From assembly GCA_016866755.1 (NCBI GenBank), contig VGLK01000002.1, forward strand, positions 1 through 64,000: DNA of 64,000 nucleotides. The letters are read 5' to 3'. This DNA comes from Candidatus Saccharimonadota bacterium. Lineage in GTDB: Bacteria > Patescibacteriota > Saccharimonadia > Saccharimonadales > Saccharimonadaceae. The position numbers and the translations under genes were made by a program. The notes under the pieces were generated by a model that was not told where the DNA came from, searched no databases, and saw nothing but the letters and a program-made list of their open reading frames with translations. This document shows, one piece after another, positions 1 through 64,000 of this stretch (within the stretch, counting starts at the first letter, position 1; every line of letters begins with the position of its first letter).

Positions 1-272
1 TAGCCATCTTCCGCCTGCTCGATGAACGTATGTGTCGTAACGCGCTCTGTTCGCGGGTCGGTGTAGGTGATGATGTCGCGCCGCTGCAGCTCTTCTACGG
101 CAACCGGCTTGGTAAAAATCACCGTGCCAACTTCGTAGGTAGGGCGCATCGACCCGCCTTCAATTACAAAATACCGCCAGCCTGCGCTATACAGTACGCC
201 AACCACCATGATGGCAATAGCGACTGCCGCACACAAGATGGCAACGCCTTTATTGCGGCGTAGAGATTTCAC
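1..272 (-). CDS. Signal peptidase I, SipW-like (partial, C-terminus outside window)
   Basis: This is the first 90 codons of a membrane signal peptidase, cut by the left edge. The product has a basic N-terminus (KSLRRNK), one hydrophobic segment (about residues 9-27) and then the signal peptidase box with the nucleophile in the stretch EGGSMRPT, followed by a beta-strand region (VGTVIFTKPV). The SM-rP motif and a short anchor match type I peptidases of the SipW/archaeal ER-type family, although the catalytic His/Lys region lies outside the window. I chose a GTG start at 272, which overlaps the end of the upstream gene by 23 nt and suggests translational coupling. Its neighbours are a secreted repeat protein and a TasA-like protein, the usual substrates of SipW enzymes. 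Confidence 0.82.
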   Translation of the reverse strand, partial: MKSLRRNKGVAILCAAVAIAIMVVGVLYSAGWRYFVIEGGSMRPTYEVGTVIFTKPVAVEELQRRDIITYTDPRTERVTTHTFIEQAEDG

Positions 273-723
273 TGGGAGGCTCGCTTTCTGTGGGCTGAGG
301 TTGAGGAAGAATTTCGGTTGGCAGTTCAATTACCGTGGCGTCTGCCTCTTGTAGCGTAGCAGGCGCGTGTGGAGGAACTACAGCCGACACACTAGGGGCC
401 GAATTGCTCGGTTGCCTACCGGGCGCAGTACCAGAGTTTCCAGGCGACTCGGGTCGTCCTCCCCCGGAATTTCCGGGATTGGGGTTGGCACCTTGACCAT
501 TTGAGCCACCAGAGTTTCCGGGCGAATCCGGCCGTCCTGCGTTTCCAGAGTTACCCGGAGACGAAGGCTTGGGCTCGGGTTCGTTTGGAATATCGAACGT
601 AATGCGAACGCCAGCAGTGCGCGTATCGGTAAAACTCGCCGCAGACGACTGAGCACCTATACACAAAGCAGCAGCGCACGCCACACCCATAAAGCCCACA
701 GACGCAGCCTGTAAAGGTTTCAC
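250..723 (-). CDS. Secreted PGNSG-repeat protein, likely SipW substrate
   Basis: The 157-residue protein begins with a GTG codon preceded by an AAAGAGA-like ribosome site. It has a signal-like N-terminus (about residues 8-28, ending near SSAASFTDT). The SFTDTRTAGV stretch after the signal resembles mature N-termini of TasA/camelysin-type proteins. Residues 50-105 are low-complexity, with repeated PGNSG units rich in Gly, Ser, Asn and Pro, and the C-terminus is rich in Pro/Glu/Thr. I see no catalytic motif. It lies between a TasA-like gene and the signal peptidase and overlaps the latter. The role is probably extracellular, such as a flexible fibre or linker; this is inferred from composition and context. 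Confidence 0.65.
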   Translation of the reverse strand: MKPLQAASVGFMGVACAAALCIGAQSSAASFTDTRTAGVRITFDIPNEPEPKPSSPGNSGNAGRPDSPGNSGGSNGQGANPNPGNSGGGRPESPGNSGTAPGRQPSNSAPSVSAVVPPHAPATLQEADATVIELPTEILPQPQPTESEPPSEISTPQ

Positions 724-821
724 AATGAGTCTCTTTTCTTATTTGAGTGAACAATTTGACAAAGAACATCGGATTTCGACTGCACAATTACATTCAAAAT
801 CCAGTGCTCTGTTTCAAAAAA

Positions 822-879
822 GCGGGTGCAGTGGCACCTCACCCAACACAACTACTGCGTGTTGGGGAGGTGCCACTGC
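822..879 (-). terminator. Strong intrinsic terminator after the TasA-like gene
   Basis: The arms GCAGTGGCACCTC (828-840) and GAGGTGCCACTGC (867-879) pair, extended inward by CCAACAC/GTGTTGG. On the minus strand the stem is followed shortly by a run of six T (822-827 region). Confidence 0.85.
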
Positions 880-896
880 GGGTAGATCGCTCGATC

Positions 897-1430
897 TCAG
901 CCCTGCCGGAGGGTCACGACGCCCTTGCCGGTGGCGGACTTGTTCTGCCACTCGTTGCCGGCGGCCGAGTTCAGCGCGAACGTCACGTCGACGTTCTTGC
1001 TCTGGTCGGGCGCCAGCTCGCCGAGCGGGAACGTGGCCCCGAGCACCTGCGTGACGGGCACGGCGGCGTTGTCGCCCACCTTGACGGTGAGGTTGGCCGC
1101 CTGGGCCTCGGTGAGGCCGGAGACGGAGGCGCTGTCGAGCTCGAACTCGAACTCGCCCTCGGAGGCCACGCTGCCCGTGTTGGTCACCGTGAAGGTGTCC
1201 GTCTTGGACAGCCCGGGGGCCAGGTCGGGGTAGTCGAGGTCGCCGTTGGCCAGGGTCAGGGTGAGGTCGCCGGTCGAGACCGTGACGTCGCCCCGGTCGC
1301 TGGCCGTGAAGTCGGCACCGGTGCCGGCGCCGCCGAAGACGAGCGCCGCGATGGCCGCCGCGCCGCCCACGCCGAGGATCGACTTGGTGCGGGTGGACAT
1401 GCCGGACTGGGTGGTGGTGTTCGAGGACAT
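897..1430 (-). CDS. TasA/camelysin-like secreted protein, very GC-rich, probable host-derived gene
   Basis: The 177-residue protein has a polar N-terminus, a hydrophobic signal (about residues 16-38, ending GAGTGADFTAS) and a beta-rich ectodomain with TFTVTNTGSVASEGEFE, typical of the TasA/camelysin (peptidase M73-like) fold processed by SipW. Codons end almost always in G or C, and the gene is far richer in GC than every neighbour, with sharp boundaries near 885 and 1440. An AAAGGGGA ribosome site precedes the ATG, and a well-formed promoter lies upstream in local AT-rich DNA. What I see is an island of actinobacterial-like composition; that it came from an actinobacterial host is inference. 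It may form surface fibres or modulate host attachment. Confidence 0.8.
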   Translation of the reverse strand: MSSNTTTQSGMSTRTKSILGVGGAAAIAALVFGGAGTGADFTASDRGDVTVSTGDLTLTLANGDLDYPDLAPGLSKTDTFTVTNTGSVASEGEFEFELDSASVSGLTEAQAANLTVKVGDNAAVPVTQVLGATFPLGELAPDQSKNVDVTFALNSAAGNEWQNKSATGKGVVTLRQG

Positions 1431-1534
1431 GGGAGTCCCCTTTCTGCGACAGGATCAAGTCGCGATCTACACGGTTTGTCTTCCCCGAAAGGTAGACTGG
1501 TATCGCTACGGATTGCAGCAACACACTGGGAGAA

Positions 1535-1563
1535 ACTATACAGGCCACAAATAAAAATGTCAA
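1535..1563 (-). promoter_or_regulatory. Sigma70-type promoter for the TasA-like gene
   Basis: On the minus strand TTGACA (1558-1563) and TATAGT (1535-1540) are separated by exactly 17 bp. A second TTGACA copy sits 21 bp further upstream (1579-1584). The promoter is in AT-rich native-looking DNA, outside the GC-rich coding island. Confidence 0.8.
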
Positions 1564-1591
1564 CACTTTTTTAAAAAATGTCAACATAGTA

Positions 1592-1620
1592 TTTACATAA
1601 ACATTATAAAATGTTATAAT
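1592..1620 (+). promoter_or_regulatory. Sigma70-type promoter for the 1668 gene
   Basis: TTTACA (1592-1597) and TATAAT (1615-1620) are 17 bp apart on the plus strand. It diverges from the promoter of the TasA-like gene, so 1431-1667 is a divergent regulatory region. Confidence 0.8.
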
Positions 1621-1667
1621 ATTGCATAGAACAGTACCTTATCAGTTTTCGGTCGAAGGAGAAAATC

Positions 1668-2030
1668 ATGTCATCTCAGCCGTCTGCATTTGAAATTTTG
1701 GTTGTCGTCTATGGCCCGCTGGCCATTGCCGGCATAACCCTGTTTTACTACTGCAGAGCAGAGATTTGCAAAGTGCTCGCTCGCGCCGCAGATGATCTAG
1801 CGTTAAATGCGGTTCACACCCATCAGGCTCATATCTATCTGGCACGCGCTTGGGCGTACGCAACTGGCTGCCTTTTTGCGATAGTGCTCTTGTGGCACGA
1901 TGCGCTGCTAGGTTACAGCGCCAGCACGCTCACCACACTCACTGTTGCCGCAGTGGTTACCCTAGTGCCAGCGCTCGTGTGCCTGTACTACATGCGCTGC
2001 ACCGCAGACGACGACCGCGTGACCGTGTAG
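1668..2030 (+). CDS. Small multi-pass membrane protein, unknown function
   Basis: The 120-residue product starts at an ATG with a good ribosome site (GAAGGAG) and has three hydrophobic segments (about residues 8-28, 60-80 and 85-107), with a polar loop between the first and second. I do not recognise a family. The gene is a single transcription unit with its own promoter and a strong terminator. It is transcribed divergently from the TasA-like gene, which hints at, but does not show, a shared regulation. Confidence 0.75.
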   Translation: MSSQPSAFEILVVVYGPLAIAGITLFYYCRAEICKVLARAADDLALNAVHTHQAHIYLARAWAYATGCLFAIVLLWHDALLGYSASTLTTLTVAAVVTLVPALVCLYYMRCTADDDRVTV

Positions 2031-2053
2031 GTCGTTCCGCCAACTCTGGCAAC

Positions 2054-2097
2054 GGAGAGGGGCAAAAGATAATACTTTGCCCCTCTCCTATTTTTTT
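2054..2097 (+). terminator. Intrinsic terminator
   Basis: A perfect 13-bp stem, GGAGAGGGGCAAA (2054-2066) with TTTGCCCCTCTCC (2076-2088), is followed by TATTTTTTT. It ends the 1668 gene. Confidence 0.92.
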
Positions 2098-2100
2098 ACA

Positions 2101-2137
2101 AAAATATAACCCCGCACGGCTGGCTGCCAGTGCGGGG
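2101..2137 (-). terminator. Intrinsic terminator of the 2179-2430 gene
   Basis: CCCCGCAC (2110-2117) pairs with GTGCGGGG (2130-2137); on the minus strand this is followed by TTATATTTTT. Confidence 0.8.
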
Positions 2138-2178
2138 GCGAACAGGATTTCTCCCTGAACGACTAAGTTGATGAAGGG

Positions 2179-2430
2179 TCACTGAGGCCAGCGGTCGACG
2201 ATCATGGTGCGCCCGGTGGCGGAAATCTCCACCTGCACGCGCGCGCCGGTACCGGACACCTGCCCCACCACCACAGCTCCGGTGGCATCGGCCTCGATGG
2301 ACCTGACCCTCATGCTGAAGCTGCGACCGCCGTTGACCGTCCTGATCGACACGGTGTCGCCTCTCTTGCGGTGACGCTCGAACTGCTCGGCTGTGATGGG
2401 AACGACCTGCACGTTGCTTTTGATAGCCAC
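2179..2430 (-). CDS. Small basic beta-rich protein, unknown function
   Basis: The 83-residue product starts at GTG, 7 nt after a clear AAGGAG. It has no signal or membrane segment. The sequence alternates charged and beta-forming residues (ITAEQFERHRKRGDTVSIRT; MRVRSIEADATGAVVV) and could be a small nucleic-acid-binding or beta-barrel protein. I recognise no family. Its GC content is visibly higher than most of the window, though less extreme than the TasA-like gene, so acquisition is possible. It has its own promoter, a leader of about 60 nt with a weak ATTTTCGG/CCGAAAAT hairpin, and its own terminator. Confidence 0.65.
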   Translation of the reverse strand: MAIKSNVQVVPITAEQFERHRKRGDTVSIRTVNGGRSFSMRVRSIEADATGAVVVGQVSGTGARVQVEISATGRTMIVDRWPQ

Positions 2431-2496
2431 GACAACTCTCCTTTTTGATTTTCGGGCGCAACCATGTAGCTGCACAACAGCCGAAAATACTAAGGT

Positions 2497-2525
2497 ATTA
2501 TACCATTTTATTACCACACAATCAA
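2497..2525 (-). promoter_or_regulatory. Promoter for the 2179-2430 gene
   Basis: TTGATT (2520-2525) and TATAAT (2497-2502) on the minus strand are 17 bp apart. Confidence 0.75.
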
Positions 2526-2574
2526 ATACCACCCAACTAAACGCTAGGTGGCACAAAATTCAGCCTATTACGGC

Positions 2575-5442
2575 TTAGGTTTTTGCAAGCGAAACAATCA
2601 GCTCACTACCCTCAACTTTTACTGTCGTCTCAAAAGCCAACTTATCGCCATCGCGCATATTTGTTGCTAGTGTCTCACTCAGTATTGTGTCGGCATGTTC
2701 AGAAATTGCAGTCTGAATGTCTACATCTTCGGTAGTGAGTGCAAGCTTAATTCGGTCATCAACATTTAAACCAGCCTGCTTGCGAGCTGATTGAACGTGG
2801 CGAACTACTTCACGCATTAGGCCTTCGCGTTTAAGTTCTGGCGTAAGAGTCTCATCAATTGCAACTTCGTCACCCAGCTGAACTCGCTTCACATTTAACT
2901 CATCTTTTAGAATAGATTCAAAATCAACAAATTCGCCCTTGGTCGGCACCATTACGCTAGCAAGCGGTTGTCGCACTTTCAGACGTGCTTTAGCGCGCAA
3001 ACTTAGCCCCTGATTTACATAGTCACGAACCGTCTCCATGTCATTCATCACCAGTTCATTTACCCGTCCAGCCGACAGCCAGTCTTTCAAATGAATTGAT
3101 TTATCATCGCCAGTTAGCCCATGATACAATTCTTCGGCCAAAAACGGCGTAAACGGCGCAAGCACGTACGCCAAACGTACCAGTACATAATGCAGCGTTT
3201 TATAAGCGTCGTTCTTATCGCCATCATCTTCACCTTTCCAAAAACGGCGGCGCGAGCGACGAACAAACCAGTTAGAGGCATCGTCAATAAACGGTAAAAT
3301 TGGCGAAAGTGCATCGGGAATATTGTAGGCGTCCATATTTTTTTCAACTTGCTCAACCAGCTGGTGCAGGCGCGAAATAATCCAAACATCAAGTGGATTT
3401 TCAACATCGTCAATTGGATCTTTTAGATTTCCGTCAAACTCCCAGCCATCAACACTGGCGTACATTGTAAAGAAGTCGTACATGTTCCAAATCATGCTTA
3501 ATTTACGAGCAACATCGCCAACTTCTTTGTCTTGCAGGGTAAAATCTTCGCCGTTTAAAAGTGGACTCGAAAGCAGCAAGTAGCGCAAACTATCGGCACT
3601 GTAGGCGTCCATCAACTCCATAGGATCGGTAAAATTGCCGTACGATTTACTCATCTTGCGGCCGTCGTTACCGGCTACGTTACCCGTTACAATCACGTTT
3701 TTAAAAGAGTTTTCGCCAAATAACGCCACGCTCATAGCGTGCATGTAGTAAAACCACGCCCGAACCTGACCGATGTATTCCACAATAAAATCACCCGGAA
3801 AGTTAGCTTCAAATTTGGCCTTGTTTTCGAACGGATAGTGGAACTGAGCAAATGGCATGCTGCCCGCTTCAAACCAGCTATCCATAACTTTATCAATCCG
3901 CTCGTACTTTACGCCGTCAATTTCAAAAGTAATGTCGTCTACCCACGGACGGTGGTAGTCATTTAATTCTTTACCAGATAACTCTTTAAGTTCTTTGTAC
4001 GAACCAACGACTTTTGTGAGTACTTCGCCGTCCTTATCGGTACCCTTCCAAACCGGCATCGCCGTCGCCCAAAAGCGATCGCGAGACAGGTTCCAATCTG
4101 GTGCTTGCTCGATAGTTTTGGCGAACCGGCCATTCTTTACATGGCTTGGAAACCATTCAATATCGCCATTGTTTTCAAGCATGTCTTTGCGCTGAGCGTC
4201 GATATCCATAAACCAGCTTGGGTGGGCGCGGTACATTAACTTTGTACCACATCGGTGACAATGCGGGTAGCTATGGCGAATATAGTCGATTTTCCAGACA
4301 ATGCCGCGACTCAAGAGGTCTTTAGCGATCTGCTTGTTAATCTCCCAAACGTTCTGCCCTTTCCAGTCGCTTTCGGTAAATATACCGTTTTCGTCGATGG
4401 CGTGCACAACTGGAATTTTGCTGGCCCGCGCCATCACAAAGTCTTCTTCGCCGTAAGCCGGTGCGATATGAACAATTCCGGTACCCGACTCAGTGGTAAC
4501 GTAATCAGCCGACCATACCTTGTGGGCATTTTCGCCGCGATGTGTACCAAGTAGTGGTTGATACTCGAGGCCGATTAAGTCACTACCCTTTAGCTCACCG
4601 ACTACTTTGTAATCAAGTTGCTGATGCTTTTCGTCGGTTAGTACTTTTTCGACTAAATCCTTCGCCAAAATTAATCTTTCGCCACCGAGTTCAACTTCGC
4701 TGTACACAAAATCTTTATTCACAGCCAAAGCCGTATTAGCTGGTAGTGTCCATGGGGTTGTCGTCCAGGCTAGTAGCTGGCGACCGTCGGCTAGTTTGAA
4801 CTTTACGTAAACACTTGGATCGGTAATATCCTGATAAGCCCCAGCGTCCATAGTCACCTCGGCCTTTGAAAGCGGCGTCGCATCAAGCGTACAGTACATC
4901 AGCACCTTTTCGCCTTCGTAAATTTTACCCTTTTCGTAAAGCTCCTTAAATGCCCACCAAACAGATTCCATATATTCTTTATCCATGGTTTTGTAAGCGC
5001 CCTTAAAATCAACCCAACGACCGATTCGATCGATCGTGTCTTCCCAAAGACTACTGGTTTGCACCATATTTTCGCGACAAGCTACAATATACTTTTCTAA
5101 ACCATAATCTAATACTTCTTCACGCGATTTCAAGCCAAGCTTCTTTTCGGTGTAGCGTTCGGCAGGCAGGCCGTGACAATCCCAGCCCCAAACACGTTCA
5201 ACGCGCTTGCCTTTCATGGTCTGATAGCGCGGCACGGCGTCTTTAACGATGCTTGAAAGCAACGTGCCATGGTGCGGCACGCCCGAAATAAACGGCGGAC
5301 CGTCGTAAAACACATACGAATTTTCCACTGGACGCTGGGCAACTGATTTTTCAAACGTCCTATCGTTTTTCCATTTTTGCACCCATTCGTTTTCATACTC
5401 GCGAGCTCGACGTCGAGTGTTGGCTTGAAATTTCTTTGGCAT
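2575..5442 (-). CDS. ileS: Isoleucyl-tRNA synthetase, type 2 (eukaryote-like)
   Basis: This 955-residue class I synthetase charges tRNA-Ile. The start is the ATG at 5442, 6 nt after AAAGAGGAG. The signature region FYDGPPFISGVPHHGT (residues 45-60) is the HIGH site, here HHGT, and GWDCHGLPAE and the KMSKS loop (about residues 593-597) follow. The editing domain lies between them, and the C-terminal anticodon-binding region is complete. The GVPHHG context and the CHGLPAE motif place it with the type 2, eukaryotic/actinobacterial branch, which is known for mupirocin resistance (family knowledge, not tested here). The gene is alone in its transcript, behind a T-box leader. Confidence 0.97.
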   Translation of the reverse strand: MPKKFQANTRRRAREYENEWVQKWKNDRTFEKSVAQRPVENSYVFYDGPPFISGVPHHGTLLSSIVKDAVPRYQTMKGKRVERVWGWDCHGLPAERYTEKKLGLKSREEVLDYGLEKYIVACRENMVQTSSLWEDTIDRIGRWVDFKGAYKTMDKEYMESVWWAFKELYEKGKIYEGEKVLMYCTLDATPLSKAEVTMDAGAYQDITDPSVYVKFKLADGRQLLAWTTTPWTLPANTALAVNKDFVYSEVELGGERLILAKDLVEKVLTDEKHQQLDYKVVGELKGSDLIGLEYQPLLGTHRGENAHKVWSADYVTTESGTGIVHIAPAYGEEDFVMARASKIPVVHAIDENGIFTESDWKGQNVWEINKQIAKDLLSRGIVWKIDYIRHSYPHCHRCGTKLMYRAHPSWFMDIDAQRKDMLENNGDIEWFPSHVKNGRFAKTIEQAPDWNLSRDRFWATAMPVWKGTDKDGEVLTKVVGSYKELKELSGKELNDYHRPWVDDITFEIDGVKYERIDKVMDSWFEAGSMPFAQFHYPFENKAKFEANFPGDFIVEYIGQVRAWFYYMHAMSVALFGENSFKNVIVTGNVAGNDGRKMSKSYGNFTDPMELMDAYSADSLRYLLLSSPLLNGEDFTLQDKEVGDVARKLSMIWNMYDFFTMYASVDGWEFDGNLKDPIDDVENPLDVWIISRLHQLVEQVEKNMDAYNIPDALSPILPFIDDASNWFVRRSRRRFWKGEDDGDKNDAYKTLHYVLVRLAYVLAPFTPFLAEELYHGLTGDDKSIHLKDWLSAGRVNELVMNDMETVRDYVNQGLSLRAKARLKVRQPLASVMVPTKGEFVDFESILKDELNVKRVQLGDEVAIDETLTPELKREGLMREVVRHVQSARKQAGLNVDDRIKLALTTEDVDIQTAISEHADTILSETLATNMRDGDKLAFETTVKVEGSELIVSLAKT

Positions 5443-5460
5443 CGTATTCTCCTCTTTATT

Positions 5461-5710
5461 AAAACAAAAAATCACTTCCTTTGCCTGCCAGAATCCGGAT
5501 TATCCGGACGGTACCATCTGGCTTCCAAAAGAAGTGATTCACGGGCACCCCACAAAACGGTTTTGCAGGAGCCCCACTTTTTTAGCGCTTATTCTTGTGT
5601 CGTCTGTCGGGCGACTCCGCTGGGTTCTACTAAGGCAAAAAGTATTCGCCCGTTCTTCCCAAAAACATTCGCGGGTGATAGCCGCTCATATGTAGTAACT
5701 ACATAGTGTC
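5461..5710 (-). promoter_or_regulatory. T-box riboswitch (Ile specifier) upstream of ileS
   Basis: On the minus strand the leader shows, in order: a short stem around GCGGCUAUCACCCGC with the isoleucine codon AUC as specifier (5677-5679), GGGAAGAACGG, a stem GGGCGA/UCGCCC enclosing the S-turn-like AGUAGAACC, a further hairpin, and a discriminator. The discriminator consists of GCCAGA/UCUGGC, the seven-nt bulge UGGUACC (5510-5516) and UCCGGAU/AUCCGGA. UGGU suits the ACCA end of tRNA-Ile. The short specifier stem resembles actinobacterial ileS T-boxes. The discriminator is enclosed by AATCACTTC.TTTG/CAAAGGAAGTGATT (5470-5483 with 5526-5539) followed by TTTTTTG, which looks like a terminator. 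Confidence 0.85.
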
Positions 5711-5717
5711 TACCGTT

Positions 5718-5747
5718 ATTCTACCTCGCCTGCAGTCTATTTGTCTA
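5718..5747 (-). promoter_or_regulatory. Probable ileS promoter
   Basis: TAGACA (5742-5747) and TAGAAT (5718-5723) on the minus strand are 18 bp apart, just after the end of the preceding gene and upstream of the T-box. Confidence 0.5.
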
Positions 5748-5753
5748 GCCAGC

Positions 5754-6380
5754 CTAATATTTACCCTGCAGTCGTAGCAATATTCCACCAATCACTACTA
5801 AAACCATTGCTAGCCCAATTACAAACGGCAGTCCAAGGCCAGTATCTGCTAAATCGCCTTTATTAGTCGATGGCCGAGGTTTATCAATCGGCGTATCGGG
5901 CAGTAGAGCTGGTGGCGCGTCTATTGCGGTGTTGTCGGTAACCCTGATTGTTAATTCGGTAGTTACGGCATCTTGATAAAAGTGACTATCTTTTGTAAGC
6001 ATTTCAAGCGTAACTACATACGTACCAGATTTTGTTTGTGAATATAAATGCGATAGATTAAGCGTCCAATCGTTACCCGTGGCAGTTAAGTACCTACTTT
6101 GGCCAAGCGTATACCACTGACCAAACAACATAACTCTAAAAGATTTAGCCCGCAGCGAATCGTATTTACCACGCAAAATAAGCTGCCCATTGCTAGCAAT
6201 AATTTCTTCTACAATTGGCACATACGACTCGTCGCAGGTACTAGCGCCGCTCGCTGACTGGCTAAGCTGCACAGTAGTAGACGTACATATAATCGGCTGA
6301 ATTTCTTGCTGTAGTCTAAAATCAGGCACTGGCGAGACAGCAAGTAGCGGCACAAAAAATAAAAGGCTTACTGGCAACAT
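5754..6380 (-). CDS. Secreted protein with LAxTG-type C-terminal anchor (csc-cluster small surface protein)
   Basis: The 208-residue product has a hydrophobic N-terminal signal (residues 1-17), a beta-rich ectodomain with one likely cysteine pair (CTST..., STCDES) and a C-terminal sorting-like signal: LADTG at about 177-181, a hydrophobic stretch and the basic tail RLQGKY. LAxTG is the motif used by class E sortases of Actinobacteria; no sortase is in this window. The ATG lies 1 nt after the stop of the RCC1 gene, so it is translated as the last gene of the operon. In Firmicutes csc clusters a small LPxTG-like protein holds the same position; I infer an equivalent role. Confidence 0.7.
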   Translation of the reverse strand: MLPVSLLFFVPLLAVSPVPDFRLQQEIQPIICTSTTVQLSQSASGASTCDESYVPIVEEIIASNGQLILRGKYDSLRAKSFRVMLFGQWYTLGQSRYLTATGNDWTLNLSHLYSQTKSGTYVVTLEMLTKDSHFYQDAVTTELTIRVTDNTAIDAPPALLPDTPIDKPRPSTNKGDLADTGLGLPFVIGLAMVLVVIGGILLRLQGKY

Positions 6381-6381
6381 A

Positions 6382-8790
6382 TTATTGTGCCACCGCCGTA
6401 AATGTAAGATCTAATGCATATTGTCCTTGCACCTGAGATGGCGGAATAGTTTGCGACACACCTATCCCGTACACATCTCGGTAACAGTTGCTTCCTGCCG
6501 TGTCGTTAACAGAAAGAATCGACAACGCCTGAACTGATTCTGAGAATTTAGCCTCACCCTGATAGCCCAAAAACACGCCCCCAACGCAAGCTTGCGTTTG
6601 CGGCTGATACATAAGATTTGTTAGATCAACTCCCATTTGTCCGGCAAATCCGTCGCCGTCTGAGCCCGAACCACATCCGGCCGGAGAGCCGCTTGAATCA
6701 TTAAAATCGTAGCGGGCTTGCCCGTCGCTACGAGTCCATAAAGCGGTTGGTCCATCAGTTGGCGCAACCGATAACGACCAGTTTCCCTTAGCGCCGGTTT
6801 GGTTTATGCGCAACCGCAATGTATCTTGATTGACTAATAATCCTGAAGTAGTCTGGCAGGCATCGCTTACAAATGTAGGCGAAAGCGTCGCTCCTGGGCT
6901 TGAAACCGTAGTAGACGCCCCATCAACAAACGAGAGTGATAATGCCGTCGGGTCAGCCGTTCGTATTTCTGCTACGGCAGTATAATTGGTTAACGGCGTA
7001 TCTTCATGATGCAGCCGCAAGCAATACGAGGTGCTGGTTGGCGCGTTGTTATCTATAATCGAATAATCCCAAATTGCCATGTTTTCTGCCAATATAGTCG
7101 AAGGATTACTTATTACCCCCTGATTCGCTACGTACACCATGGGTTGCACTGGGCGACCAGTAGGATCTTGCCCAGAATACACACTTATAGGTGCTCCGTG
7201 AGTCGTACCACCATAAAGGCTAAAGCTAATTGGCGTGGTATTAGTCACCTCAGAAAAACCGGTTATTTGTGCCACGCATGTGCTTTGTGTTTTTACTGCA
7301 TACTGCAGTTTTAAATTAGCCGTATTAGTAAAAATATCTATTGGCACGCCATTATTTTGCCCGCTTTGCACACCTATGCGTAGTCGCAGCGGCACGTCAT
7401 CGGTAAGTAGCGCCAAGGGAGTATTAACGACGGCATACGGCGACCCTGGCAAGGCCGAGTTCGTGCTTGGCGCATAAAACCGAAAGGCCGTTTGCTCTAG
7501 GCCCGCGTTCCACCGCGCCTGAACAGGCACAAGTGAAGGAGAAAACTGACCGTTAGTTGCCGATAGACCATACATATCACTTCCCCAGCAATACAAACGA
7601 TTCGAAGCAATACCGCAAGTATTATAGTCGCCACCGTTAACTTGTGTAAAATTTTTTCCATTTGATTCACCAGATTTATCAACCATAGTCGGCACATACG
7701 AAATATTTGTCGTGCCGTTGCCAAGTCGTCCATAATTTGCGGCGTCACCACCGTTATAACCCCAACAAGAAGCACCACCGTCCGAGAGTACTGCGCAGGT
7801 AAACGAGTAGCCAGTCGCGATACCCGTAACTGTTTTTGAGTTTAATGCGCCCGATGTACTTACCGCTACCGGTGTTAAATATTGATTTGTATTGCCAACT
7901 CCCAACTTACCAAGCGACCCATCACCCCAGCAATACGCCCTTCCGGACGCAACCGCACATGTGTGTGCATATCGACTAGCTGAAATATCAGTAACACTTC
8001 TTCCGCCCAAGCCAGTACTTGTAGTAACGGCCGAAGGGCTTGCTACATACGCCGTACTATTATTACCCAACCGACCGTTCGCACCATACCCCCAACAGTA
8101 TGCCTGATTCGACGCACGCACGCACGTATGATAGCCACCAGCTGAAACTTTTTGTATTGTTCTACCCGAAAGCGCACCCGAAGTTGTTACGGTTACCGGC
8201 GTAGTTGAACTAGTGTAGGAACCTCTTCCTAATTGACCACTTTCGCCTAGCCCCCAACATGCTAGCCGGTTACTTTCCGTGATTGCACAAGTGTGGTATG
8301 AACCGGCACTTACCGACACTACCGTTTGACCGGCCAACGCGCCGTACGCGGTAACTGTTTTTACCGGCACACTGCTGTTTACTACGGTACCATCACCAAA
8401 ATTGGAATTCCCGTTGTAGCCCCAGCAATATACTTCACCGCTAGCGACTACGCAGGTGTAATCTAATCCTGCCGAAACCATTGTCACGTATTTACCACTA
8501 AGTTCGCCCGACATAGTAACCTGCGTTGGAACATTGGCATTAGCGTAAGTTCCGTTTCCTAACTGTCCAGCATCATTTTTTCCCCAACAATATGCCCTAC
8601 CGTTGGCTGTCGCACAGGCATGTTCAGCGCCAACCGATACATCAGTTAAATTTTCTGGTGCCCATCCGCCAACTAAGGCCGAAGCCGGCACGCCCGCGCC
8701 TAACACGCCTGCACTTACTGCAATTAACACAAGTGCGAACGTACCCAGCCGCCGAAGTGTGTTTCGCGCTGCCACCGCAAAACGTTTCAT
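6382..8790 (-). CDS. Secreted seven-blade RCC1-repeat protein with WxL-like C-terminal domain
   Basis: The 802-residue protein has a signal peptide (about residues 15-38, ending PASALVGG), then seven RCC1-type blades (about residues 45-420), each with the pattern H/Y-T-C...Y/A-CWG...G.LG. Every blade carries two cysteines, so one disulfide per blade is plausible. A beta-rich middle region follows. The C-terminal 200 residues include NWSLSV (a WxL motif) and end GIGVSQTIPPSQ...YALDLTFTAVAQ, closely like the end of the small WxL-like protein encoded at 9975. The start is 2 nt after the stop of the DUF916 gene. RCC1 propellers usually bind proteins; an adhesin role at the host surface is inference. 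Confidence 0.85.
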   Translation of the reverse strand: MKRFAVAARNTLRRLGTFALVLIAVSAGVLGAGVPASALVGGWAPENLTDVSVGAEHACATANGRAYCWGKNDAGQLGNGTYANANVPTQVTMSGELSGKYVTMVSAGLDYTCVVASGEVYCWGYNGNSNFGDGTVVNSSVPVKTVTAYGALAGQTVVSVSAGSYHTCAITESNRLACWGLGESGQLGRGSYTSSTTPVTVTTSGALSGRTIQKVSAGGYHTCVRASNQAYCWGYGANGRLGNNSTAYVASPSAVTTSTGLGGRSVTDISASRYAHTCAVASGRAYCWGDGSLGKLGVGNTNQYLTPVAVSTSGALNSKTVTGIATGYSFTCAVLSDGGASCWGYNGGDAANYGRLGNGTTNISYVPTMVDKSGESNGKNFTQVNGGDYNTCGIASNRLYCWGSDMYGLSATNGQFSPSLVPVQARWNAGLEQTAFRFYAPSTNSALPGSPYAVVNTPLALLTDDVPLRLRIGVQSGQNNGVPIDIFTNTANLKLQYAVKTQSTCVAQITGFSEVTNTTPISFSLYGGTTHGAPISVYSGQDPTGRPVQPMVYVANQGVISNPSTILAENMAIWDYSIIDNNAPTSTSYCLRLHHEDTPLTNYTAVAEIRTADPTALSLSFVDGASTTVSSPGATLSPTFVSDACQTTSGLLVNQDTLRLRINQTGAKGNWSLSVAPTDGPTALWTRSDGQARYDFNDSSGSPAGCGSGSDGDGFAGQMGVDLTNLMYQPQTQACVGGVFLGYQGEAKFSESVQALSILSVNDTAGSNCYRDVYGIGVSQTIPPSQVQGQYALDLTFTAVAQ

Positions 8791-8792
8791 AA

Positions 8793-9929
8793 CTACTTCT
8801 TCATGATATCCGGCACTTTAAGAGTATCGGCTGGACGAAGCTCGTACGGCGCCTTAATGTTATTAACTCGTGCTAACTTTTGCCATGGCAATTTATGTGT
8901 CGCCGCCACAGAATTAATCGTGTCACCCGCTTTAACGGTGTAATTTTTCCAACTTGTGCGTACAATGCGCTGATGACGTAAGCGATATATACCCGCAATC
9001 ACTACAGCGCTAAGCATAAATCCAATAAGTGCCAATACACCAGCCCCTTTTGCTGTAGGCGCAATGTAAACAACTTCTTTTTTAGAGCTAGCGGTAATAA
9101 GTTCGGCATCATTATCTACACCAAACGAACCAGCCTGTTTGTCATACGAAATACTAGCACTTGCCGAGTACCATCCACCAAATAGTGGACGGTCGCTTGC
9201 TGTAAAAATTTTCTCTAGCGATTGATTAGCTAAAACCGGATACTGACCGCCAACTTGGCTTACCGCACCACCAAATACGGATTGTAGCTGTGCATTTATA
9301 GCAACGTCAGCCGACACGTTGCCTTGGTTTTTTACCGACACCTCGTAAGAAGGTTGGCCGCTACTGTTTGTGCTAACTTCAAATTTTTCTATAGAAACCG
9401 AGCGGTTTAATTCACCCGGAACCGTCGCCACTACGCGAATTGCTTGTCTGGTGCGAATTCGAATATTGCCGTCAGTCTCACCCTCGTCTTGTGGTGACTG
9501 AAAAACTAAACAAGCATTCTGCTCGCCCACATCGCTACCCTCTGGCATTGTCACTCTAAAATCAATCAGTTCACTTGCACCAGCTGCTAGTTCTACAGAT
9601 GTACGCGACAGTTCAATTGTTCGAGACAAACCAGTTTTTTCTTCGTTGTTTTGTTTGCAGGTAAAATCTCCAGTATTCGTCACAATTCCGTCTACCGCCA
9701 AAAGCTCCACCGTTTGATCCTTTTGCGAATTGTTACTTACGCGCACCTGGTCATTCGCCATTTCGCCCGCTTCAAGCGTGTAGATAAAAATTGATTGGGA
9801 ACGAGGATTGTTAGGGTCTGGATTCGCTGGCCTCCCGCCAATACTGCCACTTTGTGCAGCCGCAGAGAGTGGTGAAAGAACCACCAAAGCCACTGCTGCT
9901 ATTATTACTAGGCCTTGTGTTAGTTTCAT
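8793..9929 (-). CDS. DUF916-type WxL-interacting membrane protein with C-terminal LysM
   Basis: The 378-residue protein has a signal peptide (residues 1-25), a DUF916-like beta domain (about 40-190, FIYTLEAGEMANDQVRVSNN), a second beta domain (about 190-280), a transmembrane segment (about 295-316) followed by basic residues, and a LysM domain (about 331-374, YTVKAGDTINSVAATHKLPW). DUF916 proteins are the anchoring partners of WxL proteins in Firmicutes csc clusters. LysM normally binds peptidoglycan, yet by the positive-inside rule it would face the cytoplasm here, which is odd. The start has a good ribosome site (AAGGGAAGAG). Middle gene of the surface operon. Confidence 0.82.
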   Translation of the reverse strand: MKLTQGLVIIAAVALVVLSPLSAAAQSGSIGGRPANPDPNNPRSQSIFIYTLEAGEMANDQVRVSNNSQKDQTVELLAVDGIVTNTGDFTCKQNNEEKTGLSRTIELSRTSVELAAGASELIDFRVTMPEGSDVGEQNACLVFQSPQDEGETDGNIRIRTRQAIRVVATVPGELNRSVSIEKFEVSTNSSGQPSYEVSVKNQGNVSADVAINAQLQSVFGGAVSQVGGQYPVLANQSLEKIFTASDRPLFGGWYSASASISYDKQAGSFGVDNDAELITASSKKEVVYIAPTAKGAGVLALIGFMLSAVVIAGIYRLRHQRIVRTSWKNYTVKAGDTINSVAATHKLPWQKLARVNNIKAPYELRPADTLKVPDIMKK

Positions 9930-9974
9930 AGCTCTTCCCTTGCTTATTCTAAAATTAACTGTTTCGTAACTAGT

Positions 9975-10607
9975 TTACGATGCAGCAACAGTTTGCGTTA
10001 AATCAATCGTATAGGTACCGGCTGGTTGTGCAGCAGGTACAGTCTGACTAAGGCCTACTCCAGTAATATAACCATTCCAAATATCGGCCGATGTCGCATC
10101 GGCGGTCATTAATGTTACCGGTGCAGTACCCGTAAACGCTTGCGAAGCACCACGCGTAACACCGGTCGATCCACCAGTTACAGCGGTAATTGCACCTACA
10201 CTTGGGTTAACGGTTAGCTGGCCAGTTGCCGTAGTGCCATTGTAGGCGTAAGTGTTCGATCCACTTGTCCAAGCGCCAGTGCCAGGTGTCGTAGCGTTTA
10301 GCGTTAAAGTCCAGCCGCCATTAGCACCGCCTGGGTTATCGACTGATATGCGCTGCGACGCTGTGCCGAACGTGCCAGTAACCGTTTGGCCGCTGGTTGA
10401 TACGCTTGCTGCGCCCATACTGAAAGAAGGCGATGCCACTACGGCGTTTGAGCTGTTACGAATGTCCGTACCTAGCACTCCCGCGTTAATTTGCTGCGAC
10501 AACCGAGAACTAGCTGAGCTTGCAGCGTGCACTGCACCGCCTGCTAAGGCGGCAATTAAAGTTGTAAAAACGGCTACGTATAGCCATGTTGTTTCACGAT
10601 TTTTCAT
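9975..10607 (-). CDS. Secreted WxL-like surface protein
   Basis: The start is the ATG at 10607 preceded by TAGGGGAG; a further upstream in-frame start lacks a ribosome site. The 210-residue product has a signal peptide (about residues 8-29), a Thr/Ser/Gly-rich beta ectodomain with GGWTLTL (WxL motif) and a C-terminus YITGVGLSQTVPAA...GTYTIDLTQTVAAS. WxL domains usually carry a second W-x-L near the end; here that Trp is replaced. The same C-terminal pattern recurs in the RCC1 protein downstream. First gene of the four-gene operon, behind a strong promoter. WxL proteins bind peptidoglycan non-covalently in Firmicutes; the same is inferred here. Confidence 0.75.
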   Translation of the reverse strand: MKNRETTWLYVAVFTTLIAALAGGAVHAASSASSRLSQQINAGVLGTDIRNSSNAVVASPSFSMGAASVSTSGQTVTGTFGTASQRISVDNPGGANGGWTLTLNATTPGTGAWTSGSNTYAYNGTTATGQLTVNPSVGAITAVTGGSTGVTRGASQAFTGTAPVTLMTADATSADIWNGYITGVGLSQTVPAAQPAGTYTIDLTQTVAAS

Positions 10608-10654
10608 ATACACTCCCCTATAAAACACTTACATTACGTGCTTATGCTAATCAG

Positions 10655-10683
10655 AATGTAGCAGGCCTATGGCGTGTTGTCAA
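10655..10683 (-). promoter_or_regulatory. Promoter of the WxL/DUF916/RCC1 operon
   Basis: TTGACA (10678-10683) and TACATT (10655-10660) on the minus strand are exactly 17 bp apart, between the VKOR stop and the WxL gene. Confidence 0.82.
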
Positions 10684-10693
10684 CAGCTTTTTT

Positions 10694-11347
10694 CTAAAAA
10701 ACAAATAGTGCCGCACCATATTTGAGTATAATAGCCGCCAGTGCGCCAACAAGAACAATTGCTAGTAGCAAGGTGTCATAGTCTTTTGCAACCCACGCCT
10801 TTAAACGCGTCGACCACACCTGTGGCAAGTACAAATTATCAGCCAAAATATTATAGCGAGTAATCGCAAACCACACTAGCGTCGTAGTAAGTGTTACCAG
10901 CAGACACCACGGACACAAGGCACCTATTACAAACATGCTCTGGTAAAACAGCCACGCCGCAAATAATAGTCCAAGTGTATAGCCAATTTGAGCCGCAAAC
11001 ATAAATTTACGCGGAAAAACCACGCCCATAAGGCCTGCAATTGCAACCGTTATTACTACAGACTCAGCCATAAGTCCCAAAAAACTATATGGAAAGCCGA
11101 GTAACTCAGCACTTGGGTGCGCGGCTACCGTTGCACAGTTTAAAACCACGCTAATACTACATGACAGCTCTGCATCGGGATTTTTTGCAAGTTCAATCGC
11201 CTCAACCGACAACACAAACGAAGCAATCAAGCTTAAAATAGCTCCCACCAGCATGCTGGTAAAAATCCAGCGCGTTTGCTGTTCCGAAACTAACGCCCCA
11301 GACGTTTTTTTGTTTTTAGAAAATAGCTTTACTAAACCTTTAGGCAT
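10694..11347 (-). CDS. Vitamin K epoxide reductase (VKOR)-family disulfide generator
   Basis: The 217-residue membrane protein has five or so hydrophobic segments and the VKOR signature: loop cysteines C63 and C71 (SCSISVVLNC), the helix-proximal FPYSFLGL, and the active-site pair C145-P-W-C148. VKOR homologues pass electrons from periplasmic thiol oxidases to quinones and so drive disulfide formation outside the membrane. The ATG overlaps the thioredoxin-fold gene by 8 nt (GAGGTGAG as ribosome site). It lies just upstream of surface proteins rich in cysteine pairs, its plausible clients. Confidence 0.9.
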   Translation of the reverse strand: MPKGLVKLFSKNKKTSGALVSEQQTRWIFTSMLVGAILSLIASFVLSVEAIELAKNPDAELSCSISVVLNCATVAAHPSAELLGFPYSFLGLMAESVVITVAIAGLMGVVFPRKFMFAAQIGYTLGLLFAAWLFYQSMFVIGALCPWCLLVTLTTTLVWFAITRYNILADNLYLPQVWSTRLKAWVAKDYDTLLLAIVLVGALAAIILKYGAALFVF

Positions 11348-11597
11348 AAAAACTCACCTCGTTAATGGTTGGAAGCGGCCGACCACGCCAAAGTGACACC
11401 AGGCTACCGTTTTCGCCTATCGCTACAATACTTGGATATTCAACAATGTCGTAAACACGACAAAAATCAGCTCCCTCTCGGGTTTCTGGGTCGATTTCTT
11501 CAATCTCTCGGCCAGTTTGTCGAGAAAAATCGCGCAAATAATCAAGCACTTCGCGGGCGTGATCACTTTCTAATTTATAAATAATTTTTACACTCAT
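11340..11597 (-). CDS. Small thioredoxin/glutaredoxin-fold protein lacking CxxC
   Basis: The 85-residue product shows the thioredoxin-fold pattern: beta strand KIIYKL, helix, EIEEIDPET, VYDIVEYPSIVAIGENGSLVSLWRG with the cis-proline region EYPS. The usual CxxC is absent and only one cysteine (about residue 46) remains, so it is unlikely to be a conventional dithiol oxidoreductase. Its overlap with the VKOR gene suggests a related role, perhaps as an adaptor. It follows nrdR by 3 nt and may be cotranscribed. Confidence 0.72.
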   Translation of the reverse strand: MSVKIIYKLESDHAREVLDYLRDFSRQTGREIEEIDPETREGADFCRVYDIVEYPSIVAIGENGSLVSLWRGRPLPTINEVSFYA

Positions 11598-11600
11598 TTT

Positions 11601-12077
11601 TTAGCTCTCACCCTCTTCGCCACGTTTTCGCTGAGCTAAAATCGCCTCAAATTCGTCTAGTGTTTTAAACTTACGGTATACGCTTGCAAATCGCACGTAA
11701 GCCACGTCGTTTTTTCCCGCCAAAGTATCAAGTACTTTATCGCCAATTTGCGAAGAAGTAATTTCGGCTTCGTTCAACCCGTAAAGTGACTCTTCAATAT
11801 CGGCAATCATCTTTTCAACATCGCTTTCGCTGGTAAAAAACTTGCCGACCGATTGATGGATTGCGCGTGTTAATTTATCGCGATCAAACAGTTCGCGGGT
11901 GCCATCTTTTTTTATAACAACAAGATTAGGCTTTTCAATCCGCTCGTACGTTGTAAAGCGCCGTCCGTCCGACGCCTCGCGACGACGACGTATGGCAATA
12001 CCACCGCCAACTTCTCGCGATTCAATCACACGACTGTCACCAATATTTATAAGTGATGAATACGGCTGACGCTGCAC
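11601..12077 (-). CDS. nrdR: NrdR-type regulator with all zinc-ribbon cysteines lost
   Basis: The 158-residue protein matches NrdR, the ATP/dATP-sensing repressor of ribonucleotide reductase genes. IRRRRE...RRFTTYERIEKP and an ATP-cone domain (about residues 48-140, VVIKKDGTRELFDRDKL) are clear. The N-terminal zinc ribbon, normally with four cysteines, reads MQRQPYS and REASDGRRF here, and there is no cysteine in the whole protein. DNA binding must therefore work without zinc or be altered. Start is GTG at 12077, 9 nt after AGGAG. It follows ftsZ in the same direction. Confidence 0.9.
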   Translation of the reverse strand: MQRQPYSSLINIGDSRVIESREVGGGIAIRRRREASDGRRFTTYERIEKPNLVVIKKDGTRELFDRDKLTRAIHQSVGKFFTSESDVEKMIADIEESLYGLNEAEITSSQIGDKVLDTLAGKNDVAYVRFASVYRKFKTLDEFEAILAQRKRGEEGES

Positions 12078-12089
12078 GCTAATAAACTC

Positions 12090-13304
12090 CTATTTGTTTT
12101 TCTTTCGACGTCGCAAGAAAGCAGGCGTATCATCTTCGTCGTCGTGTTCATCAACGCCATTCGCCCAAATATTGTGTTCGTGTTCGCTCGTAAAATCTTC
12201 GACAGAGTCTTTACCAGACAATTCTTCGTCCATTGAGTTAGCCACGGCGTTTACCTCTTTATCTTCACGAGACAAACTTTCACGCTCTGTAAGCGCTGCA
12301 GGCTGCGAAGCGGCACCAAACGAAGTACTAGACACATCATTAAACATGTCGCTGTCAAAACCAGTTGCAATTACCGTAATAATCAGTTCATCTTCAAGCT
12401 CTGGCTTTAGGGTAGCACCAAATATAATGTTAGCCTCTGGGCTTACAGCGCTGGTGATAATTTCAGCCGCCTCTTGAATTTCTGCCATGCTCATGTCGTA
12501 ACCGCCGGTTACGTTAAACAGCACACCCTTAGCACCGTCAATTGACACCTCAATAAGTGGTGATTCAATGGCTTGCTGCGCTGCTTGCACCGCGCGGTCT
12601 TCACCACTGGCTCGTCCAATACCCATAAGCGCCGAACCTGCGTTGCTCATAATTGCCTTTACGTCGGCAAAGTCGAGGTTAATTAATCCGTGCTCAGTAA
12701 TAAGCTCCGAGATACCCTGAACACCTTGTCGTAGCACGTCGTCGGCAATCTTAAAGGTCTCTAACAGTGGCGTACGACGATCAATTGTTTGCAACAAACG
12801 ATCATTCGGAATGGTAATTAATGTATCAACCGCTCGGCCTAAGTGTTGAATTGCCCATTCAGCGTTCAATCGGCGCTTTTCACCTTCAAAGCTAAACGGC
12901 CGCGTAGCCACACCTACAACTAAGATACCTAGCTCGCGCGCTACTTCGGCAACTACGTGTCCCGCGCCCGAACCAGTACCGCCACCGGCACCAATCGTTA
13001 CAAATATCATGTCAGCGCCATCAATGGCGTCTCTAATTTCATCTCGCGACTCTTCGGCCGCCCGTTCACCAACCGTTGGATCAGCTCCGGCGCCCAAACC
13101 GTTTGTTGTGCTATGTCCAAGGTGAATTTTTATGTCCGCCTTAGAGTTATGTAGCGCCTGAGCATCGGTGTTCATAGCAATAAATTGCACACCATTAAGA
13201 CCGGCGTCTTTCATGCGATTAACCGCACTTCCACCGGCGCCACCAATGCCAACTACTTTAATGCTGGCAAATGTTTGAATCTCACTTGGTTTTACTTCAG
13301 GCAT
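12090..13304 (-). CDS. ftsZ: Cell-division tubulin FtsZ
   Basis: This 404-residue GTPase polymerises into the division ring. It shows [15 protein letters not shown] near the N-terminus, the tubulin signature GGGTGSG (107-113), the T7-loop region [15 protein letters not shown] and an acidic linker followed by the C-terminal peptide [14 protein letters not shown], which binds FtsA and other partners. The start has AGAGGGGTGT upstream. ftsA precedes it by 49 nt, the usual division-gene pair. Confidence 0.98.
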
Positions 13305-13353
13305 ACACCCCTCTACTCTCCCTCTTTCGGATAACTAATCGTATTATACCACT

Positions 13354-14625
13354 TTACTGCTTGAATTTGTCCATTAGACTTTTTACAAAACCGCTAGCTT
13401 TTTTTGCCGCCTGCACGCTTTTGTCTTTAGATTGCGAAAACGTCTCTTTGCTAGCTACTTTACGGCTTTGCTTTTGTGGAGCGTCGGCATCTAGTAACAT
13501 CAGTCCAATTGCTGCCGCGTAAGCCGGCCCATTGGCCTGTTCACTCACGGCCGAAACGTTACGCACCTTACCTACCCTGGCTGCCACGCCAAGCTGCTCT
13601 TTTACAAACTCTACCATTCCAGTAAGTTGCGCCGCTGCCCCAGTTAGCACAATACCATTGGGTAGTTGGCCAGCCTTACCGGCTTGCTTTAGCTCTTTTT
13701 GCACGGCTTCAAATAATTCCTCTAGGCGCGCACCAACAATGTCATCTACGTCACGGCGCGAAAATTGATGCGTCTCTTTATCGACTGTAATTTTAAGGAT
13801 TTCATCTGGCTGCTCATCATCACCCAAAGTTGCATAAGCATATTTTAGCTTAATTTTTTCGGCTACTTCTGGATCAACCTTTAGGCCAATCGCTAAATCG
13901 TTTGTAATATTTACACCGCCCACCGGTAGTACTGAAATATACTGTAAATCACCCTCTTCAAAAATTGCCAGCCCAGTTGTTGTCCCGCCCATTTCTAACA
14001 CCGCTACGCCGTTTTCAATCTGTTGCTCGCTAAGTACCGCCTTAGCCGCCGTAAGTACCGAAGGTTGAATTTGCGTTGGGCGCACCTTTGCAATATCAAG
14101 TGTCTTTTCGAGGTTATTAAGATGTGGCAGCAAAGCAGACACCACGTAGGCATTAAGCTCAAGCCGAGTGCCGGTCATGCCAACCGGGTCTTTAATGTTA
14201 TCCTGGCCATCAAGCCGAAAACTATGCGGCACTACCTCTAAAATTTCACGATTCGCAGGCAATTTTCCAGTAGTTGCTACCTCCTCTAGACGGCGCACGT
14301 CGGCTTCATCAACCTCGTGATCAATCGCCCCTACCGCAATCATACCTTCAGCCACTACGCCACTAATATGCGCGCCATTAATACTTACGCTGGCGTCATC
14401 AATCTGATAACCGCTAATTTTCTCGGCGTCGCCCAGTGCCGTGTCAATCGCTTGCGCTGGCCCATTAAGATGCGAAACAATCCCTTTTCGCATACCTTTA
14501 TTCGGCGCTTCACCTGCACCCACAATTGTGGCAGAGCCGCTTACGGTATCAATATGACCAACTACGCACCGAACAGTAGTTGTACCAATATCTATACCGA
14601 CGGCGTATCGAGAATTTTCTTGCAT
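13354..14625 (-). CDS. ftsA: Cell-division actin homologue FtsA
   Basis: This 423-residue actin-fold ATPase tethers FtsZ to the membrane. It has the phosphate-1 motif VGIDIGTTTVRC (9-20), the SHS2/1C region, VLEMGGTTTGLAIFEEG and a C-terminal amphipathic helix (SGFVKSLMDKFKQ). The ATG lies only 6 nt downstream of a TATAAT box (14632-14637), and there is no ribosome site, so the mRNA is probably leaderless. It is divergent from murI. Confidence 0.97.
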   Translation of the reverse strand: MQENSRYAVGIDIGTTTVRCVVGHIDTVSGSATIVGAGEAPNKGMRKGIVSHLNGPAQAIDTALGDAEKISGYQIDDASVSINGAHISGVVAEGMIAVGAIDHEVDEADVRRLEEVATTGKLPANREILEVVPHSFRLDGQDNIKDPVGMTGTRLELNAYVVSALLPHLNNLEKTLDIAKVRPTQIQPSVLTAAKAVLSEQQIENGVAVLEMGGTTTGLAIFEEGDLQYISVLPVGGVNITNDLAIGLKVDPEVAEKIKLKYAYATLGDDEQPDEILKITVDKETHQFSRRDVDDIVGARLEELFEAVQKELKQAGKAGQLPNGIVLTGAAAQLTGMVEFVKEQLGVAARVGKVRNVSAVSEQANGPAYAAAIGLMLLDADAPQKQSRKVASKETFSQSKDKSVQAAKKASGFVKSLMDKFKQ

Positions 14626-14631
14626 AAAACC

Positions 14632-14686
14632 ATTATATCGCTTATGTCGTGAAAATTGAATAGCAAGAGCCCTGCACTGTTATACT
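14632..14686. promoter_or_regulatory. Divergent overlapping promoters of ftsA and murI
   Basis: Leftward: TTCAAT (14655-14660), 17 bp, TATAAT (14632-14637). Rightward: TTGAAT (14656-14661), 19 bp, TATACT (14681-14686). The two -35 elements overlap, so only one polymerase may bind at a time. Both -10 boxes lie 6 nt from the ATG they serve. Confidence 0.65.
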
Positions 14687-14692
14687 TAAAAT

Positions 14693-15340
14693 ATGAAACT
14701 TGGCGTATTTGATAGCGGTATTGGTGGCGAGGCAGTCGCTCAAGATCTTGCTCTGTTTTTTCCCGATGCTAGACTTATAGTCGCCAATGACTCTGCCAAT
14801 GTTCCCTACGGCAGCAAAACACCAAGTCAGGTTATTTCACTAACTGAACGCGCCATTCAACCGCTCATAAAGTCGGGTTGTGATGTTATTGTAATTGCCT
14901 GCAACACCGCAACTGCGCTCGCCATTTCTCATCTGCGTAGTCGTTACCCGCTGCAAAAGTTTGTCGGCATAGAGCCTATGGTAAAAACCGCCGCGCTCGC
15001 CACTAAAACTGGGGTGATTGCCGTATGCGCCACGCCGGCTACACTTGCAAGTAATCGTTACGAACAGCTTAAAAGCCTTTACGCCTCACACCTTTTAGTA
15101 GTAGAACCCGATTGCAGCAACTGGGCCAATTTAATTGAGCATAATGCCATGAATTCACAAAAAATAGCTCATATTTTAGACGAGGTTTTAGATGAATCGG
15201 CCGATGTAATTGTACTCGGTTGCACGCACTATCACTGGATTCGGGAATTAATTCAGGCGTACGTTGGTGATAGCATTAAAGTGATTGAACCGACCGAGGC
15301 GCTCGCGCGGCAAATCCGCAGTCTAGTCACTAATCGTTAA
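14693..15340 (+). CDS. murI: Glutamate racemase
   Basis: This 215-residue enzyme makes D-glutamate for peptidoglycan. It has FDSGIGG (catalytic Asp7/Ser8), C70 in IACNTAT and C177-T-H179 in LGCTHY, the two-base cysteine pair. At 215 residues it is somewhat shorter than typical (about 260). The ATG follows a TATACT box by 6 nt, with no ribosome site, so it is probably leaderless. Its 3' end overlaps the convergent map gene by 18 nt. Confidence 0.95.
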   Translation: MKLGVFDSGIGGEAVAQDLALFFPDARLIVANDSANVPYGSKTPSQVISLTERAIQPLIKSGCDVIVIACNTATALAISHLRSRYPLQKFVGIEPMVKTAALATKTGVIAVCATPATLASNRYEQLKSLYASHLLVVEPDCSNWANLIEHNAMNSQKIAHILDEVLDESADVIVLGCTHYHWIRELIQAYVGDSIKVIEPTEALARQIRSLVTNR

Positions 15341-16099
15341 AATTTCAGCGCCATTTTCGGTAATTAACACCGTATGTTCAAAGTGCGCCGCTAAACTCCC
15401 GTCTTTAGTAAGAATTGTCCAACCGTCATCACTTGATGTATATATTTTTTCACTACCTAGGGTGGCCATTGGCTCAATGGCGATAGTGTCTCCTGGGCGA
15501 AGTAGCACGCCGCTCCCTTTTCTACCCCAGTTTGGAACTTCGGGTGCCATGTGCATTTCAAGCCCTACACCGTGACCAACTAACTCTCGAATGATACCAA
15601 GTTTAGCTTTTTTTAAAGTCGCTTCAATTGCTGCTGCAATGTCTCCGGTATAAACTGGCCCACTTATTGCGTCAATACCTGCATACAGGCTTCGTTCGGT
15701 ACTTGTAAGTAAGTGCCGCACCGCCGCTGGTGGCTTCTCATCACCCACCACCATAGTAAAGGCGCTGTCTGTTTTCATACCTTTATAGGTTATGACTAAA
15801 TCAAATCCTACAACGTCGCCACTTTTAAAAACGTAATCGCTTGGCACGCCATGGACAATAGCGTCGTTTGTACTAATGCAAATACAAGCCGGAAAGTTAA
15901 CTTCACTCGTTTTATACGTAGCAATCGCGCCATATTCGGTAATTTTTTTCGCTACAAACGCATCAACGTCAAGCTCACTTATACCCGGGCGAACGTAACC
16001 GCGCACATCTTTATAAATACGCGCTAAAATTTTGCCGCCTTCGCGCATCGCTTCTATTTGCGCAGGAGTTTTATCTCCGGTCGCTAGTCCAGTTGGCAC
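15323..16099 (-). CDS. map: Methionine aminopeptidase type I
   Basis: This 258-residue enzyme removes N-terminal methionine after deformylation. All five metal ligands are visible: D100 and D111, H176 (GHGVGLEMH), E209 (AIEPM) and E241. The GTG start at 16099 overlaps the end of adk by 16 nt, suggesting coupling. It is last in the order rpsU, yqeY, adk, map, and its end converges on murI. Confidence 0.95.
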   Translation of the reverse strand: MPTGLATGDKTPAQIEAMREGGKILARIYKDVRGYVRPGISELDVDAFVAKKITEYGAIATYKTSEVNFPACICISTNDAIVHGVPSDYVFKSGDVVGFDLVITYKGMKTDSAFTMVVGDEKPPAAVRHLLTSTERSLYAGIDAISGPVYTGDIAAAIEATLKKAKLGIIRELVGHGVGLEMHMAPEVPNWGRKGSGVLLRPGDTIAIEPMATLGSEKIYTSSDDGWTILTKDGSLAAHFEHTVLITENGAEILTISD

Positions 16100-16629
16100 G
16101 TCTCTAGCTCCGCCTGAATACGGTCGTGCACTTCGCCAACACTGCCGGTACCATCAAGATGCACAATTTTTACCGCATTTTCGGCAAAATAACTTAGCAC
16201 TGGGTACATTTCTTTGCGATAAATATTCATTCGCTTTGAAATAATTTCCGGCGTGTCCTCCATGCGGCCGCGCACCGATAGACGCCGCTGAATTTCGCTC
16301 TCTGGCACTTCAAGCACTACCACAATATCAATCGTTCGATTATTGCTTTCAAGGTAGCCCAGCAGCCACTCGGCTTGCGGTTTGGTACGCGGAAAACCAT
16401 CTATAATTAGGTGCTTAAAATCAGCCGATTTTCGAATTGATTCATCAACAACTTCATAGGTTAATTCATCGCTAATTAAATCGCCCGTACCTAAAATACG
16501 GTGAATTTCTGGATCCTTACTATCGCGGAACATTTGTCCAGTAGATAGCCAGCGCCACCCGTGCCGCGCCGACAACATTTGCCCCTGAATACTTTTACCA
16601 GCACCGGCTGGACCAAAAAAAATAATCAT
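16084..16629 (-). CDS. adk: Adenylate kinase, short form
   Basis: The 181-residue kinase interconverts AMP, ADP and ATP. It has the P-loop GPAGAGKS (6-13), the AMP-binding region STGQMFR, IDGFPRTKPQAEWL and RRLSVRGRMEDTPE in the lid. The lid is short and lacks zinc cysteines. It lies between yqeY and map in a translation-related operon. Confidence 0.93.
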   Translation of the reverse strand: MIIFFGPAGAGKSIQGQMLSARHGWRWLSTGQMFRDSKDPEIHRILGTGDLISDELTYEVVDESIRKSADFKHLIIDGFPRTKPQAEWLLGYLESNNRTIDIVVVLEVPESEIQRRLSVRGRMEDTPEIISKRMNIYRKEMYPVLSYFAENAVKIVHLDGTGSVGEVHDRIQAELETCQLD

Positions 16630-16650
16630 ATGTTTATACGCTCCTGTTAA

Positions 16651-17106
16651 TTATTTGTTTAAAGCATTTTTTGTAAGACGGGCAATCATTGCGCCATCGG
16701 CGGCGTTGCCTACCTGAGCCTTAACGGCACCAATCACTTGCCCCATAGCCTGCGGGCCGTTCGCACCAAGCTCGGTAACTTTCATCTCAACAATAGCTTG
16801 CAGCTCGGCTTCATCTATCTGTTGTGGCAAATATTTTTCAATAACTGAAATTTCAGCCTTTTCAGATTCAGCCAGTTCTGGTCGGCCGTTGGCCTCGTAC
16901 ATTAAAATACTTTCACGGCGTTTTTTTACTTCGCGCGCAATAATTACTTCAATTTCACTATCATCAAGGCCGCTGTCGCGTTTATTTTTTGCAACTTCTT
17001 CGTTTAAAATAGCTGCTTTTAAATCGCGTAATGTATCCCCCTCAAAACGATTACCGCCCAAAAGAGCGGTTTTCATATCGTTTGAGATTTGCTCTTTCAG
17101 AGCCAC
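16651..17106 (-). CDS. yqeY: YqeY/GatB-domain protein
   Basis: The 151-residue protein matches the YqeY family throughout: MALKEQISNDMKTALL, EEVAKNKRDSG, EKAEISVIEKYLPQQ and a C-terminal helical domain (PQAMGQVIGAVKAQVGNAADG) homologous to the tRNA-binding tail of GatB. It begins 3 nt after rpsU. The rpsU-yqeY pair is widespread in bacteria. Its exact role is unsettled; tRNA-dependent amidation or rRNA/tRNA binding is suggested by homology. Confidence 0.93.
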   Translation of the reverse strand: MALKEQISNDMKTALLGGNRFEGDTLRDLKAAILNEEVAKNKRDSGLDDSEIEVIIAREVKKRRESILMYEANGRPELAESEKAEISVIEKYLPQQIDEAELQAIVEMKVTELGANGPQAMGQVIGAVKAQVGNAADGAMIARLTKNALNK

Positions 17107-17109
17107 CGC

Positions 17110-17325
17110 TTAGCGGATTCCTAGGCGAGCCTTCGCCAGTTTATCTGCTTTGCGCTCCTTGCGGATAATTGCCTTTTGGCGACGCTCGGTTTTTGAAAGT
17201 GGCTTGCTAAATCGCATAGAAGCTTTAGCTTCAGCTAGCACACCGCTCTGAAGAACCTTGCGGTTGAAACGTCGAATAATATTCTCGTTTGCTTCTCGTT
17301 CGTCTTTACGTGTTACTTGTACCAT
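17110..17325 (-). CDS. rpsU: Ribosomal protein bS21
   Basis: The 71-residue basic protein has VTRKDEREANENIIRRFNRKVLQSG and the basic tail typical of S21. I chose the ATG at 17325, just after AAGGTG, over a GTG 6 nt earlier. A promoter lies immediately upstream, making a leader of only a few nt. First gene of rpsU-yqeY-adk-map. Confidence 0.94.
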   Translation of the reverse strand: MVQVTRKDEREANENIIRRFNRKVLQSGVLAEAKASMRFSKPLSKTERRQKAIIRKERKADKLAKARLGIR

Positions 17326-17334
17326 ATACACCTT

Positions 17335-17363
17335 ATTCTAACAGGTAAACAACTAAGTCGCAA
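17335..17363 (-). promoter_or_regulatory. Promoter of the rpsU operon
   Basis: TTGCGA (17358-17363) and TAGAAT (17335-17340) on the minus strand are 17 bp apart; the -10 lies 9 nt from the ATG. Confidence 0.65.
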
Positions 17364-17397
17364 GAATTATTCTATAACAGGCGAATACTTACAATTC

Positions 17398-17904
17398 TTA
17401 ACAATCAGTTGCAAACAACGGCAATTCGCGCACTACATCAGCAGAAGCAGTTTGAAATGGGTGTGAGTACACACCGATTTGGTCTTTAGTGCAAGCTGCC
17501 CATGAACCCTCTCCTTCATTCTCATTAAAAAAATAAGGTCGGCTCCAAGGGTCTTTTAATCCGCGTACATCTATGCCACTCGCCGCACTCACCCTATCAA
17601 GCGCTCGATTATATTTTGTCCAGCAGTCATGCGTAAACGGCAGCGTAGCAAGGTTTGTACCTGACGGGCGATTATAACAATGTTCGTCAGTGTAATCTTG
17701 TGTAATCGAAAACAAATTACGATCTGCATTTATTCGTGCCGCCATAATCGATCTTTCTAACATAGCAATATCAGAATCTATCTTTGATTGCTGTGCCCGA
17801 CCTTGAATACCATTGTATGCAACAATTGTAATCGCCGCCAAAATAGCAATGACAACGATTACTATCAAAAGTTCTACAATGGTAAATCCCCGAGATCGGT
17901 TCAT
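17398..17904 (-). CDS. Type IV pilin-like protein
   Basis: I place the start at 17904 (MNRSRG), 1 nt after the stop of the previous pilin gene. The class III signal is GFTIVELLIVIVVIAILAAI, with cleavage expected after the Gly and Glu5 present, followed by AYNGIQGRAQQSKIDSD. The mature 160-odd residue domain has about four cysteines. Type IV pilins drive twitching, adhesion or DNA uptake; Saccharibacteria carry such systems. The assembly ATPases are not in this window. Confidence 0.88.
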   Translation of the reverse strand: MNRSRGFTIVELLIVIVVIAILAAITIVAYNGIQGRAQQSKIDSDIAMLERSIMAARINADRNLFSITQDYTDEHCYNRPSGTNLATLPFTHDCWTKYNRALDRVSAASGIDVRGLKDPWSRPYFFNENEGEGSWAACTKDQIGVYSHPFQTASADVVRELPLFATDC

Positions 17905-17905
17905 G

Positions 17906-18430
17906 CTACCGAACCCACTCTTTCCAACCAGTCGCATCACGCTCATATCCAGGCCATCCGTATTGTCCGTGCCCAGCACTGCCGTACGCGCGATTACAGG
18001 TGGTCGATCCCCAAATATTAGATGCCTTTTCTATCTTACCGTTCAGCATAAAGTATCCCTGACCGGATTTTGATACCGCACCAATTGCATATCCAGTGCG
18101 ATCGCTTGTGGGGCAATAATAAAAATTACCACTTCGATCACCACCAACTTGGTATGCCGACTCTGACACTTTTATCCCTACTGGCTCAAGACTTGATTCG
18201 TTAGCCGCAGGATACAAACTTTGATTCGCATCGATTTTAAAAATTTCGAGCTTTTTTGCAGCCGACGCAAGATCGGATTCAACCGCCGAATCATTAGCCC
18301 TATTTTGAATGCCATTATACGCAACAATTGTAATGGCCGCTAAAATGGCAATGACTACAATAACAATAAGGAGTTCTACAATGGTAAAACCGATTTTGAG
18401 TTCGCGCGTATTTATCTTGGCGTTGTTCAT
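17906..18430 (-). CDS. Type IV pilin-like protein
   Basis: The 174-residue prepilin has a 14-residue leader ending KIG, then FTIVELLIVIVVIAILAAI with Glu5 and AYNGIQNRANDSAVESD. The mature part has a Cys pair near the C-terminus. The hydrophobic helix is nearly identical in DNA and protein to the next gene, so the pair probably arose by duplication. The ATG is 9 nt from TAAAAT with no ribosome site, so it may be near-leaderless. Confidence 0.88.
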   Translation of the reverse strand: MNNAKINTRELKIGFTIVELLIVIVVIAILAAITIVAYNGIQNRANDSAVESDLASAAKKLEIFKIDANQSLYPAANESSLEPVGIKVSESAYQVGGDRSGNFYYCPTSDRTGYAIGAVSKSGQGYFMLNGKIEKASNIWGSTTCNRAYGSAGHGQYGWPGYERDATGWKEWVR

Positions 18431-18462
18431 GCTGACTATATTTTAGCATAAGCCTTATAAAC

Positions 18463-20157
18463 TTAGTCGCAGTTTTCTAAGTGAAGCAGTCGCCCCTCAA
18501 CCGTTCGCCTTCCCTGCCACTCATTAATATCGGGCTGAAACCAAATATTCACTACGTCGCCCGGCTCAACAAAAAAATGCTCGGGTGCGTTAAAGGCTAA
18601 AAATTGCATAGATACACCGCTTTCATCGCGCAGCTCCAGCTTTACGTGCTGCGCTTCAGCGCCCATGCGCTTTACGTACATAGCTGTTAAACTGCGGGCG
18701 TACAATACCGGTTCTTTGTTGGCGCTACCAAACGGCTCAAGTTGTGATAGCTGATGCACCAGCGCCTCATCTACCTCGTGCAGCTTTGCCTCGGTATCGG
18801 CCTTGGGCAGTAATTGCGCGGCTTGATTTTGCAGCCCTAAACTTTTGTAAAACTGATTAACACGCGCCCGAAATGCCGGAATATTTTTTACCGGCAGTGT
18901 TACGCCAGCCGCCATTTTATGGCCACCGCCTTTAGTAATTATGTCATCACTCGCGCGAATGGCGTCGGCCGCACTAAAATCACCATAGCTACGCGCCGAA
19001 CCTTTGGCCTCTGTCTCCATTTCTTCAAGCACATAGGTAGGTTTTTTATAGCGCTCTAAAAGCTTAGCCGCCACAATACCAATAATTCCATGATTCCAAC
19101 CTCGGCTACTCACTACCAACACTGGTAAATCAGCGTAGCGTTCGGCCTCTATAATTGCCGCTTTAAATATTTCATCTTGCTGAGTTCGCCGCGATTGATT
19201 TAATTCATTTAGCTGCTGTGCTTTCTCGAGCGCGAATAATCCATCTGTAGCCACCAACATTTCAAGCGCATGTGTTGCTGTTTCTAGCCGGCCAGCGGCG
19301 TTCATTCTTGGCCCTAGGCCAAACCCAAGACTGCGCGCCGTTACCTTGCTCGGTTCTACGCCGCTTACCCGCATTAACGCGAGTAGTCCAGGCCGGCGCG
19401 TTTTTGCTAAAACTTTTAGTCCCCAAAATACAATGGCCCGATTTTCATTTTTTAAACTTACAATGTCGCATACTGTTCCAAGCGCCACCAAGTCTAATAG
19501 CCACTTCTCTTGGCCTTTAGGCAATCCTTCAAGTCGAGTTTGCAGAGCCTGCACCAACTTAAACGCTACGCCAACTCCGGCAAGGTCTAAAAATGGATAT
19601 ATCTTGCCTTGTAATGATGAATCGGCTTTTAATTCAAATACCTCATAGTCATCTGGGTAATCTTGTAGTAGCCGCTTTGGATTAACCACGCCAATTGCTG
19701 GCGGCTGCGTGGGTGCTACGTTGTGGTGATCGGTAACTATAATATCCACCCCAAGTTCTTTAGCGCGAATAATTTCTCTCTCACTTAAACTGCCGCAGTC
19801 TACAGTCACCACCAATGTGGTGCCGGTTTTTGCAATTCGCTCAACCGCGTCCATCGTAAGCCCGTAGCCCTCTACAAATCTGTTCGGAATAAACGCCTCA
19901 ACCCTACTAAAACCAAAGCTGCTAAATGCGTCTAGCAACACCGAGGTTGCTGTGAGACCATCAATGTCGTAATCACCATAAATAGTTATAAATTCATCTT
20001 TTTGGCGCGCCGCCACCAGCCGCTCCACCGCCTTGTCCATATCGGGCAGTAAAAACGGATCGTGATATGCCTCGTAACTAGGATTAAGAAACGCCTGGCG
20101 CTTTTTTGGATCATCAAGCCCACGAGATTTTAATACGCGTTCAAATAGGTTTGTCAT
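18463..20157 (-). CDS. recJ: Single-strand exonuclease RecJ
   Basis: The 564-residue DHH-family 5'-3' ssDNA exonuclease acts in recombination and mismatch repair. Visible motifs are YGDYDIDGLTAT, TVDCGS, TDHHNVAP (DHH), GTVCDIV and the DHHA1 motif GGGHKMAAG, followed by an OB-like C-terminal domain. An AAAGGG ribosome site precedes the ATG. The winged-helix gene lies 27 nt upstream. Confidence 0.95.
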   Translation of the reverse strand: MTNLFERVLKSRGLDDPKKRQAFLNPSYEAYHDPFLLPDMDKAVERLVAARQKDEFITIYGDYDIDGLTATSVLLDAFSSFGFSRVEAFIPNRFVEGYGLTMDAVERIAKTGTTLVVTVDCGSLSEREIIRAKELGVDIIVTDHHNVAPTQPPAIGVVNPKRLLQDYPDDYEVFELKADSSLQGKIYPFLDLAGVGVAFKLVQALQTRLEGLPKGQEKWLLDLVALGTVCDIVSLKNENRAIVFWGLKVLAKTRRPGLLALMRVSGVEPSKVTARSLGFGLGPRMNAAGRLETATHALEMLVATDGLFALEKAQQLNELNQSRRTQQDEIFKAAIIEAERYADLPVLVVSSRGWNHGIIGIVAAKLLERYKKPTYVLEEMETEAKGSARSYGDFSAADAIRASDDIITKGGGHKMAAGVTLPVKNIPAFRARVNQFYKSLGLQNQAAQLLPKADTEAKLHEVDEALVHQLSQLEPFGSANKEPVLYARSLTAMYVKRMGAEAQHVKLELRDESGVSMQFLAFNAPEHFFVEPGDVVNIWFQPDINEWQGRRTVEGRLLHLENCD

Positions 20158-20184
20158 AGCAAAAGCCCTTTTGCTAAACTTACT

Positions 20185-20496
20185 TTAGCCGCGTGGCTGC
20201 ACATCGGCGGAAGGTCGTTTGGGCCGCGAAGTTGTTTGCTGAGATTTAATAACAATACTCTGAAGCTCTTTAAAAATTGGAAACTGTTTGTTGGTGGAAT
20301 AAATTTTAGTATTTCCCTGCTTTTCACTCGAGAGAAATCCAACTTTTTCTAGTCGCTTAAGTTCGCGCTGAATGTTTCCAGGATCTTCTTTAATGAGCTT
20401 TGCTAGCCCGCGTACATGAGTACGAAAATCTGGGTATTTGGCATACACAACCACAATTTTTCGTCGTACTCGAGATGTAATAAAGACGTCTAGCAT
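20185..20496 (-). CDS. Winged-helix DNA-binding regulator
   Basis: The 103-residue product has a helix-turn-helix/winged pattern: RVRRKIVVVYAKYPDFRTHVRGLAKLI, DPGNIQRELKRLEKVGFLSSE, then a wing with KIYSTNKQFPIFKEL. This resembles small ArsR-like regulators that sense through the C-terminal helix. A good AAAAGGAG site precedes the ATG, and a TTGATG-18-TACACT promoter lies upstream. It is probably cotranscribed with recJ; its targets are unknown. Confidence 0.8.
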   Translation of the reverse strand: MLDVFITSRVRRKIVVVYAKYPDFRTHVRGLAKLIKEDPGNIQRELKRLEKVGFLSSEKQGNTKIYSTNKQFPIFKELQSIVIKSQQTTSRPKRPSADVQPRG

Positions 20497-20599
20497 ATCA
20501 CTCCTTTTCGCTCTAAAGCTGCCCCTAATCCGCGCTGTCTGTACCTATAAGTGTAGCATAAATTTACAACAACCATCAAGCTTTTGCTTAAACTCATTT

Positions 20600-21256
20600 T
20601 TACTGCCAGTTTAAAATGTTTTGATTAATTTTTGCAATTGTTTCTTCGCGGGAAGGAATTTTGTTGTCATCGTAATAATGATTAGTCCCCATATAATTTT
20701 CTTTTACATCAAGAATATACAAATCATCGGCAAGAATATGCAGCTTATCAACCGCGGCAACCGTAGATACTGGCACGGCGACAATTAACTTATTATAGCG
20801 AACCGGTTTTAACACATCGAGCGCCAAATCCACGTCCGCACCATCGGTCATGCCGTCATCAACCAAAATAATATTGCGCCCTTTTAAAAGTCGCAAATCC
20901 ATTACGCCGCCGTCACCAAGCAGCCGATTAATTTTTTGAAACGCCTCGCGCTTTTGCTCCTCAAGATAGCCATGAAATTCGTTGGTGTAGCCAGTAATCT
21001 GCCCTTCGGTAAAACTGCTGTTGAAAGCAAAATGACCAGTCTGCGCCACCGATCCAAACGCCATACCCTCGCCGGGAATAGCAATATCTTCTGCTACCAG
21101 CATCATAAGCATGGCATGCAGGTGCCATGCTACCTGTTCACCCACCAGTACGCCGCCGTCGCTCATGGCAATGACGGCCGAATCTTCATACCGATATTTA
21201 TCAAGCAACTTTTGTGCTAAGTAATACCCTGCCTGTGCGCGACTTTCAAAATACAT
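20600..21256 (-). CDS. Phosphoribosyltransferase-domain protein
   Basis: The 218-residue product has a type I PRTase fold with the PRPP motif IILVDDGMTDGADVD (about residues 126-140) and an early VIAMSDGGVLVGEQVA. The specific substrate is not clear; proteins of this kind often sit alone and act in salvage. It diverges from priA, and the palindromic AGTATACT at about 21275 can serve as -10 for both. Confidence 0.8.
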   Translation of the reverse strand: MYFESRAQAGYYLAQKLLDKYRYEDSAVIAMSDGGVLVGEQVAWHLHAMLMMLVAEDIAIPGEGMAFGSVAQTGHFAFNSSFTEGQITGYTNEFHGYLEEQKREAFQKINRLLGDGGVMDLRLLKGRNIILVDDGMTDGADVDLALDVLKPVRYNKLIVAVPVSTVAAVDKLHILADDLYILDVKENYMGTNHYYDDNKIPSREETIAKINQNILNWQ

Positions 21257-21288
21257 ATACTTACGAGTTTAGCAGTATACTAAAAGAT

Positions 21289-23235
21289 ATGCACTACTAC
21301 GAAGTCGCTCCCACAAAAATTGTGCGAGCCAAGGCCGATTGGTTTACCTATCACAGTGAAACTGCCTACGTTAAGGGAGATTTAGTTACGATTCCAGTTG
21401 GAAACACTCTGCAACAAGGCATTATTTTAAAAAAGGTAAATAAACCTACCTACGCCACTAAGCCTATCAATTCTCGCATTGAAACCTTGCCGCTGCCTCG
21501 CCCACTCGTAAATACCGCGCTTTGGATGAGCGAATACTACCACACACCACTGGCTACCGTACTGCAAACCGTGTTACCGCGTGGATTAACAAAAAATCGT
21601 CGCTCGCCTAAAGAGGTATCACCTTTCTCTTTTGCCCGAGAAACCAATGATAAGCGCGTATTTACTGCCGATCAGACCAAGGCGCTCGACACCATTAACG
21701 CCATGACGCCAGGCACAGCTATACTTCATGGCAACACCGGCTCTGGCAAAACTGCCGTGTATATCGAACTTGCAAACAGGGCAATTGCTCGGGGAGAATC
21801 GGTGGTAGTATTAGTCCCAGAAATTGCTCTTACTTCTCAGTTAGTGGCAGAATTTTCGCAACATTTCTCCGATATTATTGTCGCCCATTCTAAACAAACC
21901 GAGGCTCAGCGCCATATCGCCTTTAAAAATGCGCTTGCCTCTCCTGTGCCGCAGGTGGTAATTGGTCCGCGTTCAGCACTATTTTTGCCGTTGGCTCGCA
22001 TTGGGCTTATCGTTATTGATGAGTTTCACGAGCCAAGTTTTAAGCAAGAGCAGTCACCACGCTACTCTAGCCTTAGAGTTGCCCGCATTTTAGCCCACCA
22101 CCACAAGGCAAAGTTGGTACTCGGTAGCGCCACGCCGCCAGTAAGCGAATATTATCTTGCAGAATCTAGCAATCGTCCAGTTATTCGTATGGTTACATCG
22201 GCGCGCTCCAACACCATAAAGCCTACTGCCACACTGGTTGATATGACCAAGCGCGATAAGTTTACTAAACATAGATTTTTATCAAATACGCTACTTGAGG
22301 CAATCGAGACTAATATTTTAGAGGGCACACAATCGTTAATTTTTCATAATCGCCGCGGCAGCGCCACCACCACTTTGTGCGAGTCGTGTGGCTGGCAAGC
22401 GTTTTGCCCTCAATGCGTACTGCCACTCACCCTGCACACCGATCAACACAAATTACGCTGCCACATGTGCGGCCACCACGAACGCGTACCTACCTCGTGC
22501 CCGGAATGCCATGCGGCCGATATTATTCACAAAGGCATTGGCACCAAAATGATTGAAACCGAATTATCGCGACTTTTTCCTAAAGCCCGTATAGCTCGCT
22601 TTGATGCCGACAGCGACAATGAATCTACCGTAAACGAACAGTACCAAGCACTCTACGATGGCGATATCGACATCATAATTGGCACCCAAGTTATTGCCAA
22701 AGGCTTAGATTTACCGCACCTGCGCACCGTTGGTGTCGTGCAGGCAGACGGCGGACTAAGTTTGCCCGATTATGGCGCGAGCGAACGCACCTTTCAGTTA
22801 TTAGCTCAAGTTATTGGTCGCGTTGGTCGAAACCATCACCCTACAGCCGTTATTGTTCAAACTTATCAACCGTCACATCCGGCGATTATTTACGGTTTGG
22901 CGCAGCAATACCATGAATTTTACGCTTACACACTTAAGGAGCGAAAGAAAAGTCATTTTCCTCCGTTTACTTATCTTTTAAAATTGCAGTGTAGCTACAA
23001 AACCGAGGCTGTTGCCATAAAGAATGCCCGCACTCTGCGAACGGCTCTCGCACATAAAGCACACGCCGACGTACTCTTTTTTGGCCCAACGCCAAGTTTT
23101 TATGAACGTGCCAACGGACTTTATCGCTGGCAAATTATTCTTAAATCACCACAGCGCGCGCATCTTACGGCACTGCTCAACCATTTACCGCCGCAGCATT
23201 GGCAGTACGAGCTTGATCCGCTTAGTTTACTGTAG
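21289..23235 (+). CDS. priA: Replication-restart helicase PriA
   Basis: I place the start at 21289, 7 nt after TATACT, so the mRNA is probably leaderless. The 648-residue protein has the N-terminal 3'-DNA-binding domain, Walker A HGNTGSGKTAVY, a DEAH-like box that reads DEFHEPSFKQ rather than the usual DEEH, a zinc-binding segment with paired cysteines (CESC, CPQC, CHMC, CPEC) and helicase motifs V-VI (GTQVIAKGLDLP; QVIGRVGR). It reloads the replisome at stalled forks. Confidence 0.95.
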   Translation: MHYYEVAPTKIVRAKADWFTYHSETAYVKGDLVTIPVGNTLQQGIILKKVNKPTYATKPINSRIETLPLPRPLVNTALWMSEYYHTPLATVLQTVLPRGLTKNRRSPKEVSPFSFARETNDKRVFTADQTKALDTINAMTPGTAILHGNTGSGKTAVYIELANRAIARGESVVVLVPEIALTSQLVAEFSQHFSDIIVAHSKQTEAQRHIAFKNALASPVPQVVIGPRSALFLPLARIGLIVIDEFHEPSFKQEQSPRYSSLRVARILAHHHKAKLVLGSATPPVSEYYLAESSNRPVIRMVTSARSNTIKPTATLVDMTKRDKFTKHRFLSNTLLEAIETNILEGTQSLIFHNRRGSATTTLCESCGWQAFCPQCVLPLTLHTDQHKLRCHMCGHHERVPTSCPECHAADIIHKGIGTKMIETELSRLFPKARIARFDADSDNESTVNEQYQALYDGDIDIIIGTQVIAKGLDLPHLRTVGVVQADGGLSLPDYGASERTFQLLAQVIGRVGRNHHPTAVIVQTYQPSHPAIIYGLAQQYHEFYAYTLKERKKSHFPPFTYLLKLQCSYKTEAVAIKNARTLRTALAHKAHADVLFFGPTPSFYERANGLYRWQIILKSPQRAHLTALLNHLPPQHWQYELDPLSLL

Positions 23236-23246
23236 AAAAGCCATTC

Positions 23247-23714
23247 GTGGTACACTTATCATATAAAAAAAGCACAAGCGGTTTCACTATAGTTGAGCTT
23301 TTAATTGTAATTGTAGTGATTGCGATTTTAGCGGCTATAAGTATTGTTGCTTATAACGGAATTCAAAAGCGAGCCACAATTACTCGCACCACATCCGACC
23401 TCAACATGATAAACAAAGCAATACTTACGTATCACGCCGAACACGGAAGTTATCCAATTCAATCCACCTGGAACGCTAAAATAGAAGATTTTATTCCAGA
23501 AATTGTGCCGAACTATGCCAGCAAGTTGCCGCAAAACCCCGTTGCCGGTTCTAGCGCTCGCTACATGTATCGCTCTAACGGAACCAACTATAAACTAATA
23601 TCTCATACCGATAATTTATGTGCCGAGGCAACGAGTAACCAACCAAACCTTATTGATCCAACGCGAAATTGCTGGGCTTACGGTTATTGGTCGCCAGGGG
23701 CAGCATCGTGGTAG
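23247..23714 (+). CDS. Type IV pilin-like protein
   Basis: The prepilin has KKSTSG before FTIVELLIVIVVIAILAAI, with Glu5 and the AYNGIQKRATITRTTSD motif shared with the two pilins at 17.4-18.4 kb. The mature domain is about 140 residues with two cysteines. The GTG at 23247 is the only usual in-frame start; it has no ribosome site and overlaps a TACACT box, so the exact start is uncertain. It lies between priA and def, 11 nt after priA. Confidence 0.82.
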   Translation: MVHLSYKKSTSGFTIVELLIVIVVIAILAAISIVAYNGIQKRATITRTTSDLNMINKAILTYHAEHGSYPIQSTWNAKIEDFIPEIVPNYASKLPQNPVAGSSARYMYRSNGTNYKLISHTDNLCAEATSNQPNLIDPTRNCWAYGYWSPGAASW

Positions 23715-23775
23715 GCATACTGTATGCTAATAGAACAGTCGCGCACTCCAAAAATTTACGCTATACTTATAGGTA

Positions 23776-24351
23776 ATGAAAAAAGAAGCAATTATTACCC
23801 TACCCAACCCACATTTACGCCAAAAATCTCAGCGCGTACATGTGGTAACCGATGAAGTTAAAAAACTTATTCAAGACATGACCAGTGCTGCACTTGACTG
23901 GGAAGATTCACGCCCCCATGAAATTAGCGCTGCCCTTGCCGCCGTACAGGTCGATCATCTTGAGCGTGTAGTTATTGTGCGAAGCGACTTTGACGATAAA
24001 GCGACACGCGAATTTACTGCGCTTATTAATCCAGAGATTGTTAAATATGAAGGCTCAATTGAAGAAGCTCACGAAGGCTGTCTAAGTGTGCAAAAAATTT
24101 ATGGTAAAGTACCGCGCTACACAAAGGTGCGAATTAAGGCTCTCGATGAAGACGGCAACGAAATAAGACTAAAGGCTGAGGGGTTTTTAGCACGCGTGCT
24201 TCAACACGAGATTGATCACACACTTGGTACAGTATTTATTGACCACATTCAGGATTCAAAAAATGCTTTTTACACGCTCGATGATAAAGGCGAGCTTCAA
24301 CCACTTGACTATGACACACACATTGCCAAAAATTCTATTCTTTGGGACTGA
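23776..24351 (+). CDS. def: Peptide deformylase
   Basis: The 191-residue metalloenzyme removes formyl from nascent chains. Motif II is EGCLSV (C102), motif III QHEIDH (H144, E145, H148); motif I is ISAALAAVQ, diverged from GxGxAAPQ. The ATG lies 8 nt from TATACT with no ribosome site, so it is likely leaderless. Its end overlaps fmt by 41 nt, the usual def-fmt pairing. Confidence 0.94.
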   Translation: MKKEAIITLPNPHLRQKSQRVHVVTDEVKKLIQDMTSAALDWEDSRPHEISAALAAVQVDHLERVVIVRSDFDDKATREFTALINPEIVKYEGSIEEAHEGCLSVQKIYGKVPRYTKVRIKALDEDGNEIRLKAEGFLARVLQHEIDHTLGTVFIDHIQDSKNAFYTLDDKGELQPLDYDTHIAKNSILWD

Positions 24352-25219
24352 GGACTTTAGTCTTCACTCGCTTCAGGCTCTTGTTGAGGCTGACTTTAAA
24401 ATTGCAGCGGTAATTACTAAGCCCGATAGCAAAAAAGGACGAGGGCACAAATTGACTAACCCAGCCGTTAAGCAATATGCACTCTCGCAAGGTATACCTG
24501 TATGGCAGCCACAATCACTCGATGAGATTAGCAATAAAATAACTAGCCTTCAGCCAGTTTGCGGAATACTTGTAAGCTACGGAAAAATAATTCCTCAGCG
24601 AATACTAAATTTGTTCAATCCTGGTATTATAAACGTTCACCCTTCACTTCTTCCTCGCTACAGAGGTCCATCGCCCATAGAGTCGGCAATTCTACATGGC
24701 GACATGCAAACTGGCGTATCAATTATGCAATTAGTAGCCAAGATGGACGCCGGCCCAATATACGAACAAGTAAGCTATTCACTTAACGGAGCCGAGACAA
24801 AGCCACAGCTTTACCACACACTGGGTCAAATAGGCGCAGCTAAGCTAGTTAGTCTACTACCGCATATCTTATCGGGTGATCTACGCCCAATTCCACAAGA
24901 TGACTCTAAGGCAAGCCTTTGCCCAATGCTAAGTAAATCAGACACACCCCTTAACCCTGCTAAATTTTCTGCGTACGAACTTGAAAGAAAAATCAGAGCT
25001 CACCTTGGCTATCCAAAAACAAGCTATACCCTGCCTACCGGCGAAATAATTATACTGCTAGCCGCCACCGCACACATTACACCAAATATTAGTAGCGAAC
25101 AGACTATTCTAGATATTGCATGTAGCGATAACACTGTACTTTCAATAGCAAGTCTCATCTCTCCTCATGGTAAAAAAATGACCCGCGAGGAGTTTCTTCG
25201 CGGGTACAAAATTTTATAA
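24311..25219 (+). CDS. fmt: Methionyl-tRNA formyltransferase
   Basis: The 302-residue enzyme formylates initiator Met-tRNA. The start is the ATG at 24311 (MTHTLPKILFFGTEDFSL). Motifs include ITKPDSKKGRGHKL, the catalytic region INVHPSLLPRYRGPSPIESAIL and GVSIMQLVAKMDAGPI, followed by the C-terminal tRNA-binding domain. It overlaps def by 41 nt and is translated in another frame. Confidence 0.95.
   Translation: MTHTLPKILFFGTEDFSLHSLQALVEADFKIAAVITKPDSKKGRGHKLTNPAVKQYALSQGIPVWQPQSLDEISNKITSLQPVCGILVSYGKIIPQRILNLFNPGIINVHPSLLPRYRGPSPIESAILHGDMQTGVSIMQLVAKMDAGPIYEQVSYSLNGAETKPQLYHTLGQIGAAKLVSLLPHILSGDLRPIPQDDSKASLCPMLSKSDTPLNPAKFSAYELERKIRAHLGYPKTSYTLPTGEIIILLAATAHITPNISSEQTILDIACSDNTVLSIASLISPHGKKMTREEFLRGYKIL
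25181..25215 (+). terminator. Possible terminator overlapping the end of fmt
   Basis: ACCCGCGA (25181-25188) pairs with TCGCGGGT (25198-25205), followed by a weak A/T tract. The hairpin lies within the last fmt codons. Confidence 0.4.
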
Positions 25220-25232
25220 AAGCTAGCTAGGG

Positions 25233-25652
25233 CTATTGGCCCAAAAAGGCGCTGCGGTTTGCGACAATTTCTGATTTGATTTCGTCTAGAGTAGCCGCTA
25301 CCACCTGTGGGTAATCTGGCCGATTTACCTCAAGCCATTTAGTTGCCGCGTAAGCCTCAATAAGCTGCGGGTTGGTCGCATCCCCGCCAGATGCCATAAG
25401 TAAATTTTGAAATTTTGCATCAGCGGTATAATCAGGGGCATACCGAGCTAAAAATGACTCGATTACGGCTTTGTTATGATCAATAATACCTTCAAACTCA
25501 GTAAGCTGCGACTCGCTTAGACCCTCAGATAGTCGTGGACCAACCCGAGATTCAAGCTCGCTGCGAATATGCGTCAAAAAGGCTTGTTTTTGCTCGGCCG
25601 GCATAGCGCCAAGGCCCATCTCTTCTAAAAATTGATCGTTTAATTGAAACAT
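25233..25652 (-). CDS. DUF5663-like helical protein
   Basis: The 139-residue soluble protein begins MFQLNDQFLEEMGLGAMPAEQK, matching the DUF5663 pattern common in Patescibacteria, and is predicted mostly helical. No function is known. AAAAGGGGAG precedes the ATG. It follows the 909-residue envelope protein gene by 24 nt and is probably cotranscribed. Confidence 0.75.
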   Translation of the reverse strand: MFQLNDQFLEEMGLGAMPAEQKQAFLTHIRSELESRVGPRLSEGLSESQLTEFEGIIDHNKAVIESFLARYAPDYTADAKFQNLLMASGGDATNPQLIEAYAATKWLEVNRPDYPQVVAATLDEIKSEIVANRSAFLGQ

Positions 25653-25676
25653 ATACTCCCCTTTTACTTTATTTTA

Positions 25677-28406
25677 TTATAACACCGCAGCTTCACGCGT
25701 AGAACGAAGTGCCTGAACAAAATCTGGATTGCGCAGTGCGTAAGAGCGAATCTCGCTCATGGTTTCTTCTGGAAGTGAGCCGTCAGACTCTAGGCCAATA
25801 TACACATTCCCAAAGCTATCCGTGTTTGCCAAATTTTGGCGCGAAAGTTCTGTAAGAAGTTCTGTCTCGCCTTCAATAACTTGTTGCGCTGCCGCACGAT
25901 CAACTGCACCAATATTGTATTCATCAGCTATCGCCGTAAATGCACTGTCTAATGACACAAACGATAATGTTTCATTTACATTTTCTTCGTCTGATTCAGT
26001 TTCGGCTGGCTCAGCAGTCTCGGTTGCACTAGGCGATGGTTCAGGAGTTGGCTCTGCCGTTGGGCTTAACTCGGGAGTTGGCGAAGGAGATGCTTCGGGC
26101 TCGGGCGCAACCTCTGGCGCTGGAACTCGCGTCACCGTACCAGGCTCCGGTGGAATATCAGCAACGTACGAATCACCTGTATTACCACTCGCTATATCGG
26201 CGGCATGTTGCGCCGTAATCATATCTTGCGCCCACTCAGGAAACGCCCCATCAGGAGTCATGTACATACCGTAACCGCCAAGTGACTCGTCAACATATGC
26301 TAAATCGGCTGCCACAAAACGATTCATTAACGCTTCATTTTCTAATAATTTTTGCTGTGACGCGGCGTCATGAATACCAAGCTGCATAAATTTTGCATTC
26401 CACCCCTGTCCTTCGTAAATTGTATCGGCCGAGTATATCTCACCAGTCTCTACGCTGCTACCGCCAACTTCAATGCCAAGCGCTGCAGCGCGTTCATACA
26501 TTTTATCAATATCATTTTGACTAAAATGACCCGGCGCGCTAATACCATAGCCGCCTAATTCTGGAGCCTCGTAAGCTTTATTCTGCGCTACGAAATAGTT
26601 CATCAATTCTTCATCTTTAAGTAGTCGCGCCCAATCGGCAGAATTAGTAATACCCATGCGGCTAAATGTTTCGTTAAACCCTTGACCGGCATCAATTCGA
26701 TACACGTCTTGTGGTACAGATATCTCTACCGAACCGCCACTCTGATCGCCAGTTGCTGGTGCCTCGGGTGAACGAGCAGGTTCATGGTTGTCAGGTATAC
26801 GCAGTGCACCATTGCCACTTAATCCAGGCTCTGGCTGCCGAACATCATCTTCGGTAATTGGTCGGCCAGAAGGCGCATCTTTATTCCACTTAATCAAATT
26901 GTCCCACTCTACAAGCGCACTGGTTGCTAGCAAAGAACCACCAAGCACGCCAAGACCAAGCGCAATTCGCTTGTCGCGATCTGATGTTTTATACAATTCC
27001 TGATTCTTCTTACTGCGAAAGTTGTAATTGCCACCAATTATATCGTTGGTGCCGCCCATATCTTCGTTTGAATTACTGCGACCAGTTACAAAACGATTAC
27101 CCTTATACATATCGGTGCGCTTTCGTACGTAAGCACTAGTCATTTTAACCGCCCCACCAGCACCAGCGGCCGCACCAGCTGCACCAAGCCCACCAACTAT
27201 AACTCCTGCGCCGGCGGCTGCAATTGCCGTTACGCCAAGACCAAGAGCAACTTTTTTACCTGTACTAAGGTTAGCGTACTTATCCATGTACTTACCAAGG
27301 CCTTTGTAGTTACTCTTCATCTGTTCGCGAACACGATCATTAAAGCTGTCCGCTCGATCATTTTGTCTAGCTATAATTCGCTGTTCAATTTCAGCCTCAT
27401 CAATTCCTTGTTCGTGCCATATTTTACGCTGCGTATTGTCGAGAGCTAGCGCCCATCGTTCGTAACTGGTAACTTGCTGCTCTTGTTCAAGCGCTTTTTC
27501 ATTTCGTTTTTTGGCACGCAAACTGCCTTTTTTACGAGTCGCCATAGCAACAACAGCTGCTTTTTCAGCTTCCGACAGTTTATCGCCATACTTGTCTAAA
27601 TTCTGACTTAATCGTAGGGCACGAGCAGCATCACCCTCAGGACGTTGATTGTACGGTACAAAAACTTCTAAATCGGTGCCAGGTTTTATTACCTGTGTTT
27701 TTGGCTCAGCAGATTTTGAAGAATCTGGCTTAACCTTAGGCTGCTCAGTTGCCCATGGTGCAGTTCGTGTAGCGGTTTGCTCTTTCGCGGCATCTTGACG
27801 ACTGCGGCGCGCTGAGTTCTCGTCATTAGCAGCATTTCGGCGCGCTGAATTCTTGTAATTAAAGGCAACTGATCCAAAATCTTTATCTTGTGTGTCTTTA
27901 GGTTCAAACGCAATACGCACATTTTTAGAAGGTGTTACAAACGGCTGTCGGCCACCGCGTAGGGTGATAGTTTTTTTACTCTCATTTTTTCCCTGTTGTC
28001 GCGCTAAACGAGCCTCTAGAGGATTATTATCACTCTGCAGTAATTGATACGCCACTTTTCCGTCTTCAAGCGGCTCCGAGATAACTACTGCAAATGCTCG
28101 ATCATCGTTCGCATTTTCAATCAGTGCAGATAGGTCATTCACCCACGCTTCCTTGCTTTCGCCCTGCTCATGAATATAGGTTAAGTAGTATTCAAGGCTC
28201 TCTTTATCTTTAGCATCAAGTGGTGTGTCGTCTAAATTAAGACGCACCATATGAACCGTCGCTCCAGATTTTGGATCGGTATGCTCAGCGTGTACCGCAA
28301 ATTCTTCATTAAGGCTATCATACACCTCGTGCGAGAGCGGCGGTTGAGTGTTTTTTTCAGATGCGTTTAGTTTTGCTTCAATGTTTTTACTATTATGTGA
28401 CGGCAT
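25677..28406 (-). CDS. Large membrane protein with two tandem C-terminal repeats, unknown function
   Basis: The 909-residue protein has a charged N-terminal half (residues 1-380), two hydrophobic segments (about 385-415, Ala/Gly-rich, and 480-497), two tandem units of about 80 residues (about 565-640 and 655-735; shared pattern GQGxN..F..MGI..., LGGYG), a Pro/Glu/Thr-rich stretch (about 755-800) and a final helical region. I recognise no family. The Ala/Gly-rich segments and repeats suggest an envelope protein with repeats outside. It has its own promoter and is followed by the DUF5663 gene. Confidence 0.72.
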   Translation of the reverse strand: MPSHNSKNIEAKLNASEKNTQPPLSHEVYDSLNEEFAVHAEHTDPKSGATVHMVRLNLDDTPLDAKDKESLEYYLTYIHEQGESKEAWVNDLSALIENANDDRAFAVVISEPLEDGKVAYQLLQSDNNPLEARLARQQGKNESKKTITLRGGRQPFVTPSKNVRIAFEPKDTQDKDFGSVAFNYKNSARRNAANDENSARRSRQDAAKEQTATRTAPWATEQPKVKPDSSKSAEPKTQVIKPGTDLEVFVPYNQRPEGDAARALRLSQNLDKYGDKLSEAEKAAVVAMATRKKGSLRAKKRNEKALEQEQQVTSYERWALALDNTQRKIWHEQGIDEAEIEQRIIARQNDRADSFNDRVREQMKSNYKGLGKYMDKYANLSTGKKVALGLGVTAIAAAGAGVIVGGLGAAGAAAGAGGAVKMTSAYVRKRTDMYKGNRFVTGRSNSNEDMGGTNDIIGGNYNFRSKKNQELYKTSDRDKRIALGLGVLGGSLLATSALVEWDNLIKWNKDAPSGRPITEDDVRQPEPGLSGNGALRIPDNHEPARSPEAPATGDQSGGSVEISVPQDVYRIDAGQGFNETFSRMGITNSADWARLLKDEELMNYFVAQNKAYEAPELGGYGISAPGHFSQNDIDKMYERAAALGIEVGGSSVETGEIYSADTIYEGQGWNAKFMQLGIHDAASQQKLLENEALMNRFVAADLAYVDESLGGYGMYMTPDGAFPEWAQDMITAQHAADIASGNTGDSYVADIPPEPGTVTRVPAPEVAPEPEASPSPTPELSPTAEPTPEPSPSATETAEPAETESDEENVNETLSFVSLDSAFTAIADEYNIGAVDRAAAQQVIEGETELLTELSRQNLANTDSFGNVYIGLESDGSLPEETMSEIRSYALRNPDFVQALRSTREAAVL

Positions 28407-28437
28407 AGTGGTGGTCCGTTTAGCTTAGTTACATACT

Positions 28438-28466
28438 AATTTATCACATATAGTAGTAAAAGTCAA
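28438..28466 (-). promoter_or_regulatory. Promoter of the 909-residue protein gene
   Basis: TTGACT (28461-28466) and TAAATT (28438-28443) on the minus strand are 17 bp apart. The -35 lies against the infB terminator hairpin. Confidence 0.7.
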
Positions 28467-28492
28467 TACCCTAGCATAAAGCTAGGGTATTG
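28457..28492 (-). terminator. Terminator downstream of infB
   Basis: CAATACCCTAGC (28464-28475) pairs with GCTAGGGTATTG (28481-28492); on the minus strand it is followed by ACTTTTA. Confidence 0.65.
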
Positions 28493-28511
28493 GTTTACAT
28501 AAAAGATATGT

Positions 28512-30281
28512 CTACAGCGTTCGTTTTACAAGCTCTCGCGTGAAGAGCTCGAGCTTATCGCCCTCTTCAAGCTGTAGTTTTTTAGTTGTCTTTAGGCTTA
28601 AACCACACATTTCACCTTCAAACACCTCTTTAGCCTCTTGCTGTTGTCGTTGCACTTTGGTTACCTCCACTTCAGCCAAGCTTTCGCCTTTGCGAAGCAC
28701 GCGCGCCAGCACATTAGCTACAACCTTACCCTTAGTGACTTCACCGCCAGCAATAATTTCGTCTTTCATAGTTCTAAACACACCCTTAATAGTAAGCGCG
28801 CCAATTTCGGTCTCAACTACCTCTGGAGCAAGCAAGCCTTCCATTGAGGTTCGCGCATCATCAAGAAGTTCGTAAATAACGTTATACAAGCGCACCTGCA
28901 CCTTATCGCGCATTGCGAGTCGCTTAACCGCCGGTGGAAGTTCTACGTTAAAACCGTAAATAATAGTATTACTATCCGCCGAGGCCACGCGTACGTCATT
29001 CTCAGAGATATTACCTACACCGCTAGAAATAATACGCAGCGTAATTTCTCCGCCAGTTTCTACAAGTTTTAGGCTATCAATAACTGAGGTTAATGAACCC
29101 TGAACGTCGGCGCGAACAATTATATTCAAATCTTGCGAGTCGTGCTTTTGATTCATCATTTTTAGCAAATCGGCACCGGTTACATTTGTTGAAGCCGCCT
29201 GTTTTTCAGCTTCAATTCGGGCTTCATTAGATTTAAGTCGAGCCTGTTTTTCGTTCTTTACAATGTAAAATGTATCACCAAACTGTGGAATTTCTTTAAA
29301 GCCGGTAATTGTAACTGGCGTTGATGGTCCAGCTTGCTTAAGTGTTTGGCCTTTAAAATCAAGTAGGGTGCGCACTTTTGCGTACGTAGAGCCTGCCACC
29401 AAAAAGTGTCCCGGCTTTAGCTCGCCCTGCTCTACCAAAAGTCCAACCACGGCACCGCGACCAGTCTCCATGTGCGCCTCAATAACTAAACCTTCAGCTG
29501 GCACATCGGTATCGGCGCGCAAATCTTCAATATCAGCCACAAGCAACACCAGATCAAGCAACTTATCTAAGTTATGACCCGTCTTTGCACTCACTTCTAC
29601 CATCACCGTGTCGCCACCCCATTCTTCAGGGTTAAGACCATGCTCGCTTGCTAACTGAGTTTTTACAAGTTGCGGATTGGCAGTTTCTTTATCCATCTTA
29701 TTAATGGCAACTACAATACGCGCATTGGCGTTTTTAGCAAAGCGAATCGCCTCAACAGTTTGCGGTTTTACACCATCATCAGCAGCAACGACAATTATTA
29801 CTACGTCGGTAAGCACCGCGCCATGCTGACGTAGTGCCGCAAATGCTTCATGACCCGGCGTATCAAGCAACGTAATACTACGGTCGCCACGAACCGCTTG
29901 GTACGCACTAATGTGCTGAGTAATGCCGCCCGCTTCACCTTCGGCGGTTTTCTTATCAAGAATGGCATCTAGCAGACTGGTTTTTCCGTGGTCAACATGA
30001 CCCATTACTGCTACAATCGGCGGACGCACCGTCGCATCGTCAGATAACTCGTGCTTTTTGCGCGCAACAACTCCCGATGCCTCTTTTTGTTGTAGGTCAA
30101 CATCAAGACCAAGCTCCTCAACAATAATTGTTGCGGTTTCAAAATCAATTCGTTGATTAATAGTTGCTACAATTCCATTCTTGAACAACTCACCAATCAA
30201 TGTAGTGACAGGTAGATTTAAGGTATCAGCCAATTCGCCTACCGTAATTGAATCAGCGATGAGAACTTTTTTCTCAGCCAT
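28512..30281 (-). CDS. infB: Translation initiation factor IF-2 (short form)
   Basis: This 589-residue GTPase brings fMet-tRNA to the 30S subunit. The start ATG at 30281 follows AGGAAGGAG by about 10 nt. It has a short IF2N region ([25 protein letters not shown]), [24 protein letters not shown] and the C-terminal domains. The long N-terminal extension found in E. coli IF2 is absent, as in many reduced genomes. It follows rpsA in the same direction. Confidence 0.97.
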
Positions 30282-30433
30282 ACGTTTATAGCTCCTTCCT
30301 ATCACACACTTTATTACTGCTACCGCAGGCGGCCGTGTGCGACAATTTTATTTGTCTTATAGCCTTTTTGCGAACCAGAACCCCAGAGCGACAAACCGTA
30401 CGCGCTGGGGCAATGATTCAAGTAAAGTACCCT

Positions 30434-31495
30434 TTATTTGCCAAGACTTAGTGAAATTTTGCGGTTGTCTTTATCAATGTCGAGTACAACAAATGATTTT
30501 CGCTCATTTAAGGTAAATACTTTTTCCGGATCGGTACCATCACCGCCAAGCTCCGATACGTGAACCAGTGCTTCTACGGCTGGGCTAATTTGTACAAAGG
30601 CACCAAACGGAGTGATTCGCGTTACCGTACCTTCAACCTTATCACCCTTAGTAAACTGTTCAACTTCGCTTAGCCAAGGGTCTTGAGTAAGCTGTTTCAT
30701 ACTAAGGCTAAGTCGATCCTTATCAATAGCAATGATTTTAGCCTCGATTGCCTGGCCAACTTTTACGTAGTCACCCGGATTATTTACACGCTCCCATGAA
30801 ATTTCCGAGATATGCACAAGGCCTTCAATACCTTCAACGTTTACAAATACGCCAAAGTCTACTACGCCAGTTGCCACGCCGGTAACGCTGTCACCAACGG
30901 CCAGTTTTTCAAATCGTTCGGCAATACCTTCTTTTACAGCTTCTTTCTCCGAGAAAATAAGCTTGTTCGCCTTACGGTCAGCATCAAGAATCCGCACTCG
31001 CATCTCTTTATTTACAAGGCCGTTTAGTCGCTGCAAGATTTCATCTTTGTCTGATGAGCCCACGCGTGGGTAGTGTTCGGCTGAAAGTTGAGAAACCGGC
31101 AAGAATCCACGAACACCTTCATATTCAACCAGAAGTCCACCGCGGTTTGCATCGTAAGGGACAACCGTAATAATTTCACCGCTCTCCATCTTAACAGCAA
31201 CTTCGTCCCAGCCGCGATCTTTGGCTGCTTTGCGCAGACTAAGTAGCGAGTAGCCGTTATCGAGCTCGGCGTCTACCACGCTGGCGGTTACTTCGTCGCC
31301 GATTCCGTAGTTGCGTGAGTGTCCAACCTCGCGGCGAGGAACGTACCCTACACCTTGCGCACCAAGATCGATAAGAACCTCGTGCTTTTTAACCGAAAGG
31401 ATTGTACCGTTAATAGTCTCTCCGGCGGTTAATTGTTTTACATCTTCACCTGCTTGTGCCAGCAGGTCATCCATTGATAATGTGGCTTGTGCCAT
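30434..31495 (-). CDS. rpsA: Ribosomal protein bS1 (four S1 domains)
   Basis: The 353-residue RNA-binding protein has four S1 motifs (about residues 20-90, 105-172, 188-258 and 275-345), with repeats of the type GDSVTGVATGVVDFGVFVNVEGIEGLVHISEIS. It assists mRNA loading on the 30S subunit. The ribosome site AAGGAG lies 16 nt from the ATG, and the gap holds the small hairpin AGTCTA/TAGACT (31497-31512), which could bring the site closer or regulate access. The promoter is strong. Confidence 0.95.
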   Translation of the reverse strand: MAQATLSMDDLLAQAGEDVKQLTAGETINGTILSVKKHEVLIDLGAQGVGYVPRREVGHSRNYGIGDEVTASVVDAELDNGYSLLSLRKAAKDRGWDEVAVKMESGEIITVVPYDANRGGLLVEYEGVRGFLPVSQLSAEHYPRVGSSDKDEILQRLNGLVNKEMRVRILDADRKANKLIFSEKEAVKEGIAERFEKLAVGDSVTGVATGVVDFGVFVNVEGIEGLVHISEISWERVNNPGDYVKVGQAIEAKIIAIDKDRLSLSMKQLTQDPWLSEVEQFTKGDKVEGTVTRITPFGAFVQISPAVEALVHVSELGGDGTDPEKVFTLNERKSFVVLDIDKDNRKISLSLGK

Positions 31496-31580
31496 AAGTC
31501 TAGTTTTAGACTCCTTCCTTAAATTGTATTTCCTAAAGCGTTTGCGCGATAAAACCGCGTATTACGCCAAGATTATATCT

Positions 31581-31609
31581 ATTGTACCACTGATACAAAG
31601 CATCGTCAA
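31581..31609 (-). promoter_or_regulatory. Promoter of rpsA
   Basis: TTGACG (31604-31609) and TACAAT (31581-31586) on the minus strand are exactly 17 bp apart. The leader is about 80 nt long. Confidence 0.78.
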
Positions 31610-31619
31610 AAGTAGGTAA

Positions 31620-32117
31620 TTAGGCGCGCGGAGTAAACGAACGAGCGTAGACAACAACCGCACCAAGCAGTGCCAATGAGATTACAGCATGTGCAAGAAT
31701 ATCGCTTGGACCACTTTGCGGCAAGGCTCCCGTTGATTGAGGCGAGGAAGGTGCCTGAGTCTGGTTTTGCTCGGCAGACCGACGTGCAGCCTCAGTTTCT
31801 TCTGCCCGGCGTGCAACTTCAGCCTGTCGCTCGGCTTCAGCCCTTTCTTCAGCCTGTCGCTTTTCAGCCTCTGCTTCTCTTTGTCGGCGCTCTTCATTCG
31901 CCTGTTCTGACTGCTGCGCTTCATTAGATTCGTCGTCTTGATTTGTCGCCTCTTCGGTATCGCGTTCAGCTTCTTCCGAAAAACTCAACGGCCCCGTTAC
32001 GTCGCCTTCTCCCCTGTTGTTAACCCAAAAAACTGCACCAACCGCTAACGCCGATAACACAACGCCGATTACTACAAAAGATATCACTGAACCACCCTGA
32101 CACACTCGCTTGTTCAT
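31620..32117 (-). CDS. Surface coiled-coil protein with LPQSG-type anchor
   Basis: The 165-residue protein has a hydrophobic N-terminal segment (about residues 10-30), a Glu/Arg/Ala/Gln-rich coiled coil (about 47-115) and a C-terminal LPQSG (about 132-136) followed by a hydrophobic span and basic tail. This resembles a sortase signal with Ser instead of Thr. With both ends hydrophobic it could also be a two-anchor membrane protein. AAGGAAAT precedes the ATG. Confidence 0.65.
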   Translation of the reverse strand: MNKRVCQGGSVISFVVIGVVLSALAVGAVFWVNNRGEGDVTGPLSFSEEAERDTEEATNQDDESNEAQQSEQANEERRQREAEAEKRQAEERAEAERQAEVARRAEETEAARRSAEQNQTQAPSSPQSTGALPQSGPSDILAHAVISLALLGAVVVYARSFTPRA

Positions 32118-32150
32118 GATTCTATTTCCTTACTCCACAATTATTTCTAT

Positions 32151-32179
32151 AGTATACTGTAATTTCTATATTTATACAA
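32151..32179 (-). promoter_or_regulatory. Promoter of the coiled-coil surface protein
   Basis: TTGTAT (32174-32179) and TATACT (32151-32156) on the minus strand are 17 bp apart. Confidence 0.7.
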
Positions 32180-32216
32180 GTTCCGCACGCCGAGCGTTCG
32201 TGCTACAATTTAGACT

Positions 32217-33023
32217 ATGATTGTAGCGGTTGACACAGGGGGAACAAAGACACTCATAGCTACCATGAATGCACATGGCGAGATCGTCTCATCGGTTAAA
32301 TTTCCAACTCCTAAAGATCCGGCCGCCTACCTTAGTGCACTTATTGAGCAGATAACCTTACTGGCAGACATCACGGCAATTACAGCCATATCCGTAGCCC
32401 TGCCCGGCACCATAAAACAGGGTGTTGCTGTGTGGTGCAACAACCTTGGCTGGAAAAACTTTTCGATAAAAGAACCTTTAATGGAAGCATTCTCGGTGCC
32501 CATATTTGTTGAAAACGATGCTAATTTGGCCGGCCTAGCCGAGACTCGTCAGCTCACTTTTCTTCCCCGCTCAAGTCTCTACGTTACCATCTCTACCGGT
32601 ATTGGCACCGGCGTAATTACCGATGGCACTATCGATCCTGGCCTACGTTACAGCGAAGGCGGTCGAGCCCTTGTAGAGTATGGCGGCTTGATTCAAGAGT
32701 GGGAAGATTTTGCCTCTGGTAATGCGATTGCTACTTTTTACAACAAAATGGGCAGCGAAATTGACGATCCACTTATTTGGTACGCTATTAGCGAACGTAT
32801 TAGCCGCGGCTTTTTGGCGCTTATTCCTTTTATGCAACCCGACGTTATTATTATTGGCGGCAGCATGGGAACACATTTTTCTAAATACGCCGATTCTCTC
32901 CGTACCATTTTGTCCTCAAGCCTACCGCCGCACATTCCGTGCCCGAAACTTATAGCCGCAGCCCATCCAGAAGAAGCCGTAATTTACGGATGCTATCTCT
33001 ATGCCGACGATCAGCTCGCTTAG
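32217..33023 (+). CDS. ROK-family sugar kinase-like protein
   Basis: The 268-residue actin-fold protein has DTGGTKT (phosphate-1), ENDANLAGLAE (catalytic Asp in the ROK pattern), STGIGTGVITDG and a C-terminal adenosine motif. It lacks the zinc-binding cysteine cluster of many ROK proteins and is a little short (usual about 300). It could phosphorylate glucose or N-acetylmannosamine; the substrate cannot be told from sequence. The ATG lies 7 nt after TACAAT, so it is probably leaderless. Confidence 0.88.
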   Translation: MIVAVDTGGTKTLIATMNAHGEIVSSVKFPTPKDPAAYLSALIEQITLLADITAITAISVALPGTIKQGVAVWCNNLGWKNFSIKEPLMEAFSVPIFVENDANLAGLAETRQLTFLPRSSLYVTISTGIGTGVITDGTIDPGLRYSEGGRALVEYGGLIQEWEDFASGNAIATFYNKMGSEIDDPLIWYAISERISRGFLALIPFMQPDVIIIGGSMGTHFSKYADSLRTILSSSLPPHIPCPKLIAAAHPEEAVIYGCYLYADDQLA

Positions 33024-33468
33024 TCGTACACTCCAGTCGGCGTATCCACAATTTATAATTATGCCGGGTGAAATTACGAAATGGACGCCCACCCTAGCGA
33101 CAATTTATTTTTCACCAGACGATGAACCCCTTACTCTGCTGCACGAAGTTGGTCACGCACTTTTAGGCCATAACAGTTATCAGCGCGACATCGAACTACT
33201 GCAAATGGAGCGCGATGCGTGGCACAAAGCTGTTGAGATTAGTCCTGCCTTTCAGCTCAATTTTTCAATCAGCGACAATCTTGTGCAGCATTCACTAGAT
33301 TCTTATCGCGACTGGCTGCATGCCCGTAGCACCTGTATTGACTGCGCACGCACCGGCGTTGAAACTACTCGCCAACACTATACGTGCCTGTATTGTCGCG
33401 CCTCGTGGCGTGTAAATGATGCGAAAATCTGTGCGCTCAGAAGGCGCCGCAACAAAAAAACACCCTAA
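33001..33468 (+). CDS. HExxH metalloprotease-like protein with zinc ribbon
   Basis: The 155-residue protein overlaps the ROK gene by 23 nt. It has the zinc-protease motif LLHEVGHALLGH (about residues 46-57), as in ImmA/IrrE-type or small zincin families, and a C-terminal CxxC...CxxC ribbon (CIDC, CLYC). The target is unknown. The overlap suggests translational coupling with the kinase. Confidence 0.72.
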   Translation: MPTISSLSRTLQSAYPQFIIMPGEITKWTPTLATIYFSPDDEPLTLLHEVGHALLGHNSYQRDIELLQMERDAWHKAVEISPAFQLNFSISDNLVQHSLDSYRDWLHARSTCIDCARTGVETTRQHYTCLYCRASWRVNDAKICALRRRRNKKTP

Positions 33469-33490
33469 GGCAATTGCCGTAGGGTGTTTT
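33457..33490. terminator. Bidirectional terminator between convergent genes
   Basis: AAAACACCCTA (33457-33467) pairs with TAGGGTGTTTT (33480-33490), with an inner GGCAATTGCC. T-runs follow on both strands, serving the HExxH gene (+) and the KGG gene (-). Confidence 0.92.
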
Positions 33491-33504
33491 TAATAGAAAA
33501 GCGC

Positions 33505-33714
33505 TTAATTAGCTGCTTCTGCCGTCTCTTGTTTACGGCGACGTGAAACACGTCCGCCCTTTGCACCTGCAATACGTGCAAGTTCAGGATTAGCCGCGAA
33601 GCCACCCGTGCGTCCTTTTTGTCCGCCTTTAGAACCGATTTTTGCGTAAAAATCAGGATCTTTTGCCAAATTTTTAGCCTTAGCTTTTAGTCCACCAGCT
33701 TTTGTTCCAGCCAT
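33505..33714 (-). CDS. KGG-repeat stress protein
   Basis: The 69-residue basic protein (start ATG at 33714 after TTGGAG) contains GSKGGQKGRTGGFAANPEL and AKGGRVSRRR, the KGG motifs of the general-stress/Con-10 family. These are small disordered or DNA-associated proteins linked to stress; the exact role is unclear. It has a strong promoter (TTGACA-17-TATATT) and an unusual hairpin in the leader. Confidence 0.82.
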   Translation of the reverse strand: MAGTKAGGLKAKAKNLAKDPDFYAKIGSKGGQKGRTGGFAANPELARIAGAKGGRVSRRRKQETAEAAN

Positions 33715-33733
33715 ATTTTTCTCCAATACAAAA

Positions 33734-33762
33734 GGCGCCGTAGCAGTGCTACCACTGGCGCC
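33734..33762 (-). promoter_or_regulatory. Hairpin in the KGG gene leader
   Basis: GGCGCC (33734-33739) pairs with GGCGCC (33757-33762), with GTAGC/GCTAC inside; on the minus strand it is followed by TTTTGT, 20 nt before the ATG. It looks terminator-like within the 5' leader. Confidence 0.55.
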
Positions 33763-33800
33763 CTCACTTAATATCTCACACGTGATATGTGTATGTTTTT

Positions 33801-33829
33801 AATATAACATAGCTTGTGCTTATTGTCAA
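33801..33829 (-). promoter_or_regulatory. Promoter of the KGG gene
   Basis: TTGACA (33824-33829) and TATATT (33801-33806) on the minus strand are 17 bp apart. Confidence 0.85.
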
Positions 33830-33970
33830 TATTTACATGAGCATTATTTTGTTATTATATAAACGTTGCGCATATTCGTTTAGTGCTATATTATAAATAC
33901 AGTTCGCTCGCTAAGGCGAATGGCACCTGTTCTAGGGCTCTTTCAAAATAAAAAGATGTCCACCAAAAAT

Positions 33971-34002
33971 AAAATAACCCCCACTGCGAGAGGGGTTATT
34001 TT
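33971..34002. terminator. Bidirectional terminator
   Basis: AAAATAACCCC (33971-33981) pairs with GGGGTTATTTT (33992-34002), with A/T runs on each side. It ends the 34021 gene on the minus strand and perhaps a short plus-strand transcript starting near 33900. Confidence 0.85.
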
Positions 34003-34020
34003 ATTTATTTTGCGCTCTAT

Positions 34021-34839
34021 TTATACGCCGGCCGCTTGCCGAGCTTTAGCGTCCAGAGACTCAAACTCCCGTAGGGTCGTTTCGAGTTCACGATATGCCG
34101 CTAATAAAGACACATACGATTCCTGATCGTGAGCCGCACCAACACTTACCCATGCCTCAGCCGTTGCTTCAGCTATCTCAATCGCCTCAGCCTTTAGCCT
34201 TTCGGTCGCCTGACTGCTGACACTCACTCTTGTCACGGTATCGACAACCTCTTGCCAATACTGTAACTGCTCGCGCCAGTCTTCAGCCGTCAACTCGTTT
34301 TGACTAGATAAAGATTTTAAATTTACCGCCTGCACAATTTGCGACCATTCGTTAAATACAATAGTCTTGCGACCTAAATTCGTTACCGCCGTTAGCTGCG
34401 AGGCTTTGTAGTTTTGACAAGCCTGTTTGAGGTGTGCCGGAAGTAACGCTGCTACCGGCTGCGGTGAGTCACATAGAGTCACGTAGTCATCTTTTAGTGT
34501 TGCTGCACTCGAGAGAGCCGACTGATACTCACCTTTACTAAGTTGCTGTGTAATTTCTCTCTGATGATTTGCCAAAGTTGTTTGCCAACGTGTTTCGTAA
34601 TTAAAAAACGCTACAACTTGATACACAGTAATCGCTACTATTGTCACCAATAAAACTAAAAACACCACTAATACTCGCTTACGCCGCGCTGTTATACGAC
34701 GCGGCGGTGTTATAGTAGATGGCTGCTTTGAACGGGTGCCGGTAACCGATTTACCGCTCACCTCTTTAGATGGGGTGGCGGTAAAATTGCGTCGCCGCGC
34801 AACATAGGGTTCATCTGAATCGGCGTTTTTTACTCTCAT
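34021..34839 (-). CDS. Single-pass membrane protein, unknown function
   Basis: The 272-residue protein has a basic, disordered N-terminus (residues 1-52), one transmembrane helix (about 54-76) and a helical outer domain with two cysteines (about 125 and 145). I recognise no family. Its ATG overlaps the stop of the DUF3152 gene by 4 nt (ATGA), so the two are translationally coupled and may form a unit. Confidence 0.68.
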   Translation of the reverse strand: MRVKNADSDEPYVARRRNFTATPSKEVSGKSVTGTRSKQPSTITPPRRITARRKRVLVVFLVLLVTIVAITVYQVVAFFNYETRWQTTLANHQREITQQLSKGEYQSALSSAATLKDDYVTLCDSPQPVAALLPAHLKQACQNYKASQLTAVTNLGRKTIVFNEWSQIVQAVNLKSLSSQNELTAEDWREQLQYWQEVVDTVTRVSVSSQATERLKAEAIEIAEATAEAWVSVGAAHDQESYVSLLAAYRELETTLREFESLDAKARQAAGV

Positions 34840-35534
34840 GTTCTATCCGTCCATAATTCTGTCTGTAGCGGCCACGGGTTAAATTTGCAAGCGCCAAGGT
34901 TCATTGATTGCTGTAACATAATTGGCGCTAGCTGGCCCTCTGCCTGACACGTTGGATGATCATGGCCAAGCCAGTGTCCAACTTCGTAGTTAATCAACAT
35001 TGTACGATACTCAGCAATTGTACCGCCGGCAGAATTCCATTCCGGCGTACCCTCAACCCAGCGCGACTCATTAATAATAACTTTTTCACCAACCCGACAG
35101 CTCCATTCAGCATCACAGCCAGCAGAAAACAGTGGAATCCGACTCGCCTCAGCAAGTACTACCTGAAACTCGCCTCCATCTGCAACTTTTTCAAACTCTA
35201 TACCAAGTTGTGTCCAGCCGCGACCATGGTTTAAAATCTCGTCTACCTCTGACGCTAGTTGGCTTAAGCGTGTTGTTGTAGCACCACTTGTCTCGACACT
35301 ATAGGTTACTTTACGCATTAACTCACGCCGATCATCTGGATATTCACGCGCCTCTATGGCCAAAAACCACTCTGGATAACCAAGACGCACCACCGGCTCA
35401 GCCGATGAGGTAATTTGCGGCAACATCGGCTCCGCGTTTGCCCCAGCTTGTGGCAGTGTTACAAAAAACGTTGTAGCAATAAAAGCCACCGCTCCAATAG
35501 CGCCACTTGCCCACCATACCTGAATCCTGCTCAT
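34836..35534 (-). CDS. DUF3152 secreted protease relative with altered HExxH
   Basis: I place the start at 35534, 6 nt after TATACT (leaderless). The 232-residue protein has a signal/anchor (about residues 6-26) and the DUF3152 pattern: EYPDDRRELMRKVTYSVETSG, GRGWTQLGIEF and the site INYEVGHWLGHDHPTC, with cysteines in the expected places. In the family this site is normally HEVGHxLGHxH; here the first His is Tyr, so metal binding may be changed. DUF3152 is typical of Actinobacteria, which suggests transfer from a host. Confidence 0.82.
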   Translation of the reverse strand: MSRIQVWWASGAIGAVAFIATTFFVTLPQAGANAEPMLPQITSSAEPVVRLGYPEWFLAIEAREYPDDRRELMRKVTYSVETSGATTTRLSQLASEVDEILNHGRGWTQLGIEFEKVADGGEFQVVLAEASRIPLFSAGCDAEWSCRVGEKVIINESRWVEGTPEWNSAGGTIAEYRTMLINYEVGHWLGHDHPTCQAEGQLAPIMLQQSMNLGACKFNPWPLQTELWTDRT

Positions 35535-35573
35535 AGTGTAAGTATAACCGTTTTCGGCTTTATTCTCCACAAA

Positions 35574-37493
35574 CTATTTAGTAGTCATCCAAAGTGCCGA
35601 ACGATGTCCCGAGAAATGATTAGAGGTGTGCGTCCCCAGTTCAATTAAGATTGCTGGCACACCACGCTCAAGCAACCAATCCTCGTAAGTACCAGTCATT
35701 TCAAAGCCGAATGTGGAAGTAGTAGCTGAATTAGGAATAAATCGATAGCCCACCATTGAGGCATATTGGCGACCAACAGCGATAGAGCTGCCAGCATCGT
35801 TAGAGTTAACTAGCGAGCCGACACTATGAAATGTCACCACAAACGCCGGTGCAATACGAGCCGTCAAGTTTACTAACGCCTTAGTTTCTGGTTCCGATCC
35901 GGCCGATTCACCACCGCCACCATTTTGCTGTCCTCCACCAGTACGAATATCTTTCTCCCAGTTTGCGGTTGGAAAATTACGATTGAGATTAACGTTACGC
36001 GCGTTATCGCGCTTACCAATTGCCGAGCTATCCGGATTGGCATTGGGCACAATAACAAGTGTTTTGTCGGTCGGAATGTCACCAGAACGAGCGTCAAGTT
36101 CGTTTATCCATGACTGCATTGTATAAAGTGTGCTTCGTTCGTTGCCATGAATTGCGCCGGTGTACAATACATGGGTAGCTCCATTACCAAAATAATAGGC
36201 AGTAATCGGCTGCCCATTAGCCGAATAGCCAATTACCTCTGTTGAGTAGCAGCGCGCTACCGATGCCATTTTCCAGCCTTCGGTGGCGGTTACGCCATGC
36301 TCGCTTGCAATACCTGATTTTATCTCAACTTCAAAACGTGCACAGCGATCAACTGTTTTTGGAGTAATGTGAATTGTTTTGCCGCTTACCCTTATTCCAC
36401 TTGCCTCAATATTATGTAGTTGCACAAAAGCATTTATATCAACATCGGGTTTAAGTGGCTGGTCGAACTCAACGGCAATTGGCGTACCCGGCACGTACCC
36501 CGACGCACTCAGGGAACTTGACACAACCTTAGGACCGCCAGAGGTAGTGAATTCTGTCGAATACGGTAATTGCGCAAATGTCGACCCATCATCACCCTCT
36601 GCCTTTAGGTGCAGTTTATAAGATTTTTCGCGCGGCAACTCATCTTTACTAGTAACCAAAATTTTATTAGAATCTTGAAGTGCCACGCTCACTGCAACCT
36701 GTACGTCGTTCTCGCCATCTTTATAAACAAGCTCTGCCGAAAGAGAATCCGCCTGCAGAGGCTTGGACGTTTCGAATATTAACTCACGCGCAGTATCATA
36801 TTTTACGTCCGATTCGCTGAACGGTCCGCTCGTTACCTCTAACGGCGCAATAATTTCAATTTCACTCCGTAGCGGCTCGCTAACCGGCTGTTCGTTAAAA
36901 TGACGCGCCAATGTAATTTCATGCTTCTCACCCTGGGCTACGGCAAGCTTAGTTAAGTCGCAGGCAACAGCTTTGTCTTTAGCCGTACAAACTGCTGTCT
37001 TGTCATTTGCAGAAATTTTATACGTAAAAGTCTTGTCGGTCTCGCTGAGTGCAAGCGTAAGTGGCTTAGCGGCCGGCACCGGACCATTAAATGCCATTTT
37101 AACCGTTGGATACGAAGGCGTTACCACGGTATAAGTAGTGGCTAGCAGTGGCGTACCAGCCAGCGAGAACGATACTTTTTTTTCCGAATTTTCATCCGGC
37201 GCATTAAGTGCAGTGGCGCAAACTCTTGTACCTAGCACTGGTAATGACCCTAGCATTAATGGCTCAGGCACAGTTATATCGTAGGTGCCAGTCGACGTTT
37301 TCATCGTAGAGGGGAAAAGTGTTAATCGAGACACACAACTATCGCCACTATAGCTATAGATAATTTCTCTCTCGCGATGAACAATCACATATAAAATTGC
37401 CCCTAACACCACCACAAGAAGTGAGATAAGTATATAACTTCGTGCAGATAGCGAAGTAACCTTAGCCACCAGATTAGAAACAACAGCTTTCAT
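35574..37493 (-). CDS. Membrane-anchored M14 zinc carboxypeptidase with Ig-like domains
   Basis: The 639-residue protein has an N-terminal transmembrane helix (about 19-38), several Ig-like beta domains (about 45-415; GPKVVSSSLSASGYVPGTPIAVEFDQPL) and a C-terminal M14 domain. The peptidase keeps the zinc motif GAIHGNERS, NLNRNFP, TFHS and the catalytic Glu in ILIELGTHT. M14 enzymes of this type cleave murein peptides or other short peptides. The ATG is 7 nt after TACACT, so probably leaderless. A role in remodelling its own or the host wall is inference. Confidence 0.88.
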   Translation of the reverse strand: MKAVVSNLVAKVTSLSARSYILISLLVVVLGAILYVIVHREREIIYSYSGDSCVSRLTLFPSTMKTSTGTYDITVPEPLMLGSLPVLGTRVCATALNAPDENSEKKVSFSLAGTPLLATTYTVVTPSYPTVKMAFNGPVPAAKPLTLALSETDKTFTYKISANDKTAVCTAKDKAVACDLTKLAVAQGEKHEITLARHFNEQPVSEPLRSEIEIIAPLEVTSGPFSESDVKYDTARELIFETSKPLQADSLSAELVYKDGENDVQVAVSVALQDSNKILVTSKDELPREKSYKLHLKAEGDDGSTFAQLPYSTEFTTSGGPKVVSSSLSASGYVPGTPIAVEFDQPLKPDVDINAFVQLHNIEASGIRVSGKTIHITPKTVDRCARFEVEIKSGIASEHGVTATEGWKMASVARCYSTEVIGYSANGQPITAYYFGNGATHVLYTGAIHGNERSTLYTMQSWINELDARSGDIPTDKTLVIVPNANPDSSAIGKRDNARNVNLNRNFPTANWEKDIRTGGGQQNGGGGESAGSEPETKALVNLTARIAPAFVVTFHSVGSLVNSNDAGSSIAVGRQYASMVGYRFIPNSATTSTFGFEMTGTYEDWLLERGVPAILIELGTHTSNHFSGHRSALWMTTK

Positions 37494-37541
37494 CTCTTTT
37501 AGTGTAGCATAAGCATATCGGACGCGTATATTATAAATGCA

Positions 37542-37567
37542 AAAAGCCTCATTTTAGAGAGGCTTTT
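37542..37567 (-). terminator. Terminator of the 37592 gene
   Basis: AAAAGCCTC (37542-37550) pairs with GAGGCTTTT (37559-37567); on the minus strand it is followed by TGCATTT after TTTT. Confidence 0.75.
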
Positions 37568-37591
37568 GCTTTTTGATCGCAAGTTACTTCG

Positions 37592-38536
37592 CTAGCGTAA
37601 GGCCGCTGGCTGCTCGGCAATTAAACCCACTATTTGAGGTGCTAACTCCGGTACGGCGTCGTATTGTGGTCGCACATCACGCGCCTGAAAATTTTGCCCA
37701 TATCGTTCACCGGGGTCTTGGAAACTACCGCTATCATCATATAACTCAGCATTCCACTTACCATAATCACCCGTAGCGCGCATAAAACTATCCAGAATGC
37801 TACGAGCTGCCTTAGGATTATTCGCTAAAATTCGCGACAAACTTTCGGCCTGCTCTTTAGACAACTCTAAGCTTAGCTGAATGCTTTGACCAGTGTAGTT
37901 ACCCGCTCTTTTAGTTTCATTTTCTCCCTGTGATGGCGCCTGAAACGTATAGTCAAACACATATTTCGGCTCATCCATCACAGGAACTGAAACATCTATT
38001 TTCTTTTTAAAGCCTAGTTTACCAGCCAGCCCTTTTCTTGGCATCAAGCGCTCCTCTGTACTCCATTTTACAGTTGGTGCCTCGCGGATACCAACTTTTT
38101 CTACTGGAATATGAGCATAATGGGCTTCGTCGCGCGGATTACCCCATTCATTTATTGCTCCAGACGAAATCTTATCAGGATAAAATGGCGCTGAAAATTT
38201 GGCCTGTCCTTTATTCTCACTATTCTTCGCAAATGTTTGAACATCTGCCGCATAACTGTTGGCAATACAAAATTTAAACTTATCTTCTGCAAAGTCGATT
38301 TGTTCCAACATATTTTCAAGCTCATGGGTATCGACGACTGTTTTAACTTCAGCCTGGAGTAAAGTTACCACATTACCGCGCTTAGCTTTCTCTTCGGCGT
38401 GCAGTGCCGTTAGCTCAGCACGGTTTGCATCTATTATCTCTGGAAGCCTAAACCTAATAGCATTTTCACTACTGTTAATCTCCTCCGCATTAGTATTTTC
38501 GGCGGCTGTTAGAGTGCTGTTAATTTTTTCGGACAT
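37592..38536 (-). CDS. Soluble protein, unknown function
   Basis: The 314-residue product has no signal or membrane segment. The N-terminal half is charged and partly helical, the middle holds an Arg/Lys-rich segment (MPRKGLAGKLGFKKKIDVS), and LSLELSKEQAESLSRIL is a likely helix. I see no known motif. It has its own promoter with a second TTGACA upstream and its own terminator. It resembles nothing else in the window closely. Confidence 0.65.
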   Translation of the reverse strand: MSEKINSTLTAAENTNAEEINSSENAIRFRLPEIIDANRAELTALHAEEKAKRGNVVTLLQAEVKTVVDTHELENMLEQIDFAEDKFKFCIANSYAADVQTFAKNSENKGQAKFSAPFYPDKISSGAINEWGNPRDEAHYAHIPVEKVGIREAPTVKWSTEERLMPRKGLAGKLGFKKKIDVSVPVMDEPKYVFDYTFQAPSQGENETKRAGNYTGQSIQLSLELSKEQAESLSRILANNPKAARSILDSFMRATGDYGKWNAELYDDSGSFQDPGERYGQNFQARDVRPQYDAVPELAPQIVGLIAEQPAALR

Positions 38537-38580
38537 ATCTTTATATATTCCTAATTGTTTATGTTTAAATATTTTTTATT

Positions 38581-38609
38581 ATTTTACATTAAAATAGTAT
38601 AAATGTCAA
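38581..38609 (-). promoter_or_regulatory. Promoter of the 37592 gene
   Basis: TTGACA (38604-38609) and TAAAAT (38581-38586) on the minus strand are 17 bp apart, with another TTGACA at 38629-38634. Confidence 0.78.
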
Positions 38610-38641
38610 TAATAAAAGAAAAAAATAATGTCAACACAAAG

Positions 38642-38672
38642 AAAAAAGACTTCCTATTCGGAAGTCTTTTTT
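38642..38672. terminator. Terminator of the 23S-5S transcript
   Basis: A perfect 13-bp stem AAAAAAGACTTCC (38642-38654) with GGAAGTCTTTTTT (38660-38672) stands just after 5S on the minus strand. Confidence 0.93.
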
Positions 38673-38676
38673 ATAA

Positions 38677-38784
38677 TTCGGCACCGTGCTAGTTTCCCAC
38701 TTTCGCAGTATAATCGCCGCTGATGAGCTTAACTTCTGTGTTCGGAATGAGAACAGGTGTTTCCTCATCGCCATGGGCACCGAA
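38677..38784 (-). rRNA. rrf: 5S ribosomal RNA
   Basis: On the minus strand CGGTGCCCATGGCG... CACCTGTTCTCATTCCGAACACAGAAGTTAAG...GGGAAACTAGCACGGTGCCG is the 5S fold, with the closing helix CGGTGCC/GGCACCG. Ends are estimated from this helix. Confidence 0.93.
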
Positions 38785-38884
38785 GAGAGGTTTTATATCT
38801 CACTGGCTCCATATGGCAACCCGGATAAAACCTCACTTCGATGTCCTTTAGAGACAATCGCATCGGTTATTTGGATGAATGATA

Positions 38885-38935
38885 TTAACAATCAACGTTT
38901 GGTGCTATACACCAATTACTAGTCAAGTCTACCTT
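38885..38935 (-). repeat. 23S precursor processing stem, 3' arm
   Basis: This segment is the inverted copy of 42196-42247: AATTACTAGTCAAGTC and TTAACAAT match on both sides of 23S. The arms would form the RNase III-type stem of pre-23S. Confidence 0.75.
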
Positions 38936-38974
38936 ATCACTCTTGCCAGTATAAATACAAGCAGTAGTGACAAG

Positions 38975-42195
<3,221 letters not shown>

Positions 42196-42247
42196 TTGAC
42201 TTGACTAGTAATTGCTATACAGCACTTACTAGGCCGTCAATTGTTAA
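42196..42247 (-). repeat. 23S precursor processing stem, 5' arm
   Basis: GACTTGACTAGTAATT and ATTGTTAA on the plus strand are complementary to the 3' arm at 38885-38935, so pre-23S is closed by its own stem separate from 16S. Confidence 0.75.
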
Positions 42248-42363
42248 AAAAATTATCTTATTTCATCCAAATTGTTAAAAAACAGTGCACACTCCATTAC
42301 TTGAGAGCACATTTTGATTCATCGCTTTAAACCGATGCACCTTGTCTGCACTCAAGCCTTATT

Positions 42364-42393
42364 ATAATACCACCGGACATCGCAGGTTGTCTA
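42364..42393 (-). promoter_or_regulatory. 23S promoter P2
   Basis: TAGACA (42388-42393) and TATTAT (42364-42369) on the minus strand are 18 bp apart, about 160 bp before mature 23S. Confidence 0.65.
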
Positions 42394-42405
42394 GTGATTT
42401 TTGTT

Positions 42406-42425
42406 GTATTTGTCGCGACAAATAC
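42406..42425. repeat. Perfect 20-bp palindrome in the 23S promoter region
   Basis: GTATTTGTCGCGACAAATAC reads the same on both strands. It lies 12 bp upstream of the P2 -35 and downstream of P1, a position suited to an operator. Confidence 0.7.
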
Positions 42426-42495
42426 CTCCTGCACCCATGAGCTTTTTGCTCACTACGCCAGAGGTTCTTTTGAACATTCGCTTAATCTGCTCTTT

Positions 42496-42524
42496 ACTAT
42501 ATAGAACGGTACTTACATTTGCAA
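42496..42524 (-). promoter_or_regulatory. 23S promoter P1
   Basis: TTGCAA (42519-42524) and TATAGT (42496-42501) on the minus strand are 17 bp apart, directly after the FAD oxidoreductase stop. With P2 it makes tandem promoters dedicated to 23S-5S. Confidence 0.7.
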
Positions 42525-42532
42525 GACTTTTT

Positions 42533-43765
42533 TTACTTTTTATAGCCAATTCCTTTTATAAGACCTTTTGGCAAAGATTTAACGGTTGAGCTGCGGGTAG
42601 AATCGAATGTTTTATGCCACGGTGCGGGCGCATCAGCCATAAGATCACTCACCATTTGTGCTCCCGCGGTTGCATTGGTCATTCCCCACTTTCTTAATCC
42701 TGTAATTACATAGGCATGTTTTGACCACGGATACAGCTTACCGACAATAGGTAGGTCGTCATAACTAACAAAATCCCACGTTGACCATGAATACTTTACT
42801 TCGCTCAATCCAAGATAATCTTGGCCGTACTGAGCTAGTCTGTTATATCGTCGCCGCGCCGATGTATTCATGCCTACAAAATGACCTTCGCCGCCAACCA
42901 GTACCCACGGTTTTCCTTCAACCTCTAAAGGTAGCACCGAACGAGTTGGGCTGCCGGTTGATATATACATACCTTCAAGCGTTCTCTCTATTGGTCCGGC
43001 AACAATATACGAACGAACTGGATATTCCAGTAAGCCGTACGCCGCATGATCTTTAAGTTTACTCGGCGCATTTGTTGCAATAACAATATCACGGGCCGCA
43101 ATTGCTCCACTTGCAGTCTGCACCACGCACGATTCTCCATCGCTATATCGGGTCACTTTAGAGTGTTCATAAATTTTTCCACCACACAACTCGACTGCTC
43201 GCGCTAATCCCGCCAAGTATTTCATAATATGAAACGTCGCCTGTTTGGGCACCTTTACTGCCCCAATAGCCGGCGCTGCAATTGGCAGCGAGGTGCAGTA
43301 CTCGGCTGGTACGCCAAACTTATTATATAATTCTGTTTCTTTTTTAAGCTTTGAAATTTCATCTGAAGAATTGGTAAACACGTAGTTATCAAGCTGACGC
43401 CAGTCGCATTCAATCGACGCCTCTTTTACAATATCTGCAATCTTTTCCAGTCCTGCTTTGTTGGCCTCAAGATAATCTCGTGCTGCAACATCACCATGCG
43501 AAGCTGCAATTTCACCTAGTGCTTGCGCGTGCTGCACAGTAACCTTAGCCGTCGTATAACCGCTCACTCGCGAGCCAATCGTGTCAGCCTCAAGTAAAAT
43601 TACCCGCCTACCCTCTTTGCTTAGTAAATAAGCAGTTGTTAGCCCAGCAATGCCACCACCAATCACCACCACGTCGCATTCTGCTGTACCTTTAAACGAC
43701 GGATGCGGTGTAGCCGTAAACGACGTACGCCATAATGAGGTTCCGAGCGAGGGGTAACTTTTCAT
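42533..43765 (-). CDS. FAD-dependent oxidoreductase, DAO family
   Basis: The 410-residue protein has the FAD-binding VVVIGGGIAGLTTAYLL (about residues 32-48), LLEAD, the C-terminal FAD region YVITGLRKWGMTNATAGA and a substrate domain between. It resembles oxidoreductases that often carry a C-terminal Rieske domain; that domain is missing here. The substrate is unknown. The ATG is 6 nt from CATACT without ribosome site. It is one of two oxidoreductase genes separating 16S from 23S. Confidence 0.88.
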   Translation of the reverse strand: MKSYPSLGTSLWRTSFTATPHPSFKGTAECDVVVIGGGIAGLTTAYLLSKEGRRVILLEADTIGSRVSGYTTAKVTVQHAQALGEIAASHGDVAARDYLEANKAGLEKIADIVKEASIECDWRQLDNYVFTNSSDEISKLKKETELYNKFGVPAEYCTSLPIAAPAIGAVKVPKQATFHIMKYLAGLARAVELCGGKIYEHSKVTRYSDGESCVVQTASGAIAARDIVIATNAPSKLKDHAAYGLLEYPVRSYIVAGPIERTLEGMYISTGSPTRSVLPLEVEGKPWVLVGGEGHFVGMNTSARRRYNRLAQYGQDYLGLSEVKYSWSTWDFVSYDDLPIVGKLYPWSKHAYVITGLRKWGMTNATAGAQMVSDLMADAPAPWHKTFDSTRSSTVKSLPKGLIKGIGYKK

Positions 43766-43816
43766 ATGTTAAGTATGCGCCTCGATCGTCCTATTGTGCT
43801 GCGATATATCTTACAA

Positions 43817-44968
43817 TCAGCTAGTCCTGTGGTCGGCACCAACTGCTTCACTTATTGATTGGAAGCCGTCTTTTTTTAATCGCAACGCTAAACCACGATT
43901 AACATGCGCTGGCAGCGCCGGTCCACCAAAAATAATGCCGGTAAACATTCCGACCAAGCTGGCGCCTGCCCGAATTTTTTCGTAAGCGTCTTGAGCGCTT
44001 GCTACACCACCAACGCCAATAATTGTTAGCGAACCGTTGGTTTTTTTATAAACATAACGAATAATCTCCGTCGAAGTAGCTCGAGTGGGTGCACCACTAA
44101 TTCTCCATGCGTCTACTCTAGGCGGTCGGTCATCTCGCGGATCAACCATCACGCTTTCCAGCGGTCGCAAATTAGCAACCGTTACCCCGCTCACTCTGTC
44201 GTTATGCCGCATTAGCACCGTAAGAATTGGCGCAATATCGCCTGGCTCTTCAACCGACGGGAGCTTAATATATAACGGCACATTAATTGCTATATTTTTT
44301 AACCCGCCAAGCAATTCCTCGAGGCCTTCGGGAGCGCAAAATGGCTGCTCTCCCTGCTTATTCACACATCCAATGTGCAGCTCAACCGCCAGTACATCAG
44401 TAGTTTTCGCAATTAGTTCTAAAGACGCCTTCGTCGCATCGACCGCCTCGCGTAACCGCCAGTCTACAGTAACCCCGCTGACTGCAAGTGAAATAATCGC
44501 TGGCACCTCTACATCTTCGCCGGTTGATTTTTTTAAATTATTTAGGGCTACCTCTACACTTTCAGCGCGTAACTGGGCGCGTACGGCAACTGATCGAGTG
44601 TAGCGCAGCCGGTGATACATTTTTTCACCCTTCGCAAAATCAATCGCCGCGTACGTTAACGATCCTGCGGTCATAAAACCAACCCCTAAGGTTGAAATAA
44701 GCGGACGCAGTTCTAAACTCTTGTCAAAACCGGCCGCGACCCCAATTGGCGATATAATAAGTTGACCATGAAACGTCTGCTGAAGTACGGGATACTGCCG
44801 AACACCATATAGCACGCGACTCATTCGCCGGTACAGCGTATACTGCTGTACACGTCGCATAACTAACACCATATAATTATGAATAGCATCAGGGGTAAAC
44901 AAAAAAACTACCTGACGAATTAATGCCACATACCCAAGGCGCGAGAAAAAATTTAGTATATAAGCCAC
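43817..44968 (-). CDS. pyrD: Dihydroorotate dehydrogenase, class 2-like
   Basis: The 383-residue FMN enzyme of pyrimidine synthesis has the membrane-associating N-terminal helices, SPIGVAAGFDKS, LYIKLP (FMN lysine region) and the C-terminal phosphate motif GVGGVASAQDAYEKI...GASLVGMFTGIIFGGP. The class 2 active-site motif, usually NxSSPNT, reads HIGCVNK, so the catalytic Ser is a Cys, as in class 1 enzymes. GTG start. No other pyr genes are in the window. Confidence 0.86.
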   Translation of the reverse strand: MAYILNFFSRLGYVALIRQVVFLFTPDAIHNYMVLVMRRVQQYTLYRRMSRVLYGVRQYPVLQQTFHGQLIISPIGVAAGFDKSLELRPLISTLGVGFMTAGSLTYAAIDFAKGEKMYHRLRYTRSVAVRAQLRAESVEVALNNLKKSTGEDVEVPAIISLAVSGVTVDWRLREAVDATKASLELIAKTTDVLAVELHIGCVNKQGEQPFCAPEGLEELLGGLKNIAINVPLYIKLPSVEEPGDIAPILTVLMRHNDRVSGVTVANLRPLESVMVDPRDDRPPRVDAWRISGAPTRATSTEIIRYVYKKTNGSLTIIGVGGVASAQDAYEKIRAGASLVGMFTGIIFGGPALPAHVNRGLALRLKKDGFQSISEAVGADHRTS

Positions 44969-45030
44969 AGTAATACTCTTAGGCTTAGTATACGCTAGTT
45001 GACCTACTTTTTTACAATAATTTTAAATAC

Positions 45031-45146
45031 AAAAAACACCCTACGAATGGTGGGCGATGAGGGACTTGAACCTCCGACCTCGTCATTATCAGTGACGCGC
45101 TCTAACCAGCTGAGCTAATCGCCCCCGAATCGTAGGGTGTTTTTTT
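45031..45146. terminator. Terminator-like hairpin whose loop contains tRNA-Ile
   Basis: AAAAAACACCCTACGA (45031-45046) and TCGTAGGGTGTTTTTT (45130-45145) are inverted repeats that flank the tRNA. On the minus strand the stem is followed by TTTTTTG, so the tRNA leader and trailer pair to form what looks like a terminator. Confidence 0.7.
45048..45124 (-). tRNA. tRNA-Ile (GAT)
   Basis: A 77-nt cloverleaf with acceptor GGGCGAT/ATCGCCC, anticodon GAT in CTGATAA, GGTTCAAGTCC T-loop and encoded CCA. Confidence 0.97.
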
Positions 45147-45155
45147 ATCAATTCA

Positions 45156-45232
45156 TGGTGGGCGCTGAGGGGCTCGAACCCCCGACCCCTTCGGTGTAAA
45201 CGAAGTGCTCTAGCCAACTGAGCTAAGCGCCC
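45156..45232 (-). tRNA. tRNA-Val (TAC)
   Basis: A 77-nt cloverleaf with acceptor GGGCGCT/AGCGCCC, anticodon TAC in TTTACAC, GGTTCGAGCCC T-loop and encoded CCA. Confidence 0.97.
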
Positions 45233-45310
45233 GCAATGTGAATTGAGTGATTGGAATGAACCGTCTTTGGTGGAGTGTCGCAGACCGAAGCCTGCTTCAC
45301 CCCTCGCATA

Positions 45311-45387
45311 TGGTGGAGCGTCGGGGACTCGAACCCCGGACCCCCTGCTTGCAAAGCAGGTGCTCTAGCCAACTGAGCTAACGCCCC
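45311..45387 (-). tRNA. tRNA-Ala (TGC)
   Basis: A 77-nt cloverleaf with anticodon TGC in TTTGCAA, encoded CCA and the G3-U70 wobble that identifies alanine tRNAs. Confidence 0.97.
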
Positions 45388-45405
45388 GTGTCAAAGACTT
45401 ATTTT

Positions 45406-45434
45406 ATTTTAGCGTATACGCCCCCGTTGCGCAA
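45406..45434 (-). promoter_or_regulatory. Promoter of the Ala-Val-Ile tRNA cluster
   Basis: TTGCGC (45429-45434) and TAAAAT (45406-45411) on the minus strand are 17 bp apart, just upstream of tRNA-Ala and divergent from the 45450 gene. Confidence 0.72.
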
Positions 45435-45449
45435 GTGTATAATAGAGCT

Positions 45450-45686
45450 ATGACATACGAATTTAGCATAGGCTGGTTTGCAATCGGCATCATTATAATG
45501 ATCGCTGGCGCCTTAATGGTTCGCTTTCATCCATGGCTTGCCGAGAACTTTGGCGTGGGGGTTGGTGACTACGATAAATATAAACTTGCTGGGCTTATTG
45601 CCGTGGGAATTGGCTTTGTCGTTATGGTAAATCTTCACACTACCCTACTTCGTGCCCTTTTAGGTGCAGTATTCCCGGGTATATAA
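45450..45686 (+). CDS. Small two-helix membrane protein
   Basis: The 78-residue protein (start ATG at 45450, 6 nt after TATAAT, leaderless) has two hydrophobic segments (about residues 7-25 and 45-65) separated by RFHPWLAENFGVGVGDYDKYK. I recognise no family. It converges on the 16S transcript, and a shared terminator separates them. Confidence 0.75.
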   Translation: MTYEFSIGWFAIGIIIMIAGALMVRFHPWLAENFGVGVGDYDKYKLAGLIAVGIGFVVMVNLHTTLLRALLGAVFPGI

Positions 45687-45710
45687 TAACTAGGTAGCGC
45701 CCGATACAAA

Positions 45711-45742
45711 AATAACTCCGATAAATCGGAGTTATTTGTTTT
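45711..45742. terminator. Bidirectional terminator between 16S and the 45450 gene
   Basis: AATAACTCCG (45711-45720) pairs with CGGAGTTATT (45727-45736). T-runs follow on both strands, so 16S transcription from the right ends here and does not continue to 23S. Confidence 0.85.
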
Positions 45743-45766
45743 AACAATTTAGTTGTGCATATCATC
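45740..45766 (-). repeat. 16S precursor processing stem, 3' arm
   Basis: TTTAACAATTTAGTTGTGCA and ATATCATC are complementary to 47426-47453, with one bulged base. Confidence 0.85.
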
Positions 45767-45903
45767 AACCGTTTTTAATCAAGGTTTCTTTGAACTTAGT
45801 CCTATCTGTAAACAGATGGGGTTAGTATGTAAGCTCATCACACTAACAGGACCGACCTAGCTTCATACATAGATTGCTCGTATGTATGGCATAACTCTCC
45901 CTA

Positions 45904-47379
<1,476 letters not shown>

Positions 47380-47425
47380 AAGTGTACGCCTCTAAACGCG
47401 TACTTGACTCAATTAATAAACTGAC

Positions 47426-47453
47426 GATGATATTGCACAACTAAATTGTTAAA
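47426..47453 (-). repeat. 16S precursor processing stem, 5' arm
   Basis: Inverted copy of 45740-45766, giving a stem of about 27 bp that would be cut by RNase III-type enzymes. Confidence 0.85.
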
Positions 47454-47533
47454 GATCTGAAATAATCTGTTTCAACTCCACAGTTGAAGTGTTGACGTCC
47501 TGAATCTTTCTTGCGTCAATCAGACTAATACGT

Positions 47534-47563
47534 ACTATATCGCACAAAGCCCCGAAGGGTCAA
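47534..47563 (-). promoter_or_regulatory. 16S promoter
   Basis: TTGACC (47558-47563) and TATAGT (47534-47539) on the minus strand are 18 bp apart. The leader of about 150 nt (47380-47527) holds the processing-stem arm and no gene. Confidence 0.75.
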
Positions 47564-47576
47564 GGGAATTTTTGCA

Positions 47577-48002
47577 CTATTTTGTAGCGAAAAACACAAC
47601 TAGACCAATTACAAAACCAACTAGCGCTCCAGCCACCACTTCTATTGGGGTGTGCCCCTTGGTTACGCGGCTCGGTTTAATCTCACTTTTTAGTGCCGTT
47701 AGTAGCAAATTAAGCGTAGTACCCTGCTCACCAGCCGAGTGTCGCACCATCATGGCGTCATACATAACAATTGACGACAACAACACCGCTAGCCCAAATA
47801 AGCCCGAATCAATTCCGTCAACTAATCCAATCACCGTTGTTACGGCAATGACAGTAGCCGAGTGCGCACTCGGCATACTGCCAGAAAGATAGAGTTGCCG
47901 AAACTGACGAAAACTCTTGGTTTGAATGGAGTTAATAATATATTTTGCTCCTTGCGCCACAATCCAGGCGAGTAAACCAGCCAGTAGGTATGGAGAAATC
48001 AT
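47577..48002 (-). CDS. DUF212 / divergent PAP2-family membrane protein
   Basis: The 141-residue protein has three or four hydrophobic segments and the divergent PAP2 motifs SGSMPSAHSA and VTKGHTPIEVVAG. PAP2 enzymes are acid phosphatases of lipids or phosphate esters; the catalytic role of this branch is unproven. The ATG immediately follows the gyrA stop, with GGAGGAG as ribosome site. Confidence 0.85.
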   Translation of the reverse strand: MISPYLLAGLLAWIVAQGAKYIINSIQTKSFRQFRQLYLSGSMPSAHSATVIAVTTVIGLVDGIDSGLFGLAVLLSSIVMYDAMMVRHSAGEQGTTLNLLLTALKSEIKPSRVTKGHTPIEVVAGALVGFVIGLVVFFATK

Positions 48003-50546
48003 CTACTCCTCCGCCGCCACTTCTTCAAGCACCTCTTCAATAACTGGCTCATTTTCAGGAAGCAAGCCAATTGAAGCCACCTTGTCACCGGTTCGCATGC
48101 GCATAATACGTACGCCCTGAGTGGTGCGACCAAGCGTTGGGATATCTTTCACAGCTACACGAATAGCCTGACCTTTACTTGAAATTAGGAGAACCTCGTT
48201 AGCCGACTCATCAATCGACTGCACCGCTACAATCGGACCAGTCTTAGCTGTTACGGCTGCCGCTTTAATACCGACACCGCCGCGTTTGTGTGCCGCAAAG
48301 TTGGCTATTTTCGTTGCTTTACCATAGCCGTTTTCGCTAATTACAAGCAGTTTATGATCTTCTTCGGCAATATCCATACCAACTACCACATCATTTGGTC
48401 GCAGACGAACCCCGCGTACGCCGCGCGCCGATCGCCCCATTGGGCGCGCGTCTTTTTCACTAAAGCGAATTGCTTGGCCAGCCGAGGTTGATATTAAAAT
48501 ATCGTCACCTCCACTCGTCGGCTTAATCCAGCGCAATTCGTCGCCATCATCAAGCTTTATAGCAATAAGGCCATTGGTGCGAATATTTGCGTAATCTTTA
48601 AACGGTGTCTTTTTAATTGTACCCTTGCAGGTTGCCATAAAGAGATATCCATCATCACTATCAGCTTTAGCGTGCTTAATAATAGAGGTAATCTTCTCTT
48701 CGGGCTGCATTTGCAGTAAGTTTACGGCAGCAACACCCTTAGCTTGTAGACTAGCCGCCGGCACTTCGTATGCCTTAAGACGGAACACGCGACCCTTGTT
48801 TGTAAAGAAGTAGAGGTAATCATGCGAATTAGCTGGCACAAGCTGATCAATGATATCTTCATCTTTTGTTGTCATGCCGCGCTTGCCCTTGCCGCCGCGG
48901 TTTTGCTTGCGGTAATCGCTAATTGCGGTGCGCTTAATGTAGTTTTCGCTTGTAAGTAGCACTACACTTTCCTCTTCCGGAATCAGCTCTTCATCGCTAA
49001 ACTTACCAAGTTCGTGATTAATGATTTGTGAACGGCGCTCATCACCATACTTTTCTTTCATCTCTAAGAGCTCGGTTTTAATGATGCCCAAGATTTCTTT
49101 TTCATCAGCCAAAATTGTTTCAAGCCGCTTAATAAGAGCCAGTAGCTCGTTTAGTTCATCTTCGATAGCTTGCCTTTCAAGACCGGTAAGGCGTCGTAGC
49201 TGCATAGCCAAAATTGCCTTGGCCTGTATAACCGAAAGTTTAAACTTTTCAATAAGGGCTTTTTCGGCAACCTCTTGAGTTTTGCTGGCGCGAATGGTTT
49301 TAATGACTTCATCAATATGATCAAGGGCGATTTTGTAACCTTCTAAAATATGCGCTCGTTCTTGCGCCTTACGCAATTCGTACTCTGTCCGACGACGAAC
49401 CACCTTTTGTCGATGACTAATGAATTCTTGCAACATTTCTTGCAAGCCAAGAATACGCGGCTGGATACCATCAACTAGGGCCAACATGTTGTAACTAAAG
49501 CTTGTTTGTAGCGCCGTTAGTTTGTAAAGTTGGTTGAGTACTTTTTTAGGATAAGCGTCTTTCTTAAGCTCTACCACAACTCGCACTACACCGCGGGCAC
49601 TCTCATCACGCAAATCGCTAATAGTTGTCAGTTTTTTGTCTTTTACTAACTCTGCAATCTTTTCAATAAGCGTTGCTTTATTTACACCATAAGGAACTTC
49701 GGTAATAACAATCTGGTGTCGGCCTTTCTTGGTTTCCACAATTTCTGCCACGGCTCGCATCATCACGCTACCGCGACCAGTTTGGTACGCCTGTTTCATA
49801 GGCGTACCACCATACACTATGGCACCAGTTGGAAAATCCGGACCTTTGACATGCTTCATTAACGCATCAAGCGTCGCGTCGCTATTGTCAATCAATTCAA
49901 TCGTAGCGTCTACCAGCTCACTAAGGTTATGCGGCGGAATATTCGTTGCCATTCCTACAGCAATTCCAATTTGACCATTTAAAAGTAGGTTCGGCAACTT
50001 GGCCGGTAGTACCACCGGCTCTTGTTCAGAGCCATCAAAGTTATCACGAAAATCAATCGTTTCCTTTTCAATATCAACCAGCATTTCATCGGCCGGTTTA
50101 GCCATGCGAGCTTCGGTGTAACGCATTGCCGCCGCTGGGTCGCCGTCCATCGAACCAAAGTTACCCTGACCTTGAATCAACGGGTAGCGTAGTGCCCATG
50201 GCTGGGCCAAACGTACCATAGAGTCATAGATGGCGGAATCGCCGTGCGGGTGATATTTACCCATCACGTCACCAACGATACGGGCGCTTTTTACAAATTT
50301 CGAACTGCTACGATTGCCGTTTTGATTCATTGAGAAAAGAATGCGTCGATGCACCGGCTTAAGCCCGTCACGAACGTCGGGCAACGCACGCTCTACAATC
50401 ACGCTCATTGAATAGCGGAAAAAGCTATCTTCCATAACTTTTTCCAACGTTCTATGTTCTAGTCCAGCATTTTCTACAACAATATCACCTTCAATTGGTA
50501 TATTGTTTTCTTGTGGTATATCGTTTGGTGTTGTATTATCGTCCAT
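48003..50546 (-). CDS. gyrA: DNA gyrase subunit A
   Basis: The 847-residue subunit breaks and rejoins DNA. It has the catalytic Tyr143 in RYTEARM, the quinolone region [15 protein letters not shown] (97-111), the coiled coil and a C-terminal pinwheel with the GyrA-box QNRGGKG (about residue 545), which separates it from ParC. It follows gyrB by 10 nt. Confidence 0.98.
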
Positions 50547-50556
50547 AATTTTCGTC

Positions 50557-52554
<1,998 letters not shown>

Positions 52555-52575
52555 TCAGCTATTTACAACTCTCCT

Positions 52576-52604
52576 ATTATACCCTAAAAAGATTGTTCAC
52601 TCAA
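52576..52604 (-). promoter_or_regulatory. gyrB promoter
   Basis: TTGAGT (52599-52604) and TATAAT (52576-52581) on the minus strand are 17 bp apart. It lies back to back with the promoter for the 52692 gene. Confidence 0.78.
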
Positions 52605-52609
52605 CATGC

Positions 52610-52639
52610 TTGCACTGAACATAATTCTTATGCTAAAAT
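52610..52639 (+). promoter_or_regulatory. Promoter of the LPRTG protein gene
   Basis: TTGCAC (52610-52615) and TAAAAT (52634-52639) are 18 bp apart. Confidence 0.68.
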
Positions 52640-52691
52640 CACCACAAACAGTAGAGACTACTAATAAAAATAAGACAAAAAGGCCACACGT

Positions 52692-54860
52692 ATGTTTAAA
52701 AAAATTGTATCAAATCTTCCGTTTAGTGCCGCACTGGTTGGACAACTCGGTATATATGCACGCCGACTTAAAAAGGAAGAAGCTGCACGACGCGTTGGGT
52801 TGATTTTTACTGCACTAGCGCTTGTAGTGCAATCTTTTGCCGTTTTTTCACCACCCGAATCAGCTAACGCAGCCGATCGTGATGCTGTTATCTACCAAAC
52901 CTTACGCTCCAAAGAAGAGCTACTGCGTGTGTACGATCAAAATCGCGATAATGCCGGTCGTCAAGATATTAAGCAAATTTATGCCCATTTTGGTGTCACT
53001 CGCGACGATATTGTACGAGCGACACAAACAAAAGTTCGCAACGATGCCTATGGCGGCAATCTACACTTTATGGGTCGCACCAACGCTTATCCCGGTCGAA
53101 CTACGGCACACAAAGTTGATAATACCTCTACCACCGTATACACCACCAAGTGGTTTGGCGGTCCCCGTGATGTAAAAACGTACGATATGCTTGTTGGTAA
53201 GCGCGCCGCCGATGGTAAATGGTTTGCCATTATGCTAGTATGCGGAAATCTAGTTTTCCAAGGTCCACCCACTACGCCACCACAGAAACCCTCGCCAAGT
53301 GCTACATGTAGCGGTCTACGAATCACAAAGCTAAGTCGTAACAAATTTACCTTTACTGCGAACGCAAGTACAGCTAACGGCGCATCTGTTAAAACTTACA
53401 CTTATACAGCGAACGACAGCAGCGGTAAAATGGTTCTTAATCGAACAGTTGAATCATCTAGCAACTCGTCCTCAATTACTACCACCTTACCTGACGGTAG
53501 CTTTACCGTAAACGTAAGCGTACTTACTTCTGAAGGGCGCAAGGTTAGCGATCAATGTAGCCAAAAAGTTACCGTTACACCAGCACCGCCACAACCAGTT
53601 GCAGCCTGCACCGGTCTCACTCTTACACCACTTAATCGAACTACCGTTAAGGCAGCAACAACCGCCTCAGCTACCAACGGCGCCACAATTAGAGAGTACA
53701 CCTATGTAGTAAAAGATACTTCGGGTAAAGAAGTTTCAAAGAGAACTGTTGCGTCTTCTGCAACAAACAACGAAACAGAACTTACTCTATCAGATGGTAA
53801 CTATGTTGTATCTGTTACAATAAATACTTCAGTAGGCAGTCGCTCGGGTGACGAATGTACAAAAAGCATCGTTATTTCACCAGCTCCCGCTGCATCGTGT
53901 AACTCACTCGTTGCCTCTAGCCTCTCGCGCACCAATCAGCGCTTCGTTACTACCGCGGCCACAACCAACGGCGCAACCGTATCAGGGTACACTTATGTAA
54001 TTACCGATAAAAACGGTGAAACTCATCGACAAAAAGTAAGTTCAACTGCATTAACGCACGAGTATCAGTACACTTTTGAACAAAACGGTACTTACACTAT
54101 TCAGGTAATTGTTCATACAAGTCAAGGTGACAAAACGGGTGAATCGTGCAAAACTACCGCCACCATTAACCCCGAACCGCGCTGTGAGCTTAACCCAAGT
54201 CTTCCGCTTGATTCTGAGCAGTGCAAACCTTGCCCTGACGAGCCTAACCTTTGGTATAGAGACGAAAACTGTACCGCAAATTTTGAGTTAATAAAATCGG
54301 TACGTAATTTAACGCAAAATACCGACGCCACACAGGTTACCGCGCGAGCCAACGATGTAATTGAATACTCTCTTACTGTAAAGAACACTGGCCTAACCAC
54401 TGGAAAGATTGCCATGAAAGACGACGTAACCGACTCTCTACAGTACGCTAACCTTATAAGCTACGATGGCGCAAATGTCTCTAAGCCAAGCGAACTCACT
54501 CAAGAAACACTTTTATCTTGGGAAGAAGTTGAAATTGCCCCCGGTGCGACAATTACCAAACTTGTACAGGTACGTGTAAAGAACGATATTCCATCCATGG
54601 CTCAACACGCGTCATCATTGCAGTCGTACGACTGTCGCATGACTAACATCTTTGGCAACACTACCAATGTCGATGTAGAGTGCCCGACTGAAAAAGCCGT
54701 TGAAGGCGTAGTAAGCGAATTACCACGCACTGGCGCCGGTGTTAACATGGCAAGTGCCGGAATTGTCGCCGCCATTGTCGCTTTCCTTTATGCTCGATCG
54801 AGACAACTTAATACCGAACTACGTCTTGTACGAAAATATGTAAACGCTGGTAGTATTTAA
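52692..54860 (+). CDS. Surface protein with three Ig-like repeats, DUF11-like domain and LPRTG anchor
   Basis: The 722-residue protein has a hydrophobic N-terminal region (about 38-60, ending SANAADRD), an N-terminal domain (about 60-190), three tandem units of about 95 residues (205-490) each with paired cysteines and the pattern C..L....L.R.....A.T.NGA....YTY, a short Cys-rich segment, a DUF11-like domain (about 525-665; VIEYSLTVKNTG) and LPRTG (677-681) with a hydrophobic span and basic tail. It is probably a wall- or membrane-anchored adhesin. AAAAAGG precedes the ATG. Confidence 0.82.
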   Translation: MFKKIVSNLPFSAALVGQLGIYARRLKKEEAARRVGLIFTALALVVQSFAVFSPPESANAADRDAVIYQTLRSKEELLRVYDQNRDNAGRQDIKQIYAHFGVTRDDIVRATQTKVRNDAYGGNLHFMGRTNAYPGRTTAHKVDNTSTTVYTTKWFGGPRDVKTYDMLVGKRAADGKWFAIMLVCGNLVFQGPPTTPPQKPSPSATCSGLRITKLSRNKFTFTANASTANGASVKTYTYTANDSSGKMVLNRTVESSSNSSSITTTLPDGSFTVNVSVLTSEGRKVSDQCSQKVTVTPAPPQPVAACTGLTLTPLNRTTVKAATTASATNGATIREYTYVVKDTSGKEVSKRTVASSATNNETELTLSDGNYVVSVTINTSVGSRSGDECTKSIVISPAPAASCNSLVASSLSRTNQRFVTTAATTNGATVSGYTYVITDKNGETHRQKVSSTALTHEYQYTFEQNGTYTIQVIVHTSQGDKTGESCKTTATINPEPRCELNPSLPLDSEQCKPCPDEPNLWYRDENCTANFELIKSVRNLTQNTDATQVTARANDVIEYSLTVKNTGLTTGKIAMKDDVTDSLQYANLISYDGANVSKPSELTQETLLSWEEVEIAPGATITKLVQVRVKNDIPSMAQHASSLQSYDCRMTNIFGNTTNVDVECPTEKAVEGVVSELPRTGAGVNMASAGIVAAIVAFLYARSRQLNTELRLVRKYVNAGSI

Positions 54861-54893
54861 TACTGCATCAATAACTACACTAGGGAGATTACC

Positions 54894-55469
54894 ATGGCAA
54901 ACAATGAAAAATTACCGTATCGTGGCGAACAAGAGTTTAATCAGGCTGAGCTCGAAGCTACACGGGCTGAAAAAGCAGCAGAACTAGAAAGATCGTTTGA
55001 AGCAGCCGGTGAAAGGGGTAAAGAATCACTTGAGACTGCGCGAGCTGAAGCCCTAGAAGCGACAGCACAGGCCGAAAAAGAACAGCCGCACAAAGCAGAC
55101 CACGAAACCACTAGATTGGAGCAAGCGCCAAAATTACGCCCCACTAAGCGTGATAAGCAAAATGCCTACGACAAAACTATGCACGAGGTGCGGAGCGAGC
55201 TTTCTGCTCCCAGTAAAGCCTTTAGTTCGGTAATTCATAACGACGTAATTGAAAAAGCTAGTGACGTTATTGGCTCAACCGTAGCCCGCCCTAATCTTAT
55301 TATCGCCGGCTCAATCTCTGCCTTCATTGTAACCTTAGGACTCTACCTTGTTACGAAACATTATGGTTATCCGTTATCTGGCTTTGAGACAATCGGCTCG
55401 TTTATCGCCGGCTGGTCAATTGGTGCTGTGATTGAATACGTACGCGTTGGCCTACTTGGCCGCCGCTAA
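54894..55469 (+). CDS. Coiled-coil protein with two C-terminal membrane helices
   Basis: The 191-residue product has a Glu/Ala/Arg-rich coiled coil (about 15-85), a linker, and two hydrophobic segments near 133-153 and 163-185. I recognise no family. AGGGAG precedes the ATG; it lies 33 nt after the LPRTG gene and is probably cotranscribed. Confidence 0.72.
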   Translation: MANNEKLPYRGEQEFNQAELEATRAEKAAELERSFEAAGERGKESLETARAEALEATAQAEKEQPHKADHETTRLEQAPKLRPTKRDKQNAYDKTMHEVRSELSAPSKAFSSVIHNDVIEKASDVIGSTVARPNLIIAGSISAFIVTLGLYLVTKHYGYPLSGFETIGSFIAGWSIGAVIEYVRVGLLGRR

Positions 55470-55487
55470 AGCTTTTATCTCTATAAC

Positions 55488-55530
55488 AAAACCGCCCTAC
55501 TGTGTATATGGGGCGGTTTTGTTATTTTTT
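55488..55530. terminator. Bidirectional terminator between convergent genes
   Basis: AAAACCGCCC (55488-55497) pairs with GGGCGGTTTT (55511-55520), followed by GTTATTTTTTT on the plus strand; the minus strand has TTTTGTTATAG. Confidence 0.88.
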
Positions 55531-55552
55531 TGCAACACATTCGCCTACTAGG

Positions 55553-58486
55553 CTAACGGATTTTTAATACTACCTCTCGCCCATCTTCGCTGTCCTTAGT
55601 TGATTTACGAGGCACACTATGCACGTGAGGAGTAGCCGCAAGATACGGAGAATTTACAGCTGTAGCCTCTTCGGCAATTGGCTGTGCAATATCCACTCTT
55701 GTAACGCCCAATAAAGGTGCGGCTTCAGCCTGCGCAGATGATGCTTGCTGAGCCGGAGAGCTACTGGTAGCGGATTGGGGTGGCATTGTTTTTGCTAGGG
55801 TCTTAAACGGCTCCTGAGGCATAGCCGTAGCACCTTGAGTAGGCGGGATACCAAAAGGTGTAGCTCTTGATGGAGAGGTTGCAGCTTGCGGTGCCGTAGA
55901 GCCAGCCGCTGGTGCGCCTTGCATTTGCTGACGCTTTGAGAGCCATTCGTCCAAAAAAGACGAACCTTCACGCGCTGCTACTCTACGTCCCCCCTGTTGC
56001 ATTTGCCGTAGATTATCAAGCTTCGCCTGCTTCGCTCGCTCGGCGGCATTCATACGATCAAATATTTCTTTCTCCACAACAGCCCGTGGACGTCCGTGCT
56101 TAGCCGAAGACAGCTTTTTCAGCGCCGCTCGCAGTTTGTCATTTGCCTGACCCATTGGTGGAATCATTGACATACTAAAAGGTGCCGATGGTACATTCTG
56201 AATCATAACCGAAGTGATTGCCTGATGATTAGGCATTTTAGTTAAATCTTCCGTATCAAACGTCGGCGCAAACTTTTTAATTAAAATATCAGCATCTGTA
56301 ATACCAATTCGGCCACTAATTACCGTACCAACATTACCAATAATTGCCTCTCGTATTTTATCGGTTAGCTGCGACATAAATTGGTTACCCAAAATAAGGT
56401 TTAGTCGGTATTTTCGCGCCTCAGAAAGAATAGACTCAAAGCTGTCGGTCGCAAAGTTCTGAAACTCATCAACGTATAGCGAGAAATCCTGACGCTCATT
56501 TTCAGGTATATTGGCCCGACTCATCGCTGCAGCCTGAAATTTCATTACAAAAATAATACCCAGTAGCTTAGAGTTCAGCTCTCCCATGCGTCCCTTTGAT
56601 AAGTTGACCAACAAAATTTTTTTATTGTCCATAATGTCACGAATATTAAAACCACTGCTCGTTTGCCCAATGATGTTGCGCATGGCGTCGTTCGATATGA
56701 ATGGGCCAAATTTTGACACCACCCAACTTACTACTTCACCAGCCTCATTTGATTGTTGTGATTTTGGAAACTCTTTCGTCCAAAAATCTATCACTGTTTG
56801 ATCAGTTACATATTTTAATTTTCTCTGTACAAATTCTTGATCAATAAGACATTTTGGAATATCGATAAAGGTACCACCCGCTGGGTCGGCCATAAGTAGC
56901 AGCGCACAGTTACGGAAAATATGCTCAAGGCGCGGACCCACAATACCAGTGTGGCCTGGGTCATAAAGACCATACAGCATGTTAATTGCCTCTTGTACTA
57001 AGAAATCTTTTTGGTCAGGATGATCAAACTCAAACATATTCAACCCTATCGGGTTTGTCATGTCACCAGGATTAAAGTAAATTATATCTTCAACACGATC
57101 TTTAGGCACTTTGCCAAGTAGCTCTTCGACTGAATCACCATGTGGATCAACAAACGCAAACCCACGACCATCCATCATATCTTGATAAGCAAGGTTCTCC
57201 AGCAACACAGATTTACCTGTACCGGTTTGCCCAATAATATAGGTATGGCGACGGCGATCGTTTGTACTGAGGCGAATGGGCTTTTTTGTCCCCCTAAACT
57301 CGTTGTAACCCAGCAGCAGCCCCTCGTCCATCAACTGTGTTGGCCCATCAACCTGCTTTGAAAGCTGGCGCTCAACCTGCGAAGTTGGAATGCTTGACTG
57401 GTTCGGCAAATGAAATAGCGTCGCTAGCTCTACACTGTTTAAAATAGTGCCCGTCGCCGCCTGCGGAAAAAAGCGAAATATATACGCCGTTACCAGTTCT
57501 TCAATATTTTTAGATATTGAAAATTTAAAACCGTTATTTTGTGGTGAATCAAACAACGAAAAAGCTGCAATAATATTTTTTAATATTCCTTGCGAGCGCG
57601 CGGCGGTATTAGATGACACAACTACCCTCACTAATGTCTCGTAACCCGGATAGCGAGTTTTTTCTTCGATTGCCTCTACGCTTGACTGCTCTAGCGAAGA
57701 AAGCTTGGAATCTTCGGGCTTCTTATCATCGTTACCAGATTCTGGCGGCTTCCATAGCGCCTCCATAATGTCTTTAGTAGCCAATAGGCCGCTACGTTTT
57801 TTACCGCTTTTTTTGTCTGATGTAATTTTGTCTACTGCCGAGGCAGACGCCTTTGTCCAACCTTCTGGTGCTGGGCGCAATAAAATCTGAATCGCCGCAC
57901 CGTCCTCGCGACCAGCGGCCGAAAGTGCGTTTAATATTGCCCTTGAAGCGTCACGCTTGGTCTCCTGAAAGGTAGCGATCGGGTGAATTGATGGTTTTTT
58001 AAGCGAAAATTCACCACCAATTGTACCACTCATTTTTCCCGCTTGACTAAAAATATTGTGCTCCTTTAGCTCTTCTAGTCGTGCCGAAGGGTAGGCAGCC
58101 GCAATCGCTTGGCGCACCACATCAACTAATACAAACGGCACCACCGTGTAGTAGCGTACAATCCCCTTACTCGCAACTATTTCAAACGAGATATGTCGCT
58201 GACCGTACATTTTACTACGAAAACCCTTTTGAGCCGTACTTGCAATAATGTTGTACATTACTTGCGCCTGAGAAATAATTTCATCGGCCATGTCGCGTTG
58301 ATCGCGACTTCCCTGGTCGATATCATCACTCACTGGCGGCAAATGGATTAGCAGCGGAATCATCTTAAGGCCGCGTTCATAGTTTTTAGCCTCGCGCACA
58401 GTTGAACGATAGTGAAAAAATAGCACGCCGCCAAGCACTGCAGCAATAACCGCAACAATAAACACCAGTATTAAAAATTCAACCAT
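55553..58486 (-). CDS. VirD4/TraG-like membrane ATPase
   Basis: The 977-residue protein has an N-terminal membrane helix (about 3-26), a conserved N-terminal domain (about 60-400) and a FtsK/VirD4-type ATPase with Walker A GQTGTGKSVLLENL (about residues 427-440), FVDPHGDSVEELL and Walker B LYVDEFQNF. The C-terminus is Pro/Ala/Ser/Gln-rich and disordered. Such ATPases pump or couple DNA or proteins to type IV secretion. No relaxase or VirB genes are visible here, so its substrate is open. It follows two small genes in the same direction. Confidence 0.88.
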   Translation of the reverse strand: MVEFLILVFIVAVIAAVLGGVLFFHYRSTVREAKNYERGLKMIPLLIHLPPVSDDIDQGSRDQRDMADEIISQAQVMYNIIASTAQKGFRSKMYGQRHISFEIVASKGIVRYYTVVPFVLVDVVRQAIAAAYPSARLEELKEHNIFSQAGKMSGTIGGEFSLKKPSIHPIATFQETKRDASRAILNALSAAGREDGAAIQILLRPAPEGWTKASASAVDKITSDKKSGKKRSGLLATKDIMEALWKPPESGNDDKKPEDSKLSSLEQSSVEAIEEKTRYPGYETLVRVVVSSNTAARSQGILKNIIAAFSLFDSPQNNGFKFSISKNIEELVTAYIFRFFPQAATGTILNSVELATLFHLPNQSSIPTSQVERQLSKQVDGPTQLMDEGLLLGYNEFRGTKKPIRLSTNDRRRHTYIIGQTGTGKSVLLENLAYQDMMDGRGFAFVDPHGDSVEELLGKVPKDRVEDIIYFNPGDMTNPIGLNMFEFDHPDQKDFLVQEAINMLYGLYDPGHTGIVGPRLEHIFRNCALLLMADPAGGTFIDIPKCLIDQEFVQRKLKYVTDQTVIDFWTKEFPKSQQSNEAGEVVSWVVSKFGPFISNDAMRNIIGQTSSGFNIRDIMDNKKILLVNLSKGRMGELNSKLLGIIFVMKFQAAAMSRANIPENERQDFSLYVDEFQNFATDSFESILSEARKYRLNLILGNQFMSQLTDKIREAIIGNVGTVISGRIGITDADILIKKFAPTFDTEDLTKMPNHQAITSVMIQNVPSAPFSMSMIPPMGQANDKLRAALKKLSSAKHGRPRAVVEKEIFDRMNAAERAKQAKLDNLRQMQQGGRRVAAREGSSFLDEWLSKRQQMQGAPAAGSTAPQAATSPSRATPFGIPPTQGATAMPQEPFKTLAKTMPPQSATSSSPAQQASSAQAEAAPLLGVTRVDIAQPIAEEATAVNSPYLAATPHVHSVPRKSTKDSEDGREVVLKIR

Positions 58487-58494
58487 TACTGCTT

Positions 58495-58938
58495 TTAATC
58501 CCCACTATCTGCTGCGATATGCCGCCCGTAGCGCTTATATACGTAATCTGCACGCAGTTGAGCAATCGCCTGTTCGCGCATAAAAGGATCATCACGAGTG
58601 CTGGCAATAATTTTCTTTGCTCTATCTACCCATTCCTTTTCAATCAGAGCTTCGTCGGCTGCCACCGCTGGATTGTCCTCGTCAGATATAACTGAGCTTT
58701 TTGTTTGCGTCTGCACTGGCGGTACGGCCATAGGCATTGCCGAAGGCATAGCCTGAGAAGGAGCATTTATGCGCTCACCTTGTACCGGCTGACGCTCGTT
58801 AGCGCGCTCAGAAGAGCGATACATTTCTGCCGAGTTACCGTCGGTGCGTTCAGGCGATGGCACAACACGAGGAGTAATCTCCACTGCTGATGGCTGAGGC
58901 TGACGGTTAAAATTTGACTGGCTCGACTCCGGGTTCAT
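58495..58938 (-). CDS. Small disordered protein upstream of the VirD4-like ATPase
   Basis: The 147-residue protein has a Pro/Gln/Ser-rich, probably disordered N-terminus and a charged helical C-terminal third (EKEWVDRAKKIIASTRDDPFMREQAIAQLRADYVYKRYG). It resembles the small linker proteins often placed before such ATPases. The ATG lies 9 nt from TATACT (58948-58953). The ATPase gene begins 8 nt after it. Confidence 0.72.
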   Translation of the reverse strand: MNPESSQSNFNRQPQPSAVEITPRVVPSPERTDGNSAEMYRSSERANERQPVQGERINAPSQAMPSAMPMAVPPVQTQTKSSVISDEDNPAVAADEALIEKEWVDRAKKIIASTRDDPFMREQAIAQLRADYVYKRYGRHIAADSGD

Positions 58939-58998
58939 ACTGGCTACAGTATAGCATATTTAAGGAGTTTCAATAAGATTACTTATGCTTATTTATGG

Positions 58999-59379
58999 CT
59001 ATTTTTTAGCTACGTAAAACAAACCAAGCGTCACAAATACCATCACTAAAGCGATGTCAAAAATACTTACACCACCTACTGACTGCAGAGCAATAATTAA
59101 CAGAGGCGCTAGAGATAATACACTAGCGTAATAATAGGCACGTAGTACGCGTAGCGGCTGGGGCGGCCGTTTAGTAATTTTATTTTGCGTAGTTAATAAT
59201 ACAACGTTATACAGATTAAATATCGCGTACGTTGTTATCCAAACGATTACCACATAGAGACATACAAAAAAAGCCAGCACACCAAATGGACCGGCTTCGG
59301 TTGGATTAGTCGCGACAAGTATCCCTACAAGAATAATTAACGCCACTACACCAACAAGGTTAAATACAGTTTGTTTCAT
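58999..59379 (-). CDS. Small polytopic membrane protein
   Basis: I place the start at 59379 (MKQTVF), 10 nt after TATAGT; an earlier ATG at 59388 is also possible. The 126-residue product has four hydrophobic segments, with KITKRPPQPLRVLRAY in the middle loop. It resembles small pilin-like (VirB2/TrbC-type) or other membrane partners of secretion systems in length, but I cannot assign it firmly. It lies 60 nt upstream of the linker gene. Confidence 0.6.
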   Translation of the reverse strand: MKQTVFNLVGVVALIILVGILVATNPTEAGPFGVLAFFVCLYVVIVWITTYAIFNLYNVVLLTTQNKITKRPPQPLRVLRAYYYASVLSLAPLLIIALQSVGGVSIFDIALVMVFVTLGLFYVAKK

Positions 59380-60557
59380 ACTGCTCATAACTATAGCATA
59401 CTGCTTATATTTCCATTGAACATGAGTGGACGACATAATGTTACCCGGGCAACATCCGCCGCTAAATACTATTAGGCGCGTGCCACGTATAACTGCCGCC
59501 ACTCCATGCTACTGACCGCTCCCGTAAAAGGAGCAAACTCATGCGTTCTTTTCCACAACACGCTCGGAACTATCACTACTACTTCTGTACTAGGGAAAAT
59601 CCGAGCATGCGGTACTAAGTCCGCGCGCTCAAAACACCATTTTTACGTGGTGGAGCATCGGCAATACCATTAGGTGCTAAATATATCAGCTTAAAGTGAA
59701 CGCGTTCTGCATGAAAACAAGATGCTTTTATGCCGCGACACGCTCGCTATCCATGCTATTGCCAGTTTTCCATCACTGATGATGAGTATGATGTTAATGA
59801 ACAATTTTTTGTAAGCTTTTTGTTTTGTTTAAGCTTAGGTTCATCATAGCAAGCGTAAGCTTAAACGTCAAGATATTTTTTATAATAAAATGATGTAATT
59901 ATGTGCTTTATATTAACGTTGTTATTTTTAATAGATGTAGTATATTACTTTATACGTCGATGTTAAAATGTATTTAACACAACAATAAGTAGTTTCGCAT
60001 AGTTTTATCTACTTAAATCTTTTGTTATGCACATTGTCTTATGTGTCTAACGGCTGCATTAATATCACATAAACCTACTTCTACTGCTAAGCCCGGCATT
60101 TATCTTGGCGGTTACCACGCGTGCGGCAATTTAACCTTAAAGTTCACTTGCAGCTTAAGCCTGTCATCGTCTTAACTTTCAAACACAATGTGGTCGTGCG
60201 TTTAAAATGTCATACAGAATTAGATTAGTCCTTTTAACGTCACCTACATTGTAGTAAGGCGTTTTCGTTTCGTCTAAAGATTAGCTTCAAGCTCCATAAA
60301 TCACTTTAATGTTTTAATGCACTATTACCACTTTTCGTAGACTGCTCTTTGCGACAATATTTTTTGATTGTTTTTTGGGCATATAATTTAATGTACTCGT
60401 AAAACACTAAAATACTTGCATAGCGCTACTGCACAATAGAGCACGTAAACACACTTATACCTTAAGCATGCAGCATCAAACTATATAGACCATAAACGTC
60501 AATTACCTATCCACATATATCGTAGTATTTTCTACGTATATAATTTTACTAAAATCG
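59380..60557. other. Gene-free region with DnaA-box-like motifs and an inverted repeat
   Basis: No reading frame here looks like a gene. The stretch is AT-rich in parts (59870-60000, 60330-60560) and holds TTTTCCACA (59549-59557), TTATGCACA (60025-60033) and CTATCCACA (60507-60515), all near the DnaA box, on one strand. A perfect 11-bp inverted repeat, GTTTAAGCTTA (59827-59837) and TAAGCTTAAAC (59856-59866), lies among them. Several short hairpins occur at 59500-59640. I see no tRNA and no protein gene. Confidence 0.4.
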
Positions 60558-60586
60558 TTGACACAATCGTTTTCACGTCATATGAT
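60558..60586 (+). promoter_or_regulatory. Orphan promoter
   Basis: TTGACA (60558-60563) and TATGAT (60581-60586) are exactly 17 bp apart on the plus strand, with no reading frame downstream. Confidence 0.75.
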
Positions 60587-60592
60587 AAGGGT

Positions 60593-60690
60593 AGCTTCTG
60601 AATAAAAAACTTATACAGAGGCCAAAAATAAACAAGAACTCTATAAAACTCCACTTAAAACAACCACTACTCGCAGGTGGTTGTTTTTTT
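60593..60690 (+). ncRNA. Small-RNA candidate with own promoter and terminator
   Basis: A near-consensus promoter (60558-60586) and a strong terminator enclose about 95 nt without a reading frame. The body is A-rich and unstructured; only the terminator stem is strong. The plus-strand transcript points toward tmRNA but ends before it. Function is unknown. Confidence 0.55.
60657..60690 (+). terminator. Terminator of the small-RNA candidate
   Basis: AAAACAACCAC (60657-60667) pairs with GTGGTTGTTTT (60677-60687), followed by TTT. Confidence 0.88.
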
Positions 60691-60712
60691 ATTTTAAGCT
60701 TTCACTTTAAAC

Positions 60713-60738
60713 GCAAAAACCCGAACATCTGTTCGGGT
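60713..60738 (-). terminator. tmRNA terminator
   Basis: ACCCGAAC (60719-60726) pairs with GTTCGGGT (60731-60738), followed by TTTTTGC on the minus strand. Confidence 0.88.
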
Positions 60739-60748
60739 ACTTACGTAC

Positions 60749-61151
60749 TGGTGGAGCTGCCGGGCACCGCCCCCGGGTCCAAGTGGTAACTGGTTATTCG
60801 TCTACAGGTATAGTTACATTTAAAATTTTTATCCGTACATGAATGCTTATAAATATAACAAAAAAACAATTACACACGCGTATGAAAAAGTTTAACTACA
60901 AAAAGCTCACACTTCACTTTCCGTGGCGAGTCTACTAAATATAACACACTCAAATCCTATAATAGACATCTAGGCGAGTATGGCATGCCTAAATTAGGCA
61001 GCTAGCGCAAAAGCAGTTTGACGAGGCATCATTGATGCAACAAATGCTTTTGCTTTGTCTGCAAAGTTTGCAATTAAAAAACTGATTACGTCAGTGGTCG
61101 ACCTGCAAAATAACCTGTTAATGTCCTCTTGTCGAAAGCTATGTCAGCCCC
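60749..61151 (-). ncRNA. ssrA: tmRNA (transfer-messenger RNA)
   Basis: On the minus strand the molecule starts GGGGCTGACATAGCTTTCGAC and ends GGACCCGGGGGCGGTGCCCGGCAGCTCCACCA-like, the tRNA-Ala-like half with encoded CCA. The tag frame runs from the resume codon GCA (61071-61069) to TAA (60996-60994): 25 residues ending ALAA, the usual ClpXP degron. It rescues stalled ribosomes. The stretch between the tag and the 3' end is AT-rich. A TATAAT box (61067-61072 region excluded; -10 at 61167-61172) lies just upstream. Confidence 0.93.
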
Positions 61152-61235
61152 TTAAAGTACCCTTTTATTATAGCAAATATCGTCATTTAATGCGAAATAT
61201 GGTTTACTCAATGTAACATATAGGGAGAAAGAGTT

Positions 61236-62753
61236 ATGGCGGTCGGAAAGACATATTCAGTCGCAAATGTTGGTTATCAGGGGCGCATAATCGAGGTTGA
61301 AGGTGACAGTGCCAATGGGCTTCCCTCTTTGCAAATTGTAGGTCTTGGCAATAAAGCAATCGACGAGGCAAAAGAGCGCGTAAGAAGCGCCATAAAAAAC
61401 TCGCAGCTCGACTTTCCCGCTAAAAAACTTACTATTAACCTTGCGCCAGCCGAACTACCTAAAGACGGCAGTCAATTTGATATACCAATTGCTCTTACTA
61501 TATTAAATCTTTCAGGTCAGCTGCGTTCGAATAACCTCTCAGATGCGCTTTTTGCCGGAGAATTAGCACTTAACGGCTCGGTACGACCGGTGCGCAACGC
61601 CATCACATTGGCTGAAGTTGCTCAGGAGCAAGGTGTTGGCACCATATACGTGCCTCTCGAGAACGCACCGCAGGCTGCACTTGTCGCCGGCGTACAGGTT
61701 ATTGGCTTCACCACCTTAACAGAGCTATTTCTTCATCTTAAGGGAGTTAAAAAACTTAAGCCCTATCATCCAAACTCGCAAACACCCACCACTCCCGAAC
61801 CCTATAACGGTCCCTACCTAGACGACATCAGCGGTCAGGCGCAGGCTAAGCGAGCCATTCTGATTGCTGCCGCCGGTAAGCATAATCTGCTACTCTCAGG
61901 CCCTCCTGGTGCCGGAAAAACTATGCTTGCACGCGTGCTTGCTGGTCTTTTGCCACCGCTTAGTCCCGAAGAAACCGTGGCGGTTACAAAACTTCACACT
62001 CTCGCCGACGATCCCCGCAGCATAGTTTCTATGCGACCATTTCGTGCGCCACACCACACTGCTAGTCGAGTTGCCCTTATTGGCGGCGGTCCACACGCCC
62101 AGCCAGGCGAGGTGAGTCTTGCGCACACCGGTGTTCTGTTTCTCGATGAAATTCCAGAATACCCCCGTGCCACCCTTGAGTCACTCCGACAACCACTTGA
62201 AGATGCTCGAGTACACATTAGTCGGGCGCAAGCTCGCTATGAATACCCGGCCAACTTTATGCTAATTGCCACTATGAACCCCTGCCCCTGCGGTTATTAC
62301 GGTGATACCACAAAAGAATGCACCTGCAGTAGTCAGCAAATCCTTAATTATCAAAAACGATTATCTGGCCCCCTACTTGATAGGATTGACCTCACCCTTA
62401 CCGTCGGTAGACTACCACATAACGAGCTTTTTGCACCTGAGTTAAAGACTAAAAAACAACATTATGCGAACAAAGAATTAGTACAAAAAGCTCAAACAAC
62501 ACAAACTAACAGATATAAAAGTAGTGTTATATACAACGCAAAATTATCTAGCTCACAAGTTAAGCGGTTTATTCCGCTTTCTACGCCAGTTGAAGAGTTT
62601 TTAATTTCAGCGGCCCAAAAATTAGATTTATCGCCACGCAGCTATTTCAAAATTATTAAAGTTGCCCGCACAATTGCTGATCTTGATAGTCAAACCGATA
62701 TCGAAATTAAGCACCTTGCCGAAGCCCTCCAATATCGCGCACTCCACTCTTGA
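61236..62753 (+). CDS. comM: ComM/YifB-type AAA+ ATPase (Mg-chelatase-like)
   Basis: The 505-residue AAA+ helicase promotes branch migration of incoming DNA in natural transformation. It has the N-terminal Lon-like domain (about 1-170), Walker A LSGPPGAGKTMLARVL (about residues 213-228), Walker B LFLDEIPEY, sensor NPCPCGY with two cysteine pairs and the C-terminal Mg-chelatase domain. AGGGAG precedes the ATG. Together with pilins and recJ in the window it fits DNA uptake. Confidence 0.93.
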   Translation: MAVGKTYSVANVGYQGRIIEVEGDSANGLPSLQIVGLGNKAIDEAKERVRSAIKNSQLDFPAKKLTINLAPAELPKDGSQFDIPIALTILNLSGQLRSNNLSDALFAGELALNGSVRPVRNAITLAEVAQEQGVGTIYVPLENAPQAALVAGVQVIGFTTLTELFLHLKGVKKLKPYHPNSQTPTTPEPYNGPYLDDISGQAQAKRAILIAAAGKHNLLLSGPPGAGKTMLARVLAGLLPPLSPEETVAVTKLHTLADDPRSIVSMRPFRAPHHTASRVALIGGGPHAQPGEVSLAHTGVLFLDEIPEYPRATLESLRQPLEDARVHISRAQARYEYPANFMLIATMNPCPCGYYGDTTKECTCSSQQILNYQKRLSGPLLDRIDLTLTVGRLPHNELFAPELKTKKQHYANKELVQKAQTTQTNRYKSSVIYNAKLSSSQVKRFIPLSTPVEEFLISAAQKLDLSPRSYFKIIKVARTIADLDSQTDIEIKHLAEALQYRALHS

Positions 62754-62778
62754 ATAACCCCCGTAAATTTGATAAAAT
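62750..62778 (+). promoter_or_regulatory. Promoter of infC-rpmI-rplT
   Basis: TTGAAT (62750-62755), overlapping the comM stop, and TAAAAT (62773-62778) are 17 bp apart. The leader to the infC start is about 45 nt. Confidence 0.72.
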
Positions 62779-62830
62779 ATTCTATGAATAACGTTTAACA
62801 CGCTAGCAGCTCAATAAGGAGAGCATTACA

Positions 62831-63337
62831 ATTAATAAATCGAATCGAATCAATGAGGCTATCCGAGCCCGAGAGCTTCGCGTTATCGGCGCAAACGGAG
62901 AGCAGCTAGGCATTTTAAGTCGCGAGGAAGCCCTCCGACTAGCAGAAGAAGCTGAGCTAGACTTAGTAGAAATCTCACCGAATGCCGAACCGCCGGTAGT
63001 AAAAATTGTCGACTGGGGAAAATTTCAGTACCAGAAGATGAAAGATCAGCAGAAAAATCGCAAAACGTCGAAGGCCAACGAGCTAAAGCAGATGCGATTT
63101 GGACTAAAGATTGGCGCTGGCGATTTAGAAATAAAGCTGCGAAAAATTCGAAAATTCCTCGAAGCTGGCCACAAAGTACGAATTCAACTGTTTTTTCGTG
63201 GACGCGAGATGGCTCACAAAGAACTCGGATTCGAAATGATCGACCGTATAATTGCTCAACTTGAAGATGAAGTGGTAGTTGAACAAAAACCTCAAATGGC
63301 TGGCCGCAATTTGAGTATAGTAGTAAGGAGAAAATAA
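62831..63337 (+). CDS. infC: Translation initiation factor IF-3 with AUU start codon
   Basis: The 168-residue factor prevents subunit association and checks the start codon. The sequence NKSNRINEAIRARELRVIGANGEQLGIL opens the N-domain, and the C-domain ends QMAGRNLSIVVRRK. No ATG, GTG or TTG is in frame between the upstream stop (62804) and deep inside the gene. The frame opens at ATT 62831, 9 nt after AAGGAG (62816-62821). E. coli infC uses the same AUU start, and IF3 represses it there; the same control is likely. Confidence 0.93.
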   Translation: MNKSNRINEAIRARELRVIGANGEQLGILSREEALRLAEEAELDLVEISPNAEPPVVKIVDWGKFQYQKMKDQQKNRKTSKANELKQMRFGLKIGAGDLEIKLRKIRKFLEAGHKVRIQLFFRGREMAHKELGFEMIDRIIAQLEDEVVVEQKPQMAGRNLSIVVRRK

Positions 63338-63339
63338 TC

Positions 63340-63534
63340 ATGCCAAAGCTGAAGACCCACAAAGGTACAGCCAAGCGAATTAAGCTTACCAGCACCGGTA
63401 AACTTACTCGTCGCCGCGCATTCGGTGGACACATGCTCGCTAAAAAGAGCAAAAGCCGCAAGCGCAACATTAATACGCCTGCAGCCGTAACTGGTTCAAT
63501 GGCTAAAAACGTTAAACGAGCAATAGGAGTATAG
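63340..63534 (+). CDS. rpmI: Ribosomal protein bL35
   Basis: The 64-residue basic protein [21 protein letters not shown]...[14 protein letters not shown] is L35 along its length. AAGGAG lies within the infC end, and the start is 2 nt after the infC stop. Confidence 0.96.
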
Positions 63535-63535
63535 T

Positions 63536-63880
63536 ATGCGAGTAAAACGAGGAGTAACCGCTCGAGCGAAGCATAAAAAGATTCTTAAAGCCGCTAAGGG
63601 TATGCAACACAACCGTACACGTTCGTACCGCCTTGCTAAACAAGGTGTTATCCGAGCCTTACAGTACGCATACCGTGACCGCCGTAACAAAAAACGCGAT
63701 CTACGTGGACTATGGATCACTCGTATTAATGCCGCCGCTCGTGAAAATGGCACTACCTACGCCAAGCTAATTGCCGGCCTTAAAGCCGCAAAAATTGAGC
63801 TTGATCGTAAGACGCTTTCTGAACTAGCAGTGTCTGAGCCAAAAGCCTTTAGCGCCATTGTTAAAACTGCTACAAAGTAG
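63536..63880 (+). CDS. rplT: Ribosomal protein bL20
   Basis: The 114-residue protein with [22 protein letters not shown] and [26 protein letters not shown] is L20. AATAGGAG precedes the ATG, which is next to the rpmI stop. L20 often represses the infC operon in other bacteria; no clear L20 site is visible here. Confidence 0.97.
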
Positions 63881-63897
63881 TTTTTGGCCGCAAAACG

Positions 63898-63942
63898 CAC
63901 TAAAAAACCGACTTTGCCTAAAGCCTAGTCGGTTTTTTAGTG
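63898..63942. terminator. Bidirectional terminator between rplT and rnpB
   Basis: CACTAAAAAACCGACT (63898-63913) pairs with AGTCGGTTTTTTAGTG (63927-63942), with T-runs on both strands. Confidence 0.9.
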
Positions 63943-63944
63943 TG

Positions 63945-64000
63945 TAGCCCATCTGTAAGCCGGGTTCTGTCGTGAACGATCATCTATCTAGACGCGGGAT
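63945..64000 (-). ncRNA. rnpB: RNase P RNA, 3' end (partial)
   Basis: On the minus strand the end reads AGATGATCGTTCACGACAGAACCCGGCTTACAGATGG, the conserved 3' region of bacterial RNase P RNA. The remainder lies beyond the right edge. Confidence 0.9.

Follow-up and report, generated by a model that had tools for sequence, protein, structure and literature searches.

A putative transcription-terminating T-box of ileS in Saccharimonadales whose terminator is predicted to fold around the A1/A2 hairpin and to compete with stem III

In this study, we show by sequence comparison and covariation that the leader of the isoleucyl-tRNA synthetase gene ileS in a Candidatus Saccharimonadota genome carries a conserved set of T-box parts together with two competing helices, stem III and a terminator, which share one strand. 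The leader lies on the minus strand of the 64,000-nt stretch of contig VGLK01000002.1 that was analysed (the window), where it is flanked by an upstream gene, whose end is at 5754, and by ileS (5442-2575) (Table 1). It is likely to be an isoleucine-responsive T-box that acts by terminating transcription, with a putative tRNA-controlled mechanism in which four steps are what we infer: the binding of tRNA, the role of its charging, the path of strand invasion and cellular termination. An off-state hairpin folded around the tRNA-reading part is common in the relatives and has apparently not been described before.

Table 1. Features of the ileS leader region, in window coordinates
Feature	Position	Strand	Basis or remark
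Candidate promoter-like pair TAGACA-18-TAGAAT	5718..5747	-	Upstream of leader; consensus scan only, 10/12 matches; carries no weight as evidence of function
T-box leader of ileS	5689-5461	-	Sequence reading and covariance model
Stem I GCGG/CCGC, 7-nt loop CUAUCAC	5671..5685	-	Read in sequence
AUC specifier in stem I loop	5679-5677	-	Complements anticodon GAU
Stem II with S-turn motif (GGGAAGAA ... AGUAGAACCC)	5620..5662	-	Sequence, alignment, covariance model
Stem IIA/B pseudoknot	5599..5619	-	CGG 5619-5617 with CCG 5610-5608; GUCG 5615-5612 with CGAC 5602-5599; read from sequence
RRRxG purine string AAGCG	5586..5590	-	In most of 152 leaders, motif adjoins the best stem III hairpin on its 5' side
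Stem III	5525..5585	-	CUAAAAAAGUG 5585-5575 with CACUUCUUUUGG 5536-5525, C5531 bulged; fold with terminator 3' strand blocked or still untranscribed
Extra hairpin capping stem III	5574-5541	-	Absent from most relatives
AA linker, stem III to A1	5523..5524	-	AA here in 150/152 parsed leaders
Antiterminator/discriminator hairpin A1/A2	5487..5522	-	Sequence and fold
A1 GCCAGA/UCUGGC	5522-5517/5492-5487	-	Fully paired in 149/152 leaders (parser demanded at least 5/6 pairs)
Bulge UGGUACC between A1 and A2	5516-5510	-	Read in sequence
A2 GUCCGGA/UCCGGAU, G5509-U5493 wobble	5509-5503/5499-5493	-	
Predicted terminator around A1/A2	5461..5540	-	15 bp: GAAUCACUUCUUUUG 5540-5526 with CAAAGGAAGUGAUUU 5483-5469; MFE and covariation
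U-tract	5471-5461	-	Enclosing helix runs into U-tract
Shine-Dalgarno AGAGGAG	5449..5455	-	Lies outside terminator
ileS, isoleucyl-tRNA synthetase	2575..5442	-	ATG start 5442-5440; TIGR00392 814.5 bits vs cut-off 621.4

That the leader is a T-box is practically certain. Every part is present in order, namely stem I, stem II with its S-turn, IIA/B, AAGCG, stem III, AA, A1, UGGUACC and A2; the AUC specifier fits ileS, the UGGN bulge fits A73 of the tRNA-Ile(GAU) encoded in the same window (45048-45124, with A73 and an encoded CCA, ending ...ACCA), and the array of RRRxG, stem III and AA is in place. The first-pass annotation had read an isoleucine-type T-box upstream of ileS from an AUC specifier, a AGUAGAACC-type internal loop and a seven-nucleotide bulge between two helices, and had likened the short specifier stem to that of the translational ileS T-boxes of Actinobacteria. 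All of these items were recovered on the minus strand, the internal-loop motif at 5631-5623 in stem II and the specifier in the 7-nt loop of a class III-like stem I, and the reading agrees with the TIGR00392 score of the target and with the covariance model R1 described below. Among 152 parsed leaders, the stem I loop is CUAUCAA/C with variants (the parser demanded AUC in the loop), the S-turn has its 3' motif in 142/152 and its 5' GAA in 143/152, and the purine string is AAGTG in 58, AAGCG in 40 and AAGAG in 17 (115/152 in total), counted with a hairpin search whose sole demand was a hairpin ending just before A1; the RRRxG motif of known discriminators is defined in PMC7583486. Helix IIB, parsable in 104/152 leaders, covaries, pairing at -3.2 kcal/mol with its own strands versus -1.7 kcal/mol when these are swapped (101 distinct leaders). 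The bulge is exactly UGGNACC in 138/152 leaders. In 12/152 (L013, L025, L078 and L082 among them) it is UGGUAAC, without the ACC that is held to make the discriminator stable. The pair at the base of A2 is G-U in only 86/152, a pair that PMC7583486 names as the primary charging sensor.

The first-pass annotation had taken the lack of a covariance-model match as refuting, and for Rfam that is the outcome. RF00230 did not match the window leader at its cut-off, at E <= 10 or in a search of the whole genome, and Rfam at E <= 10 over the window returned chance microRNA families only and no T-box. A match to RF00230 is a library criterion, not a biological one. On relatives, RF00230 matched leaders in 18/61 genomes, none above the cut-off, which we take as support only; its single match in the genome under study is upstream of thrS. 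This thrS T-box (contig C2, 70789-70959, outside the window) scores 36.4 bits, and its terminator folds as a separate hairpin after A1 that is not enclosing. IleS was searched in 61 genomes (G000 included) and 54 upstream regions were read, of which 31 held both stem I and the bulge; R1 was built from an alignment of 30 of those 31 leaders, the window being left out. R1 matches the window leader with a score of 77.2 bits (E 1.4e-20). Its structure is limited to stem I, stem II, A1 and A2, so that it is blind to stem III and to the topology of the terminator. It matches in 206/294 genomes of the order (88/294 without a match) and in 102/286 genomes drawn over the phylum. Among named genomes, the closest IleS-matched loci are mostly from Candidatus Saccharibacteria / Saccharimonadia, with an R1 match at E <= 0.1 in 36/80. 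An IleS motif follows the leader in 45/48 parsed loci with long flanks, the exceptions being L020, L100 (mis-parsed) and L102. The IleS of the window (2578-5442) itself gives strong scores with the MupA and MupB (mupirocin-resistant) models, far under their cut-offs, which presumably hints at the second IleRS type.

The 3' part of the leader (101 nt) folds at -40.7 kcal/mol, compared with -24.3 ± 3.05 kcal/mol for 200 shuffles (z -5.4), and we are highly confident that the terminator encloses A1/A2. The long stem with a U-run around the discriminator, noted in the first pass, thus corresponds to a 15-bp helix that covaries over 105 leaders; it is invisible to our terminator scan because that scan allows loops of 3-8 only. 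One topology rule, a helix stronger than -7 kcal/mol abutting a U-run, was used for all leaders. From 203 parsed loci, 182 with a candidate, came 157 distinct leaders, of which 134 are nested (the terminator 5' strand lies upstream of A1, hence around A1/A2), 18 conventional, four unclear and one mis-parsed (L100). The terminator helix has a median of 14 pairs (119 leaders) and is followed by the U-tract. Its 15 pairs in alignment A3 (105 distinct leaders) are 87.1% paired versus 70.3% in shuffles, with 236 versus 82 double-change cells, both against shuffles that ignore relatedness; in a slid control that keeps relatedness, the covariation score of 0.528 falls to 0.225 or less (105 leaders).

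The nested layout is neither uniform nor confined to one group. In a smaller nested kind, the purine string itself pairs with the strand before the U-run (e.g., L046, L180, L034). When 20 loci from other parts of the phylum or class were folded, at least seven had an enclosing terminator (L300, L301, L303, L306, L307, L311, L315), and others among them a conventional or a separate hairpin. The conventional type within the order, where AUUGGA further downstream matches UCCAAU of the A1 3' strand, was seen repeatedly in a single group of close genera, in records labelled animal gut (e.g., L226, L228) and in L217 and L238. As a control, the same rule was applied to 30 Firmicutes RF00230 loci from two records (32 matches, two without a locus); the automatic score was 20 conventional, three nested, six unclear and one without a U-run, and on refolding L324 and L346 turned conventional, so that only L340 stayed nested. 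L340 is an Acetoanaerobium noterae T-box before a pheS-like frame (named by eye), whose terminator seems to enclose A1/A2, indicating that the layout is not confined to Patescibacteria, though it is rare in the Firmicutes control.

The 5' strand of the terminator (strand b) doubles as the 3' strand of stem III, and the two helices therefore exclude each other. In 120/134 nested leaders (119 by a second rule), stem III and the terminator 5' strand overlap; the window is not among the 119 because the automatic parser chose a longer hairpin there. Strand-swap tests on 102 distinct triples in 17 strand families, with swaps between differing leaders, gave -14.5 kcal/mol for own versus -5.8 kcal/mol for swapped strands in the pairing of b with the terminator 3' strand (strand c), and -6.9 versus -1.9 kcal/mol in the pairing of b with the stem III 5' strand (strand a). 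When each family was reduced to a single representative, the own pairing was the best of all in 13/17 for b-c and in 10/17 for a-b. Covariation of stem III was anchored on the flanking motifs only, not on the MAFFT columns of A3, since the 5' strand is misaligned there between subtypes; so anchored, it is 77% paired versus 59 ± 1.6% in shuffles (78 distinct nested leaders). Together, the swaps and the anchored pairing indicate that strand b has two covarying partners, a in stem III and c in the terminator. For the window, the fold without c contains stem III (-40.6 kcal/mol); once c is present, the terminator fold is at -58.1 versus -41.9 kcal/mol, a preference of about 16 kcal/mol; the median preference is 11.3 kcal/mol in 125 nested leaders. 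Stem III is thus probably the helix that is traded against the terminator. The first reading, that the leader departs from the usual mutually exclusive antiterminator, was right in that the arrangement differs from the textbook switch, but stem III does exclude the terminator through the shared strand. The window's stem III is atypical, with 11 bp and a bulge beneath an extra hairpin of ~40 nt, which hides the shared strand and is why a tool-free reading missed the partner. As read from these pairings, the switch would still be mutually exclusive, with stem III acting as the antiterminator and A1/A2 able to persist in both states.

On this basis, we propose that RNA polymerase would first make stem I, stem II and the pseudoknot, which would hold tRNA-Ile by its anticodon, and next stem III and the A1/A2 hairpin, which would offer UGGU to the 3' ACCA of the tRNA. 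Uncharged tRNA-Ile would dock there, with the purine string and the AA linker serving as a latch that keeps stem III closed, so that strand c stays single and polymerase reads through into ileS. With charged tRNA-Ile, or with none, c would invade stem III and pair with b into a long hairpin around an intact A1/A2 that ends in the U-tract, and transcription would terminate; the helix given up for the terminator would be stem III, not A1/A2. The computed energies fit a switch that is OFF by default and that tRNA may hold open during the passage of the polymerase.

It is unlikely that the leader is a translational class III T-box of the actinobacterial kind, controlling access to the ileS Shine-Dalgarno sequence beside an incidental U-run. 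Class III T-boxes act mostly on translation (PMC10482949) and those of actinobacterial ileS sequester the Shine-Dalgarno sequence (PMC1262725); the distance from the start of the U-run to the start codon is short, with a median of 25 nt (measured in 147/152), and the b strand CUUCUUUU could by eye pair with the Shine-Dalgarno sequence of the window. However, that sequence lies outside the covarying helix and is constant where b strands vary, the helix adjoins a U-tract in nearly all classified leaders, and several genomes have a first gene other than ileS, with the IleS motif 344-997 nt downstream. We give an equally low probability to the model suggested in the first pass, in which tRNA bound inside the hairpin directly loosens the same terminator without an alternative helix. 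Since the terminator fold leaves A1/A2 and the bulge intact, the bulge could remain accessible to the tRNA 3' end, but this model leaves out a stem III that is kept by covariation, shares strand b and is flanked by RRRxG and AA as in known discriminators.

Less probable again is a decayed leader in this genome, in which the switch has been disabled by the insertion in stem III and termination is constitutive. The ~40-nt hairpin and the 16 kcal/mol in favour of the terminator would suit such decay, whereas all remaining parts fit the consensus, stem III still has 11 bp in the nascent RNA and ileS is expected to be essential. A conventional T-box, with the terminator 5' strand taken from the A1/A2 3' strands, is the textbook layout (PMC10907184 and PMC7583486) and suits 18/157 leaders and most Firmicutes controls, but it is very improbable in the window, where that pairing reaches -3.5 versus -19.0 kcal/mol for the enclosing one.

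Compared with known systems, our proposed stem III switch combines features of several. As in the class III ileS T-boxes of Nocardia farcinica and Mycobacterium tuberculosis, the leader has a short stem I without an IDTM, the specifier in an apical loop, an S-turn stem II, IIA/B, ileS as target and isoleucine specificity. It differs in its stem I loop, which has 7 nt versus the 5-6 nt given for class III in PMC10482949, and class III is mostly translational and described in Actinobacteria, whereas this leader has an intrinsic terminator and a Saccharibacteria-type host. A translational sequestrator is not what we found, the Shine-Dalgarno sequence lying outside and the terminator helix and U-tract being conserved, although class III is only 'mostly' translational, so that this trait is not strictly defining. 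The UGGN bulge, A1/A2, the array of RRRxG, stem III and AA, and the U-tract terminator are shared with class I/II transcriptional T-boxes (Bacillus tyrS, glyQS), which have in contrast a long stem I with an elbow-binding IDTM and a terminator that uses the A1/A2 3' strands; in the present leader it surrounds A1/A2 instead and uses up stem III. In its working only, the leader resembles the ZTP-type strand-exchange platform described in PMC10907184, in which a terminator arises when a strand further downstream invades a helix of the aptamer, a step that the ligand blocks; the ZTP ligand is a small molecule and its aptamer unrelated. TBDB applied its translational model to genomes of Actinobacteria and to class I hits whose stem I is truncated (PMC7778990). 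In the open-access literature on T-boxes or riboswitches together with Patescibacteria, Saccharibacteria or candidate phyla, we found no description of such a layout.

In the accepted model, as given in PMC10907184 and PMC7583486, charged tRNA shears A1 and frees the A1/A2 strands, the 3' strands of which form the terminator 5' strand (PMC10907184); shearing of A1 gives the OFF state, and the IDTM is held essential in transcriptional T-boxes (PMC7583486). If the OFF state keeps A1/A2 whole, sensing must run through stem III and the purine string. With some reserve, we lean to the view that the T-boxes of Saccharimonadales, with a related layout in other Patescibacteria, read charging via stem III and the purine latch alone, that A1/A2 is constant in both states while stem III is the antiterminator, and that a short class III aptamer without elbow contact acts quickly enough to control transcription. 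If this is true, two assumed rules would be broken, the need for A1 shearing to reach OFF and the need for an IDTM in transcriptional T-boxes, and an OFF state with A1/A2 whole would mean that natural leaders separate the two proposed sensing steps. The nested and conventional layouts within one bacterial order offer a direct comparison. Moreover, little is known of gene control in ultrasmall bacteria, and the leader would be a widespread regulator there, acting on an essential synthetase and missed by the standard T-box model.

Elsewhere in the window, the rRNA operon is interrupted at 42533-44968 by two long ORFs of 410 and 383 aa, both on the same strand, between tRNA-Ile and 23S rRNA, and the 23S rRNA carries insertions of ~37 and ~72 nt versus the bacterial consensus (41928-41752). 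A divergent tmRNA at 60749-61151 scores 85.6 bits with Rfam and has no ARAGORN match.

Follow-up and report, generated by a model that had tools for sequence, protein, structure and literature searches.

The WxL-interacting proteins (WxLIP) constitute the family formerly designated DUF916. In published surveys, nearly all WxL proteins come from Lactobacillales and Bacillales (PMC10599100, PMC9772566), and carbohydrate use was the first function with which the csc clusters containing them were associated (PMC1534035). In the AlphaFold complex as published, a gap in the WxL sandwich is filled by a strand of WxLIP, the helix of which was proposed to sit in the host membrane (PMC10599100). In Nanosynbacter lyticus, the function of T4P-2 requires the RCC1 pilin PilX2, a proposed adhesin (PMC12206443). 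A search covering mainly open-access literature returned no paper that links WxL to Saccharibacteria or DUF916 to Patescibacteria. To our knowledge, little is known about host attachment of CPR epibionts beyond type IV pili. The four genes described here, from an ultrasmall saccharibacterium, probably represent a distant and apparently undescribed CPR branch of the WxL/csc surface clusters, with an RCC1 propeller that would be displayed outside and most likely bind a molecule on the surface of the host bacterium.

ORF analysis of the window (the whole 64,000-nt stretch of saccharibacterial DNA analyzed) revealed four consecutive genes on the minus strand, as are all features given below, with gaps of 45, 2, and 1 nt. 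P0001 (9975..10607; 210 aa) encodes a small WxL-like protein with a signal peptide and one WxL-like domain, and P0002 (8793..9929; 378 aa) encodes a WxLIP-LysM protein with a signal peptide, a DUF916/PGBD domain, a second Ig-like domain (putatively HBD, by fold), a membrane helix, and LysM. The large component P0003 (6382..8790; 802 aa) consists of a signal peptide, an RCC1 propeller, a middle domain, and a C-terminal WxL-like domain, and P0004 (5754..6380; 208 aa) is a small anchor protein with an N-terminal LQQEI segment, a sortase-type LADTG signal, and a membrane helix. A single predicted promoter-like site, TTGACA-17-TACATT with an extended −10 element (10655..10683), was located approximately 48 nt ahead of the P0001 start codon, in agreement with the original prediction of one promoter driving four tightly spaced leftward genes, although such sites as a class were only weakly above shuffles. 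A T-box suspected by eye ahead of ileS had no Rfam match and was rejected.

Residues 37–135 of P0002 (9525..9821) matched the Pfam family WxLIP_PGBD (PF06030, DUF916; E-value = 3.4e-9, 37.2 bits at a cut-off of 27.3), and residues 330–373 (8811..8942) matched LysM (2.5e-11). The top PDB matches of its AlphaFold model (mean pLDDT 90.6) were the solved WxLIP of E. faecium, 9i25_C (7e-14) and 9i1y, followed by the pilus chaperones CfaA, CsuC, Caf1M, and CupB2. P0002 had no match to Pfam HBD (DUF3324); the model contains a second beta domain and aligns with the two-domain WxLIP over 266 columns. The DUF916-type assignment proposed for this gene was borne out by both Pfam and structure, and P0002 is a true WxLIP. 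The least ordered loop of the model was a low-confidence hairpin (residues ~145–161; 9447..9497), which occupies the position of the WxLIP loop whose strand enters WxL in the published complex (PMC10599100).

The membrane helix of P0002 (residues 296–314; 8988..9044; KD 2.49) is followed by net positive charge. In 36 of the 37 WxLIP family members, the charge was more positive after the helix than before it (means of +4.3 and +0.3, respectively), and by the positive-inside rule the LysM domain, retained behind the helix in nearly all members, is predicted to lie on the cytoplasmic side. This charge pattern points to a WxLIP helix in the bacterium's own membrane, unlike the published host-membrane proposal, and the LysM behind the helix bears on the choice between the two membranes. 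LysM in this position is a feature new for WxL/csc clusters; the C-terminal LysM of the DUF916-type protein had been missed earlier. A role in the bacterium's own envelope or division, in which cytoplasmic LysM would sense or bind wall precursors and link the surface layer to wall synthesis, with a structural role for the propeller, seems unlikely to us. The conserved LysM and its charge context are consistent with it, as are the position of the cluster between ftsA-ftsZ-VKOR and ileS in several genomes and two relatives (L036 and L046) in which WxLIP-LysM is kept without WxL-like genes and stands alone at this position; however, many clusters are located elsewhere in the genome, and a display domain exchanged between lineages suits the binding of varying partners.

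Pfam analysis of P0003 revealed RCC1 (3.3e-52), WD40_RLD, and seven RCC1_2 stretches. The propeller (residues ~46–430; 7501..8655) comprises seven CWG blades, the number of repeats expected of RCC1, with paired cysteines, two per blade. The gene immediately upstream of the four and outside the cluster proper encodes a VKOR-family disulfide oxidase (10694..11347), which could plausibly assist P0003 with its 20 cysteines. The N-terminal displayed part varied among lineages and contained RCC1, fibronectin III, DUF7483, or no known domain. RCC1 was seen in about six of ~22 close relatives, and the idea that these clusters generally carry it was therefore rejected; display domains are exchangeable, and RCC1 is one of several and no fixed feature. 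A pilin-like RCC1 protein is also encoded in this genome. Binding of environmental glycans by the propeller, for feeding or surface adhesion and not to a bacterial host, would follow the role first proposed for Lactobacillus csc clusters (PMC1534035) and would fit the GH43 and LamG proteins adjoining actinobacterial DUF916 clusters, as well as the LamG of a protein encoded close to a divergent WxLIP in Saccharibacteria (locus L058). We nevertheless regard it as improbable, given that the cluster proteins scanned included no glycoside hydrolase and that the known saccharibacterial RCC1 propeller sits on a host-binding pilus. By analogy, the RCC1 propeller of P0003 may touch the host cell.

P0001 and the last 190 residues of P0003 (residues ~611–802; 6385..6960) form one domain family (hhalign E-value = 8.6e-47, score 287; best column-shuffled score 19), which upheld the original description of P0003 as ending in a WxL-like domain. 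The C-terminal motifs common to both proteins were WTL/WSL, GVGLSQT/GIGVSQT, and YTIDLT/YALDLT; of the patterns proposed earlier, WxL and YxxDLT stood, whereas GxGLSQT had to be changed to GxG[LV]SQT. The first WxL motif is kept. The second is missing across the family alignments, LTQTV replacing it in P0001; this loss had also passed unnoticed in the original prediction. Scans of P0001 and P0004 against Pfam and NCBIfam gave nothing usable; the Pfam WxL model (PF13731) matched neither P0001 nor any protein found in its own genome, and a PDB sequence search with the small-protein profile returned nothing convincing.

Profile comparisons nevertheless placed the small protein near WxL. The mature-protein profiles scored 38.7 against CPR proteins of PF13731 (shuffles at most 19.1), and the family HMM scored 23.5 and 21.4 bits against PF13731 proteins (best of ~2700 shuffled sequences, 10.6). 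The matches were collinear and full-length and scored well beyond both the shuffled and the reversed controls. The homology of the small protein is remote, extends along the whole domain, and exceeds all shuffled controls. The profile of the large-protein domain alone matched WxL weakly, and the WxL link of P0003 therefore rests on the family it shares with P0001. PF13731 proteins in other CPR genomes likewise adjoin WxLIP genes. At the structural level, the solved WxL chain 9i25_A was not among the 50 listed matches of the P0001 model; plasmid WxL sequences, used as queries for any solved WxL chain, gave only a weak match to 9i25_A (E-value = 0.011). The predicted WxL relationship of P0001, and through it that of the P0003 C-terminus, was supported by sequence profiles. 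The missing Pfam match, the lost second motif, and the absence of solved WxL from the listed structural matches would also be expected of an unrelated secreted family beside a WxLIP-like protein, its short motifs being convergent; with collinear profile matches of this strength and the same neighbor, WxLIP, in both families, this is highly improbable. On these profiles, the relationship of the P0001 family to Pfam WxL is remote yet significant, and the domain is divergent.

The order small gene–WxLIP–large gene was found repeatedly in Saccharibacteria as well as in other CPR groups. Among testable loci found by WxLIP alone, 38 of 42 had the small gene immediately upstream, and 24 of 31 had a large WxL-like gene downstream; conservation of the gene order in relatives, on which the original prediction depended, was thereby established. 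WxLIP was present in 47 of the 362 sampled genomes of the phylum.

The LADTG sortase motif of P0004 (5838..5852) lies 32 residues from its end and is followed by a hydrophobic stretch and a basic tail; with two sortases in this genome, this accords with the small LAxTG-anchored protein predicted earlier. The P0004 signal peptide was the weakest of the four and had no basic n-region. Outside the window, only loci L031 and L049 had LAxTG, other anchors having the membrane helix alone. The LQQEI segment of P0004 (6300..6314) resembles the N-terminus of the small WxL-like protein, where LSQQI (10488..10502) lies at the mature N-terminus, Q38 and I40 being nearly invariant. An LxQxI motif found at the N-terminus of both the mature small protein and the mature anchor is a new feature: almost every saccharibacterial anchor has it behind the signal peptide, as do the small proteins, and 17 of the 278 exported-looking proteins of these loci carried it, nearly all of them anchors. 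Anchor and small-protein segments from the same genome were more alike than re-paired ones (p = 0.002), in a test in which segments were picked by motif and shared ancestry was not removed. The WxL-like domain of P0003 has no LxQxI segment.

These data allow a refinement of the preferred reading, which we hold only tentatively, namely, assembly by donor-strand exchange. The WxL-like domains would be incomplete Ig folds, and WxLIP would act as a membrane-tethered chaperone lending a strand that is then exchanged for the N-terminal LxQxI of either the next small protein or the anchor, so that the anchor would serve as donor only, the small protein as donor and acceptor, and the large RCC1 protein at the tip as acceptor only. 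The distribution and pairing of LxQxI fit this scheme, as do the strand of the published complex, the disordered P0002 loop, and the chaperone matches of P0002. The best PDB matches of the P0001 model were FimA subunits (1.3e-3, probability 0.99–1.00; TM to 6erj_A 0.61), with other pilins lower; however, this match is borderline and at fold level only, the model has a pLDDT of 77 and is low at the N-terminus, and P0001 matched no fimbrial Pfam family even at an E-value of 10. Moreover, the N-terminal strand could be the domain's own first strand, and the anchor motif was absent in groups with dockerin-type proteins. A CPR donor-strand surface fiber built without an outer membrane or usher, with WxLIP as chaperone, small subunits, the LxQxI of the wall-linked anchor as first donor strand, and an exchangeable adhesin such as RCC1 at the tip holding the host, is rather doubtful; if true, the same logic might extend to Firmicutes WxL clusters.

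Under the preferred reading of a host-binding WxL-type platform, all four products would be exported, as their signal peptides suggest. The strongly predicted P0002 helix would tether WxLIP to the membrane of the bacterium itself, placing its two Ig-like domains on the outer side and LysM on the inner side; its DUF916 part, by homology to the solved WxLIP–WxL complex, would hold the WxL-like domains of P0001 and P0003, and P0004 would tie the assembly to the wall via sortase. P0003 would thereby display its disulfide-rich propeller outside the cell, where its most likely partner is a molecule on the surface of the host bacterium, and in other lineages the same platform would carry a different displayed part. 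Counting against this reading are the missing Pfam WxL match of P0001, the second motif lost in the family, the absence of 9i25_A from the 50 listed structural matches, the restricted occurrence of LAxTG, and the relatives L036 and L046. Such a conserved modular surface cluster offers concrete proteins to study in host attachment and extends WxL systems from Firmicutes to CPR.

Compared with the WxL/csc clusters of Lactobacillales and Bacillales, the locus has the four kinds of parts predicted for it (small WxL, large WxL, WxLIP, and LPxTG protein), all with signal peptides, the WxL-type domain of the large protein being C-terminal and its N-terminal domains exchangeable, and WxLIP carrying a membrane helix. 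The small LPxTG-type protein often present in csc clusters corresponds to P0004 with its LADTG, and the locus falls under the csc definition only if its remote WxL-like domains may stand in for a Pfam WxL match. In contrast to those clusters, the CPR WxL domain is too diverged for Pfam and has lost the second motif, LysM is added to WxLIP, an RCC1 propeller is displayed, and the anchor bears LxQxI. The E. faecium WxLIP (9i25, 9i1y), the only convincing PDB sequence match of P0002 outside LysM, shares 13% identity with it, and the solved chain lacks LysM. An outer membrane is not expected in this bacterial group. Chaperone-usher pili resemble the system in the folds of subunits (FimA/CsuA and P0001) and chaperones (CfaA/CsuC/Caf1M and P0002), whereas WxLIP is membrane-tethered, sequence-family matches are absent, and an usher is not expected in a single-membrane cell. 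In the actinobacterial DUF916 clusters (Cellulosimicrobium, Clavibacter), a small secreted protein likewise adjoins a DUF916-helix protein and matches the CPR WxL profile weakly (23.4 and 20.1 bits), while LysM and RCC1 are lacking and the neighbors are GH43 and LamG proteins. PilX2 of N. lyticus, also from a saccharibacterium, shares the extracellular seven-blade RCC1 propeller and the proposed role of host adhesin (PMC12206443); there, the propeller sits on a minor pilin, whereas here it is carried by a WxL-type platform, and this genome has both kinds.

The four leftward genes were found close-packed as predicted, with gaps of 45, 2 and 1 nt, and encode a small WxL-like protein (P0001, 9975-10607, minus strand), a DUF916-type protein (P0002, 8793-9929, minus), a large RCC1 propeller protein with a C-terminal WxL-like domain (P0003, 6382-8790, minus) and a small LADTG anchor (P0004, 5754-6380, minus). 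A promoter-like TTGACA-17-TACATT site with an extended -10 (10683-10655, minus) precedes all four, in agreement with the single promoter originally proposed. Upstream lie, in order, a VKOR gene, a short ORF, an ATP-cone-like ORF, ftsZ and ftsA, and ileS is the downstream neighbour (the names ATP-cone, ftsZ, ftsA and ileS were assigned by reading the sequences). The short ATP-cone-like ORF (11601-12077), between ftsZ and the small ORF preceding VKOR, is kept in relatives.

P0002 was identified as a WxL-interacting protein (WxLIP, formerly DUF916) both by Pfam WxLIP_PGBD (over the cut-off) and by predicted fold, as had been claimed. A sequence search with a profile of 19 relatives retrieved the solved WxLIP of E. 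faecium (9i25_C, 5e-7), and the three best PDB matches of the AlphaFold model (37 sequences, mean pLDDT 90.6) were WxLIP chains, one of them from a PDB entry whose title gives it as bound to a long WxL (7e-14). The sole listed stretch of the model under pLDDT 50, residues 151-153, falls within the hairpin joining strands 135-144 and 162-170; in published models, an unstructured WxLIP loop becomes ordered upon WxL binding (PMC10599100), and the modelled hairpin, placed by position and not by superposition, may be its counterpart. Behind the membrane helix, P0002 carries a LysM domain (2.5e-11), which is additional to the known WxLIP layout. The mean net charge was +0.27 in the 15 residues before the WxLIP helix and +4.27 after it, and was higher behind the helix than ahead of it in 36 of 37 WxLIP sequences; this charge distribution would place LysM in the cytoplasm, provided that the helix sits in the cell's own membrane.

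The claimed likeness between the C-termini of the RCC1 and small proteins was borne out, since the alignments of the small proteins and of the large-protein C-termini formed one domain family (hhalign E 8.6e-47; score 287, against no more than 19 for shuffles). The assignment of this family to WxL stood in part: remote homology was detected by profiles and HMMER, but Pfam WxL matched none of the aligned small proteins, and the first WxL motif is retained while the second is absent. Elsewhere in the phylum, Pfam WxL matched in 10 of 380 genomes; some of these CPR proteins directly adjoin WxLIP genes, and LysM-like tails occur in two loci (L107 and L105). Once signal peptides had been taken off, the profile of the small proteins aligned with CPR WxL proteins over 153 columns (score 38.7, compared with 19.1 for the best of 60 shuffles and 10.6 when reversed) and with a mixed set including Bacilli WxL (31.5; best shuffle 17.1), and against the WxLIP profile it gave no match (15.8, inside its shuffle range). 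A full-length hhalign run with 38 small proteins, signal peptides included, gave a probability of 97%, and the mature profile scored 23.5 and 21.4 bits in HMMER on two Pfam-WxL proteins (about 2,700 shuffled sequences reached 10.6 at most). From these profile comparisons, it was concluded that the small protein is a remote homologue of WxL and, because the large-protein domain shares its family, that the same holds for the latter.

A WxLIP match was present in 94 of the 198 genomes of the family sample, the close WxLIP-LysM type in about 22, and at 1e-20 in 47 of the 362 genomes (44 of 302 genera) of the phylum sample, where the weaker matches are without the LysM end; the named records with matches include Saccharibacteria and Doudna-, Falkow-, Colwell-, Magasanik- and Peregrinibacteria. 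In a set of 43 loci located through WxLIP alone, the predicted gene order was conserved: the small gene lies immediately upstream in 38 of the 42 loci where this could be judged, and 24 of 31 such loci on the downstream side have a large protein bearing the C-terminal domain. RCC1 makes up the N-terminal portion of the large protein in the window, in L031, L032, L033 (the last two seen in part, contig ends cutting both loci), L049 and the frame-broken L060; other loci have fibronectin III or DUF7483 there, or no recognised domain. In L049, the order is large, anchor, small, WxLIP. The RCC1 cluster of L060 is split over several frames, through genuine decay or assembly errors. L036 and L046 lack WxL-like genes and have a lone WxLIP-LysM gene in this position, between VKOR and ileS, as well as a protein of 926-932 aa ending in CYVCTTCGSTTGCS between the ATP-cone-like ORF and VKOR.

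In other CPR groups, five loci (L077, L083, L085, L088 and L093) have, after the large protein, a protein whose C-terminus gives a dockerin-type match and a membrane-anchored protein, cohesin-like by eye and without a Pfam match; the LxQxI anchor described below is absent. Divergent WxLIP-like proteins (about 25% identity, without LysM) are common in the family (L052-L059 and many others), and their genes, which often adjoin small secreted proteins with a YxxxxTxT end, perhaps form a second branch of these clusters, so far undescribed. Actinobacterial plasmid clusters (L095 and L096) combine a small secreted protein, a DUF916 protein and GH43/LamG proteins, and their small proteins match the CPR WxL profile weakly.

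A pilus-type donor-strand mechanism is offered as a tentative hypothesis, with the odds rather against it. FimA subunits were the best PDB matches of the P0001 model (pLDDT 77), pilus chaperones ranked behind WxLIP for P0002, and in the published WxLIP-WxL model, a strand from WxLIP completes the WxL sandwich (PMC10599100). The saccharibacterial anchors, otherwise little alike, carry [LF]xQxI right after the signal peptide, often followed by xPxxC, which resembles how the mature small protein begins (LTQTINAGTL). The motif was found in 17 of 278 exported-looking non-WxL proteins of these loci, nearly all of which are anchors, compared with 4.5 for shuffled windows. Anchor and small-protein segments of the same genome, such as SSANSNLSQVI and TTANSKLSQTI in L049, resembled each other more closely than re-paired segments did (p 0.002, and 0.004 for the flanks alone), with shared ancestry not removed and the motif-based choice of segments favouring likeness. 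The WxL-like domain of the large protein begins past the LxQxI segment. An anchor acting as donor only, a small protein as donor and acceptor and a large protein as acceptor only would be pilus logic.

Family relationships, gene order, signal peptides (by crude hydropathy), the helix, LADTG and two sortases were found by computation. In the proposed working of the cluster, WxLIP would bind the WxL-like domains in the membrane-wall zone, P0004 would tie the assembly onto the wall, VKOR might assist folding of the cysteine-rich propeller, and the propeller may bind a host surface molecule. The last step draws support from PilX2 of Nanosynbacter lyticus, a minor pilin bearing an RCC1 propeller, which is the sole minor pilin needed for T4P-2 function and was put forward as its adhesin (PMC12206443). 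A second RCC1 protein of the same genome (L126:2388-4223; G000:C3 about 10887-12722, minus), about 26% identical in the propeller, has a pilin-like N-terminus and resembles PilX2.

According to surveys, WxL and WxLIP occur almost wholly in Lactobacillales and Bacillales (PMC10599100, PMC9772566), and our literature search found no paper linking them to Saccharibacteria or Patescibacteria. New here are the host group, the degenerate WxL, LysM on WxLIP, RCC1 display and the LxQxI anchor segment. Compared with the csc/WxL clusters of Firmicutes, the cluster probably works alike, likewise pairing a platform that stays constant with a displayed part that is exchanged, and belongs there by the WxLIP test, whereas under the strict Pfam WxL definition both WxL-like proteins are non-members.
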